Origin: a virus | Virus record (IMG/VR): IMGVR_UViG_3300048113_000120 | Span: 1 to 30,608 of that record | Strand: one strand, 5' to 3' | DNA length: 30,608 nt | Shown here: piece by piece, positions 1 to 30,608 of the stretch | Position numbering within the stretch: the stretch's first letter is position 1 | How the letters are laid out: every line of letters starts with the position of its first letter | Translations under genes and position numbers: made by a program | Notes under the pieces: generated by a model | The model's input: only the letters and a program-made list of their open reading frames with translations | What the model was told of the DNA's origin: nothing | Database searches by the model: none

Positions 1-127
1 TGGGATATGCTTATACACACTATCCCAGAAGAGTATATTTCCAAGACCAATGAGACATCCTTAACGATCAGACTAATTAATGGTTCAGTAATCAGCCTTA
101 AAGGCGCAGAGAAGCCTAACAACCTAC
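1..127. repeat. Terminal direct repeat, left copy
   Basis: These 127 bases are identical to 30482-30608. The repeat lies inside the large terminase coding sequence, and joining the two ends restores one uninterrupted reading frame. The simplest reading is a circular or circularly permuted genome whose assembly kept a k-mer overlap (127 is a common assembler k). A real short terminal repeat is possible but less likely, because it would cut through an essential gene. Confidence 0.95.
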
Positions 128-1041
128 GAGGTAGAGCATTGGACTTTGTAGTGCTAGATGAGTTTGCAGATATGCGACCAGAGGCATGGAATGAGGTTCT
201 AAGACCATCTCTATCAGACAGGCATACTGAGGAAAGCCCAACTAGAGCATTGTTTATTGGTACGCCTAAAGGCAGAAACCATTTCTATGATCTATGGGCA
301 TCAGGTTTAGATGGTGCAGAGGGATGGGATTCATTCCAGTACACAACACTGCAAGGCGGCAACGTACCAGAGCAAGAGATTGAGCAAGCCAGAAACGACC
401 TAGATGAGCGCACTTTTAATCAGGAATATTGCGCTGAGTTTGTGACTTACTCTGGTTTGATATATTATGCCTTTAGTAGAGAACTATCAGTAGAGCCTAT
501 CGAGGACAATGGTGGTACACTACACATTGGTATGGATTTCAACTTAGACCCAATGAGTGCTGTTATATGCTTAAGGCATGGGCAAGACTTATTGGCTATA
601 GATGAAATCGTTATGTATGGGAGCAACACAGATGAAATGGTTGCTGAGATAAAAGATAGGTATCCTAACAGGCACTGCATCATTTATCCTGACCCTGCAT
701 CAAGACAGCGCAAAACAAGCGCAGGTGGTCGGACTGATTTGTCGATCTTACAAAACGCAGGATTTAGCGTTAAGGCGAAGAAAGCTCACCCATTGGTCAG
801 GGATAGAATCAATGCGGTTAATAGTCGTTTACTGTCGGGTGATGGTGAGCGGCATTTGTTTGTAAGCCCCAAGTGCAAGCAGACGATTAAGAGTTTAGAA
901 AGACAGACTTATAAAGAGGGTACGAGTATTCCTAATAAGGATGGCACTGACCACATGAATGATGCGTTAGGCTACCTAGTAGAGTATTTGTTCCCAATCA
1001 GAACTGAATATAACACCCCGCAACCGACTAGGTGGACTTGA
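1..1041 (+). CDS. terL: Terminase large subunit, C-terminal part (residues 63-408)
   Basis: This is the 3' part of the DNA-packaging motor; its 5' part is at 30296-30608. The frame is open from base 1 (TGG codon). Numbered over the joined 408-residue protein, the ATPase Walker B is VVLDE with Asp115/Glu116, and the coupling motif is GTPKG near residue 150. The RNase H-like nuclease domain starts at GMDFNLDP (about 239-246) and ends with the acidic DHMNDA motif near residue 383. The protein cuts concatemeric DNA and pumps it through the portal into the prohead. An ATG at base 7 would give an open frame, but it lacks the Walker A and is an artefact of the cut point. The stop overlaps the portal start as TGATG. 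Confidence 0.95.
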   Translation, partial: WDMLIHTIPEEYISKTNETSLTIRLINGSVISLKGAEKPNNLRGRALDFVVLDEFADMRPEAWNEVLRPSLSDRHTEESPTRALFIGTPKGRNHFYDLWASGLDGAEGWDSFQYTTLQGGNVPEQEIEQARNDLDERTFNQEYCAEFVTYSGLIYYAFSRELSVEPIEDNGGTLHIGMDFNLDPMSAVICLRHGQDLLAIDEIVMYGSNTDEMVAEIKDRYPNRHCIIYPDPASRQRKTSAGGRTDLSILQNAGFSVKAKKAHPLVRDRINAVNSRLLSGDGERHLFVSPKCKQTIKSLERQTYKEGTSIPNKDGTDHMNDALGYLVEYLFPIRTEYNTPQPTRWT

Positions 1042-2429
1042 TGGAAACAAGAGAGATCGATAACACACACCCAATATATGATGACTACAAGCACAGATGG
1101 TCGTTCTATCTAAGAAGCTACATGGGTGGAGAAGATTATAAAGATGGCGGCTACCTGACAAGCTACATCTCAGAAGACAAAGACGAATATGCTAGACGTT
1201 TAGACCTTACCCCGATGGACAATCACTGTAAGAACATTGTTCACATCTACTCTAGTTTCCTTTGGCGCGTACCGCCTACCAGAGCATTCAACAGCCTAAC
1301 TAACAATGCCGCACTAGAACCCTTTATGAAAGATGCTGATCTTGATGGTCGCTCTTTCAATGCGTTTATGAGACAAGCGCAGATATGGTCTAGCGTATAT
1401 GGTCACGTATGGTTAATGATCGATAAGCCACAGTCTAATGCGGCTACAAGGGCAGAAGAGTTAGATCAAGAGATTCGCCCTTACATGACAATGATTACCC
1501 CTGAGAACGTATTTGATTGGAAGTACGAGAGAACGCCTAGCGGTCGTTTTAAGCTCGTTTATCTAAAGGTAAGGGAATCAGTCGACCGCATCAACGAAAC
1601 AGAGACAGAGGTTTATTACCGAGTTTGGAGAGAGGACACTATCGAGACTTGGTTAGCCACTAACAATGGCGAGCAAAAGATTGAAGAGATTGACAACGCA
1701 CTAGGTAAGATTCCTGCTGTTTTTGTTCCCGCTCAGAGATCACAGATTCGCGGTATTGGCACAAGCGATATTGCTGATGTGTCGTATATGCAACGAGCTA
1801 TTTACCAAGAGCTATCAGAAGTAGAGCAGTTGATTCGTATCAGTAATCACCCAACACTAGTTAAGACGTTCGAGACTGATGCTAGTGCAGGTGCAGGTGC
1901 AGTGATTAACTTACCTGATGATATGGATGGCGCATTAAAGCCATACCAGATGCAACCATCAGGGGCTAACCTAGATGCTGTCATGAAGTCTATCAACGAA
2001 AAGGTAGAATCTATCAACCGCATGGCTCACATGGGCGCAGTGCGTGGCACAGAGGCAATGACCCAATCTGGCGTGGCTATGCAGACAGAGTTCCAGATGC
2101 TTAACGCTAAACTTGCTGAGAAAGCAGACATATTGGAATTAGCAGAAGAGCAGATCTTTGACCTGTTCTGTCAGTGGCAACAAGTAACCAATGACGTAGA
2201 AGTGTTCTATCCTGATGCTTTTGATCTTAGAGACTACGACAAAGAGTTAGTGTTCCTACAGCAGATGAGAGCTACTGGCGTACAGTCTGAAACATTAAAC
2301 AAAGAGATCGACAAGAAGATTGCTGATCTAGTGCTTGATGACGATATGCTTGCTAAGTCACACAATGAGATTGATGCAGGTTCACAGCGCATTGGTAACT
2401 TTGCAGATGAGATAACTAATGGCGGCTGA
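1041..2429 (+). CDS. Portal protein
   Basis: About 462 residues, directly after the large terminase, in the usual portal position. The portal forms the dodecameric ring at one capsid vertex that docks the terminase and later the head-tail connector. The sequence suits siphophage portals (possibly the DUF4055 type): an N-terminal segment with YLRSYMGG and YARRLDLTP, a central wing/stem region, and an acidic helical C-terminus. I chose ATG 1041 because its overlap with the terminase stop is TGATG and AGGTGG (1030-1035) is well spaced from it. A GTG at 1032 in the same frame would add three residues but would destroy that spacing. Family assignment rests mainly on order and length. Confidence 0.85.
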   Translation: METREIDNTHPIYDDYKHRWSFYLRSYMGGEDYKDGGYLTSYISEDKDEYARRLDLTPMDNHCKNIVHIYSSFLWRVPPTRAFNSLTNNAALEPFMKDADLDGRSFNAFMRQAQIWSSVYGHVWLMIDKPQSNAATRAEELDQEIRPYMTMITPENVFDWKYERTPSGRFKLVYLKVRESVDRINETETEVYYRVWREDTIETWLATNNGEQKIEEIDNALGKIPAVFVPAQRSQIRGIGTSDIADVSYMQRAIYQELSEVEQLIRISNHPTLVKTFETDASAGAGAVINLPDDMDGALKPYQMQPSGANLDAVMKSINEKVESINRMAHMGAVRGTEAMTQSGVAMQTEFQMLNAKLAEKADILELAEEQIFDLFCQWQQVTNDVEVFYPDAFDLRDYDKELVFLQQMRATGVQSETLNKEIDKKIADLVLDDDMLAKSHNEIDAGSQRIGNFADEITNGG

Positions 2430-3177
2430 TACTGACCATTTCAATATTGTTGATAGGTTAGCTGATAGGCACGAAGAAAGATTAGCCTCTGCACTTGTCA
2501 CTTTAGAGAATAGAGTCGTTGATCTAATGGCATCAGCACCATTGAAAGATGGCGAGCTTTTTGATTTGGAATGGGCGTTAAACGCAAGAACTGAATTACG
2601 TCAGGCAATATCCGAAGAATATTTAACGCAAGTTGATAGTGTTATCAGGGATTATGGTCAGGTAGCTGATAGCGCAGTAGATATGCTTGGTAACTATGGA
2701 GACTTTGTTGATCTTGATCGCTCCGTAGTTAACCAGTTACAGCAAATGACGTTTCAGGGCATGGAAGATTTAGGTCTTGAGTATTTAGACGTTCTTGCAA
2801 AGCAAGTTTACGAAAGCACTTTGACAGGTGCTACGTTTGCGCAAAGTGTTTCAGCAGTACAGGCTGTTGTAGGCACAGAAATGGCTAGATACGTTAAACA
2901 GCAGATACATGATTCATTAACGCAATTTGATGCGGCAATTAATGCTAAGGTTGCTTTAGATTCAGGCGCGGAAAAATTTATTTATTTAGGCTCTAATGAT
3001 GAAGTAACTAGAGGCTTTTGCCAAAGGCACGTAGATAAGGTTTACACGATTGACGAAATGAAAGAAATTTGGCAAGGCGAATGGGCAGGAAAAAGCGGAT
3101 CTAATCCATTCATAAACAAAGGTGGCTATAACTGTAGACATAGATGGCGACCAGTTAAATTTAAGGAGCAGACATAA
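2419..3177 (+). CDS. Minor head protein (Mu gpF / SPP1 gp7-like)
   Basis: 252 residues, overlapping the portal gene by 11 bases. The C-terminal third carries the signature of phage head-morphogenesis proteins: a TRGFC-x-RHVDKVYT stretch, a spaced Trp-Gly, then NPFINKGGYNCRHRW near residues 230-245, with Cys and His residues likely to form a metal site. The N-terminal two thirds are helical and probably contact the portal. Such proteins are present in a few copies in the prohead and help assembly or DNA ejection. Position between portal and scaffold agrees. Confidence 0.85.
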   Translation: MAADTDHFNIVDRLADRHEERLASALVTLENRVVDLMASAPLKDGELFDLEWALNARTELRQAISEEYLTQVDSVIRDYGQVADSAVDMLGNYGDFVDLDRSVVNQLQQMTFQGMEDLGLEYLDVLAKQVYESTLTGATFAQSVSAVQAVVGTEMARYVKQQIHDSLTQFDAAINAKVALDSGAEKFIYLGSNDEVTRGFCQRHVDKVYTIDEMKEIWQGEWAGKSGSNPFINKGGYNCRHRWRPVKFKEQT

Positions 3178-3251
3178 TGCCAAAAGGCGCAGGAACATAC
3201 GGAAGCAAGGTCGGAAGACCTAAGAAAAAGAAACGCAAGACAAAGAAATAA
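3177..3251 (+). CDS. 24-residue lysine-rich peptide
   Basis: The ATG overlaps the stop of the minor head gene (TAATG). The peptide begins MPKGAGTYGSKVGRPKK and continues as an almost pure Lys/Arg tail. Very short MPKG..YG..VGRP..KK peptides occur at the same place in other phage genomes I recall, so I treat it as a real gene. The net charge is strongly positive, so binding to DNA or to an acidic head surface is plausible, but the role is unknown. It is too short for most gene callers. Confidence 0.65.
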   Translation: MPKGAGTYGSKVGRPKKKKRKTKK

Positions 3252-3300
3252 CTTGTGTTAAACTAACGATTCACCAACTACTCCTAGTGAGGCACGCAAC

Positions 3301-3966
3301 ATGAGCGATACAATCATGGAAACCATAGAAGAAGCTGAGACTGAAACAGCGGCAGTAGAAACTCAGGCAAAGACATTTTCACAAGAAGAACTAGACCGAA
3401 TCGTAGCCGATCGGATTGCTAGAGAACAGCGCAAGTTTGATAAGAAGCTAGGTGGCATCAACTTAGATGAAGCCAAAGAGTTACTTACTCAAAAGGAACA
3501 GGCTGAGATTGAGCAACAGAAACAGCGCGGAGAGTTTGATTCTATCTTAAAGAATACTGTCGAAAAGAAAGATGCAGTGATCAACAGTTACAAGGCTAGA
3601 TTGCAAGAGACGTTAATTGATGGACAGTTAACCAGTGCGGCCAGTCGGAATAACGCAGTTGACACAGCACAAGTAACACAACTCTTAAAAGGCAAGACCA
3701 GACTTAATGAAGATGGTGTTGTTGAGATTGTAGATAATAACGGAACACCTAGATATAATGACAAAGGTGATCTGTTATCTGTCGATGAGATGGTTACAGA
3801 ATTTTTAACTGTTAACCCACACTTTGTGCGTGCCTCTGGTGGCGGTGCAGGAAGCATGGGTAATACAGGTGGCTCTACTCCGAAGCCTCAATCGGTGGAT
3901 TGGATGGTCGAGAATTGGAATAGCGGGGGCAAAGAAGCCTATGCCGCTATGAAGAGGAAAGGCTAA
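3301..3966 (+). CDS. Capsid assembly scaffold protein
   Basis: 221 residues immediately before the major capsid gene. The N-terminus is acidic and the middle (about 25-105) is highly charged, Gln/Glu/Lys-rich and predicted coiled coil, including FSQEELDRIVADRIAREQRKF and repeated KEQAEIEQQKQRGEF-type helices. A Gly/Ser linker near 180-195 precedes a short C-terminal tail ending AAMKRKG, which could bind capsid subunits. This is the standard architecture of phage scaffolds, which template the prohead and then leave. No separate prohead protease is visible, so assembly probably depends on scaffold release without a dedicated protease. The start is supported by GTGAGG upstream. Confidence 0.8.
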   Translation: MSDTIMETIEEAETETAAVETQAKTFSQEELDRIVADRIAREQRKFDKKLGGINLDEAKELLTQKEQAEIEQQKQRGEFDSILKNTVEKKDAVINSYKARLQETLIDGQLTSAASRNNAVDTAQVTQLLKGKTRLNEDGVVEIVDNNGTPRYNDKGDLLSVDEMVTEFLTVNPHFVRASGGGAGSMGNTGGSTPKPQSVDWMVENWNSGGKEAYAAMKRKG

Positions 3967-4002
3967 ATTATTTTTTCTTTCTATTTATTGAGGTTTTGAA
4001 CA

Positions 4003-4839
4003 ATGGCTAACGAAACAACTACAACTACACTAAACGACCTGTTTACTAACATTATCGCACAGGCTCGTTTCACTGCTGAAGAGCAATCCCTAATGCTAGG
4101 TCTTGTAACTCAGTACAACATTGGCAACCAAGCAGGCACAACTATTCAAGTGCCTAAGTATCCTGCGGTAACTGCGGGTGATCTTACTGAAGGAACTGAC
4201 ATGGGTGCAACTGAAGTATCTACTTCATCTGTATCTGTAGCAGTTGGCGAAGTAGGCGCACAGGTTGTTCTTACTGATCTAGCGGCTATGGGCGCAGGCA
4301 ACCCTGCTGATGAGCTTGGTACTGTTCTTGGTAACGCTATCGCTACTAAGATTGATAAAGACCTTATCGGTTTGTTTTCTGGCTTCTCTGGTGCTTTAGG
4401 AGCGGCAGGTTCTGAGCTTACTGTTGCTGATCTATTCAAAGCGGCAGCTACTCTACGAGCTAACAAAGTAACTGGCTCTATGGCGGCTGTTGTGCATCCG
4501 TTCCAAGCGTATCAGTTGAAAGCAGGTCTAACTAACACCTTTGCTAACCCAAATGGCGGTGACTTACAGAACGAAGCTATGCGTAGCGGTTATGTTGGCA
4601 CTATCGCGGGCATTGATGTTTATGAGTCAGCCAATGTTTCTATTGATGGTAGCGATGATGCTGTTGCGGCTGTATTTGCCCCAGAAGCACTTGCTATTGC
4701 TATCAAGCGTGACTTCAACCTAGAAGTACAACGTGATGCTTCTCTACGTGCTAACGAGCTTAACGCTACTGCTGTATATGGTGTTGGTGAGTTAGACGAC
4801 AGCTTTGGTGTTAAAATCACTGCTGACGCGGCACTTTAA
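4003..4839 (+). CDS. Major capsid protein (HK97 fold)
   Basis: 278 residues. The Thr-rich N-terminus, the central GEVGAQVVLTDLA segment, VHPFQAYQLKAGL near residues 165-177, a GYVGTIAGIDVYES stretch and the C-terminal QRDASLRANELNATAVYGVGEL are typical of short HK97-fold capsid proteins without a long delta domain. It forms the icosahedral shell. Codon use is strongly biased to few codons, as expected for the most abundant virion protein. TTGAGG lies upstream with good spacing, and an intrinsic terminator follows the gene at 4848, so its transcript level may be set separately from the downstream genes. Confidence 0.92.
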   Translation: MANETTTTTLNDLFTNIIAQARFTAEEQSLMLGLVTQYNIGNQAGTTIQVPKYPAVTAGDLTEGTDMGATEVSTSSVSVAVGEVGAQVVLTDLAAMGAGNPADELGTVLGNAIATKIDKDLIGLFSGFSGALGAAGSELTVADLFKAAATLRANKVTGSMAAVVHPFQAYQLKAGLTNTFANPNGGDLQNEAMRSGYVGTIAGIDVYESANVSIDGSDDAVAAVFAPEALAIAIKRDFNLEVQRDASLRANELNATAVYGVGELDDSFGVKITADAAL

Positions 4840-4847
4840 GACTGAAC

Positions 4848-4878
4848 GCCCCTGCTTAGGTGGGGGCTATTCTTTTTC
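4848..4878 (+). terminator. Intrinsic terminator after the capsid gene
   Basis: GCCCCT pairs with GGGGGC (one T-G wobble) around an 8-base loop at 4848-4867, followed by TATTCTTTTT. It lies 8 bases after the capsid stop and just before the ribosome site of the next gene, so it probably reduces rather than abolishes transcription of downstream genes. Confidence 0.75.
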
Positions 4879-4888
4879 TGAGGTTAAT

Positions 4889-5164
4889 ATGGCGATAACA
4901 TATAGAGGCGAAAGGTTCAGTGGCTATAACAAGCCCAAAAGAACATCTGGTCATGCGACTAAGTCTCACGCTGTATTAGCCAAAGAAGGAGATAAGATTA
5001 AGCTGATTAGATTCGGACAGCAGGGGGCAGATAACAAGCCACCTAGAAAGAATGAATCTGCGGCAGATAAAGCAAAGCGCAAAGCATTCAAAGCGCGACA
5101 CGCAAAGAACATAGCCAAAGGCAAAATGTCTGGGGCTTACTGGGCAGACAAGGTGAAGTGGTAA
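4889..5164 (+). CDS. Conserved basic phage protein, unknown function
   Basis: 91 residues, rich in Lys/Arg (pI clearly basic), beginning MAITYRGERFSGYNKPKRT and ending KGKMSGAYWADKVKW. I recognise the pattern (YNKPKRT, KSHAVLAKEGDKIKLIRFGQQG, KARHAKNIAKG, then SxAYWA) from proteins of unknown function in marine tailed phages, including cyanophages. The start is ATG 4889 because TGAGGTT precedes it at the right spacing and it follows the terminator; the frame is open further upstream, but that would run through the terminator hairpin. It sits between capsid and head-completion genes, so a head or DNA-associated role is possible. No catalytic motif is visible. Confidence 0.75.
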   Translation: MAITYRGERFSGYNKPKRTSGHATKSHAVLAKEGDKIKLIRFGQQGADNKPPRKNESAADKAKRKAFKARHAKNIAKGKMSGAYWADKVKW

Positions 5165-5577
5165 TGGCATTCTCTACAGACTTAGATTTAAAGAACCTAG
5201 TGCCTGACATATTAGAGTTGGGTTTTGATACCTTTAGCGATGAACACGCTAAGGCGCAGAGCGATATTATCCGCGAACTACGAATAGGTTGGTGGGATAA
5301 GAAAGGGCTATCAGGCGAGCTAAACAGCGCGTACCTGACAGACTCACAGTTTACAAGATGTTCATCTTACTTGGTGTTGTGGAAGTACGCACTGCCTCAG
5401 TTAACTAACTGGGTTGATGGCGATAGATTCCAGAGCATGATTGCTTTCTACAAGTCGCGTTATGGCGAAGAGCTAGATAGTATTTTAAGAGATGGCATTG
5501 AGTACGATGCTGATAACGATAGTGTCGTAACAGAGCAAGAGAAGAAGTCTATCCATAGCGGTAGATTGAGCAGATAA
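5164..5577 (+). CDS. Head-tail adaptor / head completion protein
   Basis: 137 residues from ATG 5164, which overlaps the previous stop as TAATG and has AGGTGAAG upstream. A GTG six bases earlier is possible but less likely. The helical sequence, starting FSTDLDLKNLVPDIL and including FTRCSSYLVLWKYALPQL, matches the general form of phage connector proteins that sit under the portal after packaging. Gene order (capsid, adaptor, tail-completion, tail terminator, tail tube) supports this more than any single motif. Confidence 0.6.
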   Translation: MAFSTDLDLKNLVPDILELGFDTFSDEHAKAQSDIIRELRIGWWDKKGLSGELNSAYLTDSQFTRCSSYLVLWKYALPQLTNWVDGDRFQSMIAFYKSRYGEELDSILRDGIEYDADNDSVVTEQEKKSIHSGRLSR

Positions 5578-5999
5578 TGCAGATTAGCTTTAAAAGCAAC
5601 GCTAAAAAAGTAAAAGCGGAGCTAGAGAAGAAGGGTAAGGATGTAGGGCAAAGCATAAAAAGAGCTTTATCTATTACAGCCCAAGAAGGAATCAACATTA
5701 TAGAGCGCAGAACGAAGCGCAGTGTTGGCTTTAAGGGTGGTAAATTTACAAAGTATTCGCCTAAGTACGCAAGGTTTAGAAGATTCAGAGGTCGCACCAA
5801 TAGACCGAATCTTGAGTTTAGCGGCAAGATGCTTGGCGCGATGACCACTAAGGCAGATAGAAAAAAGGCTACTATCTTTTTCACTAGAGCCGTAGAAGCT
5901 AAGAAGGCGGCAGGTAATAACAAGCTAAGACCATTTTTTGGCTTTAGCAGAAAAGAAGAAAAGAAACTAGGCGACATATTTTTTAAGAGGCTTAAATGA
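5577..5999 (+). CDS. Tail completion / virion morphogenesis protein (HK97 gp10 or Mu gpG-like)
   Basis: 140 residues, strongly basic. The central segment GGKFTKYSPKYARFRRFRGR resembles the 'WPPLSPxYAxxK' region of virion morphogenesis proteins. LEFSGKMLGAM, then RPFFGFSRKEEKKL near the C-terminus, is the usual ending of this family. These proteins form a ring at the head-tail joint. The start overlaps the preceding stop as TAATG, and the next gene starts inside its stop codon (ATGA), so the group is translationally coupled. Confidence 0.7.
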   Translation: MQISFKSNAKKVKAELEKKGKDVGQSIKRALSITAQEGINIIERRTKRSVGFKGGKFTKYSPKYARFRRFRGRTNRPNLEFSGKMLGAMTTKADRKKATIFFTRAVEAKKAAGNNKLRPFFGFSRKEEKKLGDIFFKRLK

Positions 6000-6430
6000 G
6001 CATTAGAGAACAGATAGCGGTTGACTTGGTAGATACACTTGAGCAGATTGCAAAGCCCGTACAAGTAAAGTATGTAACCAGAGAGCCATTTGATTTTGAG
6101 AAGCTATCTAATGCTCAGTTTCCTGCTATCTTGGTGCAAAGCGCAGACGAAGACAGAGAAGATAACACTGTCGGTGGCTCTATATCTCACAGGATGGCAA
6201 CGATTAACTATCAGCTTGTATGCTATGTGAAAGGCAGTCAGATAGACACTGCTAGAAACAAGATCATTGAGGCTGTTGAGGAAAGTCTTGATACTGACAG
6301 AACTAGAGGCGGTGTTGCCCTAGATACACAGATTGTTAGTGTCGAGACAGATGAAGGTTCTATAGCACCGATTGGCGGTGTGATTTTAACTCTGCGTGTA
6401 CTGTATAAGTATCAGCGCGGTACACTTTAA
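5996..6430 (+). CDS. Tail terminator protein
   Basis: 144 residues, ATGA overlap with the previous gene. The sequence starts with a helix (IREQIAVDLVDTLEQI), has a beta-rich middle with FPAILVQSADEDRE, and a later segment VKGSQIDTARNKIIEAVEESL followed by strands. This alpha/beta layout and length fit the tail terminator family (lambda gpU / SPP1 gp17-like), which caps the tail tube and joins it to the head. Position directly before the tail tube gene agrees. Sequence identity to any reference cannot be judged here. Confidence 0.65.
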   Translation: MSIREQIAVDLVDTLEQIAKPVQVKYVTREPFDFEKLSNAQFPAILVQSADEDREDNTVGGSISHRMATINYQLVCYVKGSQIDTARNKIIEAVEESLDTDRTRGGVALDTQIVSVETDEGSIAPIGGVILTLRVLYKYQRGTL

Positions 6431-6448
6431 CTTTATGAGGTTATAAAC

Positions 6449-6847
6449 ATGGCAAGTGCAACAGGCAATAGCGGCATTGTAAAACTCGTTACTGATGGCG
6501 GTTCATTAGCAACAGTGGCAGAAGTACGCTCTTTTAACATTGATGAGACAGCAGACACTATTGAATCTACATCTATGGGCGAAACTAGCAGAACATACTT
6601 AGCAGGTCAGAAGACAGCTACAGTTAGCCTAGAATGCTACTGGGATTCTACAGATTCAGCTCAGGATGACTTAGACGTTTCATCTAAGATTGATTTTGAA
6701 ATCTATCCTAATGGCGTAGGTACTGGCAAAAAGTATGTAGGTGAGGGCTTTGTAACAGATAAGTCTATCAGCGTATCTTTTGACGGCATGGTTGAAGCAT
6801 CTTTTTCTATCCAAGCTACAGGCGCAGTAACAGAAGCATCAGCATAA
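6449..6847 (+). CDS. Major tail tube protein
   Basis: 132 residues, with TGAGG upstream. It is beta-rich and Thr/Ser/Gly-rich with RSFNIDETADTIESTSMGETSRTYLAGQKTATVSLECYWD-type strands, then a C-terminal VSFDGMVEASFSIQATGAV strand. The pattern of an N-terminal 'VAEVRSFNIDETADTIE' followed by a 'SMG' loop and a late 'G..SFSIQATG' strand is common in short siphophage tube proteins. It polymerises around the tape measure to make the tail. It precedes the frameshifted chaperone gene, as is usual. Confidence 0.82.
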   Translation: MASATGNSGIVKLVTDGGSLATVAEVRSFNIDETADTIESTSMGETSRTYLAGQKTATVSLECYWDSTDSAQDDLDVSSKIDFEIYPNGVGTGKKYVGEGFVTDKSISVSFDGMVEASFSIQATGAVTEASA

Positions 6848-6865
6848 TAACGGGGGTTATAAACT

Positions 6866-7213
6866 ATGGGACTAGCAAAAGAGTTGCGTACGCGCAGAGA
6901 AGTTAAGGTAAGAGAAGTTGACGTGCCTGAGTGGGGTGACGATTCTGGAGCGTTCAAGTTGTATTGTAAGCCAGTTACTTGTTACGACATGAACCAACTA
7001 CAGAAGAAGCACCCTAACTTCTTAGAGAACACTACGATAGCCGCTATGGTCGATCTGATTGTTATGAAAGCAGAAGATCAAAGTGGTGAGAGGCTGTTTA
7101 CTGCGGCAGACGATAGAATGGAATTGATGGGCGAGCATACAGATGTTATATCTAATATCGCCAATCAGATGTTTGCTGACTTAGAGTCTGAGGAAGATTT
7201 AGTAAAAAACTAA
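6866..7213 (+). CDS. Tail assembly chaperone, unshifted product (G-like)
   Basis: 115 residues, ending at TAA 7211-7213. It lies between the tail tube and the tape measure gene, the standard place for siphophage tail assembly chaperones. It opens with KELRTRREVKVREVDVPEWG and has a helical C-terminal half (ENTTIAAMVDLIVMKAED..), as in other G-type chaperones. The last sense codons before the stop are GTA AAA AAC, a canonical -1 slippery site, so a fraction of ribosomes should make the longer product at 6866-7353. It is expected to coat the tape measure and recruit tube subunits, and is not in the finished virion. Confidence 0.85.
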   Translation: MGLAKELRTRREVKVREVDVPEWGDDSGAFKLYCKPVTCYDMNQLQKKHPNFLENTTIAAMVDLIVMKAEDQSGERLFTAADDRMELMGEHTDVISNIANQMFADLESEEDLVKN

Positions 7214-7353
7214 AAACCGATCACCATAGATTGAATTTAATATCTTTGGCTGATCGGCTTTCCAAGACTATAGAAGAAGTAGAGCAGATAAGTCTTTCAG
7301 AGTATCGAGAGTGGATGGCATATTTTGAAATACTAAAGGATTCCGATGGCTAA
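6866..7353 (+). CDS. Tail assembly chaperone, -1 frameshift fusion (GT-like)
   Basis: Slipping back one base after AAC 7208-7210 continues with CTA AAA ACC and stays open for 47 codons to TAA 7351-7353, giving a fusion of about 162 residues. The extension reads LKTDHHRLNLISLADRLSKT and then an acidic helix ending in WMAYFEILKDSDG. The ADRLSKT.EEV plus E.REWMAYFEIL pattern is what the T part of many chaperone pairs looks like, so the frame is clearly coding although it has no start codon of its own. It ends 8 bases inside the tape measure gene. Family knowledge: both G and GT are needed in a fixed ratio for tail assembly. Confidence 0.88.
7204..7257 (+). promoter_or_regulatory. Programmed -1 ribosomal frameshift site with stem-loop
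   Basis: The slippery heptamer A AAA AAC is at 7204-7210, in phase with the zero frame. After a 6-base spacer (TAAAAA, containing the zero-frame stop) comes CCGATCA at 7217-7223, which pairs perfectly with TGATCGG at 7251-7257. The stem continues with CCA 7224-7226 / TGG 7247-7249 (one bulged C) and AGAT 7228-7231 / ATCT 7242-7245. Heptamer, spacer length and stem all fit known -1 frameshift signals. Confidence 0.85.
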
Positions 7354-8749
7354 CCAAAAACTAAATATCACGATCAAGGCTTTTGACAATACCAAGAAAG
7401 CCTTTCGCACTGCTACCGCAGGACTTAAGAAAGTAGGTGGCGCAGTCGCTAGCACTAAGACAGCCATTGTTGGTCTAGTTGGTGCGGCAGGTTTTGGTGC
7501 GCTGATTTCAAGTAGCCTTAGAGCAGGCGACAGCCTAGCTAAAACAGCATCTAAGATTGGCGTTACAACAGAGGCACTATCTGGTCTAAGGTACGCGGCA
7601 GAACTTACAGGCGTTTCATCTGAAACAATGGACATGGCTTTACAGCGTTTTACCCGTAGAGCAAGTGAGGCGGCACTAGGCACAGGCGAGGCTGTTAATG
7701 CGCTAAAAGAATTAAACCTAGATGCTGAATCCTTAGTAAAGCTACCCTTAGATAAACAGATGGGGCTAGTCGCAGATGCTATGGCGGGTGTAGGTACGCA
7801 GTCAGATCGTGTTCGATTAGCAATGAAGCTGTTTGACTCTGAGGGTGTTGCTCTTGTTAACACCTTAGCAGGCGGTTCTGTCGCCCTCGAAACTATGGCA
7901 GAAGAAGCAGACGCTCTAGGAATCAGTTTAAGCGGTGTTGATGCTAAAGCTATAGAAGATGCTAATGATGCGTTTACTAGGGCTAAGACAGCGATTATGG
8001 GTGTTGTACAGGCTATGACTGTCGAGTTTGCACCTGTAATTGAAGACCTATCGGATAGATTTGTTCAGTTTATCAAAAGGCAAAACGAATCTGGCAATGT
8101 AGGCGAAAAGGTAGCGAGAAAACTAATAGGTGTTTTTCAATCAGCTATAAATGTATTTTTAAACTTTCAATCGTCAATAACTAGCGTGAAGTTAGAATTA
8201 ACAAAGATGGAATGGTTTGTTAAAAGCACGCTAAATGAAACCTTTAAAGCAACTATCGGCATATACAATCAGATTGTTGGTTTATTCAATGGTACACAGC
8301 TTCAAAACCCATTTGCACAGGGCGTAGCAGATACAAGACGAGAGATTGCACAGCTACAGGGTGAGTTAGCTAATCTTAGAAGTGCCGCGAACGTCAATAT
8401 GGCTGATCAGTTCTTTCCGTCTAGCGGGGGTGAGTATGTACCCTATGCACAAAGATCAAGCTATGATGGCGGTGGCTTTACTGGTCGCGGTGCTAGAGCA
8501 GGTGGCATGGATGGAAAAGGCGGTTTTCCTGCTATGCTTCACCCGAATGAAACTGTTATTGATCACACCAAAGGTCAGGGACAGGGTGTAGTAATTAATC
8601 AAACAATCAATGTGACTACTGGTGTACAATCAACAGTGAGAGCAGAGATCACTAATCTACTGCCACAAATTCAAGAAGCCTCTAAGCAAGCTGTTCTGAA
8701 CGCTAAACGCAGAGGCGGTTCATTTGCTTCACAACTAGTAGGTAGATAA
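7346..8749 (+). CDS. Tape measure protein
   Basis: 467 residues, which is short for the family. At the usual roughly 1.5 angstrom per residue this implies a tail of about 70 nm. The N-terminus has the KLNITIKAFDNTKKAFRTA start typical of tape measures, then a hydrophobic Gly/Ala segment near residues 35-55 that may insert in a membrane. A long helical section follows, and the C-terminal third contains GGGFTGRGARAGGMDGKGGFPAMLHPNETV-like sequence, the common 'GGxTGxG..ggFpAMLHPNE.Vi' signature. It sets tail length and exits first during DNA ejection. The start overlaps the end of the frameshift extension. Confidence 0.88.
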   Translation: MANQKLNITIKAFDNTKKAFRTATAGLKKVGGAVASTKTAIVGLVGAAGFGALISSSLRAGDSLAKTASKIGVTTEALSGLRYAAELTGVSSETMDMALQRFTRRASEAALGTGEAVNALKELNLDAESLVKLPLDKQMGLVADAMAGVGTQSDRVRLAMKLFDSEGVALVNTLAGGSVALETMAEEADALGISLSGVDAKAIEDANDAFTRAKTAIMGVVQAMTVEFAPVIEDLSDRFVQFIKRQNESGNVGEKVARKLIGVFQSAINVFLNFQSSITSVKLELTKMEWFVKSTLNETFKATIGIYNQIVGLFNGTQLQNPFAQGVADTRREIAQLQGELANLRSAANVNMADQFFPSSGGEYVPYAQRSSYDGGGFTGRGARAGGMDGKGGFPAMLHPNETVIDHTKGQGQGVVINQTINVTTGVQSTVRAEITNLLPQIQEASKQAVLNAKRRGGSFASQLVGR

Positions 8750-9343
8750 ATGTCAAATGATTTATTGGTTACTAATCAAAGTCTTATAGAAAGCGTGAGT
8801 TTGCGCCTTGTTTCGGCTAATGCTGTTAGTGAATCTCCATATACTTTTCAAAGGCAAGTGCAAAACTTTGGCGGTGTAAGATGGGAAGCAGATGTTTTTT
8901 TAAGACCGCTTGATGGTGATGATGCGGTTGCAGTTCAAGGATTCTTAGCATCTTTAGAGGGTAGAAAAAATCATTTCTATTTGCCCATAGTTGGTAGTGG
9001 TAATCAATACCTGTCAACTTCAATAACTGGAGCATCTGTAAATGGCACTCAAAGCGTAGGCGAACAAACATTAAATATAACAACATCATCTGCAATAGCA
9101 GGCGGTCGTACATTTTCTATAGGTAATAGGCTACACATTTGCACCAATACAGTAGGCACAGGCAATGTAACCTTAAATATTGTGCCGCCTTTGCGCCCAA
9201 GCTCTACATCTGATAACACTAGTTTGAATTTCAGCACTCCTAGAGGAATATTTAGGCTAGAGTCTGATGTTATTTCATGGGGGGTAAGTAATGACCTTAA
9301 ATATGGCTTTAGCTTTAGTTGCGTAGAGGCGATTGATGTCTAG
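8750..9343 (+). CDS. Distal/minor tail protein
   Basis: 197 residues starting right after the tape measure stop. The N-terminal part (TFQRQVQNFGGVRWEADVFLRPL, then LEGRKNHFYLPIVG) resembles small tail proteins found between the tape measure and tip genes; the C-terminal half is Thr/Ser-rich beta sequence. By position it is the distal tail or first baseplate protein. No enzymatic motif is visible. Base composition is a little more T-rich than in the head genes. The exact family is not certain. Confidence 0.6.
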   Translation: MSNDLLVTNQSLIESVSLRLVSANAVSESPYTFQRQVQNFGGVRWEADVFLRPLDGDDAVAVQGFLASLEGRKNHFYLPIVGSGNQYLSTSITGASVNGTQSVGEQTLNITTSSAIAGGRTFSIGNRLHICTNTVGTGNVTLNIVPPLRPSSTSDNTSLNFSTPRGIFRLESDVISWGVSNDLKYGFSFSCVEAIDV

Positions 9344-9923
9344 GGATATTAATGCAAGCACATTAGCACAGTTTACAAGCAATGAATTGCAGGTTTATTT
9401 TGCTGTTGAGCTAACGCTACCTAGTGCAAGCAATCCTGCACAGGATATTGTTGACAGAATGTGGACAGGCTACAGCGACAAATCAATCACTGTAAATGGT
9501 GCAAGTCAGACTTTCACAGGCATGGGCGAACTGTTAGGGATAAGTGGTACAAGTGAAACTAGCGATCTAGCGGCTAACGGCTTGCAGATTCAGATACTTG
9601 CAGACAGCACAACAATACCTGCCTTGCGTGATTTAGATTATCAAGGTAAGCCTTTAACTGTTTACTTAGGTGCTATAGACCCAAACAACGGGAACGCTTT
9701 AGAGCCTATTGTTTATTTTGAAGGGTTTAATGATAAGCTAACATTTGTGCAAGATGGCGATTCTTTATTGGTAACAATATCCGCAGAGCATAAGTTCATC
9801 AGATTGTCACAAGCCAGTAATCGAAGATATAGCGATGCAGACCAGAAACTTGATGCCCCTGCAGATAAAAGTTTCCAGTATGTTAACGCAACATCCAAAG
9901 CATTTTATACTTGGGGCGTTTAA
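9336..9923 (+). CDS. Tail tip protein (DUF2163-like)
   Basis: 195 residues from ATG 9336, overlapping the previous gene by 8 bases (a TTG one codon earlier is an alternative). The opening SRDINASTLAQFTSNELQVYFAVELTL and the later SQASNRRYSDADQKLDAPADKSFQYV near residues 160-185 resemble phage tail-tip proteins of the DUF2163 type, in which an 'RRYTxADQ' motif recurs. It sits between the distal tail protein and the J-like protein, the expected place for a baseplate hub component. The assignment is partly by synteny. Confidence 0.62.
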   Translation: MSRDINASTLAQFTSNELQVYFAVELTLPSASNPAQDIVDRMWTGYSDKSITVNGASQTFTGMGELLGISGTSETSDLAANGLQIQILADSTTIPALRDLDYQGKPLTVYLGAIDPNNGNALEPIVYFEGFNDKLTFVQDGDSLLVTISAEHKFIRLSQASNRRYSDADQKLDAPADKSFQYVNATSKAFYTWGV

Positions 9924-12328
9924 TGAGTATTTTCAAAACAAGCAATATATTTAACAGGAAGTTTAACGCTCTAGGTATTTCTGGCGCAGAAGCCAGTAAG
10001 GAAGCCTATGACTATATTATTGACTCTGTACAGGAAACAAACACAACCAGTGCCTTTGTTAAAAACACAGTTGAATCTGTAGAATTTGCACAGGAAAGCA
10101 CAGTAAGCTCAACCGCCCCAAGACGAATAGTTTATGGAACTGCTGTTGTTGGCGGCAACATTGTCTGGCGTGTATCAGAAGAGACGGGAGAAACACAGTT
10201 TGCTATAGTTTGGGCTGAGGGTTGTAACGCTGTTAATACTATTTTGTTTGATGGCATTGATGTAGCTCCTAGCGGCTCATATCCTAATGGATACTTTGGC
10301 GGCAACTTTAGGGCTGAAAGTTTTACAGGATTGACAGGCAGTCAGAATTTGACTGACTCTTTTCTGATATCTAAAAAACCATCTTACTGGGATGGGTTGC
10401 ACTATTTTTCTGGTTGCGCTTATTCTTATATATTTCTTAGATTTAACTCAACAGCATTTCCAAATGGCTTTCCATCTGTTACGGCTGAAATAGAGGGGCG
10501 CAGGATATATGACCCTAGAAAAGACTCAACATCAGGCTCAATATTATATAATCCAAGTTTGGGCGTTTCTTCACACAGATTAGCGACTTCTTCAACCTGG
10601 CAATACGATGACAATGCCGCTTTGTGCCTTTTAGATTATATGCTTGATTCTAGGCTTGGGCTTGGTGAGTCTTTTGATTCTTTTGACCAACAATCATTAA
10701 GAGATGCGATTGATATTTGCGCACAAGGTGTCACATCTGCTAGTGGGGTTAGAAAAAGATACACTTGTAATGGTTCTATATTTGCTGATAAAAGCCACAG
10801 AGAAAACATAAAGCAAATACTTAGTACAATGAATGGCAAGTTAATTTATAGCAATGGTAAGTATTATATAAAGCCATACGCCTATGAAACGCCTCACAGC
10901 CAAATTGTAGATGAAAGCATGATTGTCGGTGCTATTAACTATTCTGCAAAGCAAGGCAGGGCTGATTCATATAATAGAGTTAAAGGCAAATTTAACAGCT
11001 TGCATGACGGCTATGTGGTAACAGATTATCCAGTGCAATATAGTGGTGTGGATGCTGATGGCTTAACCTATGATGATAAAGATGGCGAAACCTTATACCT
11101 AGATTACAACCTACCGCTCACTACTCATGAAGAGGATGCACAGCGATTAGCGCGATTAATGATGCTAAGGTCGAGGATGCAAGCAACTGTCACATTCACC
11201 GCTAACATGAAAGCATTAGCGTATAAGGTTGGAGACACAATACAGTTCGGCAACGATATTTTAGGGTTTACTAGTGGGCTTGAAAAAGAATTTGAGATAA
11301 CAGACTACATAATTGCAAACGATACCGATACAGGCATAACTGTTCAGATAACTGCTAAAGAGGTAGTGCTTGCAATATATAACTGGCAAGCTAGTGATCT
11401 TCTAGATTACACCGCTAATGATGTGGTCGAGGCTTGGGATGGTCGTGTTGCGAGTGTGACAAATGTAGTTGCTAACGTGATTCAAACGCCAGAGCAAGGA
11501 TACTTTGGAGAGTATTTAGAGGTAAATTTCCAATATACTGTAACTGATCAGGTTAAGCATTTCAGAATTGATTTGAACGATGTGATTACTAATCAAACTT
11601 TAAAATCTTTAACTACTGGTTCAACTACAAACCTTTATAGCAGAGAGGCACTTGGTCTTTTAGAGACTTTTACAGTTTCAGTAGTTGCCGTTTCAATTCG
11701 CGACATAGACAGCGAGCCTGTAGCAAGCACTTTAATTCACGCTTTCACGCTACGCGACAGACAGGCAAACGAATACTATTTTCCAAGCAATAATTTAAAC
11801 CAACCAACAGAAGCACAATTCGCCGCTTATTTTGGGCAAGCCCCGCAAAGCGGAGACACAATTATAGTTTATACAACAGATTCTAATAATGCGGTAACAG
11901 ATACAAAAAAATATGTATTTTATTTAGAATTAGATGCTAGGTTTGTTGAACACAAAGTTATTGGAGACAGGTATAGTTGGTTTGGTACCTATTACCCTAC
12001 ATTTCCTGTAGATATTAGAGAGTTTTTCGTTGATCAATCGACTTTTGCTGACATAGACATTACATGGTCTATAAATGTGACTTATTATTCGTTTGCATAT
12101 AACGATACAGCTTCTGGTGCTGTAAGTCAGCCGACATTCCTGAATACAGTTGAAACCAGAGGGGGTGCAGGCTTGCAGGTCACTTCAAGTGTTGGTGATG
12201 TTTGGCCGGCAAGTTATGAAAAGATTCAAGAAAAATTTGACTATACTGTTACTGCAACGTGGCAGGGTGGCAGTTTAACATCAGGCAATAATCATGTTGA
12301 ACTTGTCCAATTAAGAAAACAACCATAG
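9923..12328 (+). CDS. Tail tip / host specificity protein (lambda J-like)
   Basis: 801 residues from ATG 9923 (TAATG overlap; a TTG 12 bases upstream is less likely). The segment APRRIVYGTAVVGGNIVW near residues 65-85 is the conserved 'PRRIVYGxxRVGG' entry of J-like tip proteins. It is followed by a WAEGCNAVNTILFDG region and a central domain with LDYMLDSRLGLGESF. A beta-rich stretch between about 500 and 620 could be fibronectin-like. J-like proteins form the central tip and usually contact the host receptor at their C-terminus. Here the C-terminus stops early and a separate downstream gene carries the sequence that normally follows. Confidence 0.82.
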   Translation: MSIFKTSNIFNRKFNALGISGAEASKEAYDYIIDSVQETNTTSAFVKNTVESVEFAQESTVSSTAPRRIVYGTAVVGGNIVWRVSEETGETQFAIVWAEGCNAVNTILFDGIDVAPSGSYPNGYFGGNFRAESFTGLTGSQNLTDSFLISKKPSYWDGLHYFSGCAYSYIFLRFNSTAFPNGFPSVTAEIEGRRIYDPRKDSTSGSILYNPSLGVSSHRLATSSTWQYDDNAALCLLDYMLDSRLGLGESFDSFDQQSLRDAIDICAQGVTSASGVRKRYTCNGSIFADKSHRENIKQILSTMNGKLIYSNGKYYIKPYAYETPHSQIVDESMIVGAINYSAKQGRADSYNRVKGKFNSLHDGYVVTDYPVQYSGVDADGLTYDDKDGETLYLDYNLPLTTHEEDAQRLARLMMLRSRMQATVTFTANMKALAYKVGDTIQFGNDILGFTSGLEKEFEITDYIIANDTDTGITVQITAKEVVLAIYNWQASDLLDYTANDVVEAWDGRVASVTNVVANVIQTPEQGYFGEYLEVNFQYTVTDQVKHFRIDLNDVITNQTLKSLTTGSTTNLYSREALGLLETFTVSVVAVSIRDIDSEPVASTLIHAFTLRDRQANEYYFPSNNLNQPTEAQFAAYFGQAPQSGDTIIVYTTDSNNAVTDTKKYVFYLELDARFVEHKVIGDRYSWFGTYYPTFPVDIREFFVDQSTFADIDITWSINVTYYSFAYNDTASGAVSQPTFLNTVETRGGAGLQVTSSVGDVWPASYEKIQEKFDYTVTATWQGGSLTSGNNHVELVQLRKQP

Positions 12329-12339
12329 GGACAAAGTAG

Positions 12340-13548
12340 ATGCCATTTTACGAAGACATTAAAACTATCTCAGGCAATTTAGTTGTAGATGGAACTATTG
12401 AGGGTAAGCACGTTAAGGCAGAGACCATCACAGCCAACAAGTTTTCTGGTGCGGTAGAAGAGGAATATCGCGCATACTCTGAAAATATAACCATGACTAG
12501 CTACAATGTGCTTTATACCTTACACGAGTTTGACCATCCTGCTACTGAATGGGATATAGCTAAAGGAAGAAGCATTGATGCTAATATTAATTATCTGCTT
12601 TATGCAGGAACAACAAGTAATAGAACAGGCAGCATAATAACTCAGGTCGAAGTGCAAGTGCCTAACTTTTGGAATCCAAATCCTATTGCAAATGCTTTTC
12701 ACTATAGCACCCCTGCACAATACTGGCAGAGAGTTTATATGGTTGGAAATCATGTTAACAAGTTTCCGTCAAACCAAGTTTTAATAGATTTAGCAAGCCC
12801 AGTTTATAAAAGTTTCAAAAACTTACGCTACCAGTATGATTTTGAATTATCTGAGCTTGTCGCCAATGGGAATTTTAATGGCACTTCTGATTGGGTGGTA
12901 CAGGATGGAACTTTAGAAGTTCCGTATTACGGAAAGCTCACAGGTATTTCTGGAAGCGCAAATAAAGCGCAGATTTCTCAGGCTGTAAGTGTAACCGCAG
13001 GGGAAAAATACAGGCTTGTTTACAATGCACCCGTAAGCTCTGATTTGTATAAAATTATTGTAAGTACAACAACCGACCCTGCTGATGAGATTGAGTATCA
13101 AGGCGGGTTAGCTTGGGGTGCAGTTATCGGTAATAATGTCAGAGAATTTATAGTAGACGTTTCCACAGTTTATATAATTGTGCAAAACTTAAATGCAGGC
13201 GATGATATATCATACTTTGATGACATATCCTTGAAACAATTAGAGCCTAGAACCTGGGTTGATCTTTCGGCTTATCCTAGCAACCCAATATCAACTTCTG
13301 CAATATTGTTTTCAGGGCTAACTACTGGCGCAACAGCAGGAACTTATGTTGTTGCAGAATCAATCACGCATGGAATATCAAACAATGGCAGTTATAGTTT
13401 TTATACAACTGTTCCAGTAAGTGCGTATTTAGGCAGATTTCACAGAGACATGAAATGCAGAATTAGAGCGAAGCATCAAGTTGGTGCGGCTCAATATGTA
13501 AAAATGCAACAAATGGAAATTAATTTACATAGTAGAATTGTGGGGTAG
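12340..13548 (+). CDS. Second tail tip protein with carbohydrate-binding-like domain
   Basis: 402 residues. The first 40 residues (IKTISGNLVVDGTIEGKHVKAETITANKFSG as a motif region) match the 'GTIxGxHIxAxTITAxkl' sequence normally found late in J proteins, before a receptor-binding tail. Residues about 170-305 begin LVANGNFNGTSDWVVQDGTL and end with FDDISLKQLE, the outline of a CBM4/9-like jelly roll that often binds sugars. The C-terminal part is beta-rich and unassigned. I infer a receptor-binding subunit attached to the J-like tip. It is T-rich compared with the head genes, consistent with host-range exchange. Confidence 0.68.
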   Translation: MPFYEDIKTISGNLVVDGTIEGKHVKAETITANKFSGAVEEEYRAYSENITMTSYNVLYTLHEFDHPATEWDIAKGRSIDANINYLLYAGTTSNRTGSIITQVEVQVPNFWNPNPIANAFHYSTPAQYWQRVYMVGNHVNKFPSNQVLIDLASPVYKSFKNLRYQYDFELSELVANGNFNGTSDWVVQDGTLEVPYYGKLTGISGSANKAQISQAVSVTAGEKYRLVYNAPVSSDLYKIIVSTTTDPADEIEYQGGLAWGAVIGNNVREFIVDVSTVYIIVQNLNAGDDISYFDDISLKQLEPRTWVDLSAYPSNPISTSAILFSGLTTGATAGTYVVAESITHGISNNGSYSFYTTVPVSAYLGRFHRDMKCRIRAKHQVGAAQYVKMQQMEINLHSRIVG

Positions 13549-13550
13549 TT

Positions 13551-13766
13551 ATGATAGTTCTAGGGTATAATTTATTAAATACAGAAAATGAAGAAATAAC
13601 TGCAACGATACAGGGAGAATACGAAATTCTTACTGAAGGGCAAGATGCGTTTCTTCAAATGATCGAAGATTTAAAAGACAATGAAAATGTAAAACAGTTT
13701 TTTTGGGGTATAAGATTAAGTCCTGATGAGTATCAGATAACTGCTTACAGAGATAACGAGGTTTAA
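13551..13766 (+). CDS. Small acidic protein of unknown function
   Basis: 71 residues, acidic, no membrane segment. It has a short strand start (MIVLGYNLLN), a middle with ITATIQGEYEILTEGQDAFLQMIEDLKD and a strand-rich end. It begins two bases after the tip gene and one base separates its stop from the next start, so it is co-expressed with the fibre genes. A small fibre-assembly helper would fit the location, but nothing in the sequence proves it. Confidence 0.6.
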   Translation: MIVLGYNLLNTENEEITATIQGEYEILTEGQDAFLQMIEDLKDNENVKQFFWGIRLSPDEYQITAYRDNEV

Positions 13767-13767
13767 A

Positions 13768-14106
13768 ATGAGCGCGGCAAAGTATAATTTAACGATAGAT
13801 CAAGGCTCTGATTTTAGCCTTACGCTAAACGTCAAAGAAGATGGCGTTAATAAGAACCTAAATGGATGGAATGCCAGAGGCAGTATCAGAGAAACACTAG
13901 AGGGCGCAGAGGTTGATGCTTTTGATTTCACTGACTCTACTTTTGATAGCGCAGGTAATCTTGTAATGAAACTATCTCACAATGAGACGACCCTGATTAA
14001 TGCAGGTAATTATTATTACGATGTTGAAATATTTAATACATCTGATGATAAGGCGACTAGAATTATACAGGGCAAAATCACTGTAACAAGACAGGTGACT
14101 AGATAA
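13768..14106 (+). CDS. Baseplate/fibre attachment protein (Ig-like, BppU-like N-domain)
   Basis: 112 residues. The pattern 'YNLTIDQGSDFSLTLNVKEDG' followed by a WNARGSIRE strand and ending with ATRIIQGKITVTRQV is a compact all-beta fold seen at the N-terminus of baseplate upper proteins and in small cyanophage virion proteins. The start has ACGAGG upstream. Its stop overlaps the start of the giant fibre gene (TAATG), so the two are translationally coupled. It probably forms the collar through which the fibre attaches. Function is inferred from fold resemblance and neighbours. Confidence 0.55.
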   Translation: MSAAKYNLTIDQGSDFSLTLNVKEDGVNKNLNGWNARGSIRETLEGAEVDAFDFTDSTFDSAGNLVMKLSHNETTLINAGNYYYDVEIFNTSDDKATRIIQGKITVTRQVTR

Positions 14107-17100
14107 TGATTTTAACAGTAACAGTAATTGACTCAACAGGCATAACGCTATCTGGCGACCAAACTGAAATCTCAGTAGTTAACCCCGCAACTAGTGTCAC
14201 TTACAATCCTGTTGCACCATTCACTGCTACAGATGTGCAAAATGCTCTGCCGCAAGCGCATAAAATGATCGGTGAGCAGTCTAATAATTACTCTGTTACT
14301 TTAGATTATGGCAATGAGTTTGAAATTTCTAACGGCTCTGATTTTGCTAGACTTAATGCTTTGGGAAGTTTTTCGGGATTTTTTGCAAATCTTGAATCCT
14401 CTGACAAAATAGCCTTTATTACTGACGGCAATTTGAATGCCTTGCTTAATAATAGTGGCTCAACCTTTTATGACAAGTTAGAGGCTGAGGGTTCTGGTTC
14501 TATTGTTGATGGAATAATCCAAACCAACAACACAAGCGGAAATACTAGGCATCATTTGCAGATGAGAAACTCTGGTAGCTCTAAAGGTTTTTTAGGTACA
14601 ACTAGCTCACAAGTTTTTCTAGGTAGAGCTAGTGGCTCTGTCTCATTTGATTTTACTTTTTTTGGCGGCAGTTTTTCACCATCTAATCAATATGGCGACA
14701 CTAAAGATGGTGTTATAAACTTAGGTAAGACTAACTCTAGGTTTAAGGACTTATACTTATCAGATAATCTCTACGCTGATGGCGTATCTTTTGAAGATGC
14801 TAATATTACATTTACTACAGACCAGTTTACTGTTGATAACGCAAGCAACAACAACCTGATTTCTACAACCAGTCAGAGCGTAAATTTAAAATACGATGGT
14901 ATTCAAAGGTTAGCGACAACAAATTCTGGCGTTAGTATTACTGGTAGCTTAGATGCAACAACTGGCAATATATCAAACTTAAACACAAGCGGTACAGTAT
15001 CAGCAGGAAATGTTGTAGTTTCTGGCAGTGTGTCTGTTGACGGCACTGTAGATGGTCGAGACCTTTCAGTAGATGGCGGCAAATTAGATAACATTGAAAG
15101 CAATGCTACAGCAGATCAGACAGATGCGGAAATTAGAGCCGCAGTGGATGCCGCAACAGATTCAAATGTTTACACCGATGCAGAAAAAACTAAACTAACT
15201 AGCATTGAGACAGGCGCAACAGCAGATCAAACTGATGCAGAGATTCGTTCGGCTGTAGCCAGTGCAACAGACTCAAACGTATTTACTGACTCTGAAAAAA
15301 CAAAACTTAGTGGGGCGGCTGAGTTAGATTCATCTCCTACCTTCACTGGAACTGTATCATCCACAGGTCTAGCAGTAGACACAGATACGCTTTATGTAGA
15401 CGAAGCAAACGATCGGGTAGGTATTAACACATCATCGCCAGATTACAATCTAGTTGTTGCCGACACTGGCACATCAACAGTACAGATCAAAGCAGGAAAT
15501 GCTAATTATAGTCAGCTTAACTTTGGCGATACAGATGACAATGATATTGGTCAGATAGCATACATTCACGACTCTAATGAGATGCGATTTACTTCAAATA
15601 ATTCGCAGGCAATGGTTATCGACTCATCAGGTAAAGTAGGTATAGGAACTAGTAGTCCTAGTCATCAGCTATTGGTACAGCGTTCCGATGACACGTTAGG
15701 TAATGCTGTTATAGGTTTTCAACCTCAATACGAAAGCGGTGGCGGTTCTTATATACGTTGGGGTGGCTCTTCTGTAGCAGGTGGTATTTTGCGGTTTTTA
15801 GGTGTTAATAACAATGAACGTATGCGTATCGACTCATCAGGCAGAGTGGGTATAGGTACTACTAGTCCTAGCTCTCCTTTGACTGTAGCTACATCTACTT
15901 CTAGTTGGACTACCCATTTATACAACAACGCACCGTCAGGCTCTAAGTCTGGCTTATTATTAGATGCGGGTTCAACCGTATCAGATTATGCAATGTACGT
16001 TCGCAACGCAGCTACTAACGCTGATTTCTTTACTATTAGAGGAGATGGCAACGTAGGTATTGGTACTACTAGTCCTGCCGCTAAACTTCATGTGCAGTCA
16101 GGTAGTGAAGCAATTAGAGTCAACACCGCTAACGAAAATACCTATATGTCGTTTGGTGGCACTCGTGCTATGTTTGGTTATGCGCGTATTGACGCTACTG
16201 ATGTGACTTGTATTCAGGGTAGCACAGGTAAAGGTATTGTTTTTTGCACAGATAACTCTGCGTTCGGTTCTGGCGAAAAAGCGCGTATCACCGCATCAGG
16301 TAACGTAGGTATAGGCACTGATAGTCCCGCACAAAAGACACATCTTAGTGGTGCAGGTACACAATACTTACGAGTTGAAAATACATTAAACTCAGTTGTG
16401 ACTGATTTCGGAACAACCAGCACAGGTTCTACAATTATCAATCGTAGCGCACATCCAATGTCGTTTTTCACAAACTCTACAGAACGTATGCGTATCGACT
16501 CAGTAGGCAACGTAGGTATAGGTACTACTAGTCCTGACCAGAAATTAGAAGTAGACGGTGGAATAAAAGTTACAAATAACTTTACAGGAGAAACATCCGC
16601 TAATTCTGGTTATTTTGATTTTGTTCCTGCAACATCTACAGCAAGAATCACAACTAAAGGCACTGACGGCTCAACATTAGGTAAGTTTGAAATATTACAA
16701 CAAGCATCTGATGGTAGTCCAAATGCAACACCATTCACTATAGATGCTAATAGCAACGTAGGTATAGGTACTACTAGTCCTGATGTTAAGTTAGATGTAA
16801 CAGAAGCATACGATACAGTAGCTAATGTTTTATCTAACGGTTCTTATGCGGCTAAGTTTAGCTCGTCAGGCTCAGGTAACGCAGGAAGAGCGCAAGGTAT
16901 CCTTTTATCAGGGCAAAATGGAAATATTAGAGGTGTTGCTTTGTTGGCTGAAGCAAAAAACACTGGCAATGCACATGACTTTGTTATAGCTACAAGTGCG
17001 GCTACTTCTACACCTACAGAACGCATGCGCATAACCTCATCAGGCAATGTAGGTATAGGTACTACAACAGTAGGTCAGTTTGCTTCTACAAATGTTGGCT

Positions 17101-17777
17101 TAACAGTCGATAGCGGCAACGATTACTCTGGTATTGCTGTTACTGATGGTTCAACTACGTCAACGCTTGCTCAGGGTTTTAGCACGACCTATCTGTACAA
17201 CCAAGCAAACGGCTCTATGCTTTTCGGTACTAACAACACAGAACGTATGCGGATTACATCATCTGGCAACGTATTGATAGGCACTACTGATGTTTCTTTA
17301 TTCAATAATAACTCATCTGGTGCAAACAGTAATGGCGCGCTAATCACTGCCTCTGGTGAAATGCAAGTTGCTAGATATGGGGGAACGTGTTTATATCTAA
17401 ATCGCATGGCTGATGATGGTTCAGCTTTAAACTTTTATAATAGAGGGGCTTTAGAAGGCTATATAAACACAACCCAGTCTGGCGTATCTCTTGTTAGTGT
17501 TTCAGACCAAAGATTAAAAGAAAATATTACAGACTCTGGTGATGCAGGAAGCACAATAGACTCTATACAGGTAAGGCAGTTTGATTGGATTGCTAATGGA
17601 AAGCATGAAGATTATGGCTTTGTTGCACAAGAGTTAGCTAACGCAGTGCCTGATGTCGTATATACAGGAGAAGACGAAGACGAAACAATGGGTGTTGACT
17701 ACAGCAAGTTAGTGCCTATGTTAATTAAAGAAATACAAACATTACGCAACCGAGTTGCACAACTGGAGAACAACTAA
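14106..17777 (+). CDS. Self-cleaving tail fibre with C-terminal S74 intramolecular chaperone
   Basis: 1,223 residues, the largest gene. The N-terminus is probably the attachment domain. Two tandem 37-residue repeats (TADQTDAEIR...EKTKL) occur near residues 333-405. About nine repeats of the G-x-VGIGTTSP type, often preceded by ERMRI, cover residues 435-1060 and should form a trimeric beta-rich shaft. The C-terminus is a Peptidase_S74 domain: SDQRLKENI places Ser1133 and Lys1138 five residues apart, as in the known Ser-Lys dyad. Cleavage before Asp1134 would release a chaperone of about 90 residues ending in a coiled coil (LIKEIQTLRNRVAQLENN). It is likely the main adsorption fibre. Confidence 0.88.
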   Translation: MILTVTVIDSTGITLSGDQTEISVVNPATSVTYNPVAPFTATDVQNALPQAHKMIGEQSNNYSVTLDYGNEFEISNGSDFARLNALGSFSGFFANLESSDKIAFITDGNLNALLNNSGSTFYDKLEAEGSGSIVDGIIQTNNTSGNTRHHLQMRNSGSSKGFLGTTSSQVFLGRASGSVSFDFTFFGGSFSPSNQYGDTKDGVINLGKTNSRFKDLYLSDNLYADGVSFEDANITFTTDQFTVDNASNNNLISTTSQSVNLKYDGIQRLATTNSGVSITGSLDATTGNISNLNTSGTVSAGNVVVSGSVSVDGTVDGRDLSVDGGKLDNIESNATADQTDAEIRAAVDAATDSNVYTDAEKTKLTSIETGATADQTDAEIRSAVASATDSNVFTDSEKTKLSGAAELDSSPTFTGTVSSTGLAVDTDTLYVDEANDRVGINTSSPDYNLVVADTGTSTVQIKAGNANYSQLNFGDTDDNDIGQIAYIHDSNEMRFTSNNSQAMVIDSSGKVGIGTSSPSHQLLVQRSDDTLGNAVIGFQPQYESGGGSYIRWGGSSVAGGILRFLGVNNNERMRIDSSGRVGIGTTSPSSPLTVATSTSSWTTHLYNNAPSGSKSGLLLDAGSTVSDYAMYVRNAATNADFFTIRGDGNVGIGTTSPAAKLHVQSGSEAIRVNTANENTYMSFGGTRAMFGYARIDATDVTCIQGSTGKGIVFCTDNSAFGSGEKARITASGNVGIGTDSPAQKTHLSGAGTQYLRVENTLNSVVTDFGTTSTGSTIINRSAHPMSFFTNSTERMRIDSVGNVGIGTTSPDQKLEVDGGIKVTNNFTGETSANSGYFDFVPATSTARITTKGTDGSTLGKFEILQQASDGSPNATPFTIDANSNVGIGTTSPDVKLDVTEAYDTVANVLSNGSYAAKFSSSGSGNAGRAQGILLSGQNGNIRGVALLAEAKNTGNAHDFVIATSAATSTPTERMRITSSGNVGIGTTTVGQFASTNVGLTVDSGNDYSGIAVTDGSTTSTLAQGFSTTYLYNQANGSMLFGTNNTERMRITSSGNVLIGTTDVSLFNNNSSGANSNGALITASGEMQVARYGGTCLYLNRMADDGSALNFYNRGALEGYINTTQSGVSLVSVSDQRLKENITDSGDAGSTIDSIQVRQFDWIANGKHEDYGFVAQELANAVPDVVYTGEDEDETMGVDYSKLVPMLIKEIQTLRNRVAQLENN
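15103..15320 (+). repeat. Tandem repeat in fibre gene, period 111 bp
   Basis: Two copies of a 37-codon unit. The GCAGATCA word at 15111 recurs at 15222, exactly 111 bases later. The protein units share TADQTDAEIR, ATDSNV and EKTKL. DNA identity is lower than protein similarity, so the duplication is not very recent. Confidence 0.8.
15411..17294 (+). repeat. Dispersed VGIGT repeats in fibre gene
   Basis: Nine copies of a ten-codon motif start near 15411, 15630, 15840, 16047, 16299, 16506, 16751, 17043 and 17265. In four of them the word ACTACTAGTCCT is identical down to third codon positions, and the ERMRI lead-in at 15818 and 16484 shares 21 consecutive identical bases. The intervening segments are not similar to each other at DNA level. 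Confidence 0.85.
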
Positions 17778-18065
17778 ATGAACTTTACAATCTCAACTTT
17801 AGAAAGCAATACAGACGGTGGCGTAACGGTAGCGCACTGGCGAGTGAGCAAAACATCTGGTGACAACGTAGCTACTTCATACGGTACTGTTGGTTTTACT
17901 CCTGACTCATCTGCTGATGGTTACACAGCCTATGATAGCTTAACGGAAGAATCAGTGATTGCATGGGTACAGGCATCACTAGACACAGAATCATTAGAAG
18001 CCTCTTTAGATGCTGACCTAGCGGAACAAGCTAGTCCAACAACTATTGTGGGAACTCCTTGGTAA
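17778..18065 (+). CDS. Small conserved phage protein ending in PW
   Basis: 95 residues, starting at the base after the fibre stop. The pattern 'GGVTVAHWRVSKTSGD', then YGTVGFTPDSSADGYTAYDSLTEESVIAWVQ and a terminal VGTPW, recurs in small phage proteins of unknown function that I associate with marine phages (possibly the family now called DUF7936). The first half is beta-rich and the second helical and acidic. It sits with the next two genes as a small cassette between fibre and lysis genes. No function can be assigned. Confidence 0.7.
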   Translation: MNFTISTLESNTDGGVTVAHWRVSKTSGDNVATSYGTVGFTPDSSADGYTAYDSLTEESVIAWVQASLDTESLEASLDADLAEQASPTTIVGTPW

Positions 18066-18083
18066 TAAGTTAAAGGTGAAAAA

Positions 18084-18305
18084 ATGAGTTTAACAAAAGA
18101 AACATCCGCAGACAAAATTGAAGTAGTAACTGGACAAGACGAAGAAGGCAATACGGTAACTTCTGTACAAGTGCGAACCACAATTAAGGTTTTAGAGGAT
18201 GGTGAAGTGATCTCTAGCAGTTATAGCCGCCATGTGATTCAGCAGGGTGATGACTACAGTTCTGAACCCGCTAATGTACAAGCAGTTTGTTCTGCTGTAT
18301 TATGA
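18084..18305 (+). CDS. Small beta-rich protein of unknown function
   Basis: 73 residues, with AAAGGTG upstream of the ATG. It is acidic and strand-rich (IEVVTGQDEEGNTVTSVQVRTTIKVLEDGEVIS as separate strands), with one Cys near the C-terminus. No signal peptide or membrane segment. Its position between two conserved small proteins suggests a shared role with the fibre cassette, perhaps as an accessory structural protein. I do not recognise the family. Confidence 0.65.
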   Translation: MSLTKETSADKIEVVTGQDEEGNTVTSVQVRTTIKVLEDGEVISSSYSRHVIQQGDDYSSEPANVQAVCSAVL

Positions 18306-18332
18306 TACTTTGAAACCAACAGGGGAAATATT

Positions 18333-18518
18333 GTGATTACAATAGACGATAAAACTTACACAGAAGACGATCTGAATGAAGCGCAAAAGATTCAGATTAA
18401 CAGAGTAAATGAGTTGCAAAGCGATCTTGCACAACTAGAAATGCGTATGCAGGAACTAAATGTTTTAATTAATGCGTATGGCTCTAGTCTTAAAGAGAGT
18501 CTTGCTAAGGAAGAATAA
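18333..18518 (+). CDS. Small coiled-coil protein (DUF6447-like)
   Basis: 61 residues starting with GTG; AGGGG at 18321-18325 is 7 bases upstream and there is no better ATG. The MITIDDKTYTEDDLNEAQK start followed by a heptad-like helix (QINRVNELQSDLAQLEMRMQ and onward) and a YGSSLKESL end matches a family of small phage proteins with a 'I.IDGK.Yd.dsLs.eak.qi' opening; I believe the family is DUF6447 but cannot verify the number. The stop overlaps the next start (TAATG). Function unknown. Confidence 0.7.
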   Translation: MITIDDKTYTEDDLNEAQKIQINRVNELQSDLAQLEMRMQELNVLINAYGSSLKESLAKEE

Positions 18519-18766
18519 TGGAAGATTGGCATCTAAGCAAAAATGTACCTATTACTTTATTTGTATTGTTAGCGTTTCACGCTATCAATGTAATGGGCGC
18601 ATTTACTGAGGTTGAAGTTGGCGTTAATCAAAACGCTAAGGATATTGCTAAAGTAAGCAACAGCTTTGATAAGTTAGATGCTAGACAGCGCGACTTAGAA
18701 GTGAGAGTGGCGCGCATTGATGAAAACGTGATGCAAATAAAGGCATGGATGGAAGAGAAAAGGTAG
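18518..18766 (+). CDS. Small membrane protein with coiled coil
   Basis: 82 residues. One hydrophobic segment at about residues 10-29 (VPITLFVLLAFHAINVMGAF) is followed by a charged heptad helix (NQNAKDIAKVSNSFDKLDARQ and onward). This one-span plus coiled-coil form occurs in phage lysis regions, for example in inner-membrane spanins and some small accessory holins. No lipoprotein partner is visible next to it, so spanin is not proven. The start forms TAATG with the preceding stop, and the next gene overlaps its end. Confidence 0.65.
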   Translation: MEDWHLSKNVPITLFVLLAFHAINVMGAFTEVEVGVNQNAKDIAKVSNSFDKLDARQRDLEVRVARIDENVMQIKAWMEEKR

Positions 18767-19383
18767 TGAGGTTTTTAGCTATCCTATGGCTATTCACATC
18801 AATAGCTATGGCGAACGATCAACAGGGTAGCCTTAACACCTATCATGGTGAGAACTCAACCACCAATAGCAATAACGAAACCACAGATACATCAACTAGC
18901 AACACCTACAATGGCGCAGGTTCATCAAGCGAAATCCCAGTAGGTTCTGCCATTAGCCCAACCTTTATGTCTAACGGCTCAGACACTTGCTTGAAAGGCA
19001 CAGCAGGTTCAGTGCAGACTGTAGCTATTGGTTTTAGCTCAGGCGGTTACACCTTAGACGTAGACTGTACAAGGCTTAAATATTCAAGGATGTTATCTGC
19101 GCTTGGGCTAAAGGTGGCGGCAGTGTCTATGCTTTGCCAGAGTGAAGAGGTTTATAAATCAATGTTGTTAGCGGGTTCACCATGCCCGTTTATATCTAAT
19201 GGGAGATTAGTAGCGGGGAAGAGAGGGCTTATGCTGATAAAGCAGAATCCAGAACTATACATTCCTGATTACAAGGAAAGCCGTAAGTATTACAACGGCA
19301 TCTTACAGATAGGCAAGGTGAGCGAAGATGTGGAAGAAGATAGCATTTCTATTAGCAATAAGTTCCGTAGCACAAAGCAATGA
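18766..19383 (+). CDS. Exported cysteine-containing protein, unknown function
   Basis: About 205 residues if started at GTG 18766, which overlaps the previous stop (TAGTG) and gives a clean signal peptide, RFLAILWLFTSIAMA, cut before NDQQ. An ATG at 18745 in the same frame would add charged residues and spoil it. After the signal comes a Ser/Thr/Asn-rich stretch (about 20-55), then a domain with four Cys: TCLKG, DCTRLKYSR, LCQSEEV and SPCPF. I recall similar 'C..sGG....C..R.a..l...G...AA..mLC.....V..am..aGtPCp' domains in phage lysis regions, with no known role. Probably periplasmic or virion-associated. Confidence 0.68.
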   Translation: MRFLAILWLFTSIAMANDQQGSLNTYHGENSTTNSNNETTDTSTSNTYNGAGSSSEIPVGSAISPTFMSNGSDTCLKGTAGSVQTVAIGFSSGGYTLDVDCTRLKYSRMLSALGLKVAAVSMLCQSEEVYKSMLLAGSPCPFISNGRLVAGKRGLMLIKQNPELYIPDYKESRKYYNGILQIGKVSEDVEEDSISISNKFRSTKQ

Positions 19384-20158
19384 GTTAGATAACCTGATTA
19401 ACAGCAGTAGTGCTATTGTTGATCAGATAGATACTGGCGTTAAGCTAGTTGGCGCGGCTACTGATTATGCGCACACTGGTGGCGGTTTATCTAATGGTAC
19501 GCTGTCGAATACGGCACACATTACATCAGCGCAGGTTGATGCCTATAATTCTGCCTTATCTAATATGTCTACCTACTCACCTTATGGCGCACCCGTTAAA
19601 GAAGTGCTTGAGAATATGGCAATGGATTCACTGGCGGAAATGGAGACACACATTCAGACATTCACCGAAGTGGTGGTGGATATGATCTCAGTACAGCAGG
19701 TAGCAGAGAAAGCAGAGACAGCAAGCACCCCCAAGCAAGAGGAAGAGGTGCAGACTTTTGTTGTAGAAAATCAGGATATGCTAACCATTAACCAAGAAGA
19801 TGTAGACACATACAACACCAGTGTCGACCAGATCGAAACATCAGCCAACGAAGCCAGTGCCTACCTAGCCGTAGCGAACAGCGAGGCAGTAGAGTACCTA
19901 CAGCAATCTATAGAAGATAAGAACACTACATCTGCTGACGTTAATATCTTTTATGATGCAGGAGCGCAGTGGGTAGCTATGGGTTACAACACAACCAGAA
20001 ACATGACTGCTGTATACTTGAATGGTAATGATGCCTTTGGTTTAGACCTGTACTACAGTGAAGCAGATATTCTTGCACTAGGTACAGAGTCAGAGTTCTA
20101 TAAAACATCACCTGTCGGAATGGGCTATGATTGTTTCTTTGAGATGGAGTGCGAATGA
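19328..20158 (+). CDS. Exported acidic protein, unknown function
   Basis: 276 residues. A signal peptide (MWKKIAFLLAISSVAQS, cleaved before NELD) is followed by a helical, acidic body rich in Gln/Glu/Thr and a C-terminal domain with VNIFYDAGAQWVAMGYN and a final pair of Cys (YDCFFEMECE). The gene starts 56 bases inside the preceding exported-protein gene in another frame, an unusually long overlap that suggests the two proteins are made together and may form a complex outside the cytoplasm. Its stop overlaps the next start (ATGA). I do not recognise the family. Confidence 0.7.
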   Translation: MWKKIAFLLAISSVAQSNELDNLINSSSAIVDQIDTGVKLVGAATDYAHTGGGLSNGTLSNTAHITSAQVDAYNSALSNMSTYSPYGAPVKEVLENMAMDSLAEMETHIQTFTEVVVDMISVQQVAEKAETASTPKQEEEVQTFVVENQDMLTINQEDVDTYNTSVDQIETSANEASAYLAVANSEAVEYLQQSIEDKNTTSADVNIFYDAGAQWVAMGYNTTRNMTAVYLNGNDAFGLDLYYSEADILALGTESEFYKTSPVGMGYDCFFEMECE

Positions 20159-20628
20159 GTTTAGCAGATACAGAATTATCAATCGGTGGCGTTAAGCTAA
20201 AAGGCATATATATTGCTGTAGTCTTTTCGTTAGCTACAACGATCGGCTCTTTTATCTGGGCGGCTAGTAGCCTGTATGGAAGACTAGAAGCAGTAGAGGC
20301 GGTTCAAGTTCCTGACGTAACCCCTTTGCACGAATCTATCCAACTGATAGAACAACAGCTTAAAGACAACGATATAAGCCAATTAAGCGCAAAATTAGCC
20401 ACTCTAGGCACAAACCTGATAACTATATCCTCTCAACAAGAAAGGCTCTTAGAAATCACTACAAGCGTATCTAAGCTAGAGAAAGATATTGAGACAATGA
20501 GAGCCATTGTTGCAAAGGCTGAGTTGGTCGTAGAGGATGTGAATCAGATAAAAGCTAATTGGGATACTGCCAAAACGGAGTATGACGATATATGGCGCGC
20601 ACTCGATGCGCTTGCCATGCCCTTATAA
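20155..20628 (+). CDS. Membrane-anchored coiled-coil protein
   Basis: 157 residues from ATG 20155 (ATGA overlap; a GTG two codons earlier is possible). A single membrane span lies at about residues 17-37 (GIYIAVVFSLATTIGSFIWAA as one segment). The rest is a long coiled coil (LESIQLIEQQLKDN-like heptads, SSQQERLLEIT, VSKLEKDIETM). It lies just before the holin gene. An inner-membrane spanin-like or virion-associated role is possible, but no partner is identified. Topology is probably N-in with the coiled coil in the periplasm. Confidence 0.65.
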   Translation: MSLADTELSIGGVKLKGIYIAVVFSLATTIGSFIWAASSLYGRLEAVEAVQVPDVTPLHESIQLIEQQLKDNDISQLSAKLATLGTNLITISSQQERLLEITTSVSKLEKDIETMRAIVAKAELVVEDVNQIKANWDTAKTEYDDIWRALDALAMPL

Positions 20629-20643
20629 CAGGAGAAGATAACC

Positions 20644-21015
20644 ATGTGGATGAATTTAATTGCACCAGTAGCCAAGTTAGCAGGTGGTTACATGAAAAAC
20701 AAAGCAGAAGAGAAGCAAGCTAAACACAAAGCCAAGATGCACATGATTAAGAATGATGCAGACTGGGAATCTAAAGCTGTTGATGCCTCTGCACACAGTT
20801 GGAAAGACGAGTTCTGGACAGTGGTTCTGTCAGTGCCTATTTTTATGATTGGCTATGCTATTATCATCAACGATGTGACAGTTATCGACAGGGTGGAGCA
20901 GGGATTTGTGGCTCTTAGCAATCTGCCTGAGTGGTATCAGTACCTTTTGTTTATTGCTATTAGCTCTAGCTTTGGCATCAAGGGTGTTAGCAAGCTAATG
21001 AATATGAGGAAATAA
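20644..21015 (+). CDS. Holin (GTA_holin_3TM-like)
   Basis: 123 residues, AGGAGAAG upstream. A charged helical N-terminus (KNKAEEKQAKHKAKMHMIKN) is followed by SWKDEFWTVVLSVPIFMIGYAIII, a loop with LSNLPEWYQY, and a second hydrophobic helix LLFIAISSSFGIKG. The W-K-D-E/W-T-x-x-L-S-x-P and later 'WY.yl...i..SFGik' patterns are typical of the three-span phage holins associated with gene-transfer-agent release. It would make pores that let the endolysin reach the cell wall. The endolysin gene is two genes downstream, and it has no signal peptide of its own, so it needs such a pore. Confidence 0.75.
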   Translation: MWMNLIAPVAKLAGGYMKNKAEEKQAKHKAKMHMIKNDADWESKAVDASAHSWKDEFWTVVLSVPIFMIGYAIIINDVTVIDRVEQGFVALSNLPEWYQYLLFIAISSSFGIKGVSKLMNMRK

Positions 21016-21016
21016 A

Positions 21017-21730
21017 ATGTACCAGTATCATAAAGACAGACCAACACCGCATCTGTTTCACGATATTGTCAAAGGCAATATGTGGGACACAAGACCCCTA
21101 AATATCTTTGGTTTTAATCGGACTATTGGTACAGCATTTGAGACTATTTGGGATGATGGCGGGAACTATACATTCCCTACATCAGCCTTACAGATGACAG
21201 CAGTATCATCATCAGCAAGCGACACTATGGATGTGCTAATTAGTGGACTTGATGCTAACCATGCAGAGATTAGCGAGACTGTTACCCTAACAGGCACAGT
21301 GGCAGTAACCACTACCGCATCATTTCTACGCATAAATTCAGCAGTTATTCTGGCAGGCTCTAACGTAGGTGACATAACTATTGCGAATGGCGGCACAAAC
21401 TATGGCTTTATTCAAGCTACACTAGGAACAACCCAATCCAGTGTTTACACTGTTCCCGCAGGTCATAGTTTATATTTACTTAGAATTGATGTATGCTCAG
21501 GCACTAACAATGGTAACAAGTTTTTAACATTTAGGAATGTTGTAACTACTAGTGCAGGTCGGACTTTACGAGTGGCAGAAGCAACATTTTCAACAAGCCA
21601 AGTTAGCTTTGACCGCCAAGTACCATTTAAGATTGGCGAGAAATCAGACTTTCACTTTGAAGCAAAAAGCAGTTCTAGTGAAAACGAGGTCAGCATTTTC
21701 TTAGAAGCTATACTGGTCAAAGACGATTAG
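21017..21730 (+). CDS. Virion structural protein of marine-phage type
   Basis: 237 residues, all-beta, beginning one base after the holin stop. Segments such as FETIWDDGGNYTFPTSALQM, VSSSASDTMDVLISGLDANHAEISETVTLTG and a VYTVPAGHSLYLLRIDV strand recur in structural proteins of cyanophages and other marine phages, where they are found in particles. The C-terminal half has PFKIGEKSDFHFEAKSSSS and ends in a strand (FLEAILVKDD). It could be a capsid decoration or fibre protein. A virion protein placed between holin and endolysin is unusual. There is no signal peptide or membrane span. Confidence 0.65.
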   Translation: MYQYHKDRPTPHLFHDIVKGNMWDTRPLNIFGFNRTIGTAFETIWDDGGNYTFPTSALQMTAVSSSASDTMDVLISGLDANHAEISETVTLTGTVAVTTTASFLRINSAVILAGSNVGDITIANGGTNYGFIQATLGTTQSSVYTVPAGHSLYLLRIDVCSGTNNGNKFLTFRNVVTTSAGRTLRVAEATFSTSQVSFDRQVPFKIGEKSDFHFEAKSSSSENEVSIFLEAILVKDD

Positions 21731-21738
21731 AGGTCAAT

Positions 21739-22167
21739 ATGACAGAAGCAAAAAAGGCTAAGGCAAAAAAGCCAGAAAACGTAGAGAACAAGTATTTCTC
21801 ACACAAAGAATTGAAGTGCAAGCACACAGGTGAGAACAAGTTTGACCCTGACTTTTTAGACTTGCTAACCAAGATTAGAATTGAGTGTGATTTTCCATTC
21901 GCTATTTCTAGTGCTTACCGATCACCACAGCACCCGATTGAGATGCGTAAATCACGCGCAGGAGCGCACACATCAGGCAAGGCTGTTGACATATTATGTC
22001 GCGGAGAAAATGCCGTAAAGCTCGTTTCTGTTGCTATAGCGTTTGGCATTACCCGCATTGGCATACAGCAGAAAGGTTCAGGTCGATTCATTCACATTGA
22101 TGCCTGTACCCAAGATGACTTTCCTGAGATCGAGAACTACCCAGAAGAAACTATCTGGTCGTACTAA
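21739..22167 (+). CDS. Endolysin, M15-family zinc peptidase
   Basis: 142 residues. The fold signature is clear: SSAYRSPQHP at about 58-66, then the zinc site H77-TSGKAV-D84 in GAHTSGKAVDI and the third ligand His119 in RFIHID. M15 peptidases of phages cut peptide cross-bridges or D-Ala-containing stems of peptidoglycan. The first 18 residues are Lys/Ala-rich and not a signal peptide, so release depends on the holin. The start has GAGGT upstream. A strong terminator 20 bases after the stop ends the late transcription unit. Confidence 0.88.
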   Translation: MTEAKKAKAKKPENVENKYFSHKELKCKHTGENKFDPDFLDLLTKIRIECDFPFAISSAYRSPQHPIEMRKSRAGAHTSGKAVDILCRGENAVKLVSVAIAFGITRIGIQQKGSGRFIHIDACTQDDFPEIENYPEETIWSY

Positions 22168-22187
22168 TTTCATAGTAACTCCCATTT

Positions 22188-22213
22188 GCCTCACTTATGT
22201 GGGGCTTTTTTTT
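22188..22213 (+). terminator. Strong intrinsic terminator closing the late genes
   Basis: GCCTCAC pairs with GTGGGGC (one T-G wobble) around a TTAT loop at 22188-22205, followed directly by eight T. This is a textbook rho-independent terminator, 20 bases after the endolysin stop and just before the early-gene promoter region. Confidence 0.9.
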
Positions 22214-22229
22214 GCCTAAAGTTAATTCA

Positions 22230-22295
22230 ACTGTTTACATTTGTTAAGTAATCGTTTAACCTTTGCTTGTCACTTAATCAAATGAGGTATAAAAA
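22230..22295 (+). promoter_or_regulatory. Probable early promoter/operator region
   Basis: This AT-rich gap between the terminator and the first early gene has TTTACA at 22234-22239 with TAACCT 17 bases later, a weak sigma-70-like pair. GTTAA (22243-22247) and TTAAC (22256-22260) form an inverted repeat that could bind a repressor. TGTTTACA occurs again upstream of the gene at 24315. AATGAGG at 22281-22287 is the ribosome site of the next gene. Promoter location is an inference. Confidence 0.4.
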
Positions 22296-22496
22296 ATGAC
22301 AGATATAAATAAACTTTCTGACTACGAGCGCGGTGAATGGGACTGCGTTCATGGTCACACAGCAAGAGATTGCGACTCAGATGAATACTACAGAGGCTAT
22401 GGCGAGACTTATGCCAAAGAAGCAAATGCAACTTGGTACTCTGAGCAAATCTTTGAACCATTTATAACTAAAACTTTAGGAGCGAAATATGAGTAA
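22296..22496 (+). CDS. Small acidic protein of unknown function
   Basis: 66 residues, first gene after the late terminator. Sequence features are a short helix start, then RGEWDCVHGHTARDCDSDEYYRGYGETYAKE with two Cys and two His. Its 'G..D...G......D..Y..GY...Y' rhythm resembles short phage proteins of unknown function. The stop overlaps the start of the annealing-protein gene by 8 bases, so it is co-translated with recombination genes. No membrane segment. Confidence 0.65.
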   Translation: MTDINKLSDYERGEWDCVHGHTARDCDSDEYYRGYGETYAKEANATWYSEQIFEPFITKTLGAKYE

Positions 22497-23097
22497 CGTA
22501 TGGAAAACGCTATCTGCTATTGATGTGTCGAACCACATAGACACTAAAGGCGGCTTGCATTATCTATCTTGGGGGTGGGCTTGGTCTACCCTCTGCGAAC
22601 ACTATCCTGATTCTAGCTACAGCTACACCGAGCCTAGATGGTGCGAGAACACTAACACTGTAGAGGTCGAAGTAACTGTAACAGTTGAGGGTAAGGCAGT
22701 CACAATGTGGCTACCTGTTATGGACTTTAGAAACAAGGCTGTTGAGAACCCAACAAGCAGAGACATATCTGATGCGCGTATTCGCTGTTTAGTTAAGGCG
22801 ATTGCAATGCATGGTCTAGGTATGTGCTTGTACATGGGTGAAGTTAAGCCGCAGAAAGTAACTGATGCGACAAAGGAAAAGGAAGCCTATCAGGATATGA
22901 TCGTTGACCTACTGCCTAGCGTTAAAGCTATCAAAGACGGCATTGCGGCTAATGATTACTCAACAGCAAACGAGGCATGGAAAGAGCTTACAGACGTTGA
23001 GAAACAACTTTTATGGCGCGCACCGAGTCGCGGTGGAGTGTTCAGCACACAAGAACGCGCTATTATGAAAACCACTGAATTTAGAGAAGCCAACTAG
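22489..23097 (+). CDS. Single-strand annealing protein (DUF1071 / Sak-like)
   Basis: 202 residues. The diagnostic block is LHYLSWGWAWSTLCEHYPDSSY near 24-45, MWLPVMDFRNKAV near 73-85, and ISDARIRCLVKAIAMHGLG near 93-111, which is the DUF1071 pattern of phage single-strand annealing proteins in the Rad52-like group. These proteins pair complementary single strands during phage recombination and concatemer formation. The C-terminal half is helical and probably recruits partners. An SSB gene lies two genes downstream, a common pairing. Start ATG 22489 is preceded by AGGAGCG. Confidence 0.85.
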   Translation: MSNVWKTLSAIDVSNHIDTKGGLHYLSWGWAWSTLCEHYPDSSYSYTEPRWCENTNTVEVEVTVTVEGKAVTMWLPVMDFRNKAVENPTSRDISDARIRCLVKAIAMHGLGMCLYMGEVKPQKVTDATKEKEAYQDMIVDLLPSVKAIKDGIAANDYSTANEAWKELTDVEKQLLWRAPSRGGVFSTQERAIMKTTEFREAN

Positions 23098-23111
23098 GAG
23101 AAGATGATGAA
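23095..23111 (+). repeat. 17-bp direct repeat, copy 1
   Basis: TAGGAGAAGATGATGAA is identical at 23293-23309. Each copy contains the stop of one gene, the ribosome site (AGGAG) and the double ATG of the next. The two copies flank the small exported-protein gene exactly. Confidence 0.9.
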
Positions 23112-23295
23112 GAAGTTAATTATAGTTTTAAGTTTATTATCAATGAGTACAGCAGTTTATAGTTCATGCTTTTGGACTAAGGTTGCAGAGATACATGGAC
23201 AGCGCGGAGTTATTTGCACATGGAAATGTGGCTTTGGAACACAGGCAGTACACACAACAACTAGCGGCATTTCATATTGCCCACGACCACGATAG
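23104..23295 (+). CDS. Small exported cysteine-rich protein
   Basis: 63 residues with two consecutive ATG codons; the second (23107) is better spaced from AGGAG. A signal peptide (KKLIIVLSLLSMSTAVYSS) is followed by a mature part of about 40 residues with four Cys (C-FWTK, VICTWKCGF, YCPRPR), which could form two disulfides in the periplasm. The first Cys sits where a lipoprotein Cys could be, but YSSC is a poor lipobox. An exported protein inside a recombination operon is out of place; superinfection exclusion or envelope modification is conceivable. No family recognised. Confidence 0.7.
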   Translation: MMKKLIIVLSLLSMSTAVYSSCFWTKVAEIHGQRGVICTWKCGFGTQAVHTTTSGISYCPRPR

Positions 23296-23309
23296 GAGAA
23301 GATGATGAA
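23293..23309 (+). repeat. 17-bp direct repeat, copy 2
   Basis: Identical to 23095-23111. It supplies the stop of the exported-protein gene and the ribosome site and start of the SSB gene. Confidence 0.9.
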
Positions 23310-23628
23310 AGTAGGAATTAACGTAAGAATTGACGTAACCAAGATCGATAAATCACGACTGTACAAGGGCGCGAAAGGAACATACTTAGACCTGACCACC
23401 TTTGTTGATACTGCGGTTGCTGACCAGTACGAGAACAATGGCTTTATCAGCCAGAGTCAGACCAAAGAAGAGCGCGATGCTAAAAAGAAAACACCTATTC
23501 TTGGCAATGTAAAAGTGTTCTATACAGACAGCAGTTCACCTGATGGCACTAGCGAATATGGTAACTCTGGGAAAGTTAAACAGGTTATGCAGGAAGCTGA
23601 TTTACTAGAAGATGACATTCCGTTCTAG
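23302..23628 (+). CDS. Single-stranded DNA-binding protein with SSB-type acidic tip
   Basis: 108 residues from the first ATG (or 107 from the second). The body, with VGINVRIDVTKIDKSRLYKGAKGTYLDLTTFVD as its start region and a later LGNVKVFY strand, is a short OB-like beta protein; the C-terminus is acidic and ends LLEDDIPF. The last five residues, DDIPF, are the same as the protein-interaction tip of bacterial SSB. Short phage proteins of this form next to annealing proteins are SSBs. It would protect single strands, load the annealing protein and could bind host SSB-interacting proteins. Confidence 0.78.
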   Translation: MMKVGINVRIDVTKIDKSRLYKGAKGTYLDLTTFVDTAVADQYENNGFISQSQTKEERDAKKKTPILGNVKVFYTDSSSPDGTSEYGNSGKVKQVMQEADLLEDDIPF

Positions 23629-23636
23629 TTAAAAAC

Positions 23637-23654
23637 CCCGCCCCGAAGGGCGGG
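23637..23654. other. Perfect GC hairpin after the SSB gene
   Basis: CCCGCCC pairs with GGGCGGG around a CGAA loop. On the plus strand no T-run follows (TAAACC). On the minus strand the hairpin has a TTCG loop and is followed by GTTTTT, so it looks like an intrinsic terminator for antisense transcription. On the plus strand it may stabilise or protect mRNA ends. Confidence 0.7.
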
Positions 23655-23717
23655 TAAACCATAGGAGTGATGATCGGGGAAAACCATCACCGACAATATA
23701 CCACAGGAGAAAACCCA

Positions 23718-23912
23718 ATGATAGATTTTGGCGAGTGCTTAAAGAAGGCACAGCAAGAAAAAAACGTAAACAGTTCACAGCTTGCACGATTGGTTGGCGT
23801 TCACAGACAGCAGGTTAACATCTGGCGCAATAAAACAAACGTGAGGTTAGATACTGCCATTAAGATTTGCAGTGCCTTAGAATACAATTTAGATGAGTTT
23901 ATCGGCCTATAA
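23718..23912 (+). CDS. XRE-family helix-turn-helix regulator
   Basis: 64 residues from ATG 23718, with AGGAG 8 bases upstream; the frame is open upstream but would pass through an unlikely leader. The protein is one HTH domain: SSQLARLVGVHRQQVNIWRNKT holds the two DNA-contact helices (about 20-42), followed by LDTAIKICSALEYNLDEFIGL, the standard closing helices. It lacks a dimerisation or cleavage domain, so it is Cro-like rather than CI-like. It may control early genes, with the inverted repeat at 22243-22260 as a candidate operator. Two terminator-like hairpins follow it. Confidence 0.85.
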   Translation: MIDFGECLKKAQQEKNVNSSQLARLVGVHRQQVNIWRNKTNVRLDTAIKICSALEYNLDEFIGL

Positions 23913-23915
23913 AAG

Positions 23916-23937
23916 AAAACCCCCTTGCGGGGGCTTT
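23916..23937 (+). terminator. Intrinsic terminator after the XRE gene
   Basis: CCCCC 23920-23924 and GGGGG 23929-23933 form a 5-bp GC stem with a TTGC loop. AAA upstream can pair with TTT downstream past a bulged C. The T-run is short (CTTTGC), so it may be only partly efficient; a second hairpin follows at 23980. Confidence 0.6.
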
Positions 23938-23979
23938 GCAATTACATCAAAGAAATGTAATACTGCATTTGCGGATACA

Positions 23980-24035
23980 GAAAGGTAAGTCTAACACAGT
24001 ATTTTACTGTCTTGTAACATCTCCTTTCTTTTTTT
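23980..24035 (+). terminator. Compound hairpin with T-run
   Basis: GAAAGG 23980-23985 pairs with CCTTTC 24023-24028, enclosing a second perfect hairpin ACAGTA-TTT-TACTGT at 23996-24010. Seven T follow at 24029-24035. This is a plausible second terminator, or the 3' end of a small RNA starting after the XRE gene. Confidence 0.55.
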
Positions 24036-24314
24036 CGCGCTTTAGTTATCGGGCTAGAGGCTAGGGAATCTCTTAAATAAAACCCTAGAGCGAAGTTGAC
24101 CCTCTTGACATAGCCCCAAAAGCAGATCGGTTTCTGCTGATGGATAGATTAGATATTCGATACGATAACGAAACAACCGCGAAGTCGCTTTGCCCTTTGA
24201 TCGAATTTTTAACTTTGCGAAGTTAAAGGGTGAAACGTGTTTGAATAAAAATGTTTACACAATAACTATTAACATAATCAGGCGAGGCTAGTCCGAGCCA
24301 TAGGAGTTACAAAA

Positions 24315-24533
24315 ATGACACAGATATCAAGAGTTCTACAATACTTAGAAGATGGCAAGAAACTAACCTGCCTAAACGCTTTTAATGAGCTAGGAATAAC
24401 ACAGGTAGCCGCTAGAATCTTTGAGCTTAAGGAGCTAGGGCATCCAATCCAGAAGAACATGATTACAGTGACCAACCGATACGATGAAAAATGTAGTGTC
24501 GCTGAATACTATATGGGTGATAGCCATGCCTAA
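24315..24533 (+). CDS. Helix-turn-helix protein (HTH_39-like)
   Basis: 72 residues, with TAGGAG upstream. The form 'ISRVLQYLEDGKKLTCLNAFNELGITQVAARIFELKELGHPI' followed by a short beta wing and VAEYYM is the HTH_39 winged-helix pattern common in small phage proteins near replication genes. It could bind the structured region immediately upstream or regulate it. The next gene starts 8 bases before its stop. The specific target is unknown. Confidence 0.8.
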   Translation: MTQISRVLQYLEDGKKLTCLNAFNELGITQVAARIFELKELGHPIQKNMITVTNRYDEKCSVAEYYMGDSHA

Positions 24534-25182
24534 AATAAATATTTTAAATTGTGATTGTGTTGAATACATGATTGGGCTTAACGATAATCACTTTGATTTA
24601 GCCATTGTTGACCCGCCTTATGGTATTGGTGAAAGCGGCAAAACAAATAAAACCAGAGGCAAAAAAGCAAAAGCAAAAGATTATAAATCGTTTCATGGTG
24701 ATGATTTAAAAGCACCTGACAGCATATATTTTGAGCAATTATTTAGAGTAACAAAAAATCAAATAATATGGGGGGCTAATCATTTTGCAAATAAATTTAA
24801 TCCTGCTTCATCTTGTTGGCTTGTTTGGGATAAGCAAAACGGAAAAACCGACTTTGCTGATTGTGAACTAGCTTATACTAGCTTTAAGACTGCTGTTAGA
24901 AAATTTGAATTTAGGTGGCAGGGAATGTTGCAGGGTGATATGAAAAACAAAGAAATTAGGATACACCCAACCCAAAAACCAGTCAGACTATATCAATGGA
25001 TTTTAGACAATTACGCTAAAGATGGAGACAAAATTTTAGATACACATTTAGGAAGCGCATCAAGTGCTATCGCGGCTTATAAAAACGGATTTGATTTAGT
25101 AGGTTGCGAAATTGATAATCATTATTATGAACTAGCGCAAAAAAGATTTTACGATGAAACGCAACAAAGCAAACTATTTTAG
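24526..25182 (+). CDS. DNA methyltransferase (N6-adenine/N4-cytosine, beta-type order)
   Basis: 218 residues from ATG 24526, 8 bases inside the preceding gene with GGGTGA upstream; an ATG at 24484 is possible but less likely. Catalytic motif IV is DPPY at 29-32, and a HPTQKPVRLYQWIL motif lies at 147-160. The cofactor motif follows as LDTHLGSAS at 171-179, so IV precedes I. The usual 'DPFxGSGT' is replaced by DTHLGSAS, a variant I recall in phage enzymes. It probably protects phage DNA from host restriction; the target site cannot be read. No endonuclease partner is present. The gene is visibly more A-rich than its neighbours, a sign of recent transfer. Confidence 0.88.
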   Translation: MPKINILNCDCVEYMIGLNDNHFDLAIVDPPYGIGESGKTNKTRGKKAKAKDYKSFHGDDLKAPDSIYFEQLFRVTKNQIIWGANHFANKFNPASSCWLVWDKQNGKTDFADCELAYTSFKTAVRKFEFRWQGMLQGDMKNKEIRIHPTQKPVRLYQWILDNYAKDGDKILDTHLGSASSAIAAYKNGFDLVGCEIDNHYYELAQKRFYDETQQSKLF

Positions 25183-25191
25183 GGGGAATAA

Positions 25192-25560
25192 ATGTTACTA
25201 AATAACGGAGATACTTACGAGGCAGATCAGGCAGACATTATCCAGTGGGAAAAGACTTATCCTGCCATTAATGTTTACCAAGAGCTGAATGCAATGGAGT
25301 CGTGGTTAGATGCTAACCCTACGCGCAGGAAAACACCTAAAGGGATTAAGAGGTTTATTAACTCTTGGTTGGCTAGAGCGCAAGATAAAGGCGGCTCACC
25401 GCAGGTTAAATCTAAAACCCACAGCATCAGGAATAGGAACATTGAAGACAGCCTAGCTGATGTGTCGTGGATTGCTAACGTAGAAGCAAAGAACAGAGCC
25501 ATTAATTTCTTCATGGGAAAGTATGGTTTTTACTGGGATGGGGAGAGAAAACATGGGTAA
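25192..25560 (+). CDS. Replication-associated protein (C-terminal-domain type)
   Basis: 122 residues, with AGGGGGAAT upstream. The block 'WEKTYPAINVYQELNAMESWLDANP' then RRKTPKGIKRFINSWLARAQDKGG is the small domain often found at the C-terminus of phage replication initiators and primosome-type proteins, here as a stand-alone protein. It may act in recruiting host replication proteins together with its neighbours. The last 40 residues are basic with an aromatic end (FFMGKYGFYWDGERKHG). The next gene starts 8 bases before its stop. Confidence 0.65.
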   Translation: MLLNNGDTYEADQADIIQWEKTYPAINVYQELNAMESWLDANPTRRKTPKGIKRFINSWLARAQDKGGSPQVKSKTHSIRNRNIEDSLADVSWIANVEAKNRAINFFMGKYGFYWDGERKHG

Positions 25561-25843
25561 TATTAAAAAGGTTTTATTTAAAGGCAAGCATCCAGAGCTA
25601 GTGAATGGTGAGTCATATACCTATGAACACTTTGCAAAGGTCGCAGGTGTTGGCTACAAGTGTATGTACTCTAGGCTTTATGGTAAGAAGTTTGTTACCG
25701 AAAATGAGCTTAGACCGCTAAAGACTAAGCACATTGGCAAGTCTTGGAATCCAAACTGGAGTGCTGAAACTGACACGACCTATAGCAGATTTGAAACAGC
25801 CATAGATCAGATATCACAGAACTGGCTTAGTCGTAGGATATGA
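25553..25843 (+). CDS. Small basic protein of unknown function
   Basis: 96 residues from ATG 25553, preceded by GGGGAGAG; a start 30 bases upstream is possible but lacks a ribosome site. The sequence is basic; YTYEHFAKVAGVGYKCMYSRLYGKK at about 22-46 could fold as a helix-turn-helix. The gene overlaps its predecessor by 8 bases and its stop overlaps the NinB-like start (ATGA), so it belongs to the replication-recombination operon. I do not recognise the family. Confidence 0.65.
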   Translation: MGNIKKVLFKGKHPELVNGESYTYEHFAKVAGVGYKCMYSRLYGKKFVTENELRPLKTKHIGKSWNPNWSAETDTTYSRFETAIDQISQNWLSRRI

Positions 25844-26298
25844 CAGAGGGTGCATTTGTGAAGTTTAACAACAAAGAAGAAGTCAATAAAAGGGTGAAGT
25901 TTCTGATTGAGGATATGCTCAACTGGGATTTCACCACCCCCCTATCAGTTAAACTAGAGCCATACCAGAACCCAAGAAGCCTAAACCAAAATGCCTTGTT
26001 GCACATGTGGTGCAGAGAGATTGTTAAGGGTATGAAAAAGAAAGGTTTTGAGGTGGCAGAGGGAGACCCAGTAGAGGCGTGGAAGCTCTGGTTAAAGCGC
26101 AGATTCTTAGGCACAGATGATTTCAGGATAAGCAAGACCGAGATTAGTGGTCAGGTGAAACGCAGTAGCCAACTGGGCAAGGGCGAGATGGTGCATTTCT
26201 TAGATCAGTGCTATCATTGGGCAAGTGAGCAGGGGATAAAACTAACCATACCGCGAGAGAGCGAATATGCGGAGTTAAAAAATCAACAGGAGCAATAG
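25840..26298 (+). CDS. NinB-like recombination protein
   Basis: 152 residues, ATGA overlap with the previous gene. The pattern NPRSLNQNALLHMWCREIVKGM near 46-67, a later LKRRFLGTDDFR, and a KGEMVHFLDQCYHWASEQGIKL helix near the C-terminus is the NinB (lambda Orf) signature: 'RS..QNa..h.w...ia' and 'k.em..f...i...a.e.gi.l'. Orf-type proteins bind single-stranded DNA and help recombinases in place of host RecFOR. It fits with the annealing protein, SSB and NinG in this genome. No start problem. Confidence 0.8.
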   Translation: MTEGAFVKFNNKEEVNKRVKFLIEDMLNWDFTTPLSVKLEPYQNPRSLNQNALLHMWCREIVKGMKKKGFEVAEGDPVEAWKLWLKRRFLGTDDFRISKTEISGQVKRSSQLGKGEMVHFLDQCYHWASEQGIKLTIPRESEYAELKNQQEQ

Positions 26299-26301
26299 GG
26301 A

Positions 26302-27483
26302 ATGGATAAGATCGACCCAAGAACACTGTTAGAGTTAGACATACCAAAAACCGATAGACAAATTGAGTACCTAAAAGCCGTTATAGAGACAGGTTCAAAC
26401 ACTAAAGCCGCTAAAAAACTAGGCGTTAATCGAAGAGCTGTTGACCGCAGTATCAAACTGGTAGAGCGCAAAGCCGCCTCAGTAGGTGTAGCACCACACC
26501 GAGACTTAACCCGCCAAACCGCAGAGGGATTTGAAGCCAAAAGAATCTCTACAGCATACAAAGATGATGGTTCAGTTGCATTGCAATGGGTTATCCAAGA
26601 GCCACACAAGCGCGATATGCGCGCAAAGATCGAAGCCCTATTGGATGGGTTAGCTGATGATATAACAGGGCTTAAAAATCCATCTAAGCCGCCTGAAGAG
26701 GTAGATGAAGACTACTGCGCCATGTATCTGATAGGCGACCATCACTTTGGGATGCTTGCTGACTCAGATACCAAGTTAGATGATGATGATTGGGATGTGA
26801 AGATAGCAACGGAAATACTAATAAAAGCGACCAACAGATTAGCAAACAGGGTGGGCAATGCGAAAACAGGTGTTCTAGTTAACGTAGGTGATTTCTTTCA
26901 CGCTGATAGCAGTGCTAACACCACTACAGCAGGAACGCCTGTAGACGTTGATACACGCATTGGAAAGACCTTTAAGCTAGCAGGTAGGCTGTTCCAATTT
27001 TTAATAGACAAAATGCTTGAGATGCACGAAGAAGTTGTGGTGATTAATGTGCGCGGCAACCATGACTCTGATATGGCTTGCCACCTGTCTAGTTGTTTAG
27101 ACTTGCTCTACAGTAAAGAGCCCAGAGTAGATGTGGTCAAAAATTATTCAAAGTTTATTCACTGGGAGTGGGGTAATAATTTATTTATCTACCATCATGG
27201 TGATAGAATAAAGCCAGAACAGATATTGCAGACTGTAGTTACGAATCTTGATGAAGAATGGTCTAGATGTAAGAACCGATATTGTCATCTAGGGCATATT
27301 CACCACCATGTTGAGCGCGAAATAGGAAGTCTTAATTATAGTTGGTGGGGCTCCCTGACTTCTGCAGATCAATGGCACAGCGATTCAGGATACGGGGCAA
27401 ACAGGTCTATGACAGCTATCGTTTATCATAAAGACTATGGCGAAGATTCAAGAGTAAAAATTAACGTGGATGCAGTCAAATGA
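26302..27483 (+). CDS. HTH-metallophosphoesterase fusion
   Basis: 393 residues. An N-terminal helix-turn-helix (about 18-58, with TGSNTKAAKKLGVNRRAVDR) is followed by a linker and a calcineurin-like phosphoesterase: D146-x-H148 in GDHHFG, GD197 in VGDFF, N253-H254-D255 in RGNHD, HHGD at 298-301 and GHIHHH at 331-336. All metal ligands are present. Relatives occur in many phages next to replication or recombination genes. The enzyme could be a nuclease of SbcD/Mre11 fold or a phosphatase guided to DNA by the HTH; the substrate is unknown. Its stop overlaps the zinc-ribbon gene (ATGA). Confidence 0.82.
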   Translation: MDKIDPRTLLELDIPKTDRQIEYLKAVIETGSNTKAAKKLGVNRRAVDRSIKLVERKAASVGVAPHRDLTRQTAEGFEAKRISTAYKDDGSVALQWVIQEPHKRDMRAKIEALLDGLADDITGLKNPSKPPEEVDEDYCAMYLIGDHHFGMLADSDTKLDDDDWDVKIATEILIKATNRLANRVGNAKTGVLVNVGDFFHADSSANTTTAGTPVDVDTRIGKTFKLAGRLFQFLIDKMLEMHEEVVVINVRGNHDSDMACHLSSCLDLLYSKEPRVDVVKNYSKFIHWEWGNNLFIYHHGDRIKPEQILQTVVTNLDEEWSRCKNRYCHLGHIHHHVEREIGSLNYSWWGSLTSADQWHSDSGYGANRSMTAIVYHKDYGEDSRVKINVDAVK

Positions 27484-27686
27484 GCAGAATAATAAAATTC
27501 CCAGAGGGCGAAGATGATGGACTTGATGACAACGATATCAGAGTTACTAAAGAGTTCTGTAGTACTTGTGGTGGCGGGCTTGAGTTGTGGACTTCTAGCG
27601 ATCTTGTGGCTTATGGTGTTTGTTCTTATTGTGATATGGGAGTTGGTTCACAGCCCATTATACTTGTTAAGACTACTGAGCATTAA
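27480..27686 (+). CDS. Small zinc-ribbon protein
   Basis: 68 residues. Two CxxC knuckles, C27-STC30 and C48-SYC51, with Gly on the turn (CSTCGG, CSYCDMG) indicate a zinc ribbon. The N-terminal 24 residues are acidic and probably flexible. It overlaps the phosphoesterase gene and ends one base before NinG, so it may act as an adaptor in the same recombination group. Specific function unknown. Confidence 0.72.
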   Translation: MSRIIKFPEGEDDGLDDNDIRVTKEFCSTCGGGLELWTSSDLVAYGVCSYCDMGVGSQPIILVKTTEH

Positions 27687-28118
27687 ATGGCAAAGCGCAA
27701 AAAAGCAACAGTAGCTCAAGAGGTAGAGAAAGCCGCGAAGCTATTGCAGAGATACGTTAGGCTCAAAGCCTCAGACGATAACGGCTACTGCCAGTGCGTA
27801 ACCTGCGGCAAGGTAGATCACTACAAAGCTATGCAAGGCGGTCATTTCTACAGCAGACGGCACACAGTTTTTAAGCTGTTCGAGGAGAACATTCACCCCC
27901 AATGCCCTGCCTGTAATGTTTACGGCATGAAAACAACCAGAACGCAGGAAGCCTATCGCATATACATGGAAGATATGTACGGAGCAAGACGAGTCAGGGC
28001 GATGCAGAAGCTATCTTGGAGAGCATCACCCAAGTTTAACAGGGTAGAGGTGATCGAATTTCAGAGGGAATTGAAGGAAAAAATCAAGGATGAAGAGTAC
28101 AGAATAGGCGAATATTAA
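27687..28118 (+). CDS. ninG: NinG-like recombination endonuclease
   Basis: 143 residues. LLQRYVRLKASDDNGYCQCVTCGK leads into the metal-binding core with C37/C40, GGHFYSRRHT (His53), then ENIHPQCPACN (C73, C76), the NinG (lambda Rap) layout. Rap cuts branched DNA such as D-loops and Holliday junctions during phage recombination. The protein is shorter than lambda NinG (about 200 residues) at the N-terminus but the core is intact. The gene ends the recombination block; a promoter-like sequence follows. Confidence 0.85.
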   Translation: MAKRKKATVAQEVEKAAKLLQRYVRLKASDDNGYCQCVTCGKVDHYKAMQGGHFYSRRHTVFKLFEENIHPQCPACNVYGMKTTRTQEAYRIYMEDMYGARRVRAMQKLSWRASPKFNRVEVIEFQRELKEKIKDEEYRIGEY

Positions 28119-28136
28119 AAAAAGTTATGCAAAGTG

Positions 28137-28165
28137 TTGACAATGTATAATGTTTCCTTTACTCT
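28137..28165 (+). promoter_or_regulatory. Sigma-70-like promoter before small late-early genes
   Basis: A perfect -35 TTGACA (28137-28142) is followed 17 bases later by TACTCT (28160-28165). A perfect TATAAT lies at 28146-28151, too close to that -35 but usable with a weak upstream -35. The two may overlap. Transcription would begin at about 28159-28173, before the gene at 28199. Confidence 0.55.
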
Positions 28166-28198
28166 GGGTGCATTAATTAATCAAATAGAGGCAACAAA

Positions 28199-28363
28199 AT
28201 GTTTAGAGTAATTTTTTGGGAAGGCACTGATATTGTAGATAGAGTGGATTTTGAAGATGCTTTGTCTGCTATAAAGTACAAAGAGAGAGCGCGTTTGACC
28301 TATAAACTAGGCGCGGTTACTGTACATGATATGTATGATGCATTTAAAACAGTAAGCAAATAA
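28199..28363 (+). CDS. 54-residue protein of unknown function
   Basis: ATG 28199 has AGAGG 8 bases upstream. The 54 residues start MFRVIFWEGTDIVDRVDF, then a helix (DALSAIKYKERARLTY) and end with a short helix FKTVSK. No membrane segment or Cys. It is below the length most gene callers accept but has a good ribosome site, its own promoter-like sequence and a hairpin after the stop, so I consider it real. Small phage proteins in this position often target host functions; nothing specific is seen. Confidence 0.65.
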   Translation: MFRVIFWEGTDIVDRVDFEDALSAIKYKERARLTYKLGAVTVHDMYDAFKTVSK

Positions 28364-28370
28364 TCTAATC

Positions 28371-28386
28371 GCCCCCGAAAGGGGGC
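28371..28386. other. Perfect GC hairpin with GAAA loop
   Basis: GCCCCC and GGGGGC pair around a GAAA tetraloop, 7 bases after a stop codon and 20 bases before the next start. No T-run follows on either strand, so it is not a standard intrinsic terminator. It may stabilise the upstream mRNA end or act with rho. It closely resembles the hairpin at 23637-23654. Confidence 0.7.
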
Positions 28387-28406
28387 AACTAATCAAGGGG
28401 AATACT

Positions 28407-28574
28407 ATGGAACATCAATTAACTTACATGGATATCAAGCGCAGAGATAGCAAAGCTGCAGAGAAGCGCGACAGTATCAAGGGCATTCTAGCGGCAGTTA
28501 CTTTGTTTGCTATGTATGCAATCGTATCAACTATGGACTACCAAGACTGCTTGCGAGGTGCTACATCATGCTAA
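28407..28574 (+). CDS. 55-residue single-span membrane protein
   Basis: ATG 28407 has AAGGGG upstream. The N-terminal 25 residues are charged (KRRDSKAAEKRDS) and residues about 26-43 are hydrophobic (ILAAVTLFAMYAIV), giving a single membrane span, followed by a short tail with two Cys (DC, SC). Its stop overlaps the next start by 7 bases, which supports real translation. The role is unknown; small inner-membrane phage proteins may serve in exclusion or lysis control. Confidence 0.68.
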   Translation: MEHQLTYMDIKRRDSKAAEKRDSIKGILAAVTLFAMYAIVSTMDYQDCLRGATSC

Positions 28575-29032
28575 TCTATGAGGACTTTGTATCTAAGCAC
28601 TACGATGCTCTGTATAAGGAAGATTCTAGGCTGTCTGACCTGCCTGATGCGGCAATGGATGAGGCAGTATACATTTGGCTCAACAGTCATAAGACTTGGT
28701 TCGAGGATATCTACCCTGCAACATTTAGCAGAGGCGTAGGTAAGATAGCTACAGAGATGCTGTTTGGTAAAGCACCATCAGCAAGCAAGATAGTGACTAA
28801 CTTGTTTATTGCTATGGCAGAAGACTCTCCTGATGAGTACGATAAGGATGATCGGTGGTGGTCAGAGGCGTTAGAAACGCACCTAGATAGCATTGTTAAC
28901 CTAGGTAACTTTGCTGACGACCTTAGAGATCGCATCTACCTGTACCTAGAACACACAATAGAAGAAGCAATCTTTGAAGAGTTCGCAAAGCAGAAAGGCG
29001 AAAACGATAGGGAGCATGGAATCTATGACTGA
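28568..29032 (+). CDS. Acidic helical protein of unknown function
   Basis: 154 residues, overlapping the upstream membrane-protein gene by 7 bases. The sequence is acidic and mostly helical, with conserved-looking aromatic positions (YIWLNSHKTWFEDIYP, RWWSEALETHL). No Cys, no membrane span, no catalytic motif. The C-terminus (FAKQKGENDREHGIYD) overlaps the next gene by 8 bases. I do not recognise the family; anti-host or anti-defence activity would be typical for this region but is not shown. Confidence 0.7.
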   Translation: MLIYEDFVSKHYDALYKEDSRLSDLPDAAMDEAVYIWLNSHKTWFEDIYPATFSRGVGKIATEMLFGKAPSASKIVTNLFIAMAEDSPDEYDKDDRWWSEALETHLDSIVNLGNFADDLRDRIYLYLEHTIEEAIFEEFAKQKGENDREHGIYD

Positions 29033-29189
29033 TTTATCAAAGAAATGGCAAGAACTTAGAGACGAATACCCGCCTCTGGAGATACCGCATGACAAAGAGG
29101 AGCGCACACAGTTTGAGAACTGGGTTGCAGAAATGGGATTTGATGGGATAATTGGAATAGATAGGGTGAAGCAAGATGACAAAAACTAA
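29025..29189 (+). CDS. 54-residue acidic protein of unknown function
   Basis: I place the start at ATG 29025, which overlaps the preceding stop by 8 bases and lies about 10 bases after AGGGAG. ATG 29016 is in frame but only one base from that ribosome site. The sequence starts MTDLSKKWQELRDEYPP, is acidic, and has a single Trp-containing helix (FENWVAEMGFDGIIGI). The next gene starts 14 bases before its stop. Function unknown. Confidence 0.6.
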   Translation: MTDLSKKWQELRDEYPPLEIPHDKEERTQFENWVAEMGFDGIIGIDRVKQDDKN

Positions 29190-29364
29190 AAAAGCAATAA
29201 AAGAGGTAAACCAGATGGCAGACAAAGCGATATTAAAAGCGCAGTTTGATGCGTATAAAGCTAAAGCAAAAGCATGGCTAGCTGTCGAAGTATACGGACA
29301 TAGCAGGGGAAAGATTCTACTAGCGGCATTTGTAATGGTTGCCGCAGTAATTACAGCTTCATAG
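29176..29364 (+). CDS. Small protein with C-terminal membrane helix
   Basis: 62 residues from ATG 29176 (GGGTGAAG upstream), or 49 from ATG 29215, which has AGAGG at good spacing. The N-terminus is Lys/Ala-rich and helical; the C-terminus (GKILLAAFVMVAAVITAS) is a likely membrane span, so it is probably tail-anchored. Lys/Ala stretches may bind DNA or membrane lipids. Function unknown. Confidence 0.62.
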   Translation: MTKTKKAIKEVNQMADKAILKAQFDAYKAKAKAWLAVEVYGHSRGKILLAAFVMVAAVITAS

Positions 29365-29529
29365 TGTACCCCTAGTAGCGGGCATCCTCTAAAAGCCTGA
29401 TTAGCCAGATTGGTTCACTGGTGCTACGAAACGAACCATCCTTTCAGGTAATAACCCCCATAGCTAAAAAGCATTAGATTGCGTTCTAAGATCTCTATAT
29501 AATCCCGCCTTAACAACCTGAGAACCCCT
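29365..29529. other. Non-coding hairpin-rich gap upstream of terminase genes
   Basis: No gene is apparent in 165 bases. CCTGA (29395-29399 region) can pair with TCAGG (29454 region), enclosing TGGTTC / GAACCA with an 18-base loop. TATAAT at 29498-29503 with TAGATT 17 bases upstream is a possible promoter for the next short gene. Its place before the terminase genes makes it a candidate for the cos or pac packaging site. It does not fold as a tRNA. Confidence 0.5.
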
Positions 29530-29631
29530 ATGAAAACCATCCTTATACTGGCGATTATCGCCCTAGTATTGATTGCCTATGACGATTTAGGCGGTAGATA
29601 CATGAGAAAAGAAGAACACCCTGAAAATTAA
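29530..29631 (+). CDS. 33-residue membrane peptide
   Basis: ATG 29530 opens a frame coding a Lys followed by a hydrophobic stretch (TILILAIIALVLIAY), then a charged tail with DDLGGRYMRKEEH. It is a single-span microprotein, probably N-out or N-in with the tail in the cytoplasm. The ribosome site is weak (TGAGA), but a -10-like TATAAT lies about 27 bases upstream. Coding status is uncertain because of its size. Confidence 0.5.
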   Translation: MKTILILAIIALVLIAYDDLGGRYMRKEEHPEN

Positions 29632-29635
29632 TTGC

Positions 29636-29665
29636 TTGACTGTAAAGCATTAGTTATAGTATATA
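29636..29665 (+). promoter_or_regulatory. Promoter for the terminase operon (predicted)
   Basis: TTGACT at 29636-29641 with TATATA at 29660-29665 (18-base spacer; GTATAT with 17 also fits) is the best sigma-70-like pair in this part of the genome. It lies 35 bases before the first gene leading into the terminase genes, with TGAGGT as ribosome site between. Confidence 0.55.
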
Positions 29666-29699
29666 GGCGATAGATAGAACCAATAATGAGGTAACTACT

Positions 29700-29954
29700 A
29701 TGATGAGCCTAGAGCTAACTAACAAGATCAACACTTGTAAAGAGAACGGATGGACTGATCTATTGTCTAAGCTAGACGAGATCACCCAGAGCCTAATCGA
29801 GAACCCAAGTGCAGGGCATCAGATCAAAACAGCGTTAGTCTTCTGGAAAGATGCGGTTGACTGTCGCGCCAAAGGTCTACCCCCGCAAGAGCATGATATA
29901 ATAATCAAGAACCCCAAGATGAATACCAGGCAGGTGTTCGGAGCAGATATGTAA
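29700..29954 (+). CDS. Protein of unknown function upstream of small terminase
   Basis: 84 residues with two adjacent ATG codons (29700, 29703) behind ATGAGGT. The sequence is helical (LELTNKINTCKENGWTDLL, then a LDEITQSLIENP helix) with two Cys that are not in a metal pattern. One base separates its stop from the small terminase start, so it is in the packaging operon and could regulate packaging or be an early leader protein. No family recognised. Confidence 0.68.
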   Translation: MMSLELTNKINTCKENGWTDLLSKLDEITQSLIENPSAGHQIKTALVFWKDAVDCRAKGLPPQEHDIIIKNPKMNTRQVFGADM

Positions 29955-29955
29955 G

Positions 29956-30321
29956 ATGGGAAGACCCAAGTGGATTCCAGATGCAGAGATATGCGCTAGA
30001 GCCTCAGAAATGGCTTCTAGGGGCTTAACTGTAGCTCAGATAGCTGATTGTTTAGGGGTATCAGATCAAACGATCTACGAGCGACAGAAAGAGTATCCTG
30101 AGTTTTTAGAGTCTATAAAAAGGGGTAGAAGTGCAGGGATGAATCAGATCACTAATGCACTGTTTGAAAAAGCAGTCAATGGTGATAATACTGCTATGAT
30201 CTTCTACCTAAAGACAAGAGACAGAGAGAACTGGGGCGAGCAGTACATAGAACCAGTCAAAGAGATACCACCAATCAATATAACTGTTCACCCTGATGCA
30301 ATTAACAAAGCCTCAGAGTGA
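29956..30321 (+). CDS. terS: Terminase small subunit
   Basis: 121 residues. The N-terminal HTH (RGLTVAQIADCLGVSDQTIYE at about 22-42) should recognise the packaging site. The middle has FLESIKRGRSAGMNQITNALFEKAVNGDNTAMIFYLKTRDRENWGE in the standard form of small terminases of this type (the 'ALFEKA..GD.TAmIFyLKtr....W' block). The C-terminal tail is Pro/Ile-rich and likely contacts the large subunit. Its 3' end overlaps the large terminase start by 26 bases, which couples the two. It forms an oligomeric ring that selects phage DNA. Confidence 0.88.
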   Translation: MGRPKWIPDAEICARASEMASRGLTVAQIADCLGVSDQTIYERQKEYPEFLESIKRGRSAGMNQITNALFEKAVNGDNTAMIFYLKTRDRENWGEQYIEPVKEIPPINITVHPDAINKASE

Positions 30322-30608
30322 GATCTTTTGCTCACCCTCTAGGTTCAGAGCGGTGGTAGCAGGAAGACGATTCGGCAAGACGTTTCTCTCGACAGGGGAG
30401 ATTCTAAGAGCCGCCATTGGGGGTGCGAACAGGAACTGTTGGTATGTAGCTCCTACCTATGGGGCGGCTAAAGAGATTGCCTGGGATATGCTTATACACA
30501 CTATCCCAGAAGAGTATATTTCCAAGACCAATGAGACATCCTTAACGATCAGACTAATTAATGGTTCAGTAATCAGCCTTAAAGGCGCAGAGAAGCCTAA
30601 CAACCTAC
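30296..30608 (+). CDS. terL: Terminase large subunit, N-terminal part (continues at base 1)
   Basis: ATG 30296 opens MQLTKPQSEIFCSPSRF and then the Walker A VVAGRRFGKT at residues 20-29 (Lys28, Thr29), with an adenine-binding Q-motif (the Gln of TKPQ) before it. A WYVAPTYGAAKEIAWD segment follows, and the frame runs into bases 1-1041 without interruption, giving 408 residues in total. The gene overlaps the small subunit by 26 bases. Bases 30482-30608 repeat bases 1-127, so the last 127 bases here are counted twice in the window. Confidence 0.95.
   Translation, partial: MQLTKPQSEIFCSPSRFRAVVAGRRFGKTFLSTGEILRAAIGGANRNCWYVAPTYGAAKEIAWDMLIHTIPEEYISKTNETSLTIRLINGSVISLKGAEKPNNL
30482..30608. repeat. 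Terminal direct repeat, right copy
   Basis: Identical to bases 1-127. Removing one copy gives a 30,481-bp circle with an intact large terminase gene. Confidence 0.95.

Follow-up and report, generated by a model that had tools for sequence, protein, structure and literature searches.

What is encoded in a 402-bp gap, positions 23913-24314, that separates a regulatory gene from the replication genes of a phage? The sequence analyzed here, referred to as the window, is the whole 30,608-nucleotide virus record IMGVR_UViG_3300048113_000120 of IMG/VR. It has an exact terminal repeat of 127 bp and so probably represents the full circular genome of a phage, ~30.5 kb in size. All of its main genes are carried on the + strand. 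In a 1223-aa tail protein (14106-17777), the VGIGTTSP repeat recurs many times and the C-terminus resembles an intramolecular chaperone. The first-pass annotation located the gap between an XRE regulator and the replication region, and this is correct: the XRE reading frame ends at 23912 and that of an HTH_39 gene starts at 24315, followed by genes for an N6/N4 methyltransferase, C1, C0, NinB, an exonuclease/metallophosphoesterase, and NinG.

Comparative analysis indicates that the + strand of 24043-24235 encodes an RNA of ~190 nt, composed of seven helices and a 5-bp pseudoknot (Table 1). Folded alone, the window's sequence is only mildly unusual (z = -1.66; 13 of 200 shuffles fold equally well or better), and relatives are needed to make the case. 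IMG/VR, queried by protein and by DNA pattern, yielded dozens of contigs with the element, whose distinct sequences were aligned. When a hand-derived structure model was counted on 37 sequences (alignment A2), 94.7% of cells pair and both sides change in 23 of the 43 pairs. Doubly changed cells number 220 versus 67.5 in shuffles, and in slid controls the paired fraction falls to 36-44%. RNAalifold recovered P1, P2, P2a, P3, and P4 unaided. In a separately retrieved set of more divergent members (A7), 34 of 39 pairs covary, including all 7 of P1, a result that leans towards the model because these sequences were fitted to it. The covariance model built for the family, R1, reaches relatives down to E about 1e-5.

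The pseudoknot joins the P3 loop to the bases immediately 5' of P4. Of 51 distinct sequences, 41 have four or more Watson-Crick pairs here, versus a mean of 20.4 and a maximum of 28 sequences in the shuffled control, and the pairing is found as CGGUU:AACCG, CGGUA:UACCG, UGACU:AGUCA, CAGUG:CACUG, UGGUU:AACCA, CGGCA:UGCCG, and GAGCA:UGCUC. The excess of GU over AC wobbles, 118 to 3, assigns the fold to the + strand, although such counts cannot distinguish an RNA from + strand single-stranded DNA. A variant of the RNA with an extra hairpin inserted beside P2a is seen in six loci (L318, L330, L331, L336, L337, and L339). The first-pass annotation had argued that the gap must be under selection, with covariation in aligned relatives as the check and a lack of stem conservation, or descent from a decayed gene, as the refutation. 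The stems in fact covary in dozens of phages, which bears out selection and rules out the gene remnant.

Table 1. Features of the gap and of its flanking genes, in window coordinates
Feature	Position	Strand	Remarks
XRE (Cro/C1-type HTH) regulator	23718-23912	+	usual upstream neighbour of the RNA
Candidate promoter of the window's lineage, TTGCAA-N16-TAATAC	23936-23963	+	weak; direct reading
Extra 5' stem, AGAAAGG 23979-23985 / CCTTTCT 24023-24029	23979-24029	+	'long-gap' lineage only
Conserved structured RNA, type I	24043-24235	+	matches R1 at 215 bits (the window is a training sequence)
P1 5' strand, GTTATCG	24045-24051	+	pairs with 24163-24169; covaries (GUAUUCG/CGAAUAC, GUGAUCG/CGGUCAC etc.)
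P2 5' strand, GGCTA	24052-24056	+	pairs with 24111-24115
P2a 5' strand, CTAGGG	24061-24066	+	pairs with 24083-24088; 5/6 pairs covary
P2a 3' strand, CCCTAG	24083-24088	+	pairs with 24061-24066
P2b 5' strand, AAG	24093-24095	+	pairs with 24104-24106 (AAG/CUU, UGG/CCA, GAG/CUC)
P2b 3' strand, CTT	24104-24106	+	pairs with 24093-24095
P2 3' strand, TAGCC	24111-24115	+	pairs with 24052-24056
P3 5' strand, GCAGA	24122-24126	+	pairs with 24133-24137; 5/5 pairs covary
P3 loop, pseudoknot 5' strand, CGGTT	24128-24132	+	pairs with AACCG 24175-24179
P3 3' strand, TCTGC	24133-24137	+	pairs with 24122-24126
Near-invariant junction, GGATAGATTAGATATTCGATACGA	24142-24165	+	
P1 3' strand, CGATAAC	24163-24169	+	pairs with 24045-24051
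Pseudoknot 3' strand, AACCG	24175-24179	+	abuts P4
P4 5' strand, CGAAG	24180-24184	+	pairs with 24195-24199
P4 3' strand, CTTTG	24195-24199	+	pairs with 24180-24184
P5 5' strand, TTTAACTT	24208-24215	+	pairs with 24220-24227
P5 3' strand, AAGTTAAA	24220-24227	+	pairs with 24208-24215
A+T-rich spacer, candidate DNA unwinding element	24236-24280	+	78% A+T in the window
Conserved hairpin, GGC-GA-GG..CC-GA-GCC	24281-24299	+	precedes Shine-Dalgarno (24302-24306)
HTH_39 winged-helix gene	24315-24533	+	variable cassette separating the RNA from C1
C1, headless replication-initiator tail	25192-25560	+	122 aa

The repeats that first drew attention to the gap are only partly explained by this fold. Dense inverted repeats are indeed present (CTAGGG/CCCTAG, TTTAACTT-TGCG-AAGTTAAA, and others), but the density of hairpins at the 5' end owes something to a terminator-like G5/C5 hairpin at 23920-23933, which lies outside the conserved RNA. 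This hairpin and another GC-rich one at 23637-23654 have T tracts on the - strand side, as if they were leftward terminators, in contrast to the rightward direction of the main genes. Two mutually exclusive pairings had also been proposed. One, CTAGGG/CCCTAG, is P2a and is kept with covariation in 37 of 37 relatives; the other, CGCTTTAG/CTAGAGCG, is not conserved, and CGCTTTAG is confined to the window's lineage. A switch between the two is rejected on this ground, and the conserved alternative pairing or expression platform that would mark a riboswitch is likewise not found. Likewise, the three copies of GCGAAGT exist (24090, 24179, and 24217) but do not form a motif. They fall in P2b, P4, and P5, three different structural positions, vary independently, and are retained in only 7, 4, and 3 of the 37 sequences. 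Given this low retention and a genome-wide count close to expectation (4 copies versus 2.9), they are rejected as a repeat or iteron. Judged by the alignment, the CGCTTTAG/CTAGAGCG pairing and the GCGAAGT triplet are lineage-specific coincidences.

The predicted RNA is common to dozens of marine phages and belongs to a family not previously listed. At the gathering threshold, Rfam 15 has no match in the whole window. With E relaxed up to 10 at the locus, RsaF scores highest on the + strand within the element, at 18.6 bits (gathering 60), and divergent members of the family give no Rfam match at E 0.1. A group I or group II intron is rejected since no Rfam intron model matches, and a tRNA or tmRNA since ARAGORN reports no gene. 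No relatives were found at the DNA level among GenBank phages, and no convincing element was found in HTVC026P, HTVC111P, HTVC112P, or DSL-LC06. Bacterial genomes gave 4 stretches in a pattern scan, none of which is supported by the covariance model. The model itself has no hit in 369 genomes that belong to one class and were reached through a Pseudomonas genome, a set too sparse to be informative. No description of this RNA was found in the literature.

In the relatives, the RNA lies within a constant neighborhood: recombination genes, small proteins, XRE, RNA, a variable cassette, C1, C0, NinB, and the exonuclease. This RNA, termed type I, is nearly always located between XRE and the C1-C0-NinB operon irrespective of the inserted cassette. 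The interval from RNA to C1 (24315-25191 and the equivalent place in relatives) is an insertion hotspot in which HTH_39, methyltransferases, and many unknown genes are exchanged.

The flanks of the RNA are also patterned. Of 74 distinct relatives, 30 have a -35-like hexamer whose first base is precisely 36 nt upstream of P1, and the hexamer 17 nt after it, 7 nt upstream of P1, is mostly -10-like. With this spacing, transcription is predicted to start at the first base pair of P1. In the window's lineage, this arrangement is replaced by an extended 5' region that contains a candidate promoter of its own and an extra stem. On the other side, the A+T content of the spacer averages 82% in 72 relatives versus a background of 58%. 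A hairpin close to the Shine-Dalgarno sequence (GGCGAGGC..CCGAGCC) follows the spacer and is kept although the next gene varies; it contains tandem G-A mismatches, and other lineages carry CGCUUUAGCG at this place. No intrinsic terminator is found after the RNA and before the operon. GC-skew analysis, in a genome whose genes all run one way, reveals no switch at the site.

The constant downstream partner, C1, corresponds by its alignments to the C-terminal tail of replication initiators of the O/DnaD type, present on its own and lacking the DNA-binding head. It aligns only with the ends of initiators (phrog_1032 positions 189-256, with E values of 0.0056 for the window and 2.7e-4 for L312), so that of the two parts that characterize these initiators, C1 has the conserved C-terminal tail and not the N-terminal DNA-binding head. 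In related phages the same tail follows an N-terminal domain that, where identified, is a DNA-binding wHTH or a DnaD-like head. The phiRgIBDN1 protein gp42, a DnaD-like helicase loader, matches C1 (47% over 83 aa), and a relative of C1 in Vibrio phage H20_0038 consists of HTH_36 plus the tail. C1 has, in addition, a small C-terminal module of the type DISW...(K)YG..DG. Its AlphaFold model (mean pLDDT 85) has no significant PDB match. A search that recovered 5 of 6 control loci detected no relocated head in any of 24 headless loci, the window being covered over its whole genome.

The RNA and the headless protein go together. Choosing loci by the C1-type protein alone gives a non-redundant set of 97 with 1300 nt or more of upstream sequence, of which 90 carry the type I RNA. 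Another five (L320, L335, L429, L437, and L456) carry a type II structured RNA at the same place, and in the last two (L314 and L495), also with headless C1-type proteins, neither RNA type is detected upstream. A reciprocal search with the tail alone yielded 5 complete headless loci and 70 headed loci, headed meaning an N-terminal extension of 97-229 aa, whose DNA-binding or helicase-loader domain is profile-confirmed in examples only. The type I RNA is present in none of the 70 headed loci and in 4 of the 5 headless ones (L383, L390, L398, and L410), where it is directly upstream of C1; the fifth, L415, has type II. A 16-bit match downstream of the tail in L406 is judged to be chance. The difference between headless and headed loci (Fisher P = 4e-6) is overstated by phylogenetic non-independence, as the headless loci may share few losses of the head. 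These counts nevertheless link the RNA family to headless initiators, and the co-occurrence suggests that the RNA may help to start phage DNA copying.

Type II is a conserved structured non-coding stretch (L320 4209-4604, L415 5521-6000, L437 2113-2520, L456 3247-3640, and L335) that occupies the same site in headless-C1 phages without the type I RNA. An analogous arrangement is present in cultured phages of Vibrio cyclitrophicus. Phages 1.275.O and 1.122.A encode headless C1 homologues, and ahead of the genes for a C5 methylase and C1 lies an unannotated gap of ~600 bp that contains long inverted repeats. These gaps (L347 4122-4723 in 1.275.O, L348 3748-4357 in 1.122.A) are 97% alike over 470 bp and are not matched by R1. 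By eye they resemble type II (GCGGATAAA, GGTCTGGATT), though the alignment, of five sequences, is too weak a basis for homology.

An origin, a leader RNA, and a non-coding RNA had all been listed as possible at the outset, and the list was fair; the co-occurrence with headless initiators favors, short of proof, a role at a replication origin. The reading we prefer, tentatively and at slightly less than even confidence, is that of an origin dependent on the RNA, which would stand in for the initiator's DNA-binding head and work with C1. In related phages, the N-terminal head would locate the origin and bring in the host helicase. Here, transcription from the head of the replication operon would produce the pseudoknotted RNA of ~190 nt, and the nascent transcript would remain attached to the DNA, either at the promoter from which it was made or through an R-loop in the adjoining downstream A+T-rich stretch. 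The folded transcript would then bind C1 and so place the helicase-recruiting tail at the origin. The promoter at P1 and the A+T-rich stretch after the RNA fit such an origin. However, GC skew does not mark the site, the basic helix of the tail is shared with headed proteins and so is not RNA-specific, and the different RNA of L320, L415, and the cultured Vibrio phages means that the type I fold is not indispensable. A wider version of this idea, ribonucleoprotein initiation in which headless initiators are guided to the origin by nascent pseudoknotted RNAs of at least two folds (type I, and type II as in L320/L415 and perhaps the cultured Vibrio phages), is possible but more doubtful.

The association could also result from RNA regulation of an operon in which a headless C1 happens to be present. 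The main rival is a cis-regulatory leader of the replication operon, a reading that we regard as a serious possibility, though a somewhat less likely one. Such a leader might control elongation, by put-like antitermination or attenuation, or translation, with possible autoregulation by C1 or switching in response to a ligand or host factor. The predicted transcript from P1 enters the operon unterminated, the Shine-Dalgarno-proximal hairpin is conserved, and the RNA immediately precedes C1 in the four loci named above. Its position, moreover, equals that of lambda nutR/tR1, after a Cro-like gene and before the replication genes. Against this, the RNA is followed by very different genes, in many cases not C1, making translational control of a single gene unlikely; no conserved alternative expression-platform pairing is found; and a leader leaves the absence of the RNA from headed initiators unexplained.

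Phages also have compact structured RNAs for host take-over, anti-defense, or use as RNP decoys, and a trans-acting small RNA that merely neighbors the replication genes would account for the lack of a fixed gene immediately downstream. This is unlikely, as the RNA is followed by no terminator and is strictly linked to headless C1 and one genomic site. Least probable of all is loading of the host helicase by the element as folded single-stranded DNA, in the manner of a primosome-assembly site or single-strand origin, because a promoter placed for a transcript start at P1 would be unneeded by a DNA element, even if the location at the replication module and the wobble counts suit it.

Under any of the RNA readings, a strongly conserved, unlisted RNA is widespread in marine phages and tied to the loss of the DNA-binding half of an initiator. 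Even as a mere leader, it would represent a new class of RNA whose fold is defined. If it replaces origin recognition by protein and DNA, it would be the first RNA-guided initiator in phages; to our knowledge, there is no earlier one. The finding makes directly testable how phages with no obvious initiator find their origins, and the cultured Vibrio phages 1.275.O and 1.122.A/B make experiments feasible.

Among known systems, the RNA resembles HK022 put and lambda nut in location, as these too lie behind a cro-like gene where an early phage operon begins. However, put RNAs are about 70 nt with two hairpins, whereas the phage RNA is ~190 nt with a pseudoknot and its P1 encloses a junction, an architecture that differs from that of a put antiterminator. 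The initiators of the lambda O/DnaD type (phrog_1032, phrog_8489, phrog_5708) have a C-terminal tail that aligns with C1, which differs from them in lacking the N-terminal DNA-binding head and in having an extra C-terminus. The 26T RNA of Tetrahymena ORC, an RNA subunit that targets the initiator to its origin (PMC4287346), provides a precedent, but it is eukaryotic, base-pairs with DNA, and has no known homology to the phage RNA. At the R-loop origin oriF of phage T4, a phage promoter is followed by a DNA unwinding element (PMC3016281), an arrangement like the candidate promoter and A+T-rich stretch described here. R-loop formation at oriF, however, is independent of specific sequences, whereas here a conserved fold of 190 nt lies between the two. 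In plasmid ColE1, a promoter and a structured non-coding transcript, RNA II, open the origin and prime replication without a plasmid-encoded initiator (PMC5043065). The phage element likewise combines promoter-like signals with a structured RNA. RNA II, at ~550 nt, acts at a mapped origin, whereas the RNA of ~190 nt has a proposed one and, unlike RNA II, is always accompanied by an initiator-type protein tail.
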